In this document: one piece after another, positions 1 to 64,000 of the stretch
Layout of the letters: the number at the start of each line of letters is the position of its first letter
Numbering within the stretch: the first letter of the stretch is position 1
Program-made: the position numbers and the translations under genes
From: Balneolaceae bacterium
GTDB lineage: Bacteria; Bacteroidota; Rhodothermia; Balneolales; Balneolaceae
DNA: 64,000 bases
NCBI GenBank assembly: GCA_034521445.1
Contig: JAXHMM010000005.1
Location: 124,001 to 188,000 of the forward strand
Reading direction: 5' to 3'
The notes under the pieces: generated by a model
Databases searched by the model: none
What the model saw: the letters and a program-made list of their open reading frames with translations, nothing else
What the model was told of the DNA's origin: nothing

Positions 1-1
1 A

Positions 2-1135
2 TGGGTGGCCCAGGCCAGCTCCCTGCAGGGGCTCACCGAGTATGTGGCGGCCCATCCCGGGCGCGTCTCCATCCTCTCGACCAGCCTGCAGAACCCCGAC
101 TCCACCCTTGCCTACGGCCCGCACGCCCCACACACCATGGGCACCCTGGGCAATTTCTTCCTGCTGGCCGAGTTTGCGCGCCGGGCCGAGGCCGGCGAGC
201 TGGATCCCTCCCATACCGTGCCCCTGGAGGCCGTGGAGCGCTACCAGCTGCCCTACATGGACGCCACCAACCACCGCAACGCGCTCCGCAGCCTGGCGGA
301 GGGCGAAGATATACGGTCTGCAGAAATAGGGCGGCGGATCACCCTCGGGGCGCTCATGCAGTCGGCCGTGCAGTTCAATGACCTTGCCGCCTCCGACTGG
401 CTCTGGTTCCGCCTGGCCGGGGAGGGCGGCGAAAACCTGGACGCCCTCATGGCCCGCATGGGACTGTCCGACACCGAACTTCCCCTCCCCTTCAGCGGAC
501 TCTACACCGTCCTGAATCCACACCTGGCGGGCGCCACGTGGCCGGCGCACCTGGACAGCCTGGGTCGCATGGACCGCCGGACCTTCACCGACTCGGTCAT
601 AGCCGCCGCGCGGCGCCTGCATGACGATCCCGCCTTCCGCGAACGGGTGCAGGACACCTTTCGCCGCCATGAGGGAATGGGCATCGGTTTCACGCAGCAG
701 CGCGACGCCCTGGCCCTCTTTCCCAAGTCCACCGCCGCCGAGCTGGCCGGGCTCATGGAGGGCCTGCAGCGCGACAGCCTCCTCTCGTCCGCCGTATCCC
801 GGCGCATCAAGAGCTACATGGACTGGCCCCTCGAGGGAGGACGGCTCACCCAGGACTTCTCCTCCTACGGCGCCCTCTACGACTCCCGCCTGGGCATGGC
901 CAACGGCATGGACTACGGGTCCTCCGCCTACACCGGTGAACCCTTCGCGCAGACCGTCTATTTCGATCCCCTGCAGGTGGCCTTCTGGTTTCATATGAGC
1001 AGCAACCTGATGCACCAGGATTTCCAGCAGCGCCTGATCTGGGACCCTGCCCTGCGCCGGGCCACGGCCCAAGCCATCCTCGAGGCCGGATCAGCCACCG
1101 CACCAACCGATACGCTGAACCCCGAACAACCATGA
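2..1135 (+). CDS. Beta-lactamase-like serine hydrolase fold protein, probably catalytically degenerate (5' partial)
   Basis: The frame is open from the window edge, so the true start lies upstream; the GTG at base 5 is only the first possible start inside the window. The layout resembles the class A beta-lactamase/transpeptidase fold: a helix after HTMGTLGNFFLLAEF, then AGELDPSHTVPL, then a helical block with QFNDLAASDWLWFRL that sits where SDN normally lies. The catalytic SxxK reads as TMGTLG, and no convincing SDN or KTG motif remains, so hydrolase activity is doubtful. It could be a pseudoenzyme that binds a peptidoglycan-like ligand; that is inference. The stop overlaps the start of the next gene by 4 bases, so the two are probably co-transcribed. 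The fold call is moderate; no substrate is proposed. Confidence 0.55.
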   Translation, partial: WVAQASSLQGLTEYVAAHPGRVSILSTSLQNPDSTLAYGPHAPHTMGTLGNFFLLAEFARRAEAGELDPSHTVPLEAVERYQLPYMDATNHRNALRSLAEGEDIRSAEIGRRITLGALMQSAVQFNDLAASDWLWFRLAGEGGENLDALMARMGLSDTELPLPFSGLYTVLNPHLAGATWPAHLDSLGRMDRRTFTDSVIAAARRLHDDPAFRERVQDTFRRHEGMGIGFTQQRDALALFPKSTAAELAGLMEGLQRDSLLSSAVSRRIKSYMDWPLEGGRLTQDFSSYGALYDSRLGMANGMDYGSSAYTGEPFAQTVYFDPLQVAFWFHMSSNLMHQDFQQRLIWDPALRRATAQAILEAGSATAPTDTLNPEQP

Positions 1136-1620
1136 GCCGATACCACCTCATCTACCTGATCTGGCTGCTCCCGGCCTACCTCCTCTTTCTCTGCATCCAC
1201 CAGGTGACGGTCTACAACGGGGTGGTCGACACCTTCGAAAACGGCAAGACCTATACGGCCGAGGTGGTAGAGTTCGAACTCAAGCAGATCGCAGCCCAGA
1301 CCAACGGCTACGTAGTGCTCCGCTTCCAGACCGGGCAGGAGCAGGTGCAGCGCCGCCTCTCCCTCCCCGTCGAGATGGCCGCGTCCCTCCAGGAAACCGC
1401 CGTCATTCCCGTGCGTTACCGGCCCGATGCTTTCCAGGAGATTGTCATGGTGCCTACCTACAACACCCAGAAGGGACTGGCCCTGACCAACATGGGCATG
1501 GCCCTGGTGGGCTTCCTGATTACCCTGCCCATCGCCTGGATCGCCCACCGCTTCGCCGGCAGGAGCATCGCGGGGGGCGAAGAACAACTTGTCATTGAAC
1601 GCATCGACCGCGATGAGTAA
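1132..1620 (+). CDS. DUF3592-like membrane protein
   Basis: A 162-residue protein with an N-terminal membrane segment (about residues 5-22, LIWLLPAYLLFLC) and a second near residues 120-140 (GMALVGFLITLPIAWI). Between them is a soluble beta-rich domain that probably faces the periplasm. The pattern of two helices around a domain containing a VxVRYRPD-like strand recalls DUF3592 proteins, whose function is not established. The ATG overlaps the stop of the upstream beta-lactamase-like gene, and the end overlaps the downstream methylase, so translational coupling in a three-gene unit is likely. I do not recognise a specific function. Confidence 0.6.
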   Translation: MSRYHLIYLIWLLPAYLLFLCIHQVTVYNGVVDTFENGKTYTAEVVEFELKQIAAQTNGYVVLRFQTGQEQVQRRLSLPVEMAASLQETAVIPVRYRPDAFQEIVMVPTYNTQKGLALTNMGMALVGFLITLPIAWIAHRFAGRSIAGGEEQLVIERIDRDE

Positions 1621-2338
1621 CGAGAGCTCCCGAGGCACCCTCTACCTGCTTCCCAACACCCTGGGCAAGACGCCCGAAAACAACACCATCCCTGAGTACG
1701 TGCTGCGGGTCATCCGCTCCCTGGATCACCTGGTGGTGGAAAACACCCAGGCGGCCGTGCGCTACCTGCAGTGGGTGGGCGATGCCAAACCGGAATATGA
1801 AATCCAGTTCCGCGTGCTCAACAAGAAGACGCCTGACCACGAAATCGCCTCCTTCGTCAAGCCACTGCGCGAGGGCCACGACGTGGGACTGCTCTCGGAG
1901 GCGGGCATGCCCGCAGTGGCCGACCCCGGCTCCGCGCTGGTGCAGCTGGCCCACGCCGAGGGCGTCCGCGTGGCTCCCCTCACCGGACCCTCCTCCATTT
2001 TCCTGGCCCTGGCCGCCAGCGGTTTCAACGGCCAGCAGTTCTGCTTCCACGGCTACCTGCCCATCGACAGGAACCAGCGGCGCTCCACCATCCAGCGCCT
2101 GGAGAAGCGCGCGCAGAAAGACGGCGCCACACAGATCTTCATGGAGGCGCCTCACCGCAACGACGCCATCGTAGAGGACGTGCTGGAGCTCTGCGCAGGC
2201 GACACCCGCTTCTGCACCGCCACCAACCTCACCCTGCCCGACGAGAAGATCCGCTCGGCGCCGGTGTCCAGGTGGAAGGAATCCGATCCGGCGTCCATCC
2301 ACAAGGAGCCCACTATCTTCCTGCTGGCGGCCTCCTAA
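1613..2338 (+). CDS. SAM-dependent methyltransferase, tetrapyrrole methylase fold (RsmI-like)
   Basis: A 241-residue TP-methylase-fold protein of the group that contains RsmI, which 2'-O-methylates C1402 of 16S rRNA. Visible signatures are LYLLPNTLGK at the N-terminus, the glycine-rich LLSEAGMPAVADPG near residue 95, LTGPSSIFLALAASG in the SAM pocket region and EAPHRND in place of the usual ESPHR. It is shorter than full RsmI (about 280 residues) and lacks its C-terminal extension. It therefore resembles the short RsmI paralogue common in Bacteroidota, whose target is uncertain. I chose the ATG at 1613, which overlaps the upstream stop, over an in-frame start at 1589 because the methylase homology begins immediately after it. 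Confidence 0.75.
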   Translation: MSNESSRGTLYLLPNTLGKTPENNTIPEYVLRVIRSLDHLVVENTQAAVRYLQWVGDAKPEYEIQFRVLNKKTPDHEIASFVKPLREGHDVGLLSEAGMPAVADPGSALVQLAHAEGVRVAPLTGPSSIFLALAASGFNGQQFCFHGYLPIDRNQRRSTIQRLEKRAQKDGATQIFMEAPHRNDAIVEDVLELCAGDTRFCTATNLTLPDEKIRSAPVSRWKESDPASIHKEPTIFLLAAS

Positions 2339-2341
2339 GAA

Positions 2342-2367
2342 GGCCTCCCCCACGGCGGCGGAAGGCC
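2342..2367. terminator. Possible bidirectional terminator hairpin between convergent genes
   Basis: GGCCTCC and GGAAGGCC form an imperfect GC-rich stem between the convergent stops of the RsmI-like gene and the ankyrin gene. A clear T-tract is missing on both sides, so the call rests only on position and dyad symmetry. Confidence 0.3.
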
Positions 2368-2393
2368 CTTGGTTACGAAGCATCGTGACGTGC

Positions 2394-2771
2394 TCAGGCG
2401 CCGGCTTCTTCCAGCAGGTGCACGATCTCCTCGTAGTTGTGAGCACTGGCCTGGTCCTTGGCCGACCAGCCGCGGTCATCCAGCACGTCCACGTCGCTGT
2501 GATGCTGTATGAGCACCTGCACGATGTCGTTGTGTCCCTTGTCGGACGCCCAGTAGAGGGCGCTGGTCCCGCGGTTGTCGCGGATATTCACGTCCGCGCC
2601 GTGGTCCAGTAGAAATTGGACGATGTCCAGGTGTCCGTGCTTGGCCGCTTTCAGAAGTGCGGTACGACGGTGTTCGTCGGCCGTGTTCACATTTATACCC
2701 GCTTCCACGGCCCTGCGAATGCTGTCGATATCGCCGCGCTCTGCTGCATCAAGAAAGGAGTCTTCGGTCAT
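2394..2771 (-). CDS. Small ankyrin-repeat protein
   Basis: A 125-residue protein made almost entirely of ankyrin repeats. About three full helix-turn-helix-loop units are visible, with the hallmark segments RTALLKAAKHGHLDIVQFLLDHGADVN and a second repeat of the G-xSALYWASDKGHNDIV type, plus partial capping repeats at both ends. There is no signal peptide or membrane helix, so it is probably a cytoplasmic protein-protein interaction module with an unknown partner. It has its own minus-strand frame next to the M49-like lipoprotein gene, which lies 64 bases upstream on the same strand, so it may be the last gene of that transcript. Confidence 0.85.
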   Translation of the reverse strand: MTEDSFLDAAERGDIDSIRRAVEAGINVNTADEHRRTALLKAAKHGHLDIVQFLLDHGADVNIRDNRGTSALYWASDKGHNDIVQVLIQHHSDVDVLDDRGWSAKDQASAHNYEEIVHLLEEAGA

Positions 2772-2835
2772 AAGCTAACCTCCGATGGTTGGATTGGGAG
2801 AAAGGGTCTTATCCATGGTAATCCATTGCCCCGAC

Positions 2836-4476
2836 TTAATCAAATAACCCGAGCACCTCCACGCCCTGGTTGAAGGTCACATCCCTTGGAATGCCGGCCT
2901 CATCCAGGCGGTCAAGCTGGGCCTCCAGGCGCTCGTCCACCACCAGGTAGGTCTCCACGAACTGCGAGACCGCCTCGTAGTCGCCGTTGCCCTGCATGAC
3001 CAGGATGTCACGGGAGAGGGCGTCGGCGGCCTCCGCCATCCGCTCGAAATCCACCGCCCAGGTCTGCGACTCCTCGTCGAAGGTAAAGGCCCCCTGCTCC
3101 TGGAAGTAGTTGAAGCGGATCAGGTTGGCCTTGCCGTGGGCGCTGGACTGCCCGAAACGGATGGAGCGGAAGATGCTGGCCAGGAAGGTCACGTAGTTCT
3201 CCTCCATGCTGCCCTCGGTGACCATGCCGCTTTCGCGCAGTTCCGAAATCATATAGAGTCCCAGCACGTCGGCCTTGCCCTCTTCCAGGGCGGAGGCGTG
3301 GTCGCGCAGCGCCTCGCGCACCGTGCCGCCGCCGTCGACAGTGTTCTTGATGCCCAACCCGTGGGCCACCTCGTGAAACATGGTGTTGGCAAAAAAGGCG
3401 TCGAAGGTGATGTAGCCTCGCTGCTCTTCGGCGATCAGCATCTCCGAAATGGGTACCAGGATCTCCTCGTACTTGGCCCGCATGGCGTTCTTGAGCTGCA
3501 GTCGCCGGGTGCCCTTCTCCAGCTGCACCTGCTCGTCATTGGGCAGGTTGATGGCGATGGTTTTCGAGCCCGCGTTGGCATCGCCGGCGTAGTAGACCGC
3601 ATCGTAGGCGTTCAGCTCCGACTCGGTGCCCGGCGACTCCTGCTTATAGCGCTCGTCCACCGGCAGGCCGCGCTGCAGCTCCGGCAGCACCTCGGTGTAG
3701 CGGGAGAGGCGGCGGCTCCAGGCCTGGTCCTTGACCAGCACAAAAGCCTCGTGGGCCGCCTTGTAGCCGTAAAGCTGGTCCTCGTAGGTCTCTATGGGAC
3801 CAATAACCACCTCGATGGTATTGGTTTTCATGTCCATCCAGGCCAGGTCGCTCTCCCGGTACTCGCCGGTAAGAAGGGCTTCGGCGCGCAGGTTGAGATA
3901 GCGCTGCAGCCCGGGATTCTGCGCCAGCAGGGCGGCCTCCTTCAGCTTGGCCGCCGCCCGTTCGTGTTGCTCGGCAAAGGCCTCATGGTAGGGCACCGCC
4001 TGCAGGCTGCCCGCCGAGTCCCGCCGCACCATGGTGTAGAGGTCGTCCTTCGCCTCGCTGTCCCAGGCTTCGAACTCCTCGCCGGTCATGTCCTCCGGAT
4101 AGAAATTGGCGCCCGCCGGCTTGGGTCCAATGCCCTCCACAAAAGACTCGTTATTGTTGAGGCGGTCCCAGGGTCCGTAGTTGATCTGCGCCAACCGCTG
4201 CATTTCAGGGTGACCGATGCGGTTCATGAGTGCGGTACGGTCGCCCCAGGCCTGCATCCAGAATACTTCGTCCATGGCCCCGGCGGCTTCGATAAGAATG
4301 GGAATCATACGGCGCTGGCTCTCGCTGAGCGAGTCCACCTCCGCGGTAAGGGTGACGGAGGTGTACTGCCCGAGGCGTTCCTCCACGCCCATGCCCTCCC
4401 CGCTTTCGCAGGCGGAAATCAGCAGGGCGGCAAGGGCCAGGGAGATGCCGGAAAGGAAAATGGATGTCTTCTTCAT
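2836..4476 (-). CDS. M49-like zinc metallopeptidase lipoprotein
   Basis: A 546-residue lipoprotein. The N-terminus has a lysine-rich start, a hydrophobic stretch and a lipobox ending LLISAC (Cys about residue 23), so it should be anchored in the outer or inner membrane facing the periplasm. The zinc site is recognisable as FHEVAHGLGI followed about 35 residues later by SALEEGKADVLGLY, the arrangement of peptidase family M49 (dipeptidyl-peptidase III) and of the M49-like tail of some Nudix proteins. True DPP III has the longer HExxxH signature, whereas this one has the ordinary five-residue HExxH. It is probably a periplasmic peptidase or hydrolase; the substrate is unknown. It is divergent from the amidase gene across an AT-rich gap. 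Confidence 0.75.
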   Translation of the reverse strand: MKKTSIFLSGISLALAALLISACESGEGMGVEERLGQYTSVTLTAEVDSLSESQRRMIPILIEAAGAMDEVFWMQAWGDRTALMNRIGHPEMQRLAQINYGPWDRLNNNESFVEGIGPKPAGANFYPEDMTGEEFEAWDSEAKDDLYTMVRRDSAGSLQAVPYHEAFAEQHERAAAKLKEAALLAQNPGLQRYLNLRAEALLTGEYRESDLAWMDMKTNTIEVVIGPIETYEDQLYGYKAAHEAFVLVKDQAWSRRLSRYTEVLPELQRGLPVDERYKQESPGTESELNAYDAVYYAGDANAGSKTIAINLPNDEQVQLEKGTRRLQLKNAMRAKYEEILVPISEMLIAEEQRGYITFDAFFANTMFHEVAHGLGIKNTVDGGGTVREALRDHASALEEGKADVLGLYMISELRESGMVTEGSMEENYVTFLASIFRSIRFGQSSAHGKANLIRFNYFQEQGAFTFDEESQTWAVDFERMAEAADALSRDILVMQGNGDYEAVSQFVETYLVVDERLEAQLDRLDEAGIPRDVTFNQGVEVLGLFD

Positions 4477-4677
4477 ACGGTCGGAATCAGGTTTGGCGGT
4501 TCGAGATAAGCAAAAATCTACGTCTGGATGGCATTATATGCAAAATGATTCTTAGAATAGGCCCCCATTAAGCTTCAAAGAAAAAAAGCTAATTTTTAAA
4601 ATTTTTAAAATATTAACTAACTTGTACAGGTTGCAAAAAATAACCAACGCACGGTTACTCTTAGCCCCTTTACGGTG
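4477..4677. promoter_or_regulatory. AT-rich divergent intergenic region
   Basis: The region separates the divergent M49-like and amidase genes and is sharply richer in A and T than its surroundings. It holds two abutting copies of TTTTTAAAA (4593-4610), a partial inverted pair AAGCTT/AAGCT (about 4570-4590) and a minus-strand TATAAT (4533-4538). The composition suggests promoters for both genes, possibly with an upstream AT element; no regulator can be named. Confidence 0.45.
4533..4538 (-). promoter_or_regulatory. Putative -10 hexamer (TATAAT) for the M49-like lipoprotein gene
   Basis: A perfect TATAAT is read on the minus strand about 55 bases before the start codon of the lipoprotein gene. 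No good -35 hexamer accompanies it, and Bacteroidota promoters usually differ from this consensus, so confidence is low. Confidence 0.3.
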
Positions 4678-5979
4678 ATGCGCAATCCCACGGCTGCCAC
4701 ATCACGTACATCTGCACCGGCACCAGTATTGCGGGGATGCTTCTGCTTCCTGCTCCTCGCATGCCTGCCCCTGGCTACACTGGCGCAGCTCAATCGCGTC
4801 TCCACCGCCGAGCGCAGCGACGGCAAGGGCCACGTCATACGCTTCCATATGACCCAGGAAGCGGATTCCTTTCAGGTATTCCAGCCGGAAGTCAACCTCA
4901 TACAGATGGCCGTCTATGGGGAGGATATTGACACCGCCGGCGTGGAACTGGACAACCTGCAGGAAGCATTCGACGAAATAAGCCTTTACGACATCCCCTC
5001 TGGCGTGGGCGTGGACGTCTACCTTGCACAGGATGAGCACTACCTGGCGCGTTCCTACCACGATGGGTCCAGCAGCGACCTGCTGCTGGCGCTCACACGC
5101 TCCGGCCGCAGCGACGTACAGGCCCTCAGCGAAAACCACGAGCCGGTGATGTGGTCTCGTTTTACCGTACAGGCCGAGAGCCTGCTGGCCCGGGGCGGGT
5201 CCGACTCGGACGTGCCGATGGACGAGACCTACGAGAAGATGAAGGACAAGATTCAGTTTGACCGCGTCGTGATCGATGCGGGACACGGGGGACACGACCC
5301 GGGCTCCATCGGCTACCGAGGCGTTTATGAGAAGGACATCGTCCTCACCATCGCCAAAAAGGTCGGCGGCTACATCGAGGAGAGCGAGGAGATGCAGAAT
5401 GTGGAGGTGATCTACACGCGGTCCGGCGATGAGTTCTACGACCTGGAGGAGCGGGGCAGCATCGCCAACCGTGCGGAAGGCGACCTCTTTGTCTCCATTC
5501 ACGCCAATTCAAGCGCCTCGCGGCAGGCCCACGGCACCGAAACCTACTTCCTGGGTACGGCCCGCACGCAGAGCGCGCTGGAGACCATGAAGCGGGAGAA
5601 CAGCGTGGCCAACCTGGAGAACGGAAATTCCGACGAGCTCACCCAGGAACAGCTGCTTACCTATGAGCTGCTCAACAGCGGGTACATTGCGTCCAGTGAA
5701 GAGCTGGCGGGCATGATACAGGACCAGCTCGCCAACCGCGCACAGCGGCGCTCGCGGGGCGTCAAACAGGCCGGCTTCATCGTGCTTTTCCACGCCTCCA
5801 TGCCCGCCGTGCTTATCGAAACGGGCTTCATCAGCAATCCCGGAGAGGCGCGCTACCTCTCCTCCGACTGGGGCCAGAGCATCGTGGCTTCGGCCATCTT
5901 CCGCGCCATCCGGAACTACAAGGTGCAATACGACGCCGATCAGCATTTGACCACCAAAGAAGAAGAACGCCGCCCTTGA
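4678..5979 (+). CDS. amiC: N-acetylmuramoyl-L-alanine amidase (Amidase_3), AmiC-like
   Basis: A 433-residue secreted zinc amidase that cleaves the bond between N-acetylmuramic acid and L-alanine in peptidoglycan, used in daughter-cell separation and wall turnover. A signal peptide (CFCFLLLACLPLATLAQL) is followed by an N-terminal AMIN-like beta domain (about residues 40-160). The catalytic Amidase_3 domain runs from about residue 190. Zinc and catalytic residues are visible in VIDAGHGGHDPG (His), GVYEKDIVL (Glu), FVSIHANSS (His) and LIETGFISN (Glu). The ATG at 4678 is preferred; an adjacent in-frame GTG at 4675 is possible. Its stop overlaps the TTG start of udk, so the two are translationally coupled. 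Confidence 0.9.
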   Translation: MRNPTAATSRTSAPAPVLRGCFCFLLLACLPLATLAQLNRVSTAERSDGKGHVIRFHMTQEADSFQVFQPEVNLIQMAVYGEDIDTAGVELDNLQEAFDEISLYDIPSGVGVDVYLAQDEHYLARSYHDGSSSDLLLALTRSGRSDVQALSENHEPVMWSRFTVQAESLLARGGSDSDVPMDETYEKMKDKIQFDRVVIDAGHGGHDPGSIGYRGVYEKDIVLTIAKKVGGYIEESEEMQNVEVIYTRSGDEFYDLEERGSIANRAEGDLFVSIHANSSASRQAHGTETYFLGTARTQSALETMKRENSVANLENGNSDELTQEQLLTYELLNSGYIASSEELAGMIQDQLANRAQRRSRGVKQAGFIVLFHASMPAVLIETGFISNPGEARYLSSDWGQSIVASAIFRAIRNYKVQYDADQHLTTKEEERRP

Positions 5980-6608
5980 GTCCAGTCGTCATCGGAGTAG
6001 CCGGAGGAAGCGGATCGGGGAAGACCACCGTGGTGCACCACATCATCGATGCCGTGGGCGAGGAGAACATCACGCTGCTGCAGCACGACTCCTACTACCG
6101 CGACCTGAATCATCTTCCCTTCGAGGAGCGCAAAGCTCAGAATTTTGACCACCCCGAAGCCCTGGAGACCGAACTGATGATTCGCCACCTGCGGCGCCTG
6201 ATCGAAGGCGAGGCGGTGGAAGTGCCCGTGTACGACTTCAGCCGACATATGCGCACCGGAAAAACGGAGACGGCGTGTCCCTCGGGGGTGATCCTCATCG
6301 ACGGCATTCTCATTTTCGTGGAAAAGGCGCTGCGCCGACTGATGGACATCAAAATCTATGTGGATACCGACGACGACGTGCGCCTGGTGCGCCGCATCCG
6401 CCGCGACATCATGGAGCGTGACCGCGACCTGAAGGGCGTGCTCGACCAGTACGAATCGCAGGTGCGTCCCATGCACCTGGAGTTCGTGGAACCCAGCAAA
6501 CGCTACGCCGACGTGATCATCCCCCGCGGGGGACAGAACGCGGTAGCCCTCGACATGGTCAACGCCCTCATTCAGGAACGACTCGGCAGGCAGGCGGATT
6601 TAACATAG
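5976..6608 (+). CDS. udk: Uridine kinase
   Basis: A 210-residue P-loop kinase that phosphorylates uridine and cytidine with ATP or GTP in the pyrimidine salvage pathway. The Walker A motif GGSGSGKTT is at residues 9-17. LLQHDSYYRDL and NFDHPEALE are characteristic of the uridine kinase/phosphoribulokinase family, as are VPVYDFSRHMR and the lid segment RLVRRIRRDIMERDR. Length matches the family (about 205-215). The start is a TTG that overlaps the amiC stop (TTGA), and no nearby ATG would keep the P-loop, so the rare start is well supported. Confidence 0.93.
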   Translation: MSPVVIGVAGGSGSGKTTVVHHIIDAVGEENITLLQHDSYYRDLNHLPFEERKAQNFDHPEALETELMIRHLRRLIEGEAVEVPVYDFSRHMRTGKTETACPSGVILIDGILIFVEKALRRLMDIKIYVDTDDDVRLVRRIRRDIMERDRDLKGVLDQYESQVRPMHLEFVEPSKRYADVIIPRGGQNAVALDMVNALIQERLGRQADLT

Positions 6609-6671
6609 TCGGGGACCATCGCAGGAATTCCAACAGGGCCGCGCGACGCAGCGGCCGGCAACACTTTTACC

Positions 6672-7394
6672 ATGAACATAGAGAACAAGACCGCCATCGT
6701 AACGGGAGCCAGCAGAGGCATCGGACGCGCCTTCAGCGCGGCCCTGGTGCGGAAGGGCGCCAGGGTCTACGGCCTGGCGCGCAGCGGGGACAAACTGGAC
6801 GAAGTGCGCGACGAGCTTGGAAATGCCTTCCAGCCCGTCGTATGCGATGTGACCGACCATGACGCCATCGAACAGTGGGTAGACGAGACCTTTGATGCCT
6901 CCAACCGTCCCGATATCCTCGTCAACAACGCGGGACTGGGGCTGTTCGGGGACGTGGACCGGCTGCCGCTGGAGGATTGGGAGACCATGGTTCGCACCAA
7001 CCTCAACGGCGTATTCTACATGACCCGCCAGCTGGTGCCTCACATGAAAGAGCATCCCGGCGTGTGCCACATCATCAACATCGCCTCCATCGCCGGCAAA
7101 ATCGGCAATCCGCAGCTCTCCGGCTACAACGCTACCAAATTCGGGGTGCGAGGCTTCACACAGGCCCTTTTCCAGGAACTGCGCTACGACGGCATCAAGG
7201 TGACCGGCTTTTACCCGGGGTCCATCGCCACCGACTTTTTCAACAGCTCCGAGGGCGCCGACACCCACCCCAACATGATGATGCCGGACGACGTGGCCAA
7301 GGTGCTGACCGACACTCTCGAGACGCCCGACAATTTCCTGATCAGCGACGTCACCATGCGCCCCCTCAATCCCAAACGACCCGACGACTCCTGA
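6672..7394 (+). CDS. Short-chain dehydrogenase/reductase
   Basis: A 240-residue classical SDR: a Rossmann-fold NAD(P)-dependent oxidoreductase. The cofactor motif TGASRGIG is near residue 12, the structural NNAG near residue 86 (ILVNNAGLGLF), the catalytic Ser in NIASIAGKIG and the catalytic pair YNATK about 13 residues later. SDRs of this type are soluble, and the substrate cannot be read from sequence. The gene starts 63 bases after udk, and its stop overlaps the ATG of the DUF4296 lipoprotein gene, so it is probably in the same transcript. Confidence 0.88.
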   Translation: MNIENKTAIVTGASRGIGRAFSAALVRKGARVYGLARSGDKLDEVRDELGNAFQPVVCDVTDHDAIEQWVDETFDASNRPDILVNNAGLGLFGDVDRLPLEDWETMVRTNLNGVFYMTRQLVPHMKEHPGVCHIINIASIAGKIGNPQLSGYNATKFGVRGFTQALFQELRYDGIKVTGFYPGSIATDFFNSSEGADTHPNMMMPDDVAKVLTDTLETPDNFLISDVTMRPLNPKRPDDS

Positions 7395-7789
7395 TGCGCC
7401 ATGCCCTCGCCGCCGGACTGGGATTGCTGCTGATGGCGGCGCTCCCGGCCTGCTCACAGACCGGGACTCCCGGCAGCACGGAGAATCCCGTACCGCCCGA
7501 CTCCCTGCTCGCCGAGGAGACCTACGTCGACCTGCTGGTGGAGCTGCAGCTGCTGCGCTCCTACACCCGTACCCAGCCCGACTCGGTGGATACCGACTCC
7601 CTGCAGCGGGCCATCTTCCGCCGCTACGGAGTAGACGCCGACCGCTTCCGCCGCAGCCACGACTTCTACCAGAAGGATCTGGAGGCGCAGAAGCAGCGCA
7701 TCGACCGGGCCATCGAGGAGTTACGAATGGACCAGGTGAATACGCGCGACACCTCACAGACCGACAGCGTCCCGGACCAGGGCGGCTGA
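7394..7789 (+). CDS. DUF4296 lipoprotein
   Basis: A 131-residue predicted lipoprotein: hydrophobic leader LGLLLMAALPAC with the lipobox Cys near residue 21, then a short low-complexity linker and a helical domain. The domain shows the DUF4296 pattern, including VELQLLRSY, FRRYGVDADRFRRSHDFYQKD and a long charged helix. DUF4296 proteins are small lipoproteins typical of Bacteroidota with no known function. The ATG overlaps the SDR stop, so this start is firm. The stop lies 11 bases from that of the convergent recQ gene. Confidence 0.8.
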   Translation: MRHALAAGLGLLLMAALPACSQTGTPGSTENPVPPDSLLAEETYVDLLVELQLLRSYTRTQPDSVDTDSLQRAIFRRYGVDADRFRRSHDFYQKDLEAQKQRIDRAIEELRMDQVNTRDTSQTDSVPDQGG

Positions 7790-7800
7790 AAGGCCGGGCT

Positions 7801-9729
7801 TCACCTGCCGGTCCAGCGGAAACGCTCCCCCTCCCGGCTCACCTGCTCCTCCCGCATCAGGTAGGAGAGCGCGGCCCGCAGACGGCCCTTTCTCCATCCC
7901 GTGCGCCGGCGCAGCTCTGCCAGGCCGAGCGCTTCTGCAGCCAGCAGGCGCCGCAGGGTGCGCACCTCCGCCTCTCCGAAATCCCCGGCCTCCCCTTTAG
8001 CCGGCGCCAGGCAGTTGTCGCAGTGCCCGCACGTCTCCACTCCCTCCTCCCCGAAATAGGTCCTAATGTAGCGCTCCCGGCAGCCGTCCGTCTCGATGTA
8101 GCCCTGCATGTAGTCCCATTTCTTCAGCAGGGCGCTGCGGTGGCCTTCCAGCTCCTTTTTGCCATAGGGCAGCCGGGATACCCGCTCCTGGAGCAGGCGC
8201 ACCAGGGGCTGGTCGCCCCGCGCCTCGTAGCGCAGCAGTCCGTCGTGGGTGGAAAGCACCTCCAGGCCCTTGAGCAGCGCGTTCTCGTCCACGTCCAGCT
8301 TGCGGGTCAGGTAGTCGGTATCCAGGTATTTCATGCGCCCGTAGGCCTCCGGACCGTACTGGCGGTAGAGGGTGTCCAGGAAGCCCGCCTTGCGTGCGTT
8401 GTCCATCTCCCCGATGAGCTGGTGCAGGTAGTCCCGGCCCGCCACGAACTGCAGGCCGATCTGGGGAGACAAATAGTCGATGAGCTGGATCGCCCCCAGG
8501 TTGCCCAGCACGCGCAGGGCCGAGCGGCAGACCCGTCCGGGCAGCCCGGAGCGGCGCGCCAGGGCGTCCACCGCCAGGGTTTCCGGCTCCTCCATTTCCG
8601 AGCCTACGGCCAGCTCCAGCTGGTCGCAAAGTGCGTCGTAGACCTTCTGCAGCTGCCCGCGGTCGGGGTAGGAGTCGCGTATGCGGCTGCGCGCCAGCTC
8701 GGCATCGGAGGGTTTGTAGAGCAGGATGGGCCAGGCCTCTTTCCCGTCGCGTCCCGCGCGTCCCGCCTCCTGGTAGTAGGCCTCCAGGGAGTACGCCGGC
8801 TGGTAGTGGATCACGTAGCGGCAGTCAGCCTTGTCGATGCCCATGCCGAAGGCGGTGGTAGCCACCACCACGGGGAGCTCCCCCTCAAGCCAGCGCTGCT
8901 GGATGGCGGCGCGCTCGCCGGACTCCAGTCCGGCATGGTAGGGGCGCGCCGGAACGTCCAGGCGGCGGGTGATGGTTTCCGCCAGTCGCTCACAGTTCCG
9001 CCGGGTGCCCGCGTAGACCAGTCCCGAACCGCGCTGCGAGCCGCGCTTCACGCTGCGCAGCAGCTGGCGCTCCTTCCGCTCGTCAGCCACCACCCACCAG
9101 GTGAGGTTGGGGCGTTTGAAGCCGCGGGAGACCACGGCGGGGTCGCGCAATTCCAGGTTCTCCAGGATGTCGCGGCGTACTTCGGGCGTGGCCGTGGCCG
9201 TCAGCGCCGCCCAGGGCACCTCCTCCGGCAGATTTTCCAGGGCGGGACGAATCTCCCGGTAGGCCGGCCGGAAATCGTGTCCCCACTCCGATATGCAGTG
9301 CGCCTCGTCCACCGCTACCATGCGAATGTCCAGTTGCGGCATCTCCGCCTCCCAGAGCGGGGTCTTCAGCCGCTCTGGCGCCAGATAGAGCAGCCGGTAC
9401 ATGCCGTTGCGGGCGTTGACCAGCCGCTGCTCTACTTCCCAGCCCGGGAGGGTGGCGTTGACGAAGGTGGCGGGAATGTCGTGTGCCTCCAGCTGCTCCA
9501 CCTGGTCCTGCATCAATGCCACAAGGGGAGAGATCACCAGGGTGAGTCCCCCGCGCGCCAGGGCGGGCAACTGGTAGCAGAGCGACTTACCGCCTCCCGT
9601 AGGGAAGAGCACCAGGGTATCCCTGCCCTCCAGCAGGCAGGTGACGGCCTCCTCCTGGCCGGGCCGGAAGGAATCGAATCCCCAGTGGCGCGCCATCAGG
9701 GCGCGCGCCTTGTCAAGCGGATCGCTCAT
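7801..9729 (-). CDS. recQ: ATP-dependent DNA helicase RecQ
   Basis: A 642-residue 3'-5' superfamily 2 helicase used in recombination and replication-fork repair. The helicase core shows motif 0 GFDSFRPGQ, Walker A PTGGGKSLCYQLPAL, DEAH in AVDEAHCISEWGHDFRP, SAT-like ALTATATP, and motif VI YYQEAGRAGRDG. A zinc-binding segment follows with Cys residues in GCRERYIRTYFG and ETCGHCDNCLAP (about residues 560-590), then a short winged-helix-like C-terminus. The usual HRDC domain is reduced or absent, as in many Bacteroidota RecQs. The gene is convergent with the DUF4296 gene and divergent from the aminotransferase gene. Confidence 0.94.
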   Translation of the reverse strand: MSDPLDKARALMARHWGFDSFRPGQEEAVTCLLEGRDTLVLFPTGGGKSLCYQLPALARGGLTLVISPLVALMQDQVEQLEAHDIPATFVNATLPGWEVEQRLVNARNGMYRLLYLAPERLKTPLWEAEMPQLDIRMVAVDEAHCISEWGHDFRPAYREIRPALENLPEEVPWAALTATATPEVRRDILENLELRDPAVVSRGFKRPNLTWWVVADERKERQLLRSVKRGSQRGSGLVYAGTRRNCERLAETITRRLDVPARPYHAGLESGERAAIQQRWLEGELPVVVATTAFGMGIDKADCRYVIHYQPAYSLEAYYQEAGRAGRDGKEAWPILLYKPSDAELARSRIRDSYPDRGQLQKVYDALCDQLELAVGSEMEEPETLAVDALARRSGLPGRVCRSALRVLGNLGAIQLIDYLSPQIGLQFVAGRDYLHQLIGEMDNARKAGFLDTLYRQYGPEAYGRMKYLDTDYLTRKLDVDENALLKGLEVLSTHDGLLRYEARGDQPLVRLLQERVSRLPYGKKELEGHRSALLKKWDYMQGYIETDGCRERYIRTYFGEEGVETCGHCDNCLAPAKGEAGDFGEAEVRTLRRLLAAEALGLAELRRRTGWRKGRLRAALSYLMREEQVSREGERFRWTGR

Positions 9730-9813
9730 GGTTGGTTGATCGGTTGGTTCGGTCCTGGCGCCGGTGCGGCCGCGAACGGCCGGCTCCCTTGCGCAGTTGC
9801 CCCGAAAATTACA

Positions 9814-9819
9814 TATAAT
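9814..9819 (+). promoter_or_regulatory. Putative -10 hexamer upstream of the class V aminotransferase
   Basis: A TATAAT lies in the only AT-rich part of the recQ/aminotransferase divergent gap, about 42 bases before the aminotransferase ATG. A weak TTGCGC 19 bases upstream could be a -35 element. Support is by sequence resemblance only. Confidence 0.3.
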
Positions 9820-9861
9820 TAACCGAGTATGTGAACGCTGACGAACCTAATTCCATCCCCC

Positions 9862-11142
9862 ATGAAGAAAAGCCGACGAGCCTTCCTGCAGGACGCCGCC
9901 ATGGGCGCCGCCGCGCTTATCGCCGGTATCCGCAGCGAAACGCGCGATGCCATTGAATCGCTGGCGCCGGGCCGGGAAATGGGACGCGCCGACTTTCCCG
10001 AGCTGCGCAAGCAGTACATGCTGTCAGAGGACATCACCTACCTGAACCACGCCTCCATCGGCACCATCCCCCGCCCCGTGCACGAGGCGCGGGAAAAGTA
10101 CCTGGAGGTCTGCGAGTCCAACCCCTGGCGCTACATGTGGAGCGGGGAGTGGGACGAGCCCCGGGAGGAGGTGCGCGCCAAAGCGGCCGATTACCTGAAC
10201 GCCTCGGCCGACGACATTGCCTTTACCCACAATACCACCGAGGTGTTCAACTTGCTGGCCCACGGGCTGGATCTGGGCGACGGTGACGAGGTGCTCTACA
10301 GCAGCCTGAACCATGCGGGCGCCAGCATCTGCTTCGAGAAATTCGGCCCCGAATACGGCTACTCGGTAAATTCCTTCGAGATTCCCTTCGGGGAGGCTGG
10401 CGCACTGGACCGCCAGGAGCTGCTGGACCGCTACGACCGCCACATCACCTCCTCCACCCGCCTGCTGGTACTTCCACACATCGACAACACCGTCGGCCTG
10501 CGCCACCCGCTGGCCGACTTCAGCCGGCTGGCGCGCGACCGCGGAGTGGACTATGTGGCGGTGGACGCCGCGCAGACCGTAGGCATGATTCCCATCGACC
10601 TGGAGGAGGCAGGCGTGGACGTGCTGGCCACCAGCGCCCACAAGTGGCTGCAGGCCCCCAAGGGCATCAGCCTGGCCTATTTCAGCCCGCGCATACGCCA
10701 GGAGCTCAAGCCCATGTGGGTGACCTGGGGACAGAACCGCGAGGCGTGGCAGGGCACGGCGCGGTTGTACGAAGACTACGGCACGCGCAATCTGCCCGAG
10801 CTGCTGACGCTGGGGCACGCCATCGACTTCCAGAACAAAATCGACCGGGGCGAGCGGGAGGCGTACCTGAAAGAGCTGCACGAATTCGCCCGCGGGCAGG
10901 CCGACGCCTGGCTGGATACCGGCTGGAAATCACCCGTCGACTGGGAGATGGGCGGTTCGCTCTACGCTGTCGAAATCCGCAGCAAGCCGGCCAACGCCTT
11001 CCACCGCGAGCTCTGGGTCAACAACGCCATGGTCTTCCGGCCCTTCGAGGCCGAAAACTTCAACTGCGTGCGCCTATCCCCCAATATTCTTACCTCAAAG
11101 GAAGAGGTGGAGCGCTTCTTTGAGCTGACAGGACGGGCCTGA
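9862..11142 (+). CDS. Tat-exported class V aminotransferase (cysteine desulfurase/isopenicillin-epimerase-like)
   Basis: A 426-residue PLP enzyme of the class V fold. The PLP lysine is in LATSAHKWLQAPKG (about residue 260), preceded by VDAAQTVGMI, which supplies the Asp and Gln/His cofactor contacts. NHASIGTIPRPV near residue 58 is the substrate-entry motif of the family. The N-terminus KKSRRAFLQDAAMGAAALIAG is a twin-arginine signal, so the folded holoenzyme should be exported. Exported members are usually annotated as isopenicillin-N epimerase-like or cysteine-desulfurase-like; their reaction is generally unknown. No active-site Cys loop of a true sulfur donor is evident. The gene appears to stand alone between recQ and the sdh operon. 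Confidence 0.82.
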   Translation: MKKSRRAFLQDAAMGAAALIAGIRSETRDAIESLAPGREMGRADFPELRKQYMLSEDITYLNHASIGTIPRPVHEAREKYLEVCESNPWRYMWSGEWDEPREEVRAKAADYLNASADDIAFTHNTTEVFNLLAHGLDLGDGDEVLYSSLNHAGASICFEKFGPEYGYSVNSFEIPFGEAGALDRQELLDRYDRHITSSTRLLVLPHIDNTVGLRHPLADFSRLARDRGVDYVAVDAAQTVGMIPIDLEEAGVDVLATSAHKWLQAPKGISLAYFSPRIRQELKPMWVTWGQNREAWQGTARLYEDYGTRNLPELLTLGHAIDFQNKIDRGEREAYLKELHEFARGQADAWLDTGWKSPVDWEMGGSLYAVEIRSKPANAFHRELWVNNAMVFRPFEAENFNCVRLSPNILTSKEEVERFFELTGRA

Positions 11143-11145
11143 GGC

Positions 11146-11910
11146 TCAGGCCTCTTCCCCCGAGAAGAACGCTTTCATATACTCCCGGCGCATCTCGGCA
11201 ATGGCGGAAATGGAGATGCCCTTCGGACAGACGGCCTCGCACTCGGCGTGGTTGGAGCAGTCGCCGAAACCCTCCTCCTCCATCTGCTCGACCATGGCCA
11301 CGGTACGCTTCCTTTTTTCGGGCTTGCCTTGCGGCAGGCGGTTGAGGTGGGCCAGTTTGGCGCCGGCAAACAGCGAGGCCGAGCCGTTGGGACAGGCCGC
11401 CACGCAGGCGCCGCAGCCTATGCAGGTGGCGTAGTCGAAGGCGGTGTCGGCCACCGACTTGTCCACCGGAATGGAATTGGCGTCGGGCGCCGAGCCGGTT
11501 TTGGTGGAGATGTAGCCGCCGGCCTCGATAATGCGGTCAAAGGCGCTGCGATCAACCACCAGGTCCTTGATGACGGGAAAAGCGCGGGCGCGGAAGGGCT
11601 CCACGGTGATGGTGTCGCCGTCACTGTAGTTGCGCATGTGCAGCTGGCAGGAGCAGGTGAGCGCCTTGGGACCGTGCGCCCGGCCGTTGATCATGAGATT
11701 GCACGAGCCGCAGATGCCTTCGCGGCAGTCGTAGTCAAACTCCACGGGCACGCCGCCCTCGGCGACGATCTGCTCGTTCAGCACGTCCAGCATCTCCAGG
11801 AAGGACATGTGCTCGTTGACGTTGTCGAGCGTGTAGTCGACCAGCTCGCCGGGGGCGTCGGGGCCGTCCTGGCGCCAGATCTTAAGGTGGATGGTCATCT
11901 CTTCTGCCAT
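11146..11910 (-). CDS. sdhB: Succinate dehydrogenase/fumarate reductase iron-sulfur subunit
   Basis: A 254-residue iron-sulfur subunit that carries electrons from FAD in SdhA to the membrane cytochrome b. The [2Fe-2S] ligands are in CREGICGSCNLMING plus a later Cys in KALTCSCQ. The [4Fe-4S] motif is CIGCGACVAACPNG, and the [3Fe-4S] site is in CSNHAECEAVCPKGI. The start is the ATG at 11910, one base after the sdhA stop; the longer upstream frame has no homology. The order is sdhC-sdhA-sdhB, typical of Bacteroidota and of the B-type menaquinone-linked enzymes. Confidence 0.95.
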   Translation of the reverse strand: MAEEMTIHLKIWRQDGPDAPGELVDYTLDNVNEHMSFLEMLDVLNEQIVAEGGVPVEFDYDCREGICGSCNLMINGRAHGPKALTCSCQLHMRNYSDGDTITVEPFRARAFPVIKDLVVDRSAFDRIIEAGGYISTKTGSAPDANSIPVDKSVADTAFDYATCIGCGACVAACPNGSASLFAGAKLAHLNRLPQGKPEKRKRTVAMVEQMEEEGFGDCSNHAECEAVCPKGISISAIAEMRREYMKAFFSGEEA

Positions 11911-11911
11911 G

Positions 11912-13867
11912 TTATTTGTAGCTTCGCTGTTTAAGTTCCACGAAATCGAACTGCAGGTCCTCCTTGTGGAGCTGCTCCTGCAGCTCCCCGTTGACGCCCT
12001 GGTACTCCCAGGCGGCCACATAGGAGAAATCCTCGTCGTTGCGCAGGGCCTCGCCCTCCTCGGTCTGGTGCTCCTCGCGCAAATGGCAGCCGGCCGACTC
12101 GTCGCGGTGGAGGGCGTCTTCGGCCATCAGCTCGCCCAGCTCCAGGAAGTCGGCCACACGGCCGGCAAATTCCAGGTACTTGTTGTAGTTGGCGGACTCG
12201 CCCGGCACGCGCACGTTATTCCAGAACTCCTCGCGCAGCCCGCGGATCTGCGAGATGGCCTCCTTGAGACCCTCCTCGTTGCGGGCGATGCCCACCTTGT
12301 CCCACATGATTTTGCCCAGCTCGCGGTGGATGTCCACCACGCTGCGGTCGCCGCCCACGCCCAGCATGCGGTCGATGTGCGACTGGGCGTTGCCGGCGGC
12401 CTCCTCAAAAACCTCGTGGCGGGTGTCGGCCTCCGGCAGGTCGGTGCCTGCGATGTAGTTGCCGATGGTATAGGGAATGATAAAGTAGCCGTCGGAGAGG
12501 CCCTGCATGAGGGCGCTAGCGCCCAGGCGGTTGGCCCCGTGGTCGGAGAAGTTGGCCTCCCCGGCCACAAAAAGACCCGGGATATTGCTCATCAGGTTGT
12601 AGTCCACCCAGAGCCCGCCCATGGTGTAGTGCACGGCCGGGAAGATGCGCATGGGCACCTCGTAGGGATTGTCGCCGGTGATATTCTCGTACATCTCGAA
12701 GAGGTTGCCGTACTTCTCGGAGATGGCTTTTTTGCCGTCGCGCTCGATGGCGTCGCGGAAGTCCAGGTAGACGGCGCGTCCTGTGGGACCCACCCCCATG
12801 CCGTCGTCGCAGACCAACTTGGCGTTGCGGGAGGCCACGTCGCGCGGCACCAGGTTGCCGAAACTGGGGTATTTCTCCTCGAGGTAGTAGTAGCGCTCCT
12901 CCTCCGGGATCTGGTTGGGGGGACGCTCGTCGCCCTTCTTCTTCGGCACCCAGACCCGCCCGTCGTTGCGCAGGCTTTCGCTCATCAGGGTCAGCTTGGA
13001 CTGGTAGTCGCCCGAAACGGGGATGCAGGTCGGATGGATCTGCACGTAGCAGGGATTGGCGAAGGCCGCGCCCCGCTTGTGGCAGCGCCAGGCGGCCGTG
13101 ACGTTGGAATTCTTGGCGTTGGTGGAGAGGTAGAAGACGTTGCCGTAGCCGCCGGTGCAGAGCACCACCGCGTCGGCCATCCAGCGGCGGATTTCGCCGG
13201 AGACCAGGTCGCGGGTGATGATCCCGCGCGCTTTGCCGTCGAGGACCACCAGGTCAAGCATCTCGTGGCGCGGATGGTAGTCGATCTTGCCCTCATGTAC
13301 CTGGCGCATCATGGCCTGGTAGGCACCCAGCAGCAGCTGCTGCCCGGTCTGTCCCCGCGCGTAGAAGGTGCGGGAGACCTGCGCGCCGCCGAAGGAGCGG
13401 TTGGCCAGCAGTCCCCCGTACTCGCGGGCGAAGGGCACGCCCTGGGCCACGGCCTGGTCGATGATCTCGTTGGAAATCTGCGCCAGGCGGTAGACGTTGG
13501 ACTCGCGGGAGCGGTAGTCGCCGCCCTTGATGGTGTCGTAGAAGAGCCGCCAGATGGTGTCGCCGTCGTTCGGGTAGTTCTTGGCGGCGTTGATGCCCCC
13601 CTGGGCGGCGATGCTGTGGGCGCGCCGGGCGGAATCCTGGATGCAGAAGCTTTTGACGTTGTAGCCCAGCTCGGCCAGGCTGGCCGCGGCCGCCCCGCCC
13701 GCCAGGCCGGTGCCCACGACGATCACCTCATGCTTGCGCTTGTTGTTGGGGGCTACCAGTTGGATGTTGTTCAGGTGGTTGGACCACTTCTCCTCCAGGG
13801 GACCGGAGGGAACGTTCGGGGCTAGATTCATCAGCTTGCCAGTTGTTTTGGAAATTGTCGCATTCAT
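11912..13867 (-). CDS. sdhA: Succinate dehydrogenase/fumarate reductase flavoprotein subunit
   Basis: A 651-residue flavoprotein that oxidises succinate to fumarate, or the reverse. The FAD-binding Rossmann motif [19 protein letters not shown] is near residue 50. The histidine that carries FAD covalently is in [14 protein letters not shown], and the substrate-site segment reads [10 protein letters not shown]. The length and the [19 protein letters not shown] block match the long Bacteroidota/epsilonproteobacterial-type SdhA/FrdA. An internal start at MNLAPN (residue 13) is an alternative. It lies between sdhC (34 bases upstream) and sdhB (1 base downstream) in one operon. Confidence 0.96.
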
Positions 13868-13901
13868 GGCGCGGGCCTGTGGCCCGCCGTCCGCGCCGGG
13901 A

Positions 13902-14600
13902 TCATGGCACGATAAGCGCGCCCTGTCCCCCGGTGAAGTAGATGTAAAGCGGGATAAAGATGAATCCCGCTGCCATCAGGAGAGCGAAGATCACGCCCGC
14001 GGCCCAGATAATGCCGGAAAAACGCGTGTGTTTCATCGTCAGGGAGGTGAAGGCGCTCCAGAAACCGTGTCCCAGGTGCATTCCCAGCAGAAGCATTACA
14101 AAGGTGTAGCCGAAAGCGTAGAGGGGCTGCTGGAATTTTTCGATCACCAGCGCCTTGAGGTCCCTCGCCTGGTGGCCGTCGATCATGACGGTCTCGGTGG
14201 CGCCGAATTTGAAGGAGTCGAGGTGGATCACCAGAAAGACCAGCAGTACCAGGCCGGTAAAGATCATGCTGCGGGAGGCCCAGGTCTGCTTGCTAGGGCC
14301 GCCCTTGGAGCGGTAGTCCCTGTAGCCCTCCGGCCGGGCCTTGCGGCGTTTCCGCCAGATGGAGATGCCCACCCAGGCGTGGAGCAGAAAACCTGCGGCC
14401 AGCACGAACTCCATCAGATACAGCCAGATACCCAGACTCTCGAGGGTGTAGGTGTAGGAGTTGAAGGCCTCCGCTCCGCCGAAAAGCGTGAGGTTGCCGG
14501 CCAGGTGGCCGATAATGAAAATCATCAGGCCGATGCCTGTGACCGCCGTTAAGATCTTGCGTCCTACCTGAGACTCCAGCGCTTCAAGAAATGAGGGCAT
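13902..14600 (-). CDS. sdhC: Succinate dehydrogenase cytochrome b subunit
   Basis: A 232-residue membrane anchor with five predicted transmembrane helices, the single-subunit B-type cytochrome b that binds two haems and the menaquinone site. Candidate haem ligands are the helix histidines in [27 protein letters not shown] and [14 protein letters not shown]. The start MPSFLEAL at 14600 is used; an open extension to 14846 has no hydrophobic or conserved content. As the first gene of sdhCAB it follows a 255-base upstream region. A B-type enzyme fits a menaquinone-based respiratory chain, consistent with the menG gene in the same window. Confidence 0.93.
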
Positions 14601-14855
14601 CGCGATGTCCGGGATAAGGTTCTTGCGGGTGCCGGTCCCGCGGCGGCTGCCTTGCGGGCCCGTTTTCGAGGGAGGGAAAATGACAGGAAAAGAGTAAAAA
14701 GGCAAGGAGCAAGACCCGTTCAGCCGTCCGAGGCGGTAATTCAGAAGAGGTCTAAATTGGGCCTTCTGCCCTGCATTTGCTATTCTCCGTCTTCGCCAGG
14801 CGGAGCACCGCGGCGTGGAATGGGAGGACCTGGGCATGGACCACATCTGAAGATC
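14601..14855 (-). promoter_or_regulatory. Untranslated region upstream of the sdhCAB operon
   Basis: There are 255 bases between the preceding same-strand gene and sdhC. On the minus strand an AT-richer patch (about 14680-14760, containing TTTTTACTCTTTTCC) is the most likely place for a promoter, leaving a GC-rich leader of about 80 bases. No convincing riboswitch or exact promoter match was found. Confidence 0.3.
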
Positions 14856-15626
14856 CTACCAGCGGGCCGAACGGAAATCCTGTGCGTCAAAAAGTCCCTC
14901 CGGCAGGGAATCGGGCGTTTCAATCTGCGAGTACTGCTCCTCCACGGTCAACTGTCCGTCTTCGTAGAAGAGCACCTCCGGGGCCACCCAGCCGCCGGCG
15001 ATCTGCCGGTAGTCATTAAAGCGCGTCTCGGAAACGCTGCCGTCCTGCGGGTCGCGGGTGACCGAGCGCACGAAATAGAGGTGCTCGCGATCGACCCAGA
15101 AACGGCTGGCGGTGGTGTCTTCAGGACTATCGGCCCCTACCACCCAGGCGGGACGCCCCTGCCACTCCCCTTCGTAAACCGCCGAGAGGTCGTAGCCCTG
15201 TCCCTCCAGCTTGGCGATGGTTTCCTGCGGCGGCTGGCGGTAGACGTCGAAACCAAGCACCAGCAGGTCGTGAACCCTGGGCGCGGCCTGGATGAGCTCA
15301 TTCTGCTGGAAGACGAACTGGGAGTCCCGGCGGAACACCAGCCCTGAGCCGCTGCCCAGGCTGTCAAATTTGATCATCAGCCGTCCCGGAACCGCCAGCG
15401 CCTCATGCCAGGTCTGCGAACCCTGCCGCTCGCCTCCGCTGTGGTAGATGGTCTCCTGCCGGAAGGTCAGGTAGGGATACCACTCACCCACGTAGGACTC
15501 GTGCATAGCCCGAATGACGTCCTCCCCGCTCTGTATGCCCGACTCGCCGGGCATAAAATACCACCAGGCGCCGACGGAGATCGCGAGCAGGGCGACAAGG
15601 GTGAGCAGCATCTTGCGAAGGGACAT
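14856..15626 (-). CDS. LolA/outer-membrane-lipoprotein-sorting-like exported protein
   Basis: A 256-residue protein with an N-terminal signal or membrane anchor (KMLLTLVALLAISVGAWWYF). The rest has the alternating beta strands of the DUF2092/LolA-like half-barrel: WYPYLTFRQETIYH, ALAVPGRLMIKFDS, GLVFRRDSQFVFQQNE, and WVVGADSPEDTTASRFWVD with the dipping pattern of lipoprotein-sorting proteins. It is probably periplasmic and may bind a lipid or lipoprotein; the exact family is uncertain. It precedes sdhC on the same strand but is separated by 255 bases, so co-transcription is not assured. Confidence 0.6.
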   Translation of the reverse strand: MSLRKMLLTLVALLAISVGAWWYFMPGESGIQSGEDVIRAMHESYVGEWYPYLTFRQETIYHSGGERQGSQTWHEALAVPGRLMIKFDSLGSGSGLVFRRDSQFVFQQNELIQAAPRVHDLLVLGFDVYRQPPQETIAKLEGQGYDLSAVYEGEWQGRPAWVVGADSPEDTTASRFWVDREHLYFVRSVTRDPQDGSVSETRFNDYRQIAGGWVAPEVLFYEDGQLTVEEQYSQIETPDSLPEGLFDAQDFRSARW

Positions 15627-15779
15627 GGCAGGGAGGTTGGATGGTGTTGCGGTTTACGGAAGGCGCGCCGGGCGCCAATTCGCTCGGAAAAGATGCATTA
15701 TAACATTTATCTTTCAGAGATGGAGGGGACGAATTCGGGGGAGCAAGCGCAAAGGCAGAGAACCAACCGGCACACATCC

Positions 15780-16331
15780 ATGAAAATCTATACCCGCAAA
15801 GGCGACACCGGCAACACCTCTCTCTTCGGGGGCGACCGCGTCCCCAAATCCTCCCTCCGCATCGAGGCCTACGGGACGGTGGACGAGCTCAATTCCCTTT
15901 TGGGCGTGGCCGCCAGTCACGGCTGCTCGCCTGGCGGCGAAGGTTGGATACCCGAGGTGCAGGAGCAGCTTTTTACCCTGGGGGCCGACCTGGCCACCCC
16001 GCCGGACGCCAAAGAACGCATCGAGCGCATCGGCCAGCAAGAGGTTAATTTCCTGGAGGATACTATCGACAGGATGGAAGAGGACCTTCCCGCCCTGAAG
16101 AACTTCATCCTTCCCGGGGGCGCCCCCGCCGGTGCCACCCTCCACCTGGCCCGAACGGTCTGCCGGCGGGCCGAGCGCGCCGCCGTGCGCTGCGCCGAAG
16201 AGGAGGAGGTTTCCGGCCACGTGATCACCTACCTGAACCGGCTCTCCGACTTCCTTTTCGTGCTCGCCCGCCACGAAAACCGGCACGCAGGCCAGCCCGA
16301 GCAACCCTGGAAACCCGAACGCAGCCGATGA
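15780..16331 (+). CDS. Cob(I)yrinic acid a,c-diamide/cob(I)alamin adenosyltransferase (PduO-type)
   Basis: A 183-residue ATP:corrinoid adenosyltransferase that makes adenosylcobalamin from cob(I)alamin and ATP. N-terminal KIYTRKGDTGNTSLFGG is the ATP-binding signature of the PduO-type family. AYGTVDELNSLLG, RTVCRRAERAAV and YLNRLSDFLFVLAR are the conserved helix motifs that shape the active site. Length matches the family (about 180-190). The ATG at 15780 is chosen because homology begins at once; upstream codons in the same frame encode unrelated low-complexity residues. No cobalamin synthesis genes are nearby, so this is probably salvage. Confidence 0.93.
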   Translation: MKIYTRKGDTGNTSLFGGDRVPKSSLRIEAYGTVDELNSLLGVAASHGCSPGGEGWIPEVQEQLFTLGADLATPPDAKERIERIGQQEVNFLEDTIDRMEEDLPALKNFILPGGAPAGATLHLARTVCRRAERAAVRCAEEEEVSGHVITYLNRLSDFLFVLARHENRHAGQPEQPWKPERSR

Positions 16332-16386
16332 CTCGGCCTGCCGCCGTTCACACTCTTTTTAATCCCACACCCTTTCCGCACCTCCC

Positions 16387-17736
16387 ATGGCACTGATGAT
16401 CTCCGTCTCCGGCATCCGAGGCATCTTTGGAACCGATCTCACCCCCGAAAATCTCACTCGCTTCACCGCCGCCTACGGATCCTGGCTGGAGGGGGGAACC
16501 GTGGTGGTCGGGCGCGACACGCGCGCAAGCGGCCCCCTCTGCGAGCAGGTGGTGACCGCCGCCCTGCGCGCGGTGGGCTGCGAGGTGATTCGCGTGGGCG
16601 TGGCGACCACTCCTACGGTGGCCATGGCGGTACTCAGCCACGGGGCCAACGGGGGCATCGTCATCTCGGCCAGCCACAACCCCGCCGAGTGGAACGCCCT
16701 GAAGCTGCTCAACGAGAAGAGCGAATTCCTGGACGCCGGACAGGGGGAGGAGGTGATCGCCCGCAGCGAAAGCCGCGACCTCGCCTGGAAACCCTACGAC
16801 GCCATCGGCGGCGAGCGCGAGGACCCCGGCGCCCTGGAGCACCATATTAATAGTATCCTGGATCTGCCCTACATCGACCCCGACGTCATCACCGCAGCCG
16901 GCTTCCGCGTGGCCCTCGATCCCGTCAACGGCACCGGCGCTGTCGCCTTCCCTCCCCTGCTGGAGCGGCTGGGCGTGCAGACAGTTGCCGTCAACGACGA
17001 GCCCAACGGGCGCTTCGCACACAACCCGGAGCCCCTCCCCGAGCACCTGCAGCAGATCTGCGCGCTGGTGCGCGAAGAGCAATGCGATCTGGGTATCGTC
17101 ACCGACCCCGACGGCGACCGCCTGGCCCTTGTCACCGACCGCGGGGAACCCTTCGGCGAGGAATACACCCAGGCAGCCGCCTTCGATTTCATGCTCGCCA
17201 AGAACCCGGGGCCCTGCGCCACCAACCTCTCCTCCTCCCGCGTGGCCGAAGACGTGGCCGCCCGCTACGGGCAGCCCTGCCACCGCTCGGCTGTGGGCGA
17301 GATCAACGTAGTCAAGAAGATGCAGCAGACCGGCGCCGTCATTGGCGGAGAGGGCAACGGGGGCGTGATCAACCCCGACCTTCACTACGGACGCGACGCC
17401 CTGGTCGGTGCCGCCATGGTGCTGCAGCTACTGGCCGAGCGGGAGGTCAGCGCCTCAGACTACCGCGCCGGCCTGCCGGACTATCACATGCGCAAAAGCA
17501 GAATATCCCTGGAGGAGGTGGACGGGGACGCACTGCTGCAGCGCGCCCTGGATCACTATGCCGACCGCGAACCCGACACCCTGGATGGGGTAAAAATAGA
17601 CTTCGAGGAGGGCTGGGTGCACCTGCGCAAGTCAAACACCGAACCCATCCTGCGGGTCTACTCCGAGGGGCCCACCCCCGATGCGGCCCGAGAGGTGGCC
17701 GAAGGCGTGATCGCCGCCATCACCTCCGGCAGCTGA
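16387..17736 (+). CDS. glmM: Phosphoglucosamine mutase/phosphomannomutase family protein
   Basis: A 449-residue alpha-D-phosphohexomutase with all four domains. ISVSGIRGIFG is at the N-terminus. The phosphoserine loop is ISASHNPAEWNALK (Ser about residue 97), the metal-binding loop TDPDGDRLAL, the sugar-binding loop GGEGNGGVI, and the phosphate-binding loop LRKSNTEPILR at the C-terminus. The SASHNPxxxNxxK form and size suggest phosphoglucosamine mutase (GlmM), which makes glucosamine-1-phosphate for UDP-GlcNAc. A phosphomannomutase role is also possible, so the symbol is tentative. The gene stands alone between the cobalamin adenosyltransferase and yicC. Confidence 0.85.
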   Translation: MALMISVSGIRGIFGTDLTPENLTRFTAAYGSWLEGGTVVVGRDTRASGPLCEQVVTAALRAVGCEVIRVGVATTPTVAMAVLSHGANGGIVISASHNPAEWNALKLLNEKSEFLDAGQGEEVIARSESRDLAWKPYDAIGGEREDPGALEHHINSILDLPYIDPDVITAAGFRVALDPVNGTGAVAFPPLLERLGVQTVAVNDEPNGRFAHNPEPLPEHLQQICALVREEQCDLGIVTDPDGDRLALVTDRGEPFGEEYTQAAAFDFMLAKNPGPCATNLSSSRVAEDVAARYGQPCHRSAVGEINVVKKMQQTGAVIGGEGNGGVINPDLHYGRDALVGAAMVLQLLAEREVSASDYRAGLPDYHMRKSRISLEEVDGDALLQRALDHYADREPDTLDGVKIDFEEGWVHLRKSNTEPILRVYSEGPTPDAAREVAEGVIAAITSGS

Positions 17737-17830
17737 TTTTATTAGGTACGCTACTTTATTATCTTGGGCTCAGTTTCAAACTGCCCGGGCTCAGCAGCAC
17801 AGCCGCTGGGCCGAATCTAATCCGCACTGC

Positions 17831-18713
17831 ATGATCGTTTCCATGACCGGCTTCGGCCGGGGGGAGGCCGCCGCCGAAGGCTTCTCGCTGACCGCCGAAA
17901 TCAAATCCGTCAACAGCCGCTACCTCGACATCTCCCTGCGGTTGCCCAAGGCCGTCCAGGAGCGCGAGCTCCAGGTCAAGGAACTCATTCAGGAAAAGGT
18001 AAGCCGGGGCAAGCTGTCGGTGACCCTGCGCCTGGACCAGGCCGATACGGGCGAGCCGGAGATCACCTTCAACCCCAGGCTTGTGCGTGGCTACAAGGAG
18101 CTGCTGGACGGGCTGCGGGAGGCCGCCGGCATCGAGAAACCGGTGGAGCTGGACGACCTGATGCAGTTCAGCGAACTATTCGAGTCGCGCGGACAGGACC
18201 CCTCCGAGGTGGAGGCCATCTGGGCAGCTCTCCCGCCAGGCCCTCTGGAGGCCCTGCGAGCAGCTGGTGGAGATGCGCCGCAAGGAGGGCAGCCAGCTGG
18301 AGGAGGACCTCCGCGAGCGGGCCGGCCACATCGACCGGAAGCTGGAGAATATCCGCGCGCTCACCGAAGGGCGCGCCGAGGAGGAGCGCCGCAAGCTCAC
18401 CGAGCGCATCAAGAGCCTGGTCAGCGACGACAGTCTTGATCCCGAGCGCCTGGAGATGGAAGTGGCCATCCTGGCCGACAAGATGGACATCACCGAGGAG
18501 ATCGTGCGCATGCAGTCGCACCTGAAGTTTTTCCGGGAGGCCCTTGGCCAGAAGGAGGCCGTGGGACGGCGACTCAATTTCCTGAGCCAGGAGATGAACC
18601 GCGAAATCAACACTATCGGCTCGAAGGCCAACAGCTCCGAGATCTCACGCCATGTGGTGCGTGCCAAGGAGAGCCTGGAACAGATAAGAGAACAGGTGCA
18701 GAACGTTGAGTGA
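17831..18713 (+). CDS. yicC: YicC family protein (frameshifted as sequenced)
   Basis: Together the two frames encode a full YicC-family protein of about 293 residues. The N-terminal domain starts IVSMTGFGRGEA and contains EIKSVNSRYLDISLRLPK, and the C-terminal DUF1732 half runs from VEMRRKEGSQLEEDL to the end, with the typical REALGQKEAVGRRLNFLSQEMNREINT. YicC proteins are linked to RNA turnover and stationary-phase survival. The frame breaks between EVEAIWAA and VEMRRKEG (about 18228-18266). One extra base is the simplest explanation, though the intervening sequence is poor enough that a second indel is possible. It lies upstream of gmk, rpoZ and coaBC, the usual neighbourhood. Confidence 0.88.
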
Positions 18714-19287
18714 GCAGCCCAAGGGAAAGGTGATCATTGTGGTGGCCCCCAGCGGCTCCGGGAAGACCACCATCGCGCGCATGCTGCTGGAGGAGATGGA
18801 CAAGGTTCGCTTCTCCGTATCGGCCACGACGCGGCCGGCGCGCCCGGGCGAAAAGCACGGGGTGGATTATTTTTTCCTCTCGGAGGAGGAATTCGACCGA
18901 AAAATCAACGACGGGGGCTTCCTGGAGTGGGAATATTACAACGGAAAGCGTTACGGAACCCTGCGCTCGGAAGTTGATAAACTTATGGAAATGGGGTATT
19001 TTCCCCTGCTTGACATTGAAGTGAAAGGCGCCCTCAACGTCAAGCGGATGTACGGCAGCCAGAGCCTGGCCGTTTTCATCCAGCCACCCTCCCTGGAGGA
19101 ACTGGAACGGCGCCTGGCAGGACGCGGAACGGAGGACGAGCAGACCCTTGCCTCGCGTCTCAAGTTGGCCAGGAAGGAGATGCAGTACGCCGACCGTTTC
19201 GACCATACGGTGGTAAACGACGAGCTGGAGGAGGCCTTCCAGCAGGTCAAACAGATTGTAGAACTTTTTATAGCAGACAAACCCTGA
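18706..19287 (+). CDS. gmk: Guanylate kinase
   Basis: A 193-residue kinase that converts GMP to GDP with ATP. The P-loop is APSGSGKTTIARML (residues 13 onward). SVSATTRPARPGEKHGVDYFF is the GMP-binding segment, followed by FLEWEYYNGKRYGT and DIEVKGALNVK, and the lid contains RLAGRGTEDEQTLASRL. The gene begins with TTG overlapping the last codons of yicC. No ATG is available before the P-loop, so this start is likely correct. Order yicC-gmk-rpoZ-coaBC is conserved in many bacteria. Confidence 0.96.
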   Translation: MSEQPKGKVIIVVAPSGSGKTTIARMLLEEMDKVRFSVSATTRPARPGEKHGVDYFFLSEEEFDRKINDGGFLEWEYYNGKRYGTLRSEVDKLMEMGYFPLLDIEVKGALNVKRMYGSQSLAVFIQPPSLEELERRLAGRGTEDEQTLASRLKLARKEMQYADRFDHTVVNDELEEAFQQVKQIVELFIADKP

Positions 19288-19290
19288 GCC

Positions 19291-19584
19291 ATGGCTATTA
19301 AGACACTAGACGTTGAAAAACTCAACAAGGACACAGGCAACCAGTACGAGCTGATCGCCATCATGTCCAAACGCAGCCGCCAGATTGCAGCCCAGGAAAA
19401 GCTGCAGCTGGACGAGAAGCTGAAGTATTTCGAAGGTTTCGAAGACGAGGACGAATTCTCCTTCAACGAAGAGCAGGAAAACATTTCCAAGGAGTTCGAA
19501 AAGCTTCCCCACGCCACACAGCGCGCCGTGGAAGAGATGCGGCAGGGTGAGATCTACTTCCGCTACCCGCAGGACGAAGAATAA
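19291..19584 (+). CDS. rpoZ: RpoZ/omega-like RNA polymerase subunit
   Basis: A 97-residue protein directly between gmk and coaBC, the standard place of rpoZ. VEKLNKDTGNQYELIAIMSKRSRQIAA resembles the omega segment that clasps the beta' subunit C-terminus, including the NxYExxxxxxKRARQI-like pattern. The C-terminal part is acidic (EGFEDEDEFSFNEEQEN), and LPHATQRAVEEMRQGEI replaces the usual proteobacterial tail. The match to classical omega is partial, so the call rests on both the N-terminal motif and gene order. The likely role is RNA polymerase assembly or stability. Confidence 0.82.
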   Translation: MAIKTLDVEKLNKDTGNQYELIAIMSKRSRQIAAQEKLQLDEKLKYFEGFEDEDEFSFNEEQENISKEFEKLPHATQRAVEEMRQGEIYFRYPQDEE

Positions 19585-19599
19585 CCTCTCCCACCTGAT

Positions 19600-20831
19600 A
19601 TGCTTTCCGGCAGGCGGATCATACTCGGCGTGACCGGGGGAATTGCAGCCTACAAGGCTGCTTTTCTTTTACGTGCCCTGCAGCAGGAGGGCGCCGAAGT
19701 GCGGGTGACCATGACCCGCGCCGCCACCCGCTTCGTGGGCGCCGAGACCTTCGCCACTCTTTCCGGCAGTCCCGTGGGCGTCGACATTTTCCCCGACGAT
19801 TCTGATCCCGATTCGTGGACCCGCCACATCGCATGGGGCGAATGGGCCGACCTCTTTCTCATTGCCCCCTGCACGGCCAACACCATGGCCAAGATTGCCG
19901 GCGGACAGGCCGACAACATGCTCGCCTCCACCCTGCTTGCGGCCCGCTGCCCCGTGCTGCTCTGTCCCACCATGGACGGGGAGATGTACCGGGCGCCCGC
20001 CACCCGGCGCAACTTGCAGACGCTCCGAACTACGGCTACCATATTCTGCAGCCCGAAAGCGGCTACCTGGCCAGCGGACTGGAGGGAAGGGGTCGCCTGC
20101 CGGAAACCGACGCCATCCTGGCACGCTGCCGCGAGATCCTGGAGGCCGCGGGCGCCGCCGGGGCGGACCGGGAGGAGCTGGAAGAGCGGCCCCTGGACGG
20201 AAAAAAGGTGCTGGTCACCGCCGGACCCACCCGGGAATTTATAGATGCCGTGCGCTTTATCTCCAATCCCAGCTCCGGGCGCATGGGCTTCGCCATGGCG
20301 GAGGCGGCCCGCGACCTGGGCGCCGAAGTCACCCTGCTGCACGGTCCCGTGAGCCTGGACCCTCCCGTCGGCGTGTCCACCCGAACCTTCACCAGCGCGG
20401 CGGAGCTTTTCGAAGAGGTGAAAGAGCACGCCGGACACGACGTGGTGATCATGGCCGCGGCGGTATCCGATTTCAGCCCGGCCAGCCCGGAGGAGGGAAA
20501 GATCAAGAAAGACAAGGCCTCCCCCTCTCTGGAGCTGCTCCCCACGGATGACGTGCTGGCCTGGCTGGGCGAAAACCGGCTGGAGGGACAGACCCTTATC
20601 GGCTTCGCGATGGAGACCGAAAAGCTGGTGGAGAACGCCTCCGTGAAGCTCAGAAAAAAGAAGGCCGACTACATCGTGGGCAACGCCCTCAACGAGGAGG
20701 GAGCGGGATTCGGCTCGGAAACCAACCGCGTGGTTTTGCTCAGCGGAAAAGAAGAGCGGGCCTTTGAGGGCACCAAAAAAGAGGTGGCCCACAGGGTGCT
20801 GAAGCACATTTTCGGGAGAAACGGGGACTGA
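19600..20831 (+). CDS. coaBC: Bifunctional phosphopantothenoylcysteine decarboxylase/phosphopantothenate-cysteine ligase (frameshifted as sequenced)
   Basis: The joined frames give a full CoaBC of about 410 residues, which makes 4'-phosphopantetheine for coenzyme A. The CoaC half shows [13 protein letters not shown], the FMN-site Ser/Thr region [35 protein letters not shown] and CPTMDGEMY. The CoaB half shows [41 protein letters not shown] and IKKDK. The frame breaks just after NLQTLR (about 20026): the next frame continues [17 protein letters not shown], exactly as the family requires, so one base is missing. CoaBC is normally essential, which favours a sequencing error over a pseudogene. 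Confidence 0.9.
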
Positions 20832-20883
20832 CGCGGTTCTTCTGCCGTCTTACCCCCCCTGACCGTACGGAACACACGTCCGC

Positions 20884-22648
20884 CTATACATCCACCCTGC
20901 GGTGGGAGGCCGAACCACGTGATTGCCCCCTCTTGAAAGCCAGCGAAAAGTACCCCTGTCCCTCCGACTCCTCCAGCTTCATCTCCCCTTCAAGCTGCTC
21001 CGCCAGCTTGCGTACCAGGGTCATTGCAAGAGCCTCCTCCCCGTCCCGGGGACCGACCGGCTTGCCACCCCCCGCGGCCCTGACCTCCATGTGCATCGTG
21101 TCCTCTTCGCTGTAGATGCAAATTCCCATCCTGCCATCCCGGTCACCCGCAAAGAGGGTGTGGTGGTAGTGGTTGATCAGCTCGTTGAGGAGCATGGCGC
21201 AGGGAATGGCCTGGTTGATGTTCAGGTCGATGTCCTCCACGTCCAGCTCAATCTCCACTTCGGCGGGGAGGATCGCATCTCGCGGTTGAGGGCCACCAAC
21301 CTGTCAAAATAACCGGAGAGGGGCAGCCTGGTGTAGTCCTCCGCCCGGTAGAGCATCTCGTGCACCAGCGCGATGGTCTTGATACGCTTGAGGCTGTTGC
21401 TGAGCACCTCCGCCACGCGCGGGTCCTCCTCGTCAAATACCTGCACCTCCAGGAGGGCCGAGATAACCGCCAGGTTGTTTTTAACGCGGTGGTGGACCTC
21501 TTCGAGCAGCATCTGCTTTTCCCGGAGAGAGTTACGCAGGCGCGCTTCAGTTCTGCTTGCGCTCGCTCACATCACGCACGATGCCCTGCACGTACTCCTC
21601 GTCGTGGAAAGTGATGGTGTTCAGGCTCACCTCGGTCGAGACCACCTGGCCGCCGGCGGTCCGATGTTCCCACGAAAAGGTGGTCTGACCGGTCCTGTCC
21701 GCCTCGGAAATGTAGTCACGCGCCCGTTCCTCGGAAGTTTTCCCGTCCGGCTGCCGGTGGGGAGAGAAATCCGCCGGCGTGGCCCCCAGAATCTCCTCGC
21801 GTGGACAGCCGAAGAGCTTCTCCGCCTGGCAGTTGCAGTCCACGAAAACTCCCTCCTGCAGGATCAGAATGGAGTCGTTAGCCGACTCGAAAAAGTTTCT
21901 GGTAACGGTGCTCCAGGTGCTTCTGCCTGCTGAGGTCCTCGATCTGCGACATCACCGAAACGAGTCCGCCCTCCCCGTCCCGCAGGGCCGAGGTGTGCAG
22001 GCGTATGGGAATTTCCGCTCCACCGGTATGGTAGAGACGCAGCGTCTGCTGGTGGCGGTCCAGATGCCCGCTGACCATGGCCCGGAGGGTTTGGCGCACC
22101 TTGCCCTCGTCCTCTTCCGGGAGCAGGCCAAGCTCGAAAGGCGAGCGCCCCAGCACCTCCTTCCTGGACAGGCCGGAAATTTCTTCGGCCTGCGGAGACC
22201 ACTCGGTGATCTTCATCTCGCGGTCCAGGCTTACCAGCGCCAGGGGCGAATTGCGCACGTGGTGGCTGAGCTCCTCGTAGGCGAGGCGCGCCCGGCGCTC
22301 CGCCTCCACTGATTCGTTCACGTCGACCAGGGAGACCAGTCGGGCATCGTGTCCCTCGTAGGCATAACGCTGGGAAGTGACCTTTACGTAGAACACCTCC
22401 CCGTCGGAAGCCTTGTGGCGGTGTACGCCCGACTCGTTAATGCCCTGCGGATCTACCTTTCGAAGCGCCTCACGAAACCCGGGCAGATCCTCTTCCGGCC
22501 GGATCTGGTCAATGGCAAGTTCGGTCGCCTCCTTGGCTGAATAGCCGTAGCGCTCCGCGAAGGCGCGGTTTACCCGCAGGATGCGGCGCGTATCCCAATC
22601 GTAGATGAGCATCGGATTGGGATTGGAATCGAATAACAGTTGGTCCAT
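20884..22648 (-). CDS. Multi-PAS sensor histidine kinase, HisKA_2 type (three frameshifts as sequenced)
   Basis: Joining four pieces gives a kinase of about 585 residues. PAS 1 (starts LLFDSNPNPMLIYDWDTRRIL) and PAS 2 (LVSLDREMKITEWSPQAEEISG) are in 21878-22648, and PAS 3 (CQAEKLFGCPREEILG) in 21547-21843. The phosphoacceptor is in LLEEVHHRVKNNLAVISALL (His, HisKA_2 family) and the ATPase in NQAIPCAMLLNELINHYHHT. There are no membrane helices, so it senses a cytoplasmic signal. The reading frame shifts at about 21893 (five T where four fit), 21548 (extra A) and 21272 (one C short), all at or near homopolymers. A canonical G-box is not obvious in the ATPase. No response regulator gene is adjacent. 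Confidence 0.82.
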
Positions 22649-22842
22649 CAGGTTTGGAGCTTCGGGGCCGTACTATCTGAAAGGCGGCCCGATATGTTTT
22701 GCGCCGGCCGCCCAAACGCAGCGTGAAATAAGCTGTAAATTGCCTGTTCCAGGAGAGGAGGACAGGGCTAAATATAAGATATTTTACACTTTTTTTCATT
22801 TTCCGGCCCTGAAAAAGAGAGGAGAATGGGCAGAAACAGGTG

Positions 22843-23985
22843 CTACCAATCCCACTGGTAGGTGCGGTGGGTCTTGTGGTGGTGGCAGCCGAGCGCTTCG
22901 AGACTGCGCTGCATCAGCCAGTTTTTTTCGCTTACCCAGCCACCTTCCAGGTAGTCCAGCGTGGGTGCGGCCCGGTGGGTATATTCGATGCCCCGCGTAA
23001 AGGTGAGGGCTTCCAGTCCCATCTTGCGGAATTTGGGTCGGGTCCCGTAAACCAGGGTACGAAGACGTGTGCATCGGCGCTTGAACCAGAGCAGCTTGGG
23101 GTAGTGCCACCAGCGGAGTCTCCCCCCGGTCTCTTTGGAGATCTCATTGAGGTCGGGAACGCAGACGATAAAGGAGGCAGGCTCGCCGTCTACAAAGGCC
23201 AGCAGCACGCTCTCGGGAATCATCACCGGTTTCAGTTTACGGACCATGTTGCGAACCGTCTGAGAAGTAAGCTCGGTGAAGGTCTCCTCGCGCTCGCTGA
23301 TCTCCTGGCTGCTCCAGGCCTCGTTGTAGATCTGGCGCATGTACTCTGCGTCGCGATAGATATTGCGCTTGTCGATGGGGCGAAGCTCCACGCCGGGACG
23401 GCTTTCGATACGGTCGGTGATGCGCGCCATGCGCTCTGGAATGGGTTTGTCGAAGGAGCGCTTGTAGCTCCAGTGGTCGTCCAGCTTCACCGCCCCGGTC
23501 GCCTCAATGCGCTCCCGGTAGTAGGGCGGGTGGTAGAACATGCCGTAGATGGGCGGCTCGTCGAAATTCTCCACAAGCAGTCCCCAGTAGGTATCGTTCT
23601 CTCCGAAATTGATCGGCCCGCACATGGCCCCGTAATCCCTGCGGCGGTGCCAGTCGCGGGCAAAGCCGATCATGGCGTCGGCCAGCTCCTGATCGTCGTA
23701 CATCTCGATGAAGCCCAGTCCCCCCATCACCGGGTCGTGCACCCGGTCGCGTTCGGGATGGTTCATTACGGCAAAGCGTCCGGCCACCTGCCCGTCCGAC
23801 CATACCAGGTAGCGCTCGCACTCCCCGCGCTTGTGAAAGGGATTTGACCCGGGATCAAAAATGTTCTCAATTTCAAAGCGGAAGGGCGGACACCACTGCG
23901 GATAGTCGCGATAGATGTCGAAGGGCAGCTCGTGGAACAGGTCCACCTGCCCGGCTTCTTCCACTTGTTCGAAACGGAACTTCAT
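22843..23985 (-). CDS. GNAT-fold N-acetyltransferase-like protein
   Basis: A 380-residue cytoplasmic protein. The N-terminal half contains FHELPFDIYRDYPQWCPPFR and GRFAVMNHPERD followed by FIEMYDDQELADAMIGFARDW. The second half has LLAFVDGEPASFIVCVPDLNE, which resembles the acetyl-CoA-binding strand of a GNAT domain, and a C-terminal block LEALTFTRGIEYTHRAAPTLDYLEGGW of the kind seen in long uncharacterised GNAT-like proteins. The substrate is unknown. The start at 23985 is used; the in-frame extension upstream lacks conservation and includes the intergenic region. It precedes the histidine kinase on the same strand with 194 bases between. Confidence 0.68.
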   Translation of the reverse strand: MKFRFEQVEEAGQVDLFHELPFDIYRDYPQWCPPFRFEIENIFDPGSNPFHKRGECERYLVWSDGQVAGRFAVMNHPERDRVHDPVMGGLGFIEMYDDQELADAMIGFARDWHRRRDYGAMCGPINFGENDTYWGLLVENFDEPPIYGMFYHPPYYRERIEATGAVKLDDHWSYKRSFDKPIPERMARITDRIESRPGVELRPIDKRNIYRDAEYMRQIYNEAWSSQEISEREETFTELTSQTVRNMVRKLKPVMIPESVLLAFVDGEPASFIVCVPDLNEISKETGGRLRWWHYPKLLWFKRRCTRLRTLVYGTRPKFRKMGLEALTFTRGIEYTHRAAPTLDYLEGGWVSEKNWLMQRSLEALGCHHHKTHRTYQWDW

Positions 23986-24166
23986 CGGATTCCTGGCTGA
24001 GGCTTGGAGGGGAGCCGTCCGGCGCATTCGGGACGGATCCCGCACTTCGCGCCCAATATCGAAAAAAAAGCATCTAAACGTAAGCGGTCGTTCCCATTGT
24101 TCGTAGATTTACTCTCGCATAACCGCTATTATTGTAGGTTGATGAAACGTCATCTGACAGCCTGTA

Positions 24167-25138
24167 TTGACCGCACACAGAAAAAAACAGCTCCTCGTCC
24201 TGCTCCTGTTCCTCTCCTGCGTGGCCAGCGCATGGCTGCTGGCCACCGCGGAGGACGAGCCACCCCGCCGCCTCGACGACCTGGCCCGGGTGGACTCCCT
24301 GCTTCAGGCCGACTTCCGCGAGTTCTACATCCGGCCCGGGCAGGTGCAGAGCTGGCAGGTGGAGGTGGACAGCAATTTTGCACGCAGGGTCTACCTGGTC
24401 TCCCTTCCCGGCGGCTTTTCCAAGACCCAGCTTCACGCCCGCATACAACGCTCGGTGAACACCTGGGGGATGAGTGCGCCGGCCCGCGTGGTTTTTCCCC
24501 AGCGCGACATGGAGATCCAGCTCATCTGGCGCAACACGGTCGTGCGCACGGTACGTCTGCAGACCGACCCGGAGCTGGAGATGAACCGGAACCTGGCCAC
24601 CATCCTGATTGCCTTCGACTATCCTCCCTCGGAGGAGCTCCAGCAGCGCTTCCGGCAGATGGGCGAGGCGCTCCACCCGGTGATGGCCATCGGGCGGGCG
24701 CTGGAGGCCGGCACCATCCGCCAGGAGTGGCAGGGCGGGGGCGGCCTGACCGAACCCATTCTATGGCTTCGCGACGCCGAGGGACGCAGCGTGCCCGGCA
24801 GCGGGGGTGGGCTCTCCTTGCTGCAGCAGGTGGAGGGCGCCATGCCCCAGGCGCGCGTGCTCAGTTTCGTCCCGGCAGCCTCCTCCGGGGAAGCCCCAAA
24901 CCTTTCGCGCTACGCCCTCGACTTCATCCCCGCATCGCAGGCCCGCGTGATACAGGCCGCCATGGGACGCGCCGACTTCATACGGGCCCTCGACGCCTTC
25001 GCGGCCGAGGCCCAGGCCGGGGAGCGCCCCCTGCTCCTGGTCCACGCCTCAGGGGAGGCCTTCGACTGGCTGCAGGATCGGCTGCCCGAATACAAGCGAG
25101 GGGGACTAACCCTCATACCTCCCCAGCAAGGGCCCTGA
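24167..25138 (+). CDS. Secreted protein resembling divergent polysaccharide deacetylases
   Basis: A 323-residue protein with an N-terminal signal or anchor (QLLVLLLFLSCVASAWLLA). The C-terminal half resembles the divergent polysaccharide deacetylase fold: LATILIAFDYPPSEELQQRF, EALHPVMAIG, a central strand EPILWLRD, and a closing VHASGEAFDWLQDRLPEYKRGGLTLIP. Several metal-binding residues of active family members are missing, so activity is uncertain. The start is unclear: TTG at 24167 is in frame, but an ATG at 24142 would read MKRHLTACIDRTQKK and join the same protein if the seven-A run at 24180 held six. The stop is 4 bases before the lipase ATG, so the two are probably one operon. Confidence 0.55.
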   Translation: MTAHRKKQLLVLLLFLSCVASAWLLATAEDEPPRRLDDLARVDSLLQADFREFYIRPGQVQSWQVEVDSNFARRVYLVSLPGGFSKTQLHARIQRSVNTWGMSAPARVVFPQRDMEIQLIWRNTVVRTVRLQTDPELEMNRNLATILIAFDYPPSEELQQRFRQMGEALHPVMAIGRALEAGTIRQEWQGGGGLTEPILWLRDAEGRSVPGSGGGLSLLQQVEGAMPQARVLSFVPAASSGEAPNLSRYALDFIPASQARVIQAAMGRADFIRALDAFAAEAQAGERPLLLVHASGEAFDWLQDRLPEYKRGGLTLIPPQQGP

Positions 25139-25142
25139 ATCT

Positions 25143-26003
25143 ATGATGGAAAGCATTGAAAACGGCAACTGGCTCCGCAAGCTCCGCCTCCGGGAGTTCC
25201 CGGAACCCGAACTGGTGGAACTGCAGCATCCCGTACTGCTGTGCCACGGCTACGGGGCCATAGCCTCCCTTGTCAAACCCTCCCCGCTCTACGATGTGGC
25301 CCTGCTGATGCGCACCCACGGGGTCAAGGCCTTCGCTCCCAACATCGTGCCCTACGCCAAAATTGAGACCCGCGCCCAGCGCTGGGTGCAAGTCATCGAG
25401 GACCTGGTGGAACGCACCGGAATGTCGAAGTGGAACGTGGTGGCCCACAGCATGGGGGGGCTGGACATGCGCTACGCCATCAGCAAGCTGGAGGCCCGCC
25501 GCCATGTGGCCTCCCTGACCACCGTGAGCACACCTCACCGCGGCACCAGCCTGGCCGAGCTCACCCTTCGCACCCCGGAGGCCATACGCGACAAGCTCGC
25601 AGAATTCCTGGACTGGATGGGCGACCAGGTCTACCCCGGCATCAAGAGCGACTCCATCGGCTCGGCCGAGCAGCTCACGCGGGCCTACGTGCGCGAGCGA
25701 TTCAACCCCGAGGTGCCCGATGTACCGGACATCGCCTACTACTCCTACAGCGCGGGCGTGGGAAAGGGGACGACCGAACCCATCAACATGATCTCGCGCT
25801 ACCAGAACAATCACATTTTCGAGGAGGAGGGCATCAACGATGGGATGGTGTCGGTGGCCAGCGCCCGATGGGGAAAACATATTTCCACCGGGCGTCTCTC
25901 CCACATGGAGCAGATGAACATGCGCATCAAGGATGACCGCCGCATGCTCTTCGACTCTTTTTGGCTTCAAGTCTTAAAAGTCTTAAAGTCTGAAAGTCTG
26001 TAA
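25143..26003 (+). CDS. Triacylglycerol lipase/esterase, alpha/beta hydrolase
   Basis: A 286-residue alpha/beta hydrolase of the bacterial lipase type. The oxyanion strand reads VLLCHGYGAIAS, the nucleophile elbow VVAHSMGGLDMRYA (Ser about residue 107), the catalytic Asp is probably in INDGMVSVASARWG and the His in LSHMEQMN. VSTPHRGTSLAEL is the segment after the nucleophile typical of the I.1/I.2 lipase families. No signal peptide is visible, so it may act inside the cell. The last dozen residues (LQVLKVLKSESL) are encoded by the start of an AAGTC repeat array, and the TAA lies inside that array, so the C-terminus may have been altered by repeat arrival. Confidence 0.85.
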   Translation: MMESIENGNWLRKLRLREFPEPELVELQHPVLLCHGYGAIASLVKPSPLYDVALLMRTHGVKAFAPNIVPYAKIETRAQRWVQVIEDLVERTGMSKWNVVAHSMGGLDMRYAISKLEARRHVASLTTVSTPHRGTSLAELTLRTPEAIRDKLAEFLDWMGDQVYPGIKSDSIGSAEQLTRAYVRERFNPEVPDVPDIAYYSYSAGVGKGTTEPINMISRYQNNHIFEEEGINDGMVSVASARWGKHISTGRLSHMEQMNMRIKDDRRMLFDSFWLQVLKVLKSESL

Positions 26004-26110
26004 AAGTCTAATAAGTCGGGAAGTCGAAAAGTCTGTAAAGTCTGTAAAGTCCGCCGACTTCTGGACTTTCCGACTTTTCGACTTATTAGACTTTATGACT
26101 TAAAAGACTT
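25969..26110. repeat. AAGTC octamer-type array, inverted (array A)
   Basis: Ten copies of AAGTC on the plus strand (25969-26051) with spacings of 8, 9 or 10 bases, then a CGCC turn and seven copies of the complement GACTT (26056-26110). The halves are partly complementary; the 12-base stretch TCTAATAAGTCG has a perfect inverted partner, so the transcript could fold into a long hairpin. The array lies between convergent lipase and surE and contains the stop codons of both. A 22-base block here recurs unchanged in array C (about 40193-40214). Possible roles are a bidirectional terminator or a mobile miniature repeat. Confidence 0.9.
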
Positions 26111-26867
26111 CGTTGTCTTTGACTTGTTGCAGCAGGTTGTAGGCGGTCATGTCGTACTGTATGGGCGTCAGCGAGGCATAGCCCCTCTCGAGCACGTTGA
26201 CGTCGATGTCCTCGCCCTCCTCCAGCAGCTCCATGCGGCCGGTGAGCCAGTAGTAGGACCGGTTGTTGGGGTCCACGCGTCCCTCGAATTCCTCCACGTA
26301 GCGGCTGTTGGCCTGCCGCGCCCAAAGTATGCCCTTCAGGGGACCCGGAGGTACGTTCAGGTTGAGGGTGATGCCGCGGGGCAGTCCCTGGTTCAGAATA
26401 TAACGGATCACCTTGCCGGCCGCCTCGCGGGCGCCGGAGAGGTTGGCCTCCTCCCCGTAGTCGGTGCAGCTGACGGCCAGGGAGGGATAGCCCAGGATAG
26501 TGCCTTCGGTGGCGGCGCTGACCGTTCCCGAATAGAGAATGTTGATGCCGGCGTTGCTGCCGTGGTTGATGCCGCTGACCACCAGGTCGGGCTTGCGTTG
26601 CATGAGCTGGTCGTGGGCCAGCTTCACCGAGTCGGCCGGCGTGCCGGTGACCGCCTGCCCGTGGAAGCGCCCGTCAATCTGGAAGGAGCGCGAGCGCAGG
26701 GGCGTACTCACGGTAACGGCGTGTCCCACAGCGCTCTGCTGGCGGTCGGGGGCGATAATCTCCACCTGGCCGTATTGGTCGGCAACCTCGGCCAGGGCCT
26801 TGATGCCGGGAGAGAAGATGCCGTCGTCGTTGCAGACCAGGATGACGGGTTCTTGGGGACTGCTCAT
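26100..26867 (-). CDS. surE: 5'/3'-nucleotidase SurE
   Basis: A 255-residue nucleotidase that removes phosphate from nucleoside monophosphates under stress and in stationary phase. N-terminal LVCNDDGIFSPGIKAL holds the metal-binding Asp pair, APDRQQSAVGHAVT follows with the second metal-site region, and SGINHGSNAG carries the conserved Asn and Ser residues. The ATG at 26867 directly precedes the SurE motif; the longer frame upstream is inside panB. The stop and last sense codons (GAA GTC TTT TAA) lie in repeat array A. It is the last gene of menG-fabZ-panB-surE, one base after panB. Confidence 0.94.
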   Translation of the reverse strand: MSSPQEPVILVCNDDGIFSPGIKALAEVADQYGQVEIIAPDRQQSAVGHAVTVSTPLRSRSFQIDGRFHGQAVTGTPADSVKLAHDQLMQRKPDLVVSGINHGSNAGINILYSGTVSAATEGTILGYPSLAVSCTDYGEEANLSGAREAAGKVIRYILNQGLPRGITLNLNVPPGPLKGILWARQANSRYVEEFEGRVDPNNRSYYWLTGRMELLEEGEDIDVNVLERGYASLTPIQYDMTAYNLLQQVKDNEVF

Positions 26868-26868
26868 G

Positions 26869-27699
26869 TCAGGATCCGTATTGCTCGTTTTCGTTGGGGA
26901 AGTCGCCGCTCCTGATGTCGGCGATATAGTGTCGAATGGCCTCATCCATGCGGTCTTCCAGGTCGGCGTAGCGTCTCAGGAAACGGGGCTTGAACTCCTT
27001 GTTGAGTCCCAGCATATCGTGGGTGACCAGCACCTGGCCGTCGCACTGCGGACCGGCCCCGATACCGATGGTGGGGATGTCAAGCTCGCGGCTCACCCGG
27101 GCGGCCAGCTCGGCCGGGATCTTTTCGAGGACCAGCGAGAAGCAGCCCGCCTGCTCCAGCCGTCGGGCGTCCTCCAGCAGGGCGTCGGCCTCGTCCTGCG
27201 CGGTGGCGCGCACCTTGTACGTTCCGAACTGGTAAATACTCTGCGGGGTGAGTCCAAGATGGCCCATCACGGGAATGCCGGCATCCACGATCCTGCCTAC
27301 GGTCTCAGCCACGGTCCTTCCCCCCTCCAGCTTGACGCCGTGCACGCCGGCCTCCTTCATCATGCGTCCCGCGCTGGTGAGCGCCTCCCTGGCCGTCACC
27401 TGGTAGCTCATGAAGGGCAGGTCGGCGATAATCAGGGCGGTATCCACTCCGCGAACCACGCAGGAGGCGTGATAGATCATCTGGTCCAGGGTCATCGGAA
27501 CGGTGGTCTCGTGCCCGGCCATGACATTGGCCGCGGAGTCGCCCACCAGGATGATCTCGATGCCCGCACGGTCGACGATGCGCGCCATGGTATAGTCGTA
27601 GGCCGTAAGCATGGAAATCTTTTCGCCCTTCGCCTTCATGTCCACCACGGTCTGGGTGGTCACCTTGGCGGGACGTTCGCTGCCGGTCTCGGTACTCAT
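26869..27699 (-). CDS. panB: 3-methyl-2-oxobutanoate hydroxymethyltransferase
   Basis: A 276-residue class II aldolase-like enzyme that transfers a hydroxymethyl group from 5,10-methylene-THF to alpha-ketoisovalerate, giving ketopantoate for pantothenate and CoA. Signature segments include [32 protein letters not shown] (metal-binding Asp), [14 protein letters not shown] (substrate Lys) and [12 protein letters not shown]. Length matches the family (about 265-280). It overlaps the fabZ stop by 4 bases at its start. Together with coaBC elsewhere in the window, it contributes to CoA supply. Confidence 0.96.
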
Positions 27700-28145
27700 A
27701 GCTTTTCGCCCTTGGGAACGATGGCCGCGGAGGCTTCCAGTTCGGAGACCACCTCGCCGTCCACGGTGGCCTTGCCTTCCATGGTGACAAAATTGCGGCG
27801 CTTGTTCAGCAACCTGACCTCCATGCGGAGCTGGTCGCCGGGCACGACCGACTTGCGGAATTTGGCCTTGTTGATACCGGTAAATACCACCAGGGTCTCC
27901 TCGCGGTCGTCTACATGGCTGTACATGAGCATGATGCAGGCGCTCTGCGCCATGGCCTCGACCTGCAGCACGCCCGGCATCATGGGAGCGCCGGGAAAGT
28001 GCCCATTGAAAAATTCCTCGTTTACCGTAACGTTCTTGATGGAAAGGATGCGGTCCGTCTCCAGTTCCAGTACGCGATCCACCAGCAGAAAGGGGTACCG
28101 GTGGGGAATAATTTTCTTTATCTCTTCAATTTCCAGCTGTTCCAT
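27696..28145 (-). CDS. fabZ: 3-hydroxyacyl-ACP dehydratase FabZ
   Basis: A 149-residue hot-dog-fold dehydratase that removes water from 3-hydroxyacyl-ACP in fatty acid elongation. [13 protein letters not shown] at the N-terminus and [21 protein letters not shown] (catalytic His and Glu) are diagnostic, and [14 protein letters not shown] follows. The protein ends within the normal single-domain length; the LpxC-FabZ fusion frequent in other Bacteroidota is not present. The ATG at 28145 is chosen because the preceding open codons have no homology. The stop overlaps the panB start (ATGA). Confidence 0.95.
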
Positions 28146-28188
28146 ATGCGGGGTTATGTAATCTCGGGATAAAGCTGCAATATAAGAA

Positions 28189-28878
28189 TTATCCGACGCT
28201 CCCCACATAGATCCAGGCGATGCCGCCGGTGAGCTTCTCCATGTGGATGTCGATATAGGAATCAGCCCGGCGCATCAGCTCTGCAAAACGTTCGCCTGCC
28301 GGGAATTCAGCGCTGGTGCGCGGCAGGTAGGCATAGGCCTCCCGGTTACCGCTTATCCAGCCGCCCACGGCGGGCATGATGTACTGGCTGTAGAGTTCGT
28401 AGGGCCACCTGAGCAGTCCGCGGGGCTGGCCGAACTCCAGCACCACCACGCGTCCCCCGGGCCTGACCACGCGTGCCATTTCACGCAGCCCGCGAACGGG
28501 GTCATCTACGTTGCGGATGCCGAAGGCGATGCTGGCGATGTGGAAACGATCGTCCTCGTAGGGAAGATCGAGGGCGTCGGCCACCTCGAACGCCACCTCC
28601 AGGTTGCGTGAACGCGCTTTTTGGGGGGCCTTCTCGATCATGGCCTCACAGAAATCGGTGCCCAGCACGTAGCCATTGGGACCCACCTTCTCCTTGAATT
28701 CGAGGGCCAGGTCGCCGGTGCCGGTGGCGCAGTCTAGTACGGCGTCGCCGGCGCCCGCGCCGCTCAGGCGCACCGCGCGGTCCCGCCAGGCATGGTGGAC
28801 TCCAAAGGAAAGAATGGAGTTCACCCGGTCGTAATCGTCCGCGATATCGGCGAACATCCGGCGTACCTTTTCACTCAT
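28189..28878 (-). CDS. menG: Demethylmenaquinone methyltransferase (UbiE/MenG)
   Basis: A 229-residue SAM methyltransferase that performs the last step of menaquinone synthesis. The N-terminus VRRMFADIADDYDRVNSILSFG is the UbiE signature. The SAM-binding loop is LDCATGTGDLALEF, and VADALDLPYEDDRFHIASIAFGIRNV and EMARVVRPGGRVVVLEFGQP are further family blocks. KLTGGIAWIYVG near the C-terminus replaces the usual SLTGGIVALHxG tail. Menaquinone fits the B-type SdhCAB and alternative complex III. The gene heads a run menG-fabZ-panB-surE with tiny gaps. Confidence 0.94.
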   Translation of the reverse strand: MSEKVRRMFADIADDYDRVNSILSFGVHHAWRDRAVRLSGAGAGDAVLDCATGTGDLALEFKEKVGPNGYVLGTDFCEAMIEKAPQKARSRNLEVAFEVADALDLPYEDDRFHIASIAFGIRNVDDPVRGLREMARVVRPGGRVVVLEFGQPRGLLRWPYELYSQYIMPAVGGWISGNREAYAYLPRTSAEFPAGERFAELMRRADSYIDIHMEKLTGGIAWIYVGSVG

Positions 28879-28938
28879 GCGAAGGGTGGCTTTGTGCGGG
28901 GATTGCGTTGCTGGAAGCCTGCCAAGATACGTAAAAAA

Positions 28939-29589
28939 TCACGGATCCGAGGGAGAGTTGCTCCGGGTGCCGAAGGCGGCCTCCTTCAGGCGCTCCTCCA
29001 TGTTCTGCACGCGGTCCGGGGCCACGTCTTCGTGGATGGCGTGGCGGATGATGACCATCCGCAGCACGCGGTCGTTAAGGGTGAGGCCGTCTCCCCGGCA
29101 CAGTCCCAGCGCTTTCCAGAGCCTTTCGAGCAGGCGGAGCTTGGAGACGAAAAAGAAAAGCAGTCCCAGCGCGAGTCCCGTAAAAGCTCCCTGCCAGGCC
29201 AGCAGGCTGAGGGCCACCAAGGATACCAGCATCTGGTAGCCGTCGGAGTTGATCACCCGCAGGGTGCTCCCCAGGTTGCGGATCACGAAGGCGCTTTTGG
29301 CGGCGTACCAGATCCCGTGAAAGAGCACAGCCGCTCCCAGGGCGATCCAGGGGTTCACCAGCAGAAGAAGAACCATAAGAAGGGTGATGGAGAGTCCCTC
29401 GGTGCTCTGCACCCAGGCCTGGGCCTCGCTGATGAGTTCTTCCAGGCTGCGTATTTCCAGCAGCTCGGGTACATAGTCGCGCAGCTTTTCCGAGGAGGTG
29501 AAAAACCACTCGCCGCGGCGCGTCACTATTCCCAGTTTGGTTTCCACAAAGAGCTGGTCGGTACCCCTCGTACGGTGCTTAAACATCAT
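28939..29589 (-). CDS. Membrane protein of unknown function
   Basis: A 216-residue integral membrane protein. After a soluble N-terminal part (about 80 residues) come three or four hydrophobic segments: ITLLMVLLLLVNPWIALGAAVLF, MLVSLVALSLLAWQGAFTGLALGLLFFFV and neighbours. The C-terminus is charged and soluble (RVLRMVIIRHAIHEDV...). I do not recognise the family. It is 45 bases downstream of comF on the same strand and 60 bases upstream of menG, so it may be co-transcribed with either. Confidence 0.6.
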   Translation of the reverse strand: MMFKHRTRGTDQLFVETKLGIVTRRGEWFFTSSEKLRDYVPELLEIRSLEELISEAQAWVQSTEGLSITLLMVLLLLVNPWIALGAAVLFHGIWYAAKSAFVIRNLGSTLRVINSDGYQMLVSLVALSLLAWQGAFTGLALGLLFFFVSKLRLLERLWKALGLCRGDGLTLNDRVLRMVIIRHAIHEDVAPDRVQNMEERLKEAAFGTRSNSPSDP

Positions 29590-29634
29590 GTCATGCGTTC
29601 GGTTCGTTGGTTTGATCGCTGGAGGCGCCCGGGC

Positions 29635-30333
29635 TTATGCCCGCGCTACGGTAACCACGGCCGTCTGCCTCGCACCCGCCTTCAAAAGGCAGGTCGAGAG
29701 GGAGAAAGCAGTGGCCCCCGTGGTAAACACGTCGTCTACCAATAACACCGTCCGGCCCCTCAGCAATTCCGGGCGGCGCACATCGAAGGCCTGTTCCAGG
29801 TTGGAGATTCGCTCGGGCAGGGTCATGCCGGTCTGGGAACGCGTATTCCGGGTACGCCTGACCGTTTCCGGGTCCGCCACGGGCAGTGCCCATGTCCGCT
29901 GCATCCCCCGGGCGATACGCTCGGCCTGGTTGTAGCCGCGCAGCCGGAGACGCGCCGGGTGCAGGGGTACGGGGAGCAGCAGCAGACGGGAGGGATTGAG
30001 ACGGCGGAGTACCGAATGAGGCCGGAGACGATGGGCCAGCCGCTCGCCAAACTGGCACGCAACCCCCTCCATACCCCCGTACTTGACCCGGTATAGCAGC
30101 TCCTGGAGACTTCCCCCCTTGTCATATTTCCACAAGGCGTAGCGCAGGATCACCCCCTCCGGCAGGAAGTCGCCCACGGTTCCCCGTGCCACGTCCGGAT
30201 CGGCCTCTTCGAAACGGTCTTCCAGGCAGAAGGGGCAGACGGGCTGCCGGCGGGAAACCGGCTCCCGCCAGCAGCAGACACATATGTCGGGAAAGAGGAC
30301 CGCCGCGGGTCCACGCAGCCATGTACGGTTCAT
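29635..30333 (-). CDS. comF: ComF-family phosphoribosyltransferase-like protein
   Basis: A 232-residue ComF protein if read from MNRTWLRG; an in-frame ATG at 30381 would add 16 residues. The N-terminal zinc-finger-like part has CVCCWREPVSRRQPVCPFC, with the two Cys pairs of ComFC/GntX proteins. The C-terminal type I PRTase domain has VPLHPARLRLRGYNQAE, RNTRSQTGMTLPER and the PRPP loop VLLVDDVFTTGAT. ComF is required for DNA uptake in naturally competent bacteria, but the family is widespread, and its role here is open. It is divergent from the rodZ-like gene. Confidence 0.9.
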   Translation of the reverse strand: MNRTWLRGPAAVLFPDICVCCWREPVSRRQPVCPFCLEDRFEEADPDVARGTVGDFLPEGVILRYALWKYDKGGSLQELLYRVKYGGMEGVACQFGERLAHRLRPHSVLRRLNPSRLLLLPVPLHPARLRLRGYNQAERIARGMQRTWALPVADPETVRRTRNTRSQTGMTLPERISNLEQAFDVRRPELLRGRTVLLVDDVFTTGATAFSLSTCLLKAGARQTAVVTVARA

Positions 30334-30387
30334 ATCCAACTGATCCCAGGCAGGCCATCTCCTTACGGCAGCGGCATGCAAAAAATT

Positions 30388-30417
30388 TTTGGCAACGGTA
30401 TTATTTATTTAGATTTA
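30388..30417 (+). promoter_or_regulatory. Putative Bacteroidota-type promoter for the rodZ-like gene
   Basis: TTTG at 30388-30391 and TAGATTTA at 30410-30417, separated by 18 bases, resemble the -33 TTTG and -7 TAnnTTTG elements of Bacteroidota sigma-ABfr promoters. One base of the -7 element differs and the spacing is one short of the usual 19-20. It sits in the only AT-rich patch upstream of the gene. Confidence 0.4.
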
Positions 30418-30480
30418 CCCACCGGATCGGCCGGCATCGGGCACGCCGGCTCCCGCGCTCCATACCGCTAACCCACTGAG

Positions 30481-33779
<3,299 letters not shown>

Positions 33780-33925
33780 ACTTCCTTCCGGCATGGCCAG
33801 GGCGCATGCGTTTGTGTATGAAGCCGGAGCTTGGTATCATTTTCCCATGCAAGGGCGCGAATGGGCATGCTGAGGCCGTACGGCCGCTCCCGCGCCACCA
33901 TCAACACTTTCTGCAGTAATTTTTT

Positions 33926-36370
33926 ATGGGACTACTCGAAAAATTGGGTCTCGGCCAGAAAAAACGGCACGGGGCGCCCGTCATCGGGGAAAAGAAGAAG
34001 CAGCGCGAGGAGAGTTCCTCTCTGCGCTACAACAACTACGTCCGCGCTCTTATCCTGCTAGGTTTCCTGGTACTTCTGGTGGTCTCCATCCCCCAGAGCT
34101 CCTTCCGCGACTCCACCAATTACGCCATCGGCGAACCATGGCGTGGGGAAGACCTGACAGCCCCCTTCGATTTTGCCATCAACAAAACCCAACAGGAGAT
34201 CGAGCAGGAGCGCCAGGCCATACGCCAGAGTACCCCGCCCATCTTCCACCGCAACACCGGGGCCGCCTCCGACCTTCAAAGCCGGATCGACTCGGTGTTC
34301 CGGCGCATGGAGCCGGTATTGGAACGCTACCACACCTGGCGCGAGACGGACCGCCAGCAAGACAGCCTGCAATTCGTGCAGGCCCGCGATGCCTCCGGGC
34401 TGGGCCTTTCGGACTCCTCCTGGCGTCCCCTGCTTGAGAACTACCACCGGGTGGTCTCCCCCGATCTCACCCCCAACACCCGCTCCGCCCCGGCCGACGC
34501 CTTCATCGGCAATGAACTTCGCCAGCGCATGCAGAGCCTGATGGACGAGCTGCTGGAGGACGGCGTGATAAACATCGCCAAGAGCGAGATTTCCACCAAC
34601 GAGATCACCGTGCGCAACCTGCAGGACCGTACCGAACGCACTCTCAACCTGGGCAACGTCCGCGACCTGCAGGAGGCGCGCAGCTACGCCGGCGACCGCT
34701 TCTCACGCTTCTATTACGAGGACATCGCCCGTGCCGCCAACGATATCTTCGCCCGGGTGCTGCAGCCCAACCTGGTCTACAATACCGAGGAGACCAACAC
34801 GCGGATCGAAGAGGCCATCGCCAACATTTCAACCACCCGCGGGGCGGTGACCGAGGGCGAGGTAATCATACGGCGCGGGGACATCATCACCCAGGAGCGC
34901 TACAGCAGGTTGCAAAGCCTTGCTGAGGCGCGTTCACGCACCGCCACCACCATGGAGCGCTGGCTGCGCTACGGCGGGGAGATCCTGGCAGTGGTAGCCA
35001 TCATTACCATCTTTTTCTTCTACCTCTACCTCTACCGACGAAGCATTTTCGAGGACAACTCCATGCTGCTGCTGGTTACCATCGCTATGGGACTCATCTG
35101 CGTGGGAAGTTCCATAGCCTACAGCATCGAGGGCATCTCGGCCTACATCGTGCCGGTGGCTGTGGCCCCCATCATCCTTACCATCATCTTCGATTCGCGG
35201 GTGGGACTGATTTCCACCATTACCCTGGCCCTGCTGACCGGACTGATCAACGGCAACAACTTCGAGTACGTGACCGCCACCACCGTGGCCTGCAGCCTGG
35301 GGCTTTTCTCGGTGCGCGACATCAAGAAGCGCTCGCAGTTCTTCTTCACTACCCCCGGCATCGTCTTCGCCAGCTACACCCTGGTCATCCTCAGCTTCAG
35401 CATGACCTCCTTCCAGGGCTGGGACGCCTTGCTGGACATCCTCTTCTATGTGGGTATCAACGCCATCTTCATCCTCTTTACGTATCCCCTGATCCTGCTC
35501 TTCGAGAAGGCTTTCAAGGTGACGACCGACTTCACGCTGCTTGAGCTCAGCGACACCAATCTGCCGATGCTCAAGGAGCTGATGACCCGCGCACCCGGCA
35601 CCTTCCACCACAGCCTGCAGGTCTCCAACATGGCCGAAGCCGCGGCTGGGTCCATAGGCGCCAACGGGCTGCTCTGCCGCGTGGGCGCGCTCTACCACGA
35701 CATCGGCAAGATGGAAAACCCCGGCTATTACTCCGAAAACCAGGTGGGCACCAACGAGCACGACAAGCTCAAACCACGCATGAGCGCCCTGGTCATCAAG
35801 GCGCACGTCAGCAACGGCGTAAAAATGGCGCGCGAACACGGGCTGCCCGAAGTGATCATCGACTTCATCAAGACCCACCACGGAACCTCCCTCATCAAGT
35901 ATTTCTACGACAAGGGCAAAAAGAACGCCGACCAGGAGAAGGACGAAATACGCGAAGAGGACTTCCGCTACGACGGTCCCCTCCCCCGCACCAAGGAGAC
36001 CGGCATCCTGCTGCTGGCCGACGGCATCGAGGCGGCCTCCCGCGCCATGAAGGATCCCAATTACCAGAAGCTGGAAAGCCTGATCTCGAAGATGATAGAC
36101 GAGCGGGTCTACGAGGGACAGCTCAGCATGACCCCCCTCACCTTCCAGGACCTGCGAAACATCAGGGAGACCTTCCTGAACATCCTGATGGGCATCTACC
36201 ACAGCCGCGTGGAGTATCCCGACGACAAGAAGGAGGAGAAAGAGCAGAAAGACGGAAGCGGACGCATACGGGGACGCAAGGAGGGCCCGGCCGTTGAGAA
36301 AGCGCCCCTGGGCGAGGAAACACAGCAGGACGGGGAGGGTCCCCAGGTAAACGAATACTACAACTCCTGA
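33926..36370 (+). CDS. 7TMR-HDED/HDIG membrane phosphodiesterase, PgpH/YqfF-like
   Basis: An 814-residue membrane HD-domain protein. After a short cytoplasmic part and one membrane helix (ALILLGFLVLLVVS) is the extracytoplasmic 7TMR-HDED domain (QQEIEQERQAIRQSTPPIF...EGEVIIRRGDIIT). Then comes a seven-helix membrane region (about residues 350-540) and the cytoplasmic HD domain, with metal-binding FHHSLQVSNMAE, ALYHDIGKM, HHGTSLIKYF and LADGIEAASRAMKD. PgpH of Listeria hydrolyses cyclic di-AMP; whether this one does is inference. The C-terminal 40 residues are charged and disordered. It precedes xerD by 6 bases. Confidence 0.9.
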   Translation: MGLLEKLGLGQKKRHGAPVIGEKKKQREESSSLRYNNYVRALILLGFLVLLVVSIPQSSFRDSTNYAIGEPWRGEDLTAPFDFAINKTQQEIEQERQAIRQSTPPIFHRNTGAASDLQSRIDSVFRRMEPVLERYHTWRETDRQQDSLQFVQARDASGLGLSDSSWRPLLENYHRVVSPDLTPNTRSAPADAFIGNELRQRMQSLMDELLEDGVINIAKSEISTNEITVRNLQDRTERTLNLGNVRDLQEARSYAGDRFSRFYYEDIARAANDIFARVLQPNLVYNTEETNTRIEEAIANISTTRGAVTEGEVIIRRGDIITQERYSRLQSLAEARSRTATTMERWLRYGGEILAVVAIITIFFFYLYLYRRSIFEDNSMLLLVTIAMGLICVGSSIAYSIEGISAYIVPVAVAPIILTIIFDSRVGLISTITLALLTGLINGNNFEYVTATTVACSLGLFSVRDIKKRSQFFFTTPGIVFASYTLVILSFSMTSFQGWDALLDILFYVGINAIFILFTYPLILLFEKAFKVTTDFTLLELSDTNLPMLKELMTRAPGTFHHSLQVSNMAEAAAGSIGANGLLCRVGALYHDIGKMENPGYYSENQVGTNEHDKLKPRMSALVIKAHVSNGVKMAREHGLPEVIIDFIKTHHGTSLIKYFYDKGKKNADQEKDEIREEDFRYDGPLPRTKETGILLLADGIEAASRAMKDPNYQKLESLISKMIDERVYEGQLSMTPLTFQDLRNIRETFLNILMGIYHSRVEYPDDKKEEKEQKDGSGRIRGRKEGPAVEKAPLGEETQQDGEGPQVNEYYNS

Positions 36371-36376
36371 TCCAGC

Positions 36377-37285
36377 ATGCACTTTGACCGGGAACTGGAT
36401 CGCTATCTGCAGTTTGTAAGGCTTGAAAAAGGGCTGAGCGACCATTCGGTCAACGCCTACGAAAACGACCTGCGCCGATACCTGCGCTTCGTGGCACAGG
36501 ACCTGCGCATACGCGACCTGGGCGGCATCACCCTCCAGCACATCGAGGAATACCTGGAAGAGCTCTCCGCCATGGACCTGTCGGCCAGCACCATCGCCCG
36601 CAATGTCTCCAGCATCCGCAGTTTTCACGAATTCGCCGCGGTGGAGTCGCTAGCCCCCGCCAATCCCGCCGAGATGGTGGACCTGCCCAAGAAGGCGCGC
36701 AATCTCCCCGAAGTGCTCAATCCCACCGAAATCGAGCGCATGCTGGAGGTGCCCGACCGGGAAAGCGACGCCGGGGTTCGCGACGCCGCCATCATGGAGA
36801 CCCTCTACGCCACCGGCATGCGGGTGAGTGAGCTTACAGGACTGCAGACCGACAACCTCTACTTTGAGATCGGATTCATCCGCGTCATTGGCAAGGGCAA
36901 CAAGGAGCGGCTGGTACCCGTGGGGGAGATCGCCCAAGGCGCCCTGGAACGCTACATGGAGGGCCCGCGTCCGCGTTTCATGAGCGATAAAAATCCCGCC
37001 AAAGCCAAAAACCGGGTCTTCCTCAACCAGCGCGGCGGTCCCCTGACGCGCATGAGCGTCTGGAATATCGTCAACGACGCAGCCGAACGCGCCGGCATCA
37101 AAAAAAACGTCTATCCCCACATCTTCCGCCATTCCTTTGCAACCCACCTGCTGGAGGGGGGCGCCGACCTGCGCGCCGTGCAGGAGATGCTGGGCCATGC
37201 CTCCATCATCACCACGGAAATCTACACCCACGTTGACCGCACGCTGCTGCACCAGGTGCACAAGGAATTTCATCCCAGGTCCTGA
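36377..37285 (+). CDS. xerD: Site-specific tyrosine recombinase XerC/XerD
   Basis: A 302-residue tyrosine recombinase. The N-terminal SAM-like domain begins RYLQFVRLEKGLSDHSVNAYENDLR. The catalytic domain has Arg in YATGMRVSEL, Lys in VIGKGNKERLVPV, the HxxR pair in HIFRHSFATHLLEGGADLRAVQEMLGH, and the nucleophile Tyr in TTEIYTHVDRTLLHQVHKEFHPR. No phage genes flank it, and the conserved chromosomal setting supports the role of resolving dimers at dif with a partner Xer. Choice between XerC and XerD is uncertain; the segment after the Tyr is closest to XerD. Confidence 0.93.
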   Translation: MHFDRELDRYLQFVRLEKGLSDHSVNAYENDLRRYLRFVAQDLRIRDLGGITLQHIEEYLEELSAMDLSASTIARNVSSIRSFHEFAAVESLAPANPAEMVDLPKKARNLPEVLNPTEIERMLEVPDRESDAGVRDAAIMETLYATGMRVSELTGLQTDNLYFEIGFIRVIGKGNKERLVPVGEIAQGALERYMEGPRPRFMSDKNPAKAKNRVFLNQRGGPLTRMSVWNIVNDAAERAGIKKNVYPHIFRHSFATHLLEGGADLRAVQEMLGHASIITTEIYTHVDRTLLHQVHKEFHPRS

Positions 37286-37375
37286 GCGGCGGCATGCCCC
37301 GGGACGACTAACGCCGCTACGCCTTTTTTTCTATATTCCACAGCGCACGAACCTCGCAACAACGGTCCAACCCCC

Positions 37376-39076
37376 ATGAAATCATTCTTCCGCTCCGCCA
37401 TCGCCCTGCTGCTTCTGCTTACCCTGGCCGTGGAGACCGTCCAGAGCCAGGTGGGATGGACCAAGTCCTATGAGCGCGCGGCTGTGGTCACCGCCGAGCG
37501 GCACGCCTCCGAAATCGGCCGTGAGATTCTGCGCAGCGGGGGCAACGCCGTCGACGCCGCCGTGGCCGTGCAGTTTGCGCTGGCGGTCACCCTCCCCCGG
37601 GCCGGCAACATCGGGGGGGGCGGCTTCATGGTCATTCACCTGGCCGACGGCACCGATACGGCCCTGGACTACCGCGAGAAGGCGCCCTTGGGTGCCGGAC
37701 CTGACATGTACCTGCGCGACGGGGAGTACATACCCGAACTGAGCAGGGAAGGCGCCCTGGCGGTGGGTGTGCCCGGAGTGGTGGACGGCATGGTGCGCGC
37801 CCTGCAGCGCCACGGCCGTCTGCCGCTGGAAATGGTGATGGCTCCCGCCGTCAAACTGGCGCGCGAAGGCTACCGCCTCTCCCTCACCCAGGCCGAGGAT
37901 CTTAACAACCACGCCGACGCCTTCCGCAACTACGCCGCCAGCGAGGAGTATTTCACCCGTTCCGACGGGCGCCCCTGGCGGGAAGGCGACCTCTTTGTGC
38001 AGGAAGACCTGGCTCGTACCCTGGAGCGCATTGCGCGGCAGGGACGCGAGGGCTTCTACGCCGGGGAGACGGCCGAAATGATCGTCCGCGAGATGGAAAA
38101 ACAGGAGGGGCTCATCACCCGCCGCGATCTTCGGGAGTACCGAAGTGTATGGCGGGAGCCGGTGACGGCCGAATGGAACGGCTACCGGCTGCACGTGATG
38201 CCGCCCCCCAGCAGCGGCAGCATCGCCATCGCCCAGATCCTCACCATGCTGGAACCCTACGACCTGCAGGATATGGGCTTTAATTCCGCCCGCTACGTGC
38301 ACCTGCTTACCGAGACCATGAGGCGCGCCTTTGCCGACCGTTCCTACTTCCTGGGCGACCCGGACTACGTGGACATCCCCCGGCAGGAACTGCTCAGCGA
38401 GGAGTACAACCGCGGGCGCATGGCCTCCTACGACCCCGACGCGGCCACCTCAAGCAATGAGATCGGCCACGGGGAGGTAGCCGGCTTTGAAGAGTCGCGG
38501 GAAACCACCCACTTTTCGGTGGTGGACAGCGCGGGCAACGCCGTGGGCGTCACCACCACCCTCAACGGCTCCTTCGGGAGCCACGTGTCGGTAGGCGGGG
38601 CCGGCTTCGCCCTCAACAACGAAATGGACGACTTCACCGCCAAGCCGGGCGAACCCAACATGTTCGGGCTCATCCAGGGCGAGGCCAACGCCGTGGAGCC
38701 GGGCAAGCGCATGCTCAGCAGCATGTCGCCCACCGTGGTGACCCGCGGCGGGCAGGTGCGCGCCGTGCTCGGCGCCGCCGGAGGCCCGCGCATCATCACG
38801 GCAACACTGCAGAGTTTCCTGAACATGGCGGTCTTCGGCATGAACGCCCAGGAAGCCATCTCGGCGCCCCGTTTTCACCATCAGTGGCTGCCTGACAACC
38901 TCTACTACGAAGAATACGGGCTCAGCCCCGACACCCGGGAGATCCTGCTGGGTATGGGACACAACCTGCAGGCTACCGGCGGGGTGGGACGCGGACATAT
39001 TATCTGGGTGGACGGGGAGGGACGCCGACACGGGGCCGCCGACCCGCGGGGTGACGGCTACACTATGGGTTATTAA
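37376..39076 (+). CDS. ggt: Gamma-glutamyltransferase
   Basis: A 566-residue Ntn hydrolase that cleaves gamma-glutamyl bonds of glutathione and related peptides in the periplasm. A signal peptide (FRSAIALLLLLTLAVETVQS) is followed by the large-subunit domain with GGNAVDAAVAVQFALAV, RAGNIGGGGFMVIH and DYREKAP. The autocatalytic Thr is in SRETTHFSVVDSAGNAVGVTTTLN (about residue 378), where the chain splits. NNEMDDF, KRMLSSMSPTVV and AAGGPRI form the donor pocket. The stop codon lies at the first copy of repeat array B. Confidence 0.95.
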   Translation: MKSFFRSAIALLLLLTLAVETVQSQVGWTKSYERAAVVTAERHASEIGREILRSGGNAVDAAVAVQFALAVTLPRAGNIGGGGFMVIHLADGTDTALDYREKAPLGAGPDMYLRDGEYIPELSREGALAVGVPGVVDGMVRALQRHGRLPLEMVMAPAVKLAREGYRLSLTQAEDLNNHADAFRNYAASEEYFTRSDGRPWREGDLFVQEDLARTLERIARQGREGFYAGETAEMIVREMEKQEGLITRRDLREYRSVWREPVTAEWNGYRLHVMPPPSSGSIAIAQILTMLEPYDLQDMGFNSARYVHLLTETMRRAFADRSYFLGDPDYVDIPRQELLSEEYNRGRMASYDPDAATSSNEIGHGEVAGFEESRETTHFSVVDSAGNAVGVTTTLNGSFGSHVSVGGAGFALNNEMDDFTAKPGEPNMFGLIQGEANAVEPGKRMLSSMSPTVVTRGGQVRAVLGAAGGPRIITATLQSFLNMAVFGMNAQEAISAPRFHHQWLPDNLYYEEYGLSPDTREILLGMGHNLQATGGVGRGHIIWVDGEGRRHGAADPRGDGYTMGY

Positions 39077-39130
39077 AGTCTTTAAAGTCGGAAAGTCTTA
39101 AAGTCGGGAAGTCGGAAAGTCATAAAGTCT
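39075..39130 (+). repeat. AAGTC octamer array, direct copies only (array B)
   Basis: Seven direct AAGTC copies at 39076, 39085, 39093, 39101, 39109, 39117 and 39125, an almost perfect 8-base period. The first two A residues belong to the TAA of ggt. There is no inverted half, and the neighbours ggt and mtnA point the same way. The first bases of mtnA follow 8 bases after the last copy. Confidence 0.9.
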
Positions 39131-39137
39131 GGATGTT

Positions 39138-40193
39138 ATGAGTGATAGTGAAGGTGCCATACAGTCAATTGAATGGAGAGAGGACCATCTCCGCATTATC
39201 GACCAGACCTACCTCCCCAAGCGCGAGGTCTACAGTGACATCAGGGACGTGGGCAGAGTCTGGGAGTCCATCAAAAAACTGCGCGTGCGCGGCGCCCCCG
39301 CCATCGGCATCGCCGCCGCCTACGGACTCTACATGGGCATCAGGGAACTGCCGGAGAGCTCCTTTGAGAGCTTCTGGGTGGAGGTGGAGCGCGTGGCCGA
39401 GTACCTGGTGAGCGCGCGTCCCACGGCCGTGAACCTCAAATGGGCCGTCGACCGCATCAAGACCACCATACTGGCGCACAAGGACAAACCCATTCCCGAA
39501 ATCAAGGAGATCGTCCTGAAGACCGCCAAGACCATCCACGCCGAAGACAAGCGCACCTGCAAAACCATTGGCGAGGAGGGCGCCGTTCTGGTGGAGAAAG
39601 GCGCGAAGATCCTCACCCACTGCAACACCGGCAGCCTGGCCACCGGACAGTACGGCACGGCCCTTTCGGTCATTTTCCATGCCCATGAGGAGGGCAAGGA
39701 GATCCAGGTCTGGGTGGACGAGACGCGTCCCCTCATGCAGGGTTCCCGTCTGACAGCCTGGGAACTGATGAACGCGGAGATCCCCATGAAGATCATCACC
39801 GATTCCGCCGCGGGCTCCCTCATGCGCCGGGGCGAAGTGGACCTGGTGGTGGTGGGCACTGACCGGGTGGCCGCCAACGGCGATACCGCCAACAAGATCG
39901 GCACCTATCCCCTGGCGGTGCTGGCCAAGGAGAACGGTATTCCCTTCTACGTGGCCGTGCCGCTTTCGACCATCGACATGGAACTGGCCACCGGCGACGA
40001 CATACCCATCGAGGAGCGCGAGGACGAGGAGATCACCACCTTCAGCGGCAGCCGCGTGGCGCCCGACAAGGCCGAAACCTACAACCCCGCCTTCGATGTG
40101 ACGCCGCACCGCTACATCACGGGCTTCATCACCGAAAAAGGCATCGTCAAGCCCCCCTTCGACGATAACCTTAAAAAAGTCTTCAAGTCTTAA
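39138..40193 (+). CDS. mtnA: S-methyl-5-thioribose-1-phosphate isomerase
   Basis: A 351-residue isomerase of the eIF2B-like fold that converts methylthioribose-1-phosphate to methylthioribulose-1-phosphate in the methionine salvage pathway. Conserved blocks include LRVRGAPAIGIAAAYGL, RPTAVNLKWAVDR, LTHCNTGSLATGQYGTAL, VWVDETRPLMQGSRLTAWEL, MKIITDSAAGSLMRRG and VVGTDRVAANGDTANKIGT with the catalytic Asp. The C-terminus (VFKS) and stop are encoded by the first copies of repeat array C. Other methionine salvage genes are not seen nearby. Confidence 0.94.
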   Translation: MSDSEGAIQSIEWREDHLRIIDQTYLPKREVYSDIRDVGRVWESIKKLRVRGAPAIGIAAAYGLYMGIRELPESSFESFWVEVERVAEYLVSARPTAVNLKWAVDRIKTTILAHKDKPIPEIKEIVLKTAKTIHAEDKRTCKTIGEEGAVLVEKGAKILTHCNTGSLATGQYGTALSVIFHAHEEGKEIQVWVDETRPLMQGSRLTAWELMNAEIPMKIITDSAAGSLMRRGEVDLVVVGTDRVAANGDTANKIGTYPLAVLAKENGIPFYVAVPLSTIDMELATGDDIPIEEREDEEITTFSGSRVAPDKAETYNPAFDVTPHRYITGFITEKGIVKPPFDDNLKKVFKS

Positions 40194-40271
40194 AGTCTAA
40201 TAAGTCGGGAAGTCATAAAGTCTGAAAGTCCACCGACTTCTCGACTTTTCGACTTTTCGACTTTTCGACTT
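40177..40271. repeat. AAGTC octamer-type array, inverted (array C)
   Basis: Seven AAGTC copies (starts 40177, 40185, 40193, 40202, 40210, 40218, 40226) then five GACTT copies (starts 40235, 40243, 40251, 40259, 40267) in a strict 8-base period of the unit GACTTTTC. The two halves can pair into a hairpin. Like array A it sits between convergent genes (mtnA and pfkA) and contains the mtnA stop codon. It shares a 22-base identical block with array A. Confidence 0.9.
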
Positions 40272-40281
40272 TAAAGACCTT

Positions 40282-40300
40282 GGGTGACTTTCAGTCACCC
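40282..40300. terminator. Perfect 8-bp hairpin overlapping the pfkA stop codon
   Basis: GGGTGACT and AGTCACCC flank a three-base loop. On the minus strand the stem covers the last codons and TGA of pfkA. No T-tract follows on either side, so it is not a classic intrinsic terminator; together with array C just beyond it may end pfkA transcription. Confidence 0.35.
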
Positions 40301-41367
40301 AAACAAATGCCTACATCGCGCGCCGTCTGCACAATGTCGCTGTCCAGTTGGACCTGCTTCATCTTGCCGGCCACGCTGTCGATGGGGATGCGGGCCATCT
40401 TGTTGTCCCTCAGCGTCACCAGCTTGTTGTAGTCCCCATCCTGCACGCAGCGCACCGCCGCGGCGCCGAATCGCAGGGAGATCAGCCGGTCATAGGTGGT
40501 GGGCGATCCTCCGCGCTGCAGGTGTCCCAGCACCACCGAGCGCGACTCCTGTCCCGTGCGCTCGGTCAGCTCCGCCGCCACCTCCCCGCCGATGCCCCCC
40601 AGGCGTACCTGCTGGCCGGCGGACTTGCCCTTGGTGACCAGCTCGCCTCCCTCCGGCTTGGCCCCCTCGGCGACTACCACCATGGTGTACTCCTTCCCCT
40701 TGGAGCGGCGCTCCTCGATCTTCTCGACGATGGGTTCGTAGCGGAAGGGGATCTCCGGCAGCAGGATCACGTCAGCCGTGGAGGCCAGTCCCGAGTAGAG
40801 GGCGATCCAGCCGGCGTAGCGCCCCATCACCTCCACCACCATGATGCGCTGGTGGGACTCGGCGGTAGTGGTGATGCGGTCGATGGCTTCCGTGGCGATG
40901 CTGCGCGCGGTGTCGAATCCCAGGCTGACGTCGCATCCCCAGATGTCGTTGTCGATGGTCTTGGGCACTCCCACGATGTTCAGACCTTTCTGCACCAGCT
41001 GGTGGGCGATGTGCATGGAGCCGTCCCCGCCGATGGCGATGAGAGCGTCGATGCCGTGATCCTGGAAGGTCTCCACCAGCCGGTCGGAGACGTCCCGGGT
41101 ACCCTCCGTGCCGTCCTCGCGGCGGTAGGGCATGTCGAAGGGGTTGCCCCGGTTGGCGGTACCCAGGATGGTGCCTCCCTGCATGGTGATGCCGCGCACG
41201 GACTGCTCGTCCAGCTGCACGAAGGGTTCGTCGGTGTAGATGGAGCCGTAGCCGTTGCGGATGCCGCAGACCTCCCAGCCGCGCTTGAGGGCGGCCAGGG
41301 TGGCGGCGCGAATGGCGGCATTCAGGCCGGGGGCGTCCCCCCCTCCCGTATTGATGGCGATGCGCAT
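40291..41367 (-). CDS. pfkA: 6-phosphofructokinase
   Basis: A 358-residue phosphofructokinase that makes fructose-1,6-bisphosphate in glycolysis. INTGGGDAPGLNAAIR is the N-terminal phosphate loop, AIGGDGSMHIA the nucleotide site, PKTIDNDIWG the catalytic Asp motif, EVMGRYAGWIAL and HLQRGGSPTTYDR further family blocks. The GGDGS glycine favours ATP over pyrophosphate, while PKTIDND has a lysine where the E. coli enzyme has glycine. This mixed pair is known in a separate ATP-using clade. The ATG at 41367 follows the YrdC-fold gene stop by 1 base, so both are in one transcript. Confidence 0.93.
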   Translation of the reverse strand: MRIAINTGGGDAPGLNAAIRAATLAALKRGWEVCGIRNGYGSIYTDEPFVQLDEQSVRGITMQGGTILGTANRGNPFDMPYRREDGTEGTRDVSDRLVETFQDHGIDALIAIGGDGSMHIAHQLVQKGLNIVGVPKTIDNDIWGCDVSLGFDTARSIATEAIDRITTTAESHQRIMVVEVMGRYAGWIALYSGLASTADVILLPEIPFRYEPIVEKIEERRSKGKEYTMVVVAEGAKPEGGELVTKGKSAGQQVRLGGIGGEVAAELTERTGQESRSVVLGHLQRGGSPTTYDRLISLRFGAAAVRCVQDGDYNKLVTLRDNKMARIPIDSVAGKMKQVQLDSDIVQTARDVGICLGD

Positions 41368-41368
41368 G

Positions 41369-42037
41369 TCAGGCCTCCTCCAGCTCTTCGCCCTGCATGC
41401 GGAAAACCTCTTCGGCCTCCTCGATTCCAAGTCCCCTCCGCAGCAGCACCGGCGACTCCCCGGTCAGGTCCACGATGGTGGTTTCCCGGGTGGGCAGCTC
41501 CTGCTGGTTGTCGATGATGACATCGACCAGCTTCTCGAATTCCCTGAGGAAGGGCTCCCGCTCAAAATCCGGGAGGTCTTCGTCGCCCAGTCCCTCTTTC
41601 TTGGCCGTGATGGCCAACATGGGCCGACCCGTCTCGCGCACCAGTCCCTCGCAGATGGGGTACTCAGGCACGCGGATGCCCACCGTCTTCTTCCTGGGAT
41701 GCACCAGCAGTTTGGGCACCTCCTTGGTGGCGGGCAGGATAAAGGTAAAGGGACCCGGGATAAGGCGTTTTATCAGCTTGAAGTTGCGGTCCGAGACATG
41801 CGCAAAGGTGGCCACATTCGACATCGACGCGCAGAGGATGGAGAGGTGGTCGTCATCCCCCATCTGTCGGATCCTGCGTATGCGCTCGATGCCCTTTTTG
41901 TTCTTGTAGTCACATCCCAGGGCGTACCGGCTGTCGGTGGGAAAGAGCAGCACCGCCCCGTTGCGGATCTGGTCGGAGAGTTCAAAAAGTCGTTTTACGT
42001 GGGGATTTTCGGGGTTCAGCTTGACTCGTTCGGCCAT
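41369..42037 (-). CDS. YrdC/Sua5-fold protein (YciO-like threonylcarbamoyl-AMP synthase family)
   Basis: A 222-residue protein of the YrdC/Sua5/YciO family, which uses threonine, bicarbonate and ATP to make threonylcarbamoyl-AMP for tRNA t6A37. Diagnostic segments are GAVLLFPTDSRYALGCDYKNKKGIERI, GPFTFILPATKEVPKL and KTVGIRVPEYPIC, with TTIVDLTG toward the C-terminus. The PTDSRYALGC form, rather than PTETxYGLG, and the overall length are closer to YciO than to TsaC/Sua5, so the tRNA role is likely but unproven. It is 1 base upstream of pfkA. Confidence 0.88.
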   Translation of the reverse strand: MAERVKLNPENPHVKRLFELSDQIRNGAVLLFPTDSRYALGCDYKNKKGIERIRRIRQMGDDDHLSILCASMSNVATFAHVSDRNFKLIKRLIPGPFTFILPATKEVPKLLVHPRKKTVGIRVPEYPICEGLVRETGRPMLAITAKKEGLGDEDLPDFEREPFLREFEKLVDVIIDNQQELPTRETTIVDLTGESPVLLRRGLGIEEAEEVFRMQGEELEEA

Positions 42038-42275
42038 AAAGAGCTCCTTGTTTGTGTGGGGTTGAAATTCACGCTGGAAGGCTTCACTATCGTCGTACGG
42101 GTAAAAGAGAGGAATGATCCCGACCGAATCGTTGTGTAGATAACAGCATGCGAAAGAGGGGGAGAAGAGACATGGATCATACGTTTGAATTCACGGCTAC
42201 CTTCCGTTAATTAATAACCCACATTCGCCAAGCATAGTCAAGACGCAACCAACCGAAACGACAAAAGTTACCGCT

Positions 42276-42977
42276 ATGGACACCTCCGTTGAAGCCTACT
42301 GGCTGGGTCACTCGGCCTTCCAGTTCGTCAGTTCCCAGGGACACAAAATCCTGGTGGATCCCTTCCTGACGAACAATCCCACAACGCCCGAGAATTGGAA
42401 AGAGCCCTCGGATGTGGACTACATCCTGCTGACCCACGGTCATGAGGACCACGTGGGCGACACCCTCGAAATCGCCGAGCGCACCGGCTGCCCGGTACTC
42501 GCCAACGTCGAGTTGTCGGGCCTGCTCAAAAAACACGGGCTCGCCGAAGACCAGGCGATGGAATTCAACAAGGGCGGCACCGTCCACTTCGACGACTTCA
42601 GCGTGACCCTGGTGTCGGCCAACCACAGCTCCTCCTTCGGGGGCGAGTACGCAGGCGACCCCGGCGGACTGGTCATCACCTTCGACGATATCACAATCTA
42701 CCACCTGGGCGACACCAACATCTTCTACGACCTGGAGCTCTACGGCGAACTCTACGAGCCCGACCTGGTCTGCGTGCCCATGGGCGACCACTACACCATG
42801 GGGCCGGCCGAGGCCGCCATGGCCTGCGACTTCATCCAGGCCGACTACGCCGTGCCCATACACTACGGCACCTTCCCGCCGCTGACCGGCACGCCCGAGG
42901 AATTCCGCCGGCAGACGGAAGAACTCACCGACACCAAGGTGTGGATTCCCGAGGCGGGCGAAAATTTCCTAGTCTGA
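42276..42977 (+). CDS. UPF0173-type metal-dependent hydrolase (metallo-beta-lactamase fold)
   Basis: A 233-residue metallo-beta-lactamase-fold hydrolase of the UPF0173/YtkL type. YWLGHSAFQF opens the fold, and the zinc ligands are in ILLTHGHEDHVGD (HxHxDH), VSANHSSSFGGEYAG (His), IYHLGDTNIFYD (Asp) and VPIHYGTFP (His). Such proteins are cytoplasmic and uncharacterised. Upstream is a 238-base divergent gap; downstream ppk1 begins after 12 bases, so the two may be co-expressed. A second member of the same fold lies at the window end (63347 onward). Confidence 0.9.
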   Translation: MDTSVEAYWLGHSAFQFVSSQGHKILVDPFLTNNPTTPENWKEPSDVDYILLTHGHEDHVGDTLEIAERTGCPVLANVELSGLLKKHGLAEDQAMEFNKGGTVHFDDFSVTLVSANHSSSFGGEYAGDPGGLVITFDDITIYHLGDTNIFYDLELYGELYEPDLVCVPMGDHYTMGPAEAAMACDFIQADYAVPIHYGTFPPLTGTPEEFRRQTEELTDTKVWIPEAGENFLV

Positions 42978-42989
42978 CCGGCCGCGGCC

Positions 42990-45164
42990 TTGTCCACACC
43001 ATCCGCCCATATCGTCGACGACCCCGCCATCCCCCGGGCGGTGGAGCCGCAGCCCGTACCGCAGGACGCGACCCTGGATCATCCCTCGCTCTATCTGAAC
43101 CGGGAGCTGGGCTGGCTTGATTTCAACTGGCGCGTACTCTACCAGGCCATGGACCCGAGGATGCCCCTGCTGGAGCGGGTGCGTTTCGCGGCCATCACCT
43201 CCAGCAACCTGGATGAGTTCATCCAGAAGCGGGTCGGGGGACTCAAGCGGCAGGAGGCGGCCGGAGTCTTCGACCTGAGTCCCGACGGGCGCACCCCCCG
43301 CAACCAGATCGAACTGGTCCAGGGCAAGGCCTCCGAGATGCAGGAGCGCATTTCCGAGGTATGGAACCGGGAACTTCGTCCGGCCCTCGAGGAGCAGGCC
43401 TCCCTTACCATTTCGGGCTACGATGAGCTCGAGGAGGAGCAGATACGCCGCCTGGACGACTACTTCCTCGACCATATCTATCCCACCCTCACCCCCCTGG
43501 CGGTGGATCCCGGCCATCCCTTCCCCTTCATCTCCAACCTGAGCCTCTCCCTGGCGGTAAAGCTGCGACCGAAAGACCGCGACGCCTTCCGTTTTGCCCG
43601 CGTCAAGGTGCCCACCAACCAGCCGCGATGGCTTACCGTGCAGGGCAGCTCGTGGACCTGGCACTATGTGCCCATTGAGGAGGTGATCCGCCGCAACGTG
43701 CATCGCCTCTTTCCAGGCATGCACGTCGAGAGCACCTGCGTGTTCCGCATCACCCGCAACGCCGACCTGCGCCGCAACGAGGAGGAGGCCGAAGACCTGC
43801 TCTCGATGATCTCCGAGGAGCTGCGCGAGCGGCGCTTCGCCGAGGTGGTGCGCATGGAAATCGAAAGCGACGTGGACCGCGAGGTGCTTAACCTCCTCAG
43901 GAACGAGCTGAAACTGGACGAAGCTGACATCACCCGCGTGGACGGCCTGCTGGACCTCACCGCCTGCTTCCGGCTGGCCAACAAGAACCTGCCCGGCCTG
44001 CGCTTCCCCTCCTGGAATCCCGTGGTGCCCAAGGCGCTCTGGCACGAGGGAGAGTCCGGGGACGACCGGAGCATCTTTGACATCATCCGCAAGGGGGACC
44101 TCCTGGTGCACCATCCTTACGAGTCCTTTTCAGCCAGCGTGCGCCGCCTCATCGAGGAGGCGGCCGACGACCCCGACGTGCTGGCCATCAAGCTGACGCT
44201 CTACCGCACCTCCGAAAACTCGCCCATCGTAAAGGCGCTGGTGCGCGCCGCCGAAAAGGGTAAGCAGGTGGCGGTGCTGGTGGAGGTCAAGGCGCGCTTT
44301 GACGAGGCCAGCAACATCGAGTGGGGCAAGATGCTTGAAAACGCCGGGGTTCACGTTGCCTACGGGCTGGTGGGACTGAAAACCCACGCCAAGGTGGCTC
44401 TGATCGTGCGCCGCGAAGGCGAGCGCCACGTCACCTACTGCCACCTGGGCACCGGCAACTACCACGTGCAGACGGCCGAGATCTACACCGACCTCGGGCT
44501 GCTGACCAACGATCCGGAGATGGGACGCGACGTGACCAACCTCTTTCACTACCTGACCGGCTACGCACCCGAACAGACCTACGAGAAGCTGCTGGTGGCC
44601 CCCCGGTACCTGCGCGCCTCCCTCTACGAACACATACAGCAGGAGACCAGGCGGGCCGAGACGGGCGGGGAGGGACGTATCATCGCCAAGATGAACGCCC
44701 TGGACGATGTGGGCATCATCCGCAACCTTTACGAGGCCTCGCGGGCCGGGGTGGAGATCGATCTTATCGTTCGGGGCCACGCCCGCCTGCGTCCAGGACT
44801 GGAGGGCTACAGCGAAAATATCCGCCTTATCAGCATTATCGGACGCTTCCTGGAGCACGACCGCATCTTCTGGTTCGGCAACGGCGGAGATCCCAGGATC
44901 TTCATCGGAAGCGGCGACTGGCGCTACCGCAACCTGAACGAGCGTGTGGAGGCCGTGGTGCCCATTACCCTCCCCGCCCTCAAGAAGCGCCTCACCGCCA
45001 TCCTGAAGAAGGCGCTGCAGGACAACCGGCTGGCCTGGGAGATGGACGGCGACGGCGGCTATACCCTGCGCCGGCCGGCCGAGGGGGAGAAAGAGCGCAA
45101 CTTCCACCGCATGATGATGAAGAGCGCCCGCAAGCGCGCCGGGCTGGACGCCTCCTACCTGTAA
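42990..45164 (+). CDS. ppk1: Polyphosphate kinase 1
   Basis: A 724-residue PPK1 that makes polyphosphate from ATP. The N-terminal domain has LYLNRELGWLDFNWRVL, the head domain FAAITSSNLDEFIQKRVGGLKR, and the C-terminal phospholipase-D-like domains VLAIKLTLYRTSENSPIV, VAVLVEVKARFDEASNIEWGK, CHLGTGNYHVQTAEIYTDLGLL (catalytic His region) and IVRGHARLRPG with the second His. Length and motifs match full PPK1. The start is a TTG at 42990; no in-frame ATG occurs before the first conserved motif. Confidence 0.95.
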   Translation: MSTPSAHIVDDPAIPRAVEPQPVPQDATLDHPSLYLNRELGWLDFNWRVLYQAMDPRMPLLERVRFAAITSSNLDEFIQKRVGGLKRQEAAGVFDLSPDGRTPRNQIELVQGKASEMQERISEVWNRELRPALEEQASLTISGYDELEEEQIRRLDDYFLDHIYPTLTPLAVDPGHPFPFISNLSLSLAVKLRPKDRDAFRFARVKVPTNQPRWLTVQGSSWTWHYVPIEEVIRRNVHRLFPGMHVESTCVFRITRNADLRRNEEEAEDLLSMISEELRERRFAEVVRMEIESDVDREVLNLLRNELKLDEADITRVDGLLDLTACFRLANKNLPGLRFPSWNPVVPKALWHEGESGDDRSIFDIIRKGDLLVHHPYESFSASVRRLIEEAADDPDVLAIKLTLYRTSENSPIVKALVRAAEKGKQVAVLVEVKARFDEASNIEWGKMLENAGVHVAYGLVGLKTHAKVALIVRREGERHVTYCHLGTGNYHVQTAEIYTDLGLLTNDPEMGRDVTNLFHYLTGYAPEQTYEKLLVAPRYLRASLYEHIQQETRRAETGGEGRIIAKMNALDDVGIIRNLYEASRAGVEIDLIVRGHARLRPGLEGYSENIRLISIIGRFLEHDRIFWFGNGGDPRIFIGSGDWRYRNLNERVEAVVPITLPALKKRLTAILKKALQDNRLAWEMDGDGGYTLRRPAEGEKERNFHRMMMKSARKRAGLDASYL

Positions 45165-45182
45165 CCGCCGTTCATGCCCTGC

Positions 45183-45755
45183 CTATACGTAGGCGTTGAG
45201 AATAAAAAAGATGAGCACGCCGGTTACCGATACGTAGAGCCAGACCGGCAGGGTGACCCGGGAGACCTTGCGGTGCGTCGACAGCCGGCCCGAAAAGGCC
45301 AGCCAGAAGGAGGTGAGGATCATCGGGACCACCGCGGCCGACAGAATGATATGGGATACCAGGATGAAGAAGTAGACCGGGCGGATCCACCCCTCCCCGG
45401 GAAAAGGCGTGCTCCCGTGAAAATTGTGGTAGATCACGTAGCTAACCAGGAAGAGCGTGGAGGTGAGAAAGGCGGTAAGGTTGTAGCGCATGTGCCTGCC
45501 GAATTGCCGCCGGCGGATGGCGCGGTAGCCGAATACCAGCAGCACGGCGCTGCAAAAATTCAGCAGGGCGTTGAGCGCGGGCAGGTTTTCGATGAGCGCG
45601 GAGCTGTAGTCGCTGCCCCCCTTGAAGTAGATCAGCCAAACCAGGAAAGCCACGGCGCCCCCGCTGACCAGGCCGATTACGCCCAGGGCGCGCGCCGGGC
45701 TCAGGTCACGGAGCAGGTCCAGGGTAAAGGCGTCGTCGTAGGTGTTATCGCTCAT
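45183..45755 (-). CDS. DUF420 membrane protein, probable haem-copper oxidase assembly factor (CtaM/YozB-like)
   Basis: A 190-residue protein with five membrane helices (LGVIGLVSGGAVAFLVWLIYF, LNALLNFCSAVLLVFGYRAI, LTAFLTSTLFLVSYVIYH, FFILVSHIILSAAVVPMILTSF, VWLYVSVTGVLIFFIL). DUF420 proteins, such as YozB/CtaM in Firmicutes, are needed for activity of aa3/caa3 oxidases; conserved His residues in NFHG, HRKVSR and VSHIIL fit a haem-handling role. The ATG at 45755 is used; codons upstream are non-conserved. It is divergent from the actA operon, consistent with an oxidase link. Confidence 0.82.
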   Translation of the reverse strand: MSDNTYDDAFTLDLLRDLSPARALGVIGLVSGGAVAFLVWLIYFKGGSDYSSALIENLPALNALLNFCSAVLLVFGYRAIRRRQFGRHMRYNLTAFLTSTLFLVSYVIYHNFHGSTPFPGEGWIRPVYFFILVSHIILSAAVVPMILTSFWLAFSGRLSTHRKVSRVTLPVWLYVSVTGVLIFFILNAYV

Positions 45756-46144
45756 GATCGTAAATCTGACATGGGTCCGGTGAAGGCACACAAAATAAGC
45801 ACTTCGAACCACCAAATCTTCCGCCGGCGGGAATCGTTCCGGGCCCGGCTGCCCCCTATTTATATATAGCCCTCTGTTTTTCAGCCGGATAGCTATGTGC
45901 CCGGACCCGGACATATTTTCCGGGCTCACGCCATCATTTCATAAGCATTTATTTGACTCAGCTTTTATCTTGGGACCTGCCGCCGCAAAGGGGTCCAACA
46001 GGGACGACTCAAGTTATTTAGATCGGTTTTAAATAGCCGGGAGCTCAATTCGCGCGGTTCTAAAAAACGGGTATTTTCCCTACCTTCTTGCCGACTCCGA
46101 AACGGGATCCGCTGAATCAGCAACGACTAATTTCACCACAGACC
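45756..46144. promoter_or_regulatory. Divergent regulatory region between the DUF420 gene and the act-cox operon
   Basis: 389 bases with no gene. It contains an AT-rich patch around CCCCCTATTTATATATAGCCC (about 45852-45872), a GC-rich inverted pair GTGCCCGG/CCGGGCTCAC (about 45897-45928) and a second AT-rich patch (about 45935-46050) with TTTATTTGACTCAGCTTTTATCTTGG. The two AT patches could hold the opposed promoters. No specific regulator site is identifiable. Confidence 0.4.
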
Positions 46145-46789
46145 ATGGCGCAGATCTTCCCCCAATGGGCTAACGAAGTACCGCGACGGATGCTACTGGG
46201 ACTCATCATCGTTGTGACCGCGATGGTTGCCGGAGTCTGGTACTATTTCTCCCCCGAATACACCGACGTGGGCTACGCTCCCGAGCAGCCCGTACCCTAC
46301 AGCCACAAGCTGCACGCCGGCGAGCTGGGACTCGACTGCCAGTACTGCCACAGCGAGGTATTCAATTCCAAGCAGGCCAACGTGCCGGCCACCCAGACCT
46401 GCATGAACTGCCACGAGCAAATCGCCACCGACAGCGAAAACCTGGCCGAGATCCGCGAGAGCTGGGAGACCGGGCAGCCGGTGGAGTGGGTGCGCGTGCA
46501 CAACCTGCCCGACTACGCCTATTTCAACCACGCCGCGCACGTGAACGTGGGCGTGGGATGCGAAACCTGCCACGGCCGTGTGGACCGCATGGAGGTGGTC
46601 TTCCAGAAGGAGCCGCTCAGCATGAGCTGGTGCCTGGACTGCCACCGCAATCCCGAGCAGTACGTGCGTCCCGTAGAGGAGGTGACCACCATGGGCTTCC
46701 AACCCGAAAACCAGGTCGAAATGGGACGGGACCTGGTGGCCAAGCACAACATCCAGCCGCCCACCTACTGCCAGAGTTGCCACTACTGA
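46145..46789 (+). CDS. actA: Alternative complex III subunit A, pentahaem cytochrome c (ActA)
   Basis: A 214-residue membrane-anchored multihaem cytochrome c, part of the menaquinol:electron-acceptor complex that replaces cytochrome bc1. One N-terminal membrane helix (LLGLIIVVTAMVAGVWYYF) is followed by five CxxCH haem sites: CQYCH, CMNCH, CETCH, CLDCH and CQSCH at the very C-terminus. Extra His residues such as YSHKLHAG and FNHAAHVN are candidate axial ligands. The start MAQIFPQWAN (46145) fits the family better than the TTG at 46088. It is the first gene of the act-cox operon. Confidence 0.92.
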   Translation: MAQIFPQWANEVPRRMLLGLIIVVTAMVAGVWYYFSPEYTDVGYAPEQPVPYSHKLHAGELGLDCQYCHSEVFNSKQANVPATQTCMNCHEQIATDSENLAEIRESWETGQPVEWVRVHNLPDYAYFNHAAHVNVGVGCETCHGRVDRMEVVFQKEPLSMSWCLDCHRNPEQYVRPVEEVTTMGFQPENQVEMGRDLVAKHNIQPPTYCQSCHY

Positions 46790-46831
46790 GCCACACCTTC
46801 TGCGTGAATTTGAATCCCTATATCTAAGCGA

Positions 46832-49800
46832 ATGAGCAGCGAAGCACAACGTCCCAACTACTGGAAAAGCCTGAATGAGCTGGCGCAGAACGAAGAGTAC
46901 AAGGAGTTCGCCGAGCGGGAGTTTCCGGAAAACGCCACCGAGCTGAGCGACCGCATTTCGCGGCGCAGCTTCCTCCGCGTGATGGGGGCCTCCGTCGCCA
47001 TGGCCGGTTTCGCGGCCTGCCGCCGTCCCGCCCAGAAGATCCTGCCCTACAGCAGGCAGCCGGAGGAGGTAGTGCCGGGCGTGCCGCTCTTCTACGCCTC
47101 GGCCATGCCCTTCCAGGACGCGCTGACGGGACTGGTGGTGGAAAACCACGAGGGACGCCCAACCAAGATCGAGGGCAACGAGATGCAGGCCGCCAGCCGC
47201 GGTGCGACCAGCATCTTCAACCAGGCGGCCATCCTGGGCATGTACGATCCCGACCGCTCGCGCTACATCCGCCGCAACGGCGAGCGCGCCTCCCTCAACG
47301 ACTTTCAATCTTTCTGCGCCGAGCACTTTTCCGATACCTCGCGCAGCATCGTCTTCCTTTCGGAGGCCAGCTCCTCCCCCACCTTCAACCGCATCCGCGG
47401 GCAGGCCCTGCAGCGATTCGGCAACGCGGAGTGGATCACCTGGGAGCCCTTCGGGGAGAACAACGCCCTGGAAGGCACCCGCCTCGCATTTGGACGCCGT
47501 CTCCGCACGGTGAACCGCTACGACGAGGCGGACGTCATCGTGTCGCTGGACGACGACTTCCTGAACCCGGCCGCCCACAAGAACAGCGTGGAGAACAGCC
47601 AGCGCTTCGCCGATCGGCGCCGCGTGATGTCCACCGACGACGACATGTCGCGCCTCTACAGCGTGGAGAGCACCTTTACGCTCACCGGCTCCAACGCCGA
47701 CAACCGCCTGCGGCTGAAAAGTTCTGAGATTCCCCTCTTTACCTGCGCCCTGGCCGCCCGCCTGTCGGAGTCGGTCAGCGGACTTTCATCCTTCAGCGGC
47801 CACAGCAGCAAATTTTCCGGCCACGAATGGATCGGGGCCCTGGCCGAAGACCTTCTCGCCAGCCGCGGGGCCTCCGTGGTGACCGCCGGCGGAGAACACA
47901 GCCCCGAGGTGCATGCTGCCGTGGCCGCCATCAACGCGGCCCTGGGCAACATAGGCAGCACCGTAGCCTACTACGAGGTGCCCCACATGGAACAGTCCGA
48001 CAGCCGCGAGGCCCTTGCGGAGCTGGCCGGGCGCCTCCGCAACGGGGAGGTGGACACCGTCGTGATGACGGGCACCAACCCCGCCTTCGACGCCCCGGCC
48101 GACCTGGATTTCGGCGCGGCCCTCGAAGAGGCCGCCGAAGTGATCCACCTGGCCGACTACTACGACGAGACCTCGCAGCTGGCGAGCTGGCACGTCAACC
48201 GCACCCACTTCCTGGAGGCCTGGAGCGACGGCTACTCCTACGGGGGAGAGCGTTCGGTGGTCCAGCCCCAGATCGAACCCCTCTTTTCGGGCGTGAGCGA
48301 CATCGAATTCCTGAATACCATCGTCACAGGACAGGCCTCTGACGGCTATGAGCTGGTGCGGCAGACCTGGCGCTCCTTCCTGGGCAGCGCGAACTTCCAG
48401 GACAACTGGGAGCGCGTACTGCACGACGGTGTGGAGAGCGAAGGCCATTTCGAGGAGGTCACCCCCGGCGTGAGCAGCTCCTTTGACGCCGCGGCGCAGG
48501 AGCTGATGTCCCGTGCCGCACCCTCCGAAGGCCTGGAGCTGGTCATCCGGCCCGATTCCAAGGTCTTTGACGGGCGCTACGCCAACAACGGCTGGCTGCA
48601 GGAGCTTCCCGAACCCATGACCAAGATCACCTGGGACAACGTGGCCCTGATGAGCAGGTCCACCGCCGAATCCCTCGGCATCGAGGCCGCGGGACTGGGC
48701 GAGACCGAAACCGAGGTAGTGTCTCTTACCGTGAACGGCACCACCGTGGAGATCCCCGCCTGGGTGCAGCCCGGCCACGCCGACGACAGCATCACCGTCA
48801 CCGTGGGCTACGGGCGCGAAGGCATCGGCAAGGTGGCCAACGGCACCGGCATCGACACCTATCCCCTGCGCACCACCGATACCATGCACTTCGCCACCGG
48901 CGTCTCGGTGGAGCTGGCGGGACGGAGCTATCCCATCGCCTGCACGCAGGACCACTCCAGCATGGAGGGCCGCTCCCTGCTGCGCCACGCCACCCTGGAG
49001 GAATACCGCGAGGAACCCGATTTTTCGACCTACGACGCCGCCTACGACGCGGAACTTCCCGGACAGGCCTACGCCGAGGAGCACGGCGCCGACACCCCGC
49101 TGAGCATTTTCGACGCCATTGACGGGGCCGACTACCCCGACTACGAACCGCAGTGGGGCATGTCCATCGACCTCAACTCCTGCATAGGCTGCGGGGTGTG
49201 CACCATCGCCTGCCAGGCCGAAAACAACATTCCCGTGATCGGCAAGCGGGAGGTGAACAGGGGACGCGAGATGCACTGGATACGCAACGACCGCTACTTC
49301 GAGGGCGATGCGGACAACCCGCAGGCCCTCCACCAGCCGGTGCCCTGCATGCACTGCGAGCTGGCGCCCTGCGAGCAGGTCTGCCCGGTGGCCGCCACCA
49401 CCCACAGCGAGGACGGCATGAACCAGATGGCCTACAATCGCTGCATCGGCACCCGCTACTGCGCCAACAACTGCCCCTACAAGGTGCGCCGCTTCAATTT
49501 CTTCAACTACACCAAAGAGTTTCTGACCAGCGGCGACGATCCCGAAGTGGTGCAGATGGCCATGAACCCCGAGGTAACCGTCCGGTTCCGCGGGGTGATG
49601 GAGAAATGCACCTACTGCGTGCAGCGTGTAAACCGTGCCAAAATCAATCGCGAAATCGAAACCGACGGGGCCACCATGAAACCGGAGGACGGCAGCGTGG
49701 TGACCGCCTGCCAGCAGGCCTGTCCCACCGACGCCATCTACTTCGGCGACCTCACCGACTCCGAGAGCAACGTGGTGCAGTCCAAGCTCAACGAGCGCAA

Positions 49801-49885
49801 CTACCTGCTCCTTGAAGAGCTCAGCACGCGTCCCCGCACCTCCTACCTCGCCAAGCTGCGCAATCCCAACCCGAACCTGGCCTAA
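46832..49885 (+). CDS. actB: Alternative complex III subunit B, molybdopterin-oxidoreductase-like plus 4Fe-4S domains (ActB)
   Basis: A 1017-residue subunit. A conserved N-terminal segment ([23 protein letters not shown]) precedes an internal twin-arginine signal, [21 protein letters not shown], near residue 45, so the folded protein is exported by Tat. The large middle part resembles the DMSO-reductase family but lacks an evident molybdopterin ligand motif, as is usual in ActB. The C-terminal quarter carries the iron-sulfur clusters: [50 protein letters not shown] and CTYCVQRV with CQQACPTDA. This matches the fused B1-B2 form. It accepts electrons via ActC. Confidence 0.94.
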
Positions 49886-49902
49886 CCAGAAACCGATATA
49901 CG

Positions 49903-51345
49903 ATGAGCACCAATTATACGTATGCACCCGAACCGGCACTGGTCAAGGGCGACCACGATTTCGGCAGCATCACCGACCTGATTGCGCGCACGCCCCTGTC
50001 GCCCACGCCCAAGCTCTGGTACCTGGCATTCGGCGTGGCCAACCTGCTGCTGATCGTCCTGCTGGGTTCCATCGCCTACCTGATCTGGGAGGGAACGGGT
50101 ATCTGGGGACTCAACAACCCCGCCGGCTGGGGCTGGGCCATCATCAACTTCGTCTGGTGGGTGGGTATAGGTCACGCCGGCACACTCATTTCGGCCATTC
50201 TCTTTCTTTTCAGGCAGGGCTGGCGAACCGCCATCAACCGTTTTGCGGAGGCGATGACCATCTTCGCCGTGCTCTGCGCCGGTATTTTCCCGGCCATCCA
50301 CGTAGGTAGGATCTGGGTGATCTACTGGGTCTTCCCCATTCCCAACCAGATGGGCATATGGCCCAACTTCAGTTCGCCCCTGCTGTGGGACGTCTTCGCG
50401 GTGGGGACCTACCTGACGGTCTCCCTCCTCTTCTGGTACGTGGGACTCATCCCCGACCTGGCCACACTGCGCGACAAGGCCAAGAGCAAAATCGCCCAGG
50501 TCTCCTACGGCATCTTCGCCCTGGGCTGGACCGGCAGCTTCCGCAACTGGTGGAACTACGAGAAGGCCTACATGATCCTGGCCGCCCTCGCCACCCCCCT
50601 GGTGCTCTCGGTGCACACCATCGTTTCCTTTGACTTTGCCGTCTCCATGATCCCGGGCTGGCACAGCACCATCTTCCCGCCCTACTTCGTCGCCGGCGCC
50701 ATCTACTCCGGCTTCGCCATGGTGCTCACCCTTATGATCATCGCCCGCAAAATCTATGGGCTGGAAGATATTATGAACATCGACGTGATGGAGCGTATGA
50801 ACATCGTCATGATGGTGACGGGCAACCTGGTGGCCTTCGCCTACCTGTGCGAGGGCTTCGTCGCCTGGTACAGCGGCTACATCTACGAGCAGGGTATCTT
50901 CTGGCTCTACGCCACCGGCCCCTACGCATGGGCCTTCTATATACTGATGTTCTGCAACGTGATCACCCCGCAGTTCCTCTGGTCGAAGAGCATCAGACGC
51001 AACGTGGCCATCACCTTCGTGATCTCCATCATCGTGAACATCGGCATGTGGTTCGAGCGCTTCATGATCGCCGTGGTATCGCTTTCCACCGACTTCATGC
51101 CCTCCAACTGGGATTACTACTCCCCCACCATGTGGGACATTTCGATCTACGTCGGCACCTTCGGACTCTTTTTCACCTGCTTCCTGCTTTTCCTGCGCTA
51201 CCTGCCGATGGTCGCCATCGCCGAGGTCAAGGGCGCCATGCCCCAGGCCAACCCGCACAACTACGACGAGGAGAGCGGGGAATTCGATCCGAGCAGCGTG
51301 GAACCGAAGCTCGTTGAGGTCGCACAGCAAGAGCAAACCGCCTAA
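49903..51345 (+). CDS. actC: Alternative complex III subunit C, NrfD-like quinol-binding membrane subunit (ActC)
   Basis: A 480-residue integral membrane protein of the NrfD/PsrC family with about ten helices. [58 protein letters not shown] and [31 protein letters not shown] are characteristic, the last holding the conserved His and Asp of the quinol site. The C-terminus is soluble. It is 17 bases after actB and 11 before actD. The function is inferred to be menaquinol oxidation coupled to proton transfer, as in other ActC proteins. Confidence 0.94.
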
Positions 51346-51356
51346 AACGCCGCACC

Positions 51357-51905
51357 ATGAAAGCCAACGACACGAAACTATACGGCATCCTGGCCGAGTT
51401 CCGCAATCCCAAGGAGTTGACGGATGCGGCCGAGGCCGTCGAACGCTCCGGCTACAGGGACTACGACACCTACGCCCCCTTCCCCATCCACGGGATGGAG
51501 AAGGCCATGGCCCTCAAGAACTCCCCCCTGGGATGGATTGTGCTGGTCGGGGGACTGACAGGCATGATCGGGGCCCTGGCCCTGATGATCTGGGTGATGG
51601 GCTACGAATACCCCATGAACATCAGCGGGAAGCCCTACATCAACTTTCCCATCTACGTACCCATCACCTTCGAGCTGACCGTGCTCTTTTCGGCCTTTGC
51701 GGCCACCTTCGGCATGCTGGCGATGAACGGACTTCCGCGCCTGCACAACCCGCTGTTCAACGTGGAGCGCTTCAAGAAGGCTTCGGACGACGGTTTCTTC
51801 ATCTGCATCGAGGCCACCGACGACCTCTTCGCCGAGGAGAAAGTCTCCAAGCTCTTCAGCGACCAGGGGGCCACCCACATTGAGACCGTCTACGAATCGG
51901 AATAG
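51357..51905 (+). CDS. actD: Alternative complex III subunit D, DUF3341 (ActD)
   Basis: A 182-residue protein of the DUF3341 family. The N-terminus is soluble (YGILAEFRNPKELTDAAEAVERSGYRDYDTYAPFPIHGMEKAM), then two membrane helices (GWIVLVGGLTGMIGALALMIWVMGY and ITFELTVLFSAFAATFGMLAMNGLP) and a soluble C-terminus with GFFICIEATD. This layout and neighbourhood are specific for ActD, a structural subunit with no cofactor. It precedes actE. Confidence 0.93.
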   Translation: MKANDTKLYGILAEFRNPKELTDAAEAVERSGYRDYDTYAPFPIHGMEKAMALKNSPLGWIVLVGGLTGMIGALALMIWVMGYEYPMNISGKPYINFPIYVPITFELTVLFSAFAATFGMLAMNGLPRLHNPLFNVERFKKASDDGFFICIEATDDLFAEEKVSKLFSDQGATHIETVYESE

Positions 51906-51909
51906 CCAC

Positions 51910-52914
51910 ATGTTCAACACGCAACCGCACCCGATGAATCGATCCAAGCTTGTACTCCTGGCCGCCCTGGCACTTCCCCTGGTGCTGGCATCCTGCCGTG
52001 GACAGATCTCCGAGAAGGAGCCCATCCACCCCAACATGAACATGGACCAGCAGAATCGCTTCGAAGCCCAGGAGAGCAATCCCTTTTTCGAGGACAACCG
52101 CTCCATGCGCATGCCGGTGGAGGGCACCGTGGCCCGCGGCAACCTGCGCGCCGACAAGGCCTACTACCAGGGCATCAACCCCGACAGCTCCTTCGTCGAG
52201 GAGATGCCCGTGGAGCTGAGCCGCGAGCTTCTGAACAGGGGACAGCGCCAGTACAACGTCTACTGCAGCGTCTGCCACGGCGTTACCGGGGCGGGCAACG
52301 GCATTATCATGGAGGGGCAGTACGGCTTCGTGCCGGCCCCCACCTTCCATATGGATCGCATCCGCGACCTGCCGGACGGCCATCTCTATTCGGTCATCGC
52401 CAACGGCATACGCACCATGCCCGGCTACGGCCACCAGGTCAAGGTGGAGGACCGCTGGGCCATCGTGGCCTACCTGCGCGCCCTGCAGCGCAGCCAGAAT
52501 GTGAGCGAGGAGGAGATGCAGCAGTACGAGGTGGACCTGGCCGCCCTCCAGCAGGAATACGCCGCGCGCATGCAGGCCGAGCAGGAACGGGAGGCCGCCG
52601 CCTCGGCCGGCGAGGAGATCTCCGCCGAGCGCGGACAGCAGCTCTTCACGCAGAACGGCTGCCAGGGCTGCCACTCCATCGACGGCAGCGACGGGGTGGG
52701 TCCCACCCACCAGAACCTCTTCGGGCGCACCGAGACCATGGAGGACGGCTCCACCGTGACGGTCGACTCCGCCTACGTGCACGATTCCATCGTAAATCCC
52801 TCCGAACAAATCGTGGAGGGCTACCAGCCGGTCATGGTTCCCTACGACTACCTGAGCGAAGCGGAGATCGCCTCCATCATCGCCTACCTGCGAACCCTCA
52901 GCGATAACCAGTAA
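51910..52914 (+). CDS. actE: Alternative complex III subunit E, dihaem cytochrome c lipoprotein with extra CoxB-like domain (ActE)
   Basis: A 334-residue lipoprotein cytochrome c. The lipobox is LPLVLASC, and either the ATG at 51910 or the one at 51934 is plausible. The first cytochrome c domain has CSVCHG (about residue 119), then RTMPGYGHQV with a Met ligand. A coiled, Glu/Ala/Gln-rich linker (EYAARMQAEQEREAAASAGEE) leads to a second domain with GCQGCHSID and a tail closely similar to the cytochrome domain of CoxB in this operon (LFGRTETMEDGSTVTVD versus LFGSTETLSDGSTVEVD). Classical ActE has one haem, so the second domain is an addition and could act as an electron exit toward the oxidase. 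Confidence 0.9.
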   Translation: MFNTQPHPMNRSKLVLLAALALPLVLASCRGQISEKEPIHPNMNMDQQNRFEAQESNPFFEDNRSMRMPVEGTVARGNLRADKAYYQGINPDSSFVEEMPVELSRELLNRGQRQYNVYCSVCHGVTGAGNGIIMEGQYGFVPAPTFHMDRIRDLPDGHLYSVIANGIRTMPGYGHQVKVEDRWAIVAYLRALQRSQNVSEEEMQQYEVDLAALQQEYAARMQAEQEREAAASAGEEISAERGQQLFTQNGCQGCHSIDGSDGVGPTHQNLFGRTETMEDGSTVTVDSAYVHDSIVNPSEQIVEGYQPVMVPYDYLSEAEIASIIAYLRTLSDNQ

Positions 52915-52929
52915 GCACCCGATTCCGCC

Positions 52930-54114
52930 ATGAGCAACGTCAAAATCACCGACAACCTGGATTTCCCGGCCGAACTGAATCCCACAAGGAGCCTGTTCGG
53001 CGTGGGCGTGGTTGCCCTTATTGCCACCGCGGTCGGCTACTTTTTGGACCACGACCAGTTTTTCTTCTCCTACCTGGTGAGCTTTGCCTTCTACTCCAGC
53101 ATCGGGCTGGCCTGCCTCTTTTTTGTGATGCTGCAGCACGTGACCCGCTCCCACTGGAGCGTGGCCCTGCGCCGCATTCCCGAGGCCTTCTCCTCCAACC
53201 TCTGGATCTGGGGCCTTTTCATTATTCCCGTGCTGCTGGGCATGCACTCCCTCTACCACTGGACCCACGCCGATGCGGTCGCCGCCGACCCGGTACTCCA
53301 GGGCAAGGTCCCCTACCTGAACACCCCTTTCTTCATTGCGCGCCAGGTGCTCTACTTTGCCATATGGAGCTTCCTGGGCTACCGCCTCTACAGGAAATCC
53401 GTCGAAATGGACGAGACGGGCGACTGGGGACTGCAGACCCTGCTCCGGCGGACCAGCGGACCGGGAATCTTCGTTTTCGGCATCACCTTCGCCTTCGCCA
53501 GCTTCGACTGGATGATGTCCCTCGATCCCCACTGGTACTCCACCATGTTCGGCGTCTACTATTTCGCCATGAGCTTCCAGGCCTTCTTCGCCATGATGAT
53601 CCTGCTGGTGCTCTTCCTCTGGAAGCGCGGCCTGCTGACCGACACCCTGCAGAAGGGACACCTCTACGACCTGTCGGTGCAGATGTTCGGCTTTACCATA
53701 TTCTACGCCTACATCGCTTTTTCCCAGTTCCTGCTGATCTACTACGCCAACATTCCCGAAGAGACCGTCTGGTTCCTGGAGCGCCTGCAGGGCGGCTACC
53801 AGTACCTGGCCTGGTTCTACCTCTTCGGCCGATTTGTAATTCCCTTCGTAGTGCTTCTGCCTAAGTGGGTCAAGACCAACACTCGGATCGTGAGCACCGT
53901 CTCCGTGCTGATTCTCGTCTCCCACCTGGTGGAGCTCTACTGGATCATCATGCCGGTGCTCAACGAACACGGCTTCCATTTTAACTGGATGACCCTCACC
54001 GCCCTGCTGGGACTCGGAGGCGTTTTCCTGGGCTTCTTTTTCCATCGCTACGCCCAGGGCAAGATGGTGCCGTTGAAAGACCCACGCCTGGCGGATTCGC
54101 TGGACAAACACTGA
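52930..54114 (+). CDS. actF: Alternative complex III subunit F, NrfD-like membrane subunit (ActF)
   Basis: A 394-residue membrane protein with about ten helices. It is homologous to ActC in fold but shorter; conserved parts include FFFSYLVSFAFYSSIGLACLFFVMLQHVTRSHWSV, LWIWGLFIIPVLLGMHSLYHWTH, and TFAFASFDWMMSLDPHWYSTMFGVYYFAMSFQAFFAMM. The latter SFDWMMSLDPHWYSTMFG block is diagnostic for ActF. It probably takes part in proton translocation. It is followed 24 bases later by the HTH-membrane fusion gene. Confidence 0.93.
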   Translation: MSNVKITDNLDFPAELNPTRSLFGVGVVALIATAVGYFLDHDQFFFSYLVSFAFYSSIGLACLFFVMLQHVTRSHWSVALRRIPEAFSSNLWIWGLFIIPVLLGMHSLYHWTHADAVAADPVLQGKVPYLNTPFFIARQVLYFAIWSFLGYRLYRKSVEMDETGDWGLQTLLRRTSGPGIFVFGITFAFASFDWMMSLDPHWYSTMFGVYYFAMSFQAFFAMMILLVLFLWKRGLLTDTLQKGHLYDLSVQMFGFTIFYAYIAFSQFLLIYYANIPEETVWFLERLQGGYQYLAWFYLFGRFVIPFVVLLPKWVKTNTRIVSTVSVLILVSHLVELYWIIMPVLNEHGFHFNWMTLTALLGLGGVFLGFFFHRYAQGKMVPLKDPRLADSLDKH

Positions 54115-54138
54115 TCGAACGAACCTAAGCACAACACC

Positions 54139-54717
54139 ATGGCTGGTACCGAACACTATTCTGCTGATTTTAAACGCACCGTGGCCCGGGAGGCCCTGGA
54201 CCAGGACCGTGAAAACCTGGACCGCCTCTCCGAAAAGCACGGCGTGCCGGTCTCTCTTATACTCACCTGGGCCGTGGAATTGGAGAAACACGGGGAGGAC
54301 GCATTTGCCGACTCCGGCGAGGATGCCGGCGCCCGGGACGCCTCCGAGGCAGTTGGCCCGGACCACCAGACCGGCACGGAGACCTGGGAACTGGAGATCG
54401 AAAACGAAGACGTGGCCGCCGGCGCCAGTGAGGGTGCCATGCTTGACCGCCTCAACTACAAGAGGCTCATTTTCTGGAGTGTTTTCGGCATGGTTCTCGT
54501 TGTGATCTTCACCGTGGCACTCTTCGAATTGTACCAGTACAACACCCAGCTCGTGCGCGAGCGCGTCTCGGCCGGCAGCGAATACTACGAGGTCAACGAG
54601 CTCCGCAGGCAGGGTGAGGATCAACTATCAGAATTCGGTGTGGTGGATCCCGAAGCGGGCATCTACCACATTCCCATTGACAGCGCCATGAACCAGATGG
54701 TGCAGCAAAACAACTGA
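54139..54717 (+). CDS. Transposase-type HTH fused to membrane anchor and oxidase-cluster tail, unknown function
   Basis: A 192-residue protein of three parts. Residues 7-50 read YSADFKRTVAREALDQDREN then LDRLSEKHGVPVSLILTWAVE, the helix-turn-helix pattern of IS3/IS911-type OrfA (HTH_Tnp_1). A polar linker follows to residue 105, then one membrane helix (LIFWSVFGMVLVVIFTVALFE). The C-terminal stretch YEVNELRRQGEDQLSEFGVV and AGIYHIPIDSAMNQMV matches the short YGVVDxxxGIxxIPIxxAM motif found in small proteins of oxidase gene clusters. No transposase catalytic domain or IS ends are present. The gene is in frame between actF and sco. I do not know its function. Confidence 0.75.
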   Translation: MAGTEHYSADFKRTVAREALDQDRENLDRLSEKHGVPVSLILTWAVELEKHGEDAFADSGEDAGARDASEAVGPDHQTGTETWELEIENEDVAAGASEGAMLDRLNYKRLIFWSVFGMVLVVIFTVALFELYQYNTQLVRERVSAGSEYYEVNELRRQGEDQLSEFGVVDPEAGIYHIPIDSAMNQMVQQNN

Positions 54718-54728
54718 GAAGCAACCCC

Positions 54729-55634
54729 ATGAAGTATGTAGGACATGTTCTGCTTGTCGCGGTCCTGTTCCTGCATCCTGAGTATGTTTTCGGCCAGCTT
54801 AACCAGCAGCAACCCCGCGAACTTCAGAATGTAGGCATCGAGGAGCGGCTCGGCGAAAAGATCCCCCTGGATCTTCGCTTCGCCGACGCCGAGGGCGACT
54901 CCGTCACCCTCGGCCAGCTGATGCAGCAGGGCAAGCCCGTGCTGCTGAACCCGGTCTATTACGAATGTCCACAGCTCTGCACGCTGGTCATCGAGGCCGT
55001 GCTTCGCGGGGTGGAGGAGGTTACCTGGAATCCCGGGGACGACTACACCATCGTCACCTTCAGCATCGATCCCGGTGAGGGACCGGAGCTGGCGGCGCGC
55101 GAGAGACAGCGCATCCTTGAGAAACTGGGGCGCCGTGGCGCCGGCGAGGGCTGGCACTTCCTGACCGGCAAAGAGCCGGCCGTCCGCGCGCTGACCGAAG
55201 CCATCGGCTACAAGTACGAGAAACTGGAACGCAACGCCGAATACGCCCACGGGGCCGGCGTGATGTTTGCCAGTCCGCAGGGCGTGCTTACGCGCTATCT
55301 CTACGGCATAAGTTTTACCGGTTTCAACTTCCGCAATGCCCTCTACGAGGCGGCCGACGGAAACATCGGGAGCACCGTAGAACAGGCCCTGCTCTACTGC
55401 TATTCCTACGACCCATCTTCTCAAAGTTACGTGCCCGTGGCATGGCGCATCATGAAGCTCGGCGCCTTGGTCGTCCTGCTATTTCTCGGTATATTTCTCG
55501 CCTTCATGTGGCTGAGAGAGGGGAAAAACAAGAGCAGGAGAGACTGGAGCCTCAGCGGCATCACCCGCATTGATGGTGACGAAGAAAACCCGATCATTGA
55601 AACGAAGATCATAGAAACGAATGCAAGCGATTAG
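54729..55634 (+). CDS. SCO1/SenC-family copper chaperone, membrane-anchored
   Basis: A 301-residue thioredoxin-fold protein that helps deliver copper to the CuA centre of oxidase subunit II. A signal peptide (HVLLVAVLFLHPEYVFG) precedes the domain. The copper-binding motif is YYECPQLC (CxxxC, about residue 77-82), and the third ligand His is in YAHGAGVMF. A C-terminal membrane helix (LVVLLFLGIFLAFMWL) anchors it, unlike classical N-anchored SCO. The last bases overlap the start of coxB by 14 bases, so the two are translationally coupled. Confidence 0.9.
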   Translation: MKYVGHVLLVAVLFLHPEYVFGQLNQQQPRELQNVGIEERLGEKIPLDLRFADAEGDSVTLGQLMQQGKPVLLNPVYYECPQLCTLVIEAVLRGVEEVTWNPGDDYTIVTFSIDPGEGPELAARERQRILEKLGRRGAGEGWHFLTGKEPAVRALTEAIGYKYEKLERNAEYAHGAGVMFASPQGVLTRYLYGISFTGFNFRNALYEAADGNIGSTVEQALLYCYSYDPSSQSYVPVAWRIMKLGALVVLLFLGIFLAFMWLREGKNKSRRDWSLSGITRIDGDEENPIIETKIIETNASD

Positions 55635-56574
55635 CGATTTTTTCCTGCCCCCGGCCAAGTCCACTCTGGCCTCGCAGATGGACGCCGTATTCTGGTACGT
55701 CCACATCAGCAGCCTGATCTTCACCATCGGGGTGCTTGCGGCCATCGGCTGGTTCATCTGGAAGTACCGCCGCCGTTCCGATAACGACGTCACCCCGGTA
55801 ATCACCCACAACAGCGCCCTGGAGGTCACCTGGTCGGTCATACCCCTGGTGCTCTGCCTGATCTGTTTCGGATGGGGCTTCAAGGCCTTCCAGGATTTCC
55901 GTACCGTACCCGACGACGCCTACGAGGTGAACGTGACCGGGCAAAAATGGACCTGGCAGTTCAGCTACGCCAACGGGGCCAGCACCGTGGGCGAGTTGCA
56001 CGTACCCGCCGACCGCCCCGTCAAGCTGGTCATGACTTCCCGCGACGTTATCCACTCCTTTTATGTGCCCGATTACCGCATTAAGCAGGACGTGGTGCCC
56101 AACCGCTACACCGAGCTCTGGTTCGAGGCCAAGGAGCCGGGCGAGTCGGTGGTATTCTGCACCGAATACTGCGGTACGGACCACTCCAACATGATGGCCC
56201 AGGTGATCGTCCACAGCCCTGAAGAGTTTGAGAACTGGCTGGCTTCCAACGCCGGGGGCGCCTCCCAGCCCGACGACCTGTCACAGGCCGAATGGGGCGA
56301 GCAGATCTCCCAGCAGTACGCCTGCATGACCTGCCACGTTCCCGACGGCAGCGGCCAGGCCCCCTCCTGGGACGGCCTGTTCGGCAGCACCGAGACGCTG
56401 TCGGACGGCTCCACGGTGGAGGTGGACGAAAACTACATCCGCGAGTCCATCCTGGAGCCCAACGCCAAGGTCGTGGAGGGTTACAACGAGGGACTGATGA
56501 ATACCTACCAGGGCACCCTCAACGAAGACCAGATTACGGCCATCATCGAATACATGAAAACGCTGAACAACTGA
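55621..56574 (+). CDS. coxB: Cytochrome c oxidase subunit II with C-terminal cytochrome c (caa3-type)
   Basis: A 317-residue subunit II. Two N-terminal membrane helices (ISSLIFTIGVLAAIGWFIWKY and VIPLVLCLICFGWGFKAF) form the anchor. The cupredoxin domain has WTWQFSYANG and the CuA ligands in VIHSFYVPDYR and FCTEYCGTDHSNMM. A cytochrome c domain follows, with CMTCHVPDG as haem site and YNEGLMNTYQG supplying a Met. This fusion defines caa3-type oxidases, where the tethered cytochrome passes electrons to CuA. Its cytochrome domain closely resembles the extra domain of ActE. It overlaps sco and is 4 bases ahead of coxA. Confidence 0.95.
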   Translation: MQAISDFFLPPAKSTLASQMDAVFWYVHISSLIFTIGVLAAIGWFIWKYRRRSDNDVTPVITHNSALEVTWSVIPLVLCLICFGWGFKAFQDFRTVPDDAYEVNVTGQKWTWQFSYANGASTVGELHVPADRPVKLVMTSRDVIHSFYVPDYRIKQDVVPNRYTELWFEAKEPGESVVFCTEYCGTDHSNMMAQVIVHSPEEFENWLASNAGGASQPDDLSQAEWGEQISQQYACMTCHVPDGSGQAPSWDGLFGSTETLSDGSTVEVDENYIRESILEPNAKVVEGYNEGLMNTYQGTLNEDQITAIIEYMKTLNN

Positions 56575-56577
56575 CAC

Positions 56578-58330
<1,753 letters not shown>

Positions 58331-58357
58331 CAGCGAACCGACAAACGAATTTCAACC

Positions 58358-59015
58358 ATGTCCAATCATTCCGAATCATCCTCGCATCCCGCTTTCCTGC
58401 AGCACCACTTTGTGAATGCGGAGCAGCAGTTCAACACCGCCAAGTTCGGGATGTGGGTGTTCCTGGCCACCGAGATCCTCATGTTCGGGGGACTCTTCGC
58501 CGCCTACATCATCTACCGGGTCTGGCACCCCGAGCTCTTTACGATGGCCTCCACCGAACTTAACACGCTCTGGGGAGGCGTCAACACCCTCGTGCTGATC
58601 GGGAGCTCCCTGACGGTGGCCATGGCCATCAAGTCGGCCCAACTCAACCAGATACGCAACATCGCCATCAACCTGGGCATCACCATTGCCCTGGCCTGCG
58701 TGTTCATGGTGATCAAGTACTTTGAGTACGAACACAAATTCCACCTGGGCATCTACCCGGGCGAATTTTATACTTTTGAGGGCATCGCTCATCCCGAAGG
58801 CCAACATCTTTTTCAGCCTCTACTACCTGATGACCGGTCTGCACGGCATTCACGTGCTCGTGGGCATCGGACTGATGACCTGGCTTCTGGTGCGAACCCT
58901 GAAAGGCCACTTCAACGCCGACTACTACACCCCGGTGGAGATCACCGGCCTCTACTGGCACCTGGTCGACATCATCTGGATCTTCCTCTTCCCGCTCTAC
59001 TACCTGATCGACTGA
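58358..59015 (+). CDS. coxC: Cytochrome c oxidase subunit III (frameshifted as sequenced)
   Basis: The joined frames give about 218 residues of subunit III, a membrane protein without redox centres that stabilises subunit I. The first frame shows [42 protein letters not shown] and [20 protein letters not shown], ending at HPE. The second shows [26 protein letters not shown] and [19 protein letters not shown]. The break is at GAAGGCC (58797-58803): with one G fewer the protein reads [16 protein letters not shown] as expected. It lies between coxA and coxD. Confidence 0.92.
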
Positions 59016-59067
59016 GCGGGCGGGCTACACCAAAGGAATTGACGAACCGACAAAACGATATTCAGCC

Positions 59068-59370
59068 ATGAGCGGACATCACATTTCCACCGATAAGATT
59101 CTCCTGGGCGTCGCCGGCGCGCTCTTTTTTCTCACCATCGTCACAGTAGGCGTGCACTACCTCGCCCTCCCCCACCCCTGGTCCATCCTGGTCGCCATGG
59201 CCGTCGCCGTGGCCAAAGCCGCCCTGGTGGTGCTCTTCTTTATGAACCTCTACTGGGATGAGCGCTTCAACTCTATGGTATTTGTCACCGCGCTGCTCTT
59301 CCTGGCACTGCTGGTAATACTGTCCATGCTGGACGTCTTCTTCCGCGCGCCGGTGCAGCCGGGATTTTAG
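59068..59370 (+). CDS. coxD: Cytochrome c oxidase subunit IV family protein
   Basis: A 100-residue protein with three membrane helices (ILLGVAGALFFLTIVTVGVHYLAL, WSILVAMAVAVAKAALVVLFFMNLYWD, MVFVTALLFLALLVILSMLDVF). VAKAALVVLFFMNLYWDERFN is the conserved block of the prokaryotic COX4/CyoD-like family. It is the last gene of the act-cox operon. Its stop is only one base from the stop of the convergent beta-propeller gene, so no room exists for a separate terminator. Confidence 0.9.
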   Translation: MSGHHISTDKILLGVAGALFFLTIVTVGVHYLALPHPWSILVAMAVAVAKAALVVLFFMNLYWDERFNSMVFVTALLFLALLVILSMLDVFFRAPVQPGF

Positions 59371-59371
59371 A

Positions 59372-60577
59372 CTAGTCCAGCCCCAGTCCCACTATCTGAA
59401 ATCTCCTCACCACGCTGCCGGAATCGTCTGAGTTGTCCGCCAGGTAAAGCTGTCCGCTCCGATCCACCCAGAGGGGACGCTTGCGCTGGGTTATTCCCAG
59501 GTCCAGGGTGTCGGTGACCGTGTACCGGAGCAATTCGAGGGAGTCTGAAAAGTGCTCAATCACAAGCTGGGCTCCCTTCTGTTCCCGGCCGCCATCCGTA
59601 CCGCTGTTCTCTCCTTCACTGCTTCCCGCATCCCCCTCACCCTCGGGAAAACGATAGGAAATATGCAGATAAGTCCCATCTCTCAAGGGGTACATGCCAA
59701 AGGTGACGGAATGTTGCATAATAATAGCACTCCGCCCACCCCTCATCATCAGCATGGCATCGATCCTGGGAGGCGGATCATCGCTCGACCCAAATTGAAG
59801 AGGCGGGTCGATGGTCTGGTATCCCTCTACGGCCCTCGCCCATTGATAGCCTTCCCCTTCGTCAGTATAAAGATGCAGCTTGCCCGCATAGGTGGATGGG
59901 ATGAATACAAAAGCACGTTCTCCCGTCACAACAGCCTTACCCGCCTGATTGGTCAAAAATCTTTTTTCCATCTCATCCTCAAACCAGGGAATAACCCGTT
60001 CTGCCTCTCCAACACTCTCCTCAAGACGGGAAAAGTTCCGACTGACCACGTGTGCCATGCTCTGGCTCTCTTCGTTCCAACCGATGAGTACAAATCGGCC
60101 ATCGGGTAATTCCCGAATCTGGACAATTCGGTTGATGCCGGGTGCTGGTTCGCTTCGGAGCACGTCTCCGGTTTGGTCAAACATGGTAAGGCGTGCGTTA
60201 TCAAAATCGGCGGTTATCAGGCGATTGTTGCTGTCAACATACATGGCCGTGATATTCTGATGCTCACCGGGTCCCCTGCCCTCACCCCCCAGCGTTTGGA
60301 TATACGTACCCTCACGGTCGAATTTATAAATCTCGTTAATACCGTCTGTGCCCACATACACATAGATGGCACCCTGCCGGTCCACGGCCAAGTCATTGAC
60401 AAAGGTCAGAAAAGGTGCACTCCCTCCCTCATCTCCGCTGCTGATCACCAGGTTCTCGTGGAGGGTCATGGGCGTTCCCGGGTCGACGGCATCCTGCTCC
60501 TGCGGACGTTCCCCGCATGCCGAGAGAAGGAGTGTGGCAACCAGAAGCAGGAAGATATTATATCTTACAACAGACAT
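59372..60577 (-). CDS. 6-bladed beta-propeller lipoprotein (NHL-like)
   Basis: A 401-residue lipoprotein: leader IFLLLVATLLLSAC with lipobox Cys near residue 21. The body has repeated blades of the kind FVNDLAVDRQGAIYVYVG, YKFDREGTYIQTLGGEGRGPGEH, ITAMYVDSNNRLITADFDNARLTMFDQTG and LWVDRSGQLYLADNS, typical of the 6-bladed NHL-like proteins abundant in Balneolota and other Bacteroidota. The function is unknown, probably binding at the cell surface. The sequence looks less GC-rich than its neighbours and faces against the cox operon, which suggests that it belongs to an inserted islet with mazEF. Confidence 0.82.
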   Translation of the reverse strand: MSVVRYNIFLLLVATLLLSACGERPQEQDAVDPGTPMTLHENLVISSGDEGGSAPFLTFVNDLAVDRQGAIYVYVGTDGINEIYKFDREGTYIQTLGGEGRGPGEHQNITAMYVDSNNRLITADFDNARLTMFDQTGDVLRSEPAPGINRIVQIRELPDGRFVLIGWNEESQSMAHVVSRNFSRLEESVGEAERVIPWFEDEMEKRFLTNQAGKAVVTGERAFVFIPSTYAGKLHLYTDEGEGYQWARAVEGYQTIDPPLQFGSSDDPPPRIDAMLMMRGGRSAIIMQHSVTFGMYPLRDGTYLHISYRFPEGEGDAGSSEGENSGTDGGREQKGAQLVIEHFSDSLELLRYTVTDTLDLGITQRKRPLWVDRSGQLYLADNSDDSGSVVRRFQIVGLGLD

Positions 60578-60657
60578 TTGTATGGAGGTCGGTTCCGGCT
60601 TTCTTGCATACTAATCACTTAGTGATATTACGGACAATCACAGGAAAAAACATCCAC

Positions 60658-60716
60658 TTTGTATTGTACTTACATTGTAATTACTTTACGGTGTATTACC
60701 ATCAAATAGCGACACC
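60658..60716 (+). promoter_or_regulatory. Putative mazEF promoter/operator
   Basis: The AT-rich leader of mazEF holds TTTG at 60658-60661 and, 20 bases later, TACTTTAC, a weak match to the Bacteroidota -7 element. A perfect palindrome GTAATTAC (60677-60684) and a related GTATTAC (about 60693-60699) lie on and after the promoter, the usual position for MazE autorepression. This is inference from position. Confidence 0.3.
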
Positions 60717-60974
60717 ATGAAAACCAAACTTATTCGCATTGGCAACTCCCAGGGCGTCCGAATCCCCAAGCCTCTGATCGAAGAGAGCGGGCTGTCAGGG
60801 GAAATTGAGATGATCTTGCGCGACGATGAAATCATCCTCCGTCCTGCCGAGGAAATCCGGAAAAACTGGGACGAGGCCTTCGAAGATATGGCCCGGGAAA
60901 ACGATGACCGGCTGTTGGACCGGGAGGACACCGAAAAGCCCGGTAAATGGGATGAAGAGGAGTGGACATGGTAG
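60717..60974 (+). CDS. mazE: MazE/AbrB-type antitoxin
   Basis: An 85-residue antitoxin. The N-terminal swapped-hairpin AbrB domain reads KLIRIGNSQGVRIPKPLIEESGL and IEMILRDDEIILRPA, which binds DNA as a dimer. The acidic C-terminus (EAFEDMARENDDRLLDREDTEK) would bind and block MazF. The stop overlaps the mazF start, giving translational coupling typical of type II systems. The pair probably represses its own promoter through the upstream palindrome. Confidence 0.92.
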   Translation: MKTKLIRIGNSQGVRIPKPLIEESGLSGEIEMILRDDEIILRPAEEIRKNWDEAFEDMARENDDRLLDREDTEKPGKWDEEEWTW

Positions 60975-61303
60975 CCAGCCAGACGGTCCGGCGTTTTGAG
61001 GTATATCTGATTTCACTCGGTCCGACGAAAGGGTCGGAAATCAGGAAAACCCGTCCCTGTCTGATCATCTCACCGGACGAAATGAACCGACATATAAGGA
61101 CGGTGATCATCGCCCCCATGACCTCAACCATAAAAACGTATCCCTCGCGGATCACGACTACCTTCCAGGGTAAAAAGGGACAGATTGTATTGGACCAGAT
61201 TCGGACAGTAGACAAATCACGACTCGTGAAAAAGCTGGGAACGATCAGTTCTGCGGCCGAAGATAAGGTACTTAGTCTCCTCCAAGAGATGTTTGCCTCT
61301 TGA
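60968..61303 (+). CDS. mazF: MazF-type endoribonuclease toxin
   Basis: A 111-residue PemK/MazF toxin that cuts mRNA at short sequences. RRFEVYLISLGPTKGSEIRKTRPCLIIS is the family opening (usually GDVVLVDLGPxxGSEIxKxRPxLV). MTSTIKTYPSRITTTFQGKKGQIVLDQIRTVDKSRL covers the second conserved block with the catalytic Thr/Ser and Arg. All core motifs are present, so the toxin should be active. The ATG at 60968 overlaps mazE; a GTG at 60962 is an alternative. The cut site cannot be predicted. Confidence 0.92.
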   Translation: MVASQTVRRFEVYLISLGPTKGSEIRKTRPCLIISPDEMNRHIRTVIIAPMTSTIKTYPSRITTTFQGKKGQIVLDQIRTVDKSRLVKKLGTISSAAEDKVLSLLQEMFAS

Positions 61304-61375
61304 GCCTCCCGCCTGCCCGATGCACAAACAGACCGGCAGACAGCCGGTACATCACATCAGCCGGAAGCACTACCT

Positions 61376-62299
61376 TTACGGCAGCTTCAGCACCATCACC
61401 AGCAGGAACTCCAGGGCCACCATGATGGCAATGCCGGTCAGGTGCAGCACCTGGAAGGCGGGCGGCATGCCCAGGTAGTAGAGCCCGGCGCCCAGGGCAA
61501 TTTGCATGAGAATCACCCCGAAGATGGCCATGCCCAGCCGCGAGAGCAGCCGCGAGCTTGTTTTCCACCCTGTCAGCCAGAAAAGATAGCCTCCCCCGAG
61601 AAACAGCGTCCACGAAAAGGTGCGGTGGATCTCGTCGACCGTACCGATCATGGAGATCCACTCCCCGCGCGGCGGCACCATCTCGGCGTTCTTGATCACG
61701 TCCACCGCCTCGCGCACCTGCGTGCCCAGTACCAGCTGGAAAGCGGTGAGCAGCAGCACGGCGAGGGAAATGCCATAGAGCCTGCGCCAGGTGGAAGTTG
61801 AGAGCTCGAAGGAAAAATCCAGCCGGTCGCCCATGGCGCGGAAGACCGCGTAGATAAGCACCAGCATGATGAGCATGGCCAGCATCATGTGGAGGGTGAT
61901 CAGCCACTCGTCCAGGCCCGTCTCCACCACGCGTCCCCCGAGCCATCCCTGCACCAGCACCAGCACGAAGGCGGCGGCGGAGCTCCAGAGCACGGCCGGC
62001 TTTTCGCGGCGGTAGCGAAAGGAGAGCAGAAAGGTGGCCGTGATCAGCAATCCGATCACCACCCCCACCAGCCGGTTTACGTACTCGGTCCACGTCTTCC
62101 AGACGTTGAACTCGGTGGCGTCAAAGCCGGCGGGCAGTTCGGCGGCCGAGGTAGGCGGAATCCACACTCCGAAGCATTTGGGCCAGTCGGGGCATCCCAG
62201 CCCGGCCCCCGCGGCGCGTACCAGTCCCCCGACAAAAATTAAAAAAATCACCGCCCCCACCGTCGTAAGGGCCGTCTTCTGATAGGTGTTGAGAGGCAT
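61376..62299 (-). CDS. ctaA: Haem A synthase
   Basis: A 307-residue COX15/CtaA protein that oxidises the C8 methyl of haem O to give haem A for the caa3 oxidase. Eight membrane helices are predicted. The loop GAGLGCPDWPKCFGVWIP has the conserved Cys pair, and haem-ligand histidines are in LITLHMMLAML, DEIHRTFSWTLFL and VLHLTGIAIM. An Arg-rich turn VGGLVRAAGAGL is also diagnostic. It is divergent from ctaB, with which it shares a 96-base promoter region. Confidence 0.94.
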   Translation of the reverse strand: MPLNTYQKTALTTVGAVIFLIFVGGLVRAAGAGLGCPDWPKCFGVWIPPTSAAELPAGFDATEFNVWKTWTEYVNRLVGVVIGLLITATFLLSFRYRREKPAVLWSSAAAFVLVLVQGWLGGRVVETGLDEWLITLHMMLAMLIMLVLIYAVFRAMGDRLDFSFELSTSTWRRLYGISLAVLLLTAFQLVLGTQVREAVDVIKNAEMVPPRGEWISMIGTVDEIHRTFSWTLFLGGGYLFWLTGWKTSSRLLSRLGMAIFGVILMQIALGAGLYYLGMPPAFQVLHLTGIAIMVALEFLLVMVLKLP

Positions 62300-62395
62300 A
62301 AGGGGACTCCTGCTGCTCGGTTGCCAGGGTGTTTAAGGGTAACAATTCTCCCGATTAATCACTACCTTATTTCCTCGAAAAATTCCTTCCCGCAC

Positions 62396-63310
62396 ATGAA
62401 ATCAAGCACCGAATACGCCCAGTCGAGGCTGCTGGACACCGATACCCTGGCGGCCTACTTCGAACTGACCAAGCCCGGCATCACCATGACGGTCCTGGCC
62501 AGCATGCTTATCGGTTTCGTGCTGGGTTCGGGCGCGGAGATCGATTTCTTTCTGATGATCCACGCCCTTGTGGGCACCTGGCTGATCGCCTCCGGAACGG
62601 CCGCCCACAACCAGTTCATGGAGTGGCGCTACGACGGGCGGATGAAACGCACCCGGGAGCGGCCTGTCCCCTCCAGCAAGATCTCTCCCACCCGCAGCGC
62701 CATCTTCTCCTTCACGCTGATGGCCGCCGGGCTGCTCTACCTCGTGCTGCTCGTCAACCAGGTGGCCGCCGCCGTCTCCCTGCTGACTACCCTCATCTAC
62801 CTGGGCGCCTATACGCCTCTCAAACGCGTTTCGGCCGTCAACGTACTGGTGGGTTCGGTCCCCGGCGCTCTGCCCGTTGTGGGCGGCTGGGCCGCAGCCA
62901 CGGGACACCTGGGCAGCATCGGCATGTGGCTTCTTTTCGGCATCGTATTTCTATGGCAGATTCCCCACGTGATGGCCATCGCCTGGGTGTGCAAGGATGA
63001 CTACAGCACGGCGGGTTTCCGCATGCTGCCACGCAACGACGAGCGAGGCAGGAAGGCGGCCGGTTACATGCTGGCCTGCCTGGTTGCCCTGCTGCCTGTA
63101 ACCTGGGCAGTCTGGTCCATCGGACTGTTAGGCTGGATCTTCCTGGTGGGGAGCTTGATCTGCGGGGTGGTCTTCCTGGCCTTCGGGCTGTTATTTGCAC
63201 GGGACCGTGACAAGGCCTCCGCCAAAAAGCTGATGTTCGCCTCCTTCGGCTACCTGCCGCTGGTGTGGCTCTTCGTGTTTATCGACCAGCTGGTGCTGCG
63301 CTGGTTCTAG
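62396..63310 (+). CDS. ctaB: Haem O synthase (protoheme IX farnesyltransferase)
   Basis: A 304-residue UbiA-family prenyltransferase that attaches farnesyl to haem B, making haem O for CtaA. Nine membrane helices. The first Asp-rich-type motif is NQFMEWRYDGRMKRTRERP, with Glu and Arg replacing some Asp residues as often seen in CtaB. LTKPGITMTVLASMLIGFVLG, YTPLKRVSAVNVLVG, PGALPVVGGWAAATG and IPHVMAIAWVCKDDY are family blocks. The ATG at 62396 is chosen since the 25 upstream codons are not conserved. Confidence 0.94.
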   Translation: MKSSTEYAQSRLLDTDTLAAYFELTKPGITMTVLASMLIGFVLGSGAEIDFFLMIHALVGTWLIASGTAAHNQFMEWRYDGRMKRTRERPVPSSKISPTRSAIFSFTLMAAGLLYLVLLVNQVAAAVSLLTTLIYLGAYTPLKRVSAVNVLVGSVPGALPVVGGWAAATGHLGSIGMWLLFGIVFLWQIPHVMAIAWVCKDDYSTAGFRMLPRNDERGRKAAGYMLACLVALLPVTWAVWSIGLLGWIFLVGSLICGVVFLAFGLLFARDRDKASAKKLMFASFGYLPLVWLFVFIDQLVLRWF

Positions 63311-63346
63311 GCAAAGACGGCCAGCCTCCCCGGCCGGGCGCTCACC

Positions 63347-64000
63347 TCAGTTACCGGGGTACCACTCCTTGAGCCTTACCTCCACCGCGGTGCCTCCCGC
63401 ATCGACCAGCTCCTTGAAACGCGCGATATTCTGGCCCCTGTAGTGGTAGGGATAGACGATGGCAGGCTGGAATTCCAGCACCGCGTCGGCCGCCTGGTTC
63501 ACGTCCATGGTATAGGGCATATTCATGCAGACGAAGGCTACATCCACCCCCTCCAGGCTGCGCATCTCGGGAATATCCTCCGTGTCCCCCGACACGTAGA
63601 ACACCTTTCCACCCAGCTCCACCAGGTAGCCGTTGCCCCAGCCCTTGGGATGGCGCGCGTCGGGCCCGTCAGGCAGATTGTACATGGGAACCGACCTAAC
63701 GTTCACCGGAATATCGGGCATGTCCCCGGCCGCGGAACGGTTGGTGTCGGACCCGTTGGGCAGTACAACCACCTGCCCTTCGAAGTCAGAGGGCAGCTCC
63801 TGTCCGACAACCTTGGGCGCTATGATGACCGGGTTCTTGTCGTTGAGCGCCCGCAGGGTAGCGAGATCCATGTGGTCACCGTGCGGGTGGGTGATCAGCA
63901 CCAAGTCGGGCCGGGGGAGTCCCTCATAGAGCGCCGCCCCTCCCACCGGGTCCACGTACACCGCATGGCCGTTCCACTGGAGCACCAGCGAGCCGTGGCG
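63347..64000 (-). CDS. Metallo-beta-lactamase-fold hydrolase, UPF0173-like (5' partial)
   Basis: The frame stays open to the window edge, with HGSLVLQWNGHAVYVDP at its start, so the true N-terminus lies beyond base 64000. Zinc ligands are in LVLITHPHGDHMDLATL (HxHxDH), FYVSGDTEDI (Asp) and VYPYHYRG (His). The fold and the short length match UPF0173 metal-dependent hydrolases, and it is a distant paralogue of the gene at 42276-42977. The substrate is unknown. It is convergent with ctaB. Confidence 0.85.
   Translation of the reverse strand, partial: RHGSLVLQWNGHAVYVDPVGGAALYEGLPRPDLVLITHPHGDHMDLATLRALNDKNPVIIAPKVVGQELPSDFEGQVVVLPNGSDTNRSAAGDMPDIPVNVRSVPMYNLPDGPDARHPKGWGNGYLVELGGKVFYVSGDTEDIPEMRSLEGVDVAFVCMNMPYTMDVNQAADAVLEFQPAIVYPYHYRGQNIARFKELVDAGGTAVEVRLKEWYPGN

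Follow-up and report, generated by a model that had tools for sequence, protein, structure and literature searches.

The actG-Like Gene and Its Operon

The window, which is the whole 64,000-nucleotide stretch of Balneolaceae DNA that was analyzed, carries on its forward strand a respiratory operon with the order ActABCDEF, an actG-like gene, SCO and CoxBAC. The genes actA-actB-actC-actD-actE occupy 46088..52914 (open reading frames placed by synteny, with PF11821 in ActD and cytochrome c domains in ActE), and actF follows at 52930..54114, assigned by cluster position and conserved synteny as it has no Pfam hit. The actG-like gene (54139..54717) lies directly downstream of actF, and is itself directly followed by a gene for an SCO1/SenC-like protein (54729..55634, PF02630) and by coxB, coxA and coxC of a caa3-type oxidase (55621..59015). 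The succession of actF, actG-like gene and SCO/cox genes is seen in the window and recurs in nearly every named locus of sufficient length. Both coxA (window 56801-56883) and coxC (58794-58816) shift frame midway in this assembly when compared with the intact relative L060; these changes are probably assembly indels and possibly real lesions. Between actF and the actG-like gene, where remnants of an insertion sequence or a separate promoter were sought, there is only a 24 bp spacer, and no promoter-like site was found in window 53900-54900.

The actG-like frame runs from an ATG at 54139 to a stop codon ending at 54717 and encodes 192 residues, in agreement with its orthologues and with the coordinates and motifs given in the initial annotation; it is single copy in its own genome. 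A mis-assigned start, the objection that might have removed the N-terminus from consideration, was rejected, as an in-frame stop sits only 8 codons upstream of the ATG and the start is conserved among relatives, with the M[SA]... start and the helix-turn-helix (HTH) alignable across dozens of orthologues.

The protein begins with the HTH domain (residues 5-57, 54151..54309), for which AF2, run on an alignment of 39 relatives, predicts helices at residues 9-21, 24-34 and 38-56 with a pLDDT of ~95. An acidic, flexible linker of variable length and sequence follows (residues 58-100, 54310..54438), most of it below a pLDDT of 50 (residues 64-86). Hydropathy, the positive-inside count and AF2 together predict a single transmembrane helix at approximately residues 110-128 (54466..54522), inside a long predicted helix over residues 107-165. 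The C-terminal motif FGVVDPEAGIYHIPIDSAM (residues 166-184, 54634..54690) has the form GVVDxExGIYRIPIDSAM, with columns that are invariant or nearly so, and is the most conserved part of the protein, although the AF2 confidence there is low. The membrane helix and C-terminal motif noticed at the outset are thus both recovered. The bias in positive charge across the helix is modest (1.9 K/R on the N-side vs. 1.1), with a cytoplasmic N-terminus favored in 63% of the fused proteins and the opposite orientation in 7%, so that the N-terminus of the window protein is probably cytoplasmic.

Because of its position, single helix and patchy presence, we infer that the window protein is best read as ActG, the single-helix subunit that is optional in alternative complex III (ACIII). 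ActG of Rhodothermus marinus (R. marinus) has one predicted helix, was confirmed by mass spectrometry, which showed its physical membership in the complex, and is missing from some act clusters (PMC5928083); in Chloroflexus, actG comes after actF in one cluster and before SCO1 in another (PMC3150298). As in R. marinus (PMC5928083), the gene directly follows actF in an act cluster with oxidase genes alongside, its product has one transmembrane helix and lacks cofactor motifs, and proteins of this kind are not present in every act cluster. A direct search of the contigs with the single window protein as the query gave no match. A core profile made without the HTH detects ActG in 223 of the 245 class genomes, including short cores at L189 and L191, and the act clusters of KSB1 and Neomarinimicrobiota contain short versions as well.

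Homology of the N-Terminal Domain to IS3 OrfA

Taken alone, residues 1-59 of the window protein match HTH_Tnp_1 (PF01527) with an E-value of 0.0032 and 18.1 bits, under the Pfam gathering score of 24.1 bits. At the family level the match is significant: PF01527 is found in 15 of 26 scanned members (some of which are HTH-less) with a best E-value of 2.3e-7, and in whole genomes the orthologues from G021, G003, G018, G001 and G028 exceed the cut-off with 25-33 bits. Reciprocally, a profile of the ActG HTH recovers IS3 OrfA genes with an E-value of 6e-16 in the fetched loci and down to 8e-12 in whole genomes, and the OrfA genes inspected, which come from the same order, adjoin a DDE OrfB. A chance resemblance between HTH domains is ruled out by the family-level E-value and the reciprocal profile hits. 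Judged by these profile comparisons, the window HTH shares its ancestry with OrfA of the IS3 family. The assignment made from the sequence at first reading therefore holds for the family, with the window copy itself below threshold.

The structural comparisons speak to a different point. CENP-B, TnpE (2rn7) and TnsB head the list of nearest neighbors of the predicted domain (Z 5-6), followed closely by homeodomains; in VIA-align the IS-related TnpE ranks second (Z 5.6) among generic HTH and homeodomain folds, and the ranking therefore backs the fold and not the ancestry. Foldseek returned nothing below an E-value of 0.5, the sequence search of solved structures gave among transposase-like chains only Cgl2762 (2jn6), at an insignificant level, and the search of plasmids gave no match. 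An OrfB DDE domain is absent beside the window HTH, the neighbors being actF and SCO.

Distribution and History of the Fusion

The HTH is present on ActG in 70 of 92 Balneolaceae genomes, the family label being taken from the named loci; of the others, 12 have a short ActG, 8 are without an ActG match and 2 are undecided. Gracilimonas amylolytica is among the natural short forms. Since so many genomes carry it, the fusion is real and not an artefact of annotation, and a very recent insertion in the window genome alone is ruled out by the same family-wide presence. The fusion thus recurs in other act-cox clusters, as had been anticipated, but its range is limited to Balneolaceae: none was found in the ActG examined from other families of the order and class. 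In a tree of neighboring operon proteins from 137 loci, the smallest clade with all HTH-ActG tips contains Balneolaceae only (support 0.943), and the 12 short forms are nested within it. Fitch parsimony on this tree requires 5 changes, and Dollo parsimony 1 gain and 7 losses, so that one gain followed by roughly 4-7 losses fits the operon tree. Two of the losses left N-terminal remnants, MASEEPTYSSESKAK in L014 and MSDKQNSEHKPNEA in L018/L081 (compare MSDKYSSDFKAKVA). The tree of the HTH itself, at 54 sites, fixes neither the exact transposase donor nor the sisterhood of the two ActG-HTH subtypes, and is compatible with a single origin (p-AU 0.385, full search); a p-AU of 0.03 against a single origin, obtained with a less thorough constrained tree, was overturned by that search. 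Homology, distribution and the single inferred gain together support the initial proposal that an HTH was domesticated on an old accessory protein of respiration, here ActG.

The HTH has also been replaced as a unit. In genus g17 (Balneola-like), the operon of G063 is mostly 85-100% identical to those of G061 and G059, while the HTH part of actG (~codons 6-60) falls to ~67% identity with sharp edges; between L217 and L218/L219 the swapped block covers the first ~180 nt of actG and its edges match the domain boundaries. The block has a dS of ~0.9 vs. 0.1 in the core and, because the synonymous sites diverge too, recombination is the most likely source of the divergent HTH. A second dip, to 62-67% identity, separates L218 (G061) from both G063 and G059 ~1.4-1.6 kb upstream of actG, in the actE region, which means that the HTH is not the only part exchanged in this way and suggests that short recombination tracts are frequent in the act operon.

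Other fusions were seen in the class. In several other families, ActG carries at its N-terminus a domain of ~100 residues that resembles fibronectin III and is unrelated to the HTH (L109, L179, L180, L181, L183, L184, L188, L193, L205 and L207; Salinibacteraceae-like and others). Its pattern of conserved W, Y, WR and F is FN3-like, Pfam fn3 matches only below threshold, and a profile search found no solved-structure match; as it has no signal peptide, it is possibly cytoplasmic. With this domain elsewhere and the HTH here, unrelated domains have joined the N-terminus of ActG at least twice. Among 240 class genomes, two, both Balneolaceae, also have the same OrfA-type HTH fused N-terminally to a PAS-HisKA_2 sensor kinase (L208 in G011, a 676-aa frame; L209 in G002, a 661-aa frame), and in G002 ActG has lost its own HTH.

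Selection and Loss of the DNA-Contact Surface

Pooled pN/pS is 0.33 in the HTH, 0.38 in the linker and 0.24 in the core, and in many close pairs dN lies well below dS (e.g., 0.02/0.61), which indicates that the HTH is constrained by purifying selection, though less than the core. The well conserved positions are mainly those of the hydrophobic core (V15, A16, A19, L30, A31, V36, I41 and W44), which with W44 is nearly invariant, and the exposed positions of the recognition helix differ between species.

The mean net charge is −2.3 for the ActG HTH (n = 70) vs. +4.2 for OrfA of the same order (n = 12; Mann-Whitney p 1.7e-7), and the median charge of the recognition helix is −2 vs. +1. Since OrfA of the same order is still basic, the acidity of the ActG HTH does not reflect a genome-wide acidic shift. 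The window HTH has a net charge of −4; 9 of the 70 copies are net positive, and some copies retain a few basic residues. The basic N-terminus of OrfA is lost, the OrfA-typical HPNQI has become SEEEI or PVSVI, and the K/R after W44 is replaced by A, I, V or M. Given this altered, acidic contact face, a role in protein contacts is the most plausible guess, and DNA binding of the classical kind is unlikely.

Possible Roles of the Domain

We consider it moderately probable that the window protein is an ActG of ACIII whose domesticated IS3 OrfA HTH now serves as a cytoplasmic protein-contact module and, because some lineages dropped it, as an optional accessory. If the N-terminus is indeed cytoplasmic, the HTH would be placed under the ACIII-caa3 supercomplex, hanging on its acidic tether, where it may act as a docking or self-association module. 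Its partner could be soluble, or the module could contact cytoplasmic loops in ActC, ActF or the oxidase, and such contacts would adjust the assembly or stability of the complex. Reuse of the HTH for protein contacts was one of two functions initially suggested, and it fits the sequence evidence better than a regulator does, which makes it the best reading rather than a demonstration. Counted against it, the repeated losses show that the HTH is dispensable, and the block swap in Balneola is not what an essential, fixed interface would lead one to expect. The basic residues kept in some copies, the 9 net-positive copies and the modest charge bias behind the topology also weigh against it.

The losses and the block swap also speak for a chance fusion, in which an OrfA fragment joined to the start of ActG is tolerated on a free N-terminus and does nothing but fold. 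At least 4 losses (up to 7 under Dollo), the remnant N-termini in L014 and L018/L081, the exchange of the HTH as a block and the unrelated N-terminal domain on ActG of other families all agree with such a passenger, and an N-terminus that gathers domains fits a tolerant free end as well as it fits a docking platform, which keeps this explanation alive. We nevertheless regard it as rather unlikely, given that the HTH persists in 70 of 92 genomes that span the family's depth, that amino-acid change in many pairs lags far behind synonymous change, and that the hydrophobic core and W44 are almost invariant. Purifying selection would also suit the other function first suggested, a membrane-tethered regulator whose HTH binds promoters (e.g., those of act-cox) while the helix and periplasmic motif sense complex assembly, much as in ToxR or CadC, and a genuine HTH fold, probably cytoplasmic, on a subunit of the complex is compatible with it. 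What makes the regulator improbable is the state of the contact surface: the domain and its recognition helix are acidic, positive charge is lost there and at the N-terminus, HPNQI and the basic residues after the W are gone, and the exposed recognition-helix positions vary among species. Inverted repeats of at least 8 bp are absent from 45900-46150, upstream of the operon, and from 54080-54180, before the gene, and sister genera have dropped the HTH while still keeping the operon. On this evidence the transcription-factor proposal is disfavored, and the initial interpretation as a whole is partly supported. It is more doubtful still that the ActG HTH continues to recognize DNA or a nucleoid protein and so anchors the supercomplex on the chromosome, with complex assembly acting back on transcription. 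A protein-contact module thus remains the role we favor.

This seems to be a clear bacterial case in which a transposase DNA-binding domain was recruited, apparently once, to become part of a core respiratory complex subunit, and was kept through most of Balneolaceae while its DNA-contact surface was lost. The class supplies natural variants of ActG on the same anchor, with no N-terminal domain, with the HTH, or with the fibronectin-III-like domain, and these make the little-understood ActG testable. We found no papers naming both Balneolaceae and alternative complex III in the open-access literature searched.

Comparison with Known Systems

The nearest relatives of the ActG HTH are the OrfA genes of the same order, and with HTH_Tnp_1/IS3 OrfA it shares the three-helix domain with its conserved W and FK start; the terminal F is shared by part of the family. 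Unlike IS3 OrfA, which is positive in charge, the ActG HTH is negative and fused to a membrane protein, and it has neither OrfB nor the leucine-zipper tail; insertion-sequence ends were sought and none found. Membrane regulators of the ToxR/CadC type have a cytoplasmic N-terminal HTH of the OmpR-type winged-helix class, one transmembrane helix and a periplasmic C-terminus. ActG resembles them in its N-terminal HTH and single transmembrane helix, and differs in that its HTH is of the Tnp type, with three helices, no wing strands and an acidic surface. Relative to ActG of R. marinus, for which no extra cytoplasmic domain is described (PMC5928083), the window protein adds a 57-residue HTH and an acidic linker before the helix. 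Eukaryotic ceramide synthases with a homeodomain (PMC13294678) are unrelated to ActG and their homeodomain has no known transposon origin, so the parallel is one of analogy only, but they too carry a DNA-binding-type domain on a membrane metabolic enzyme.
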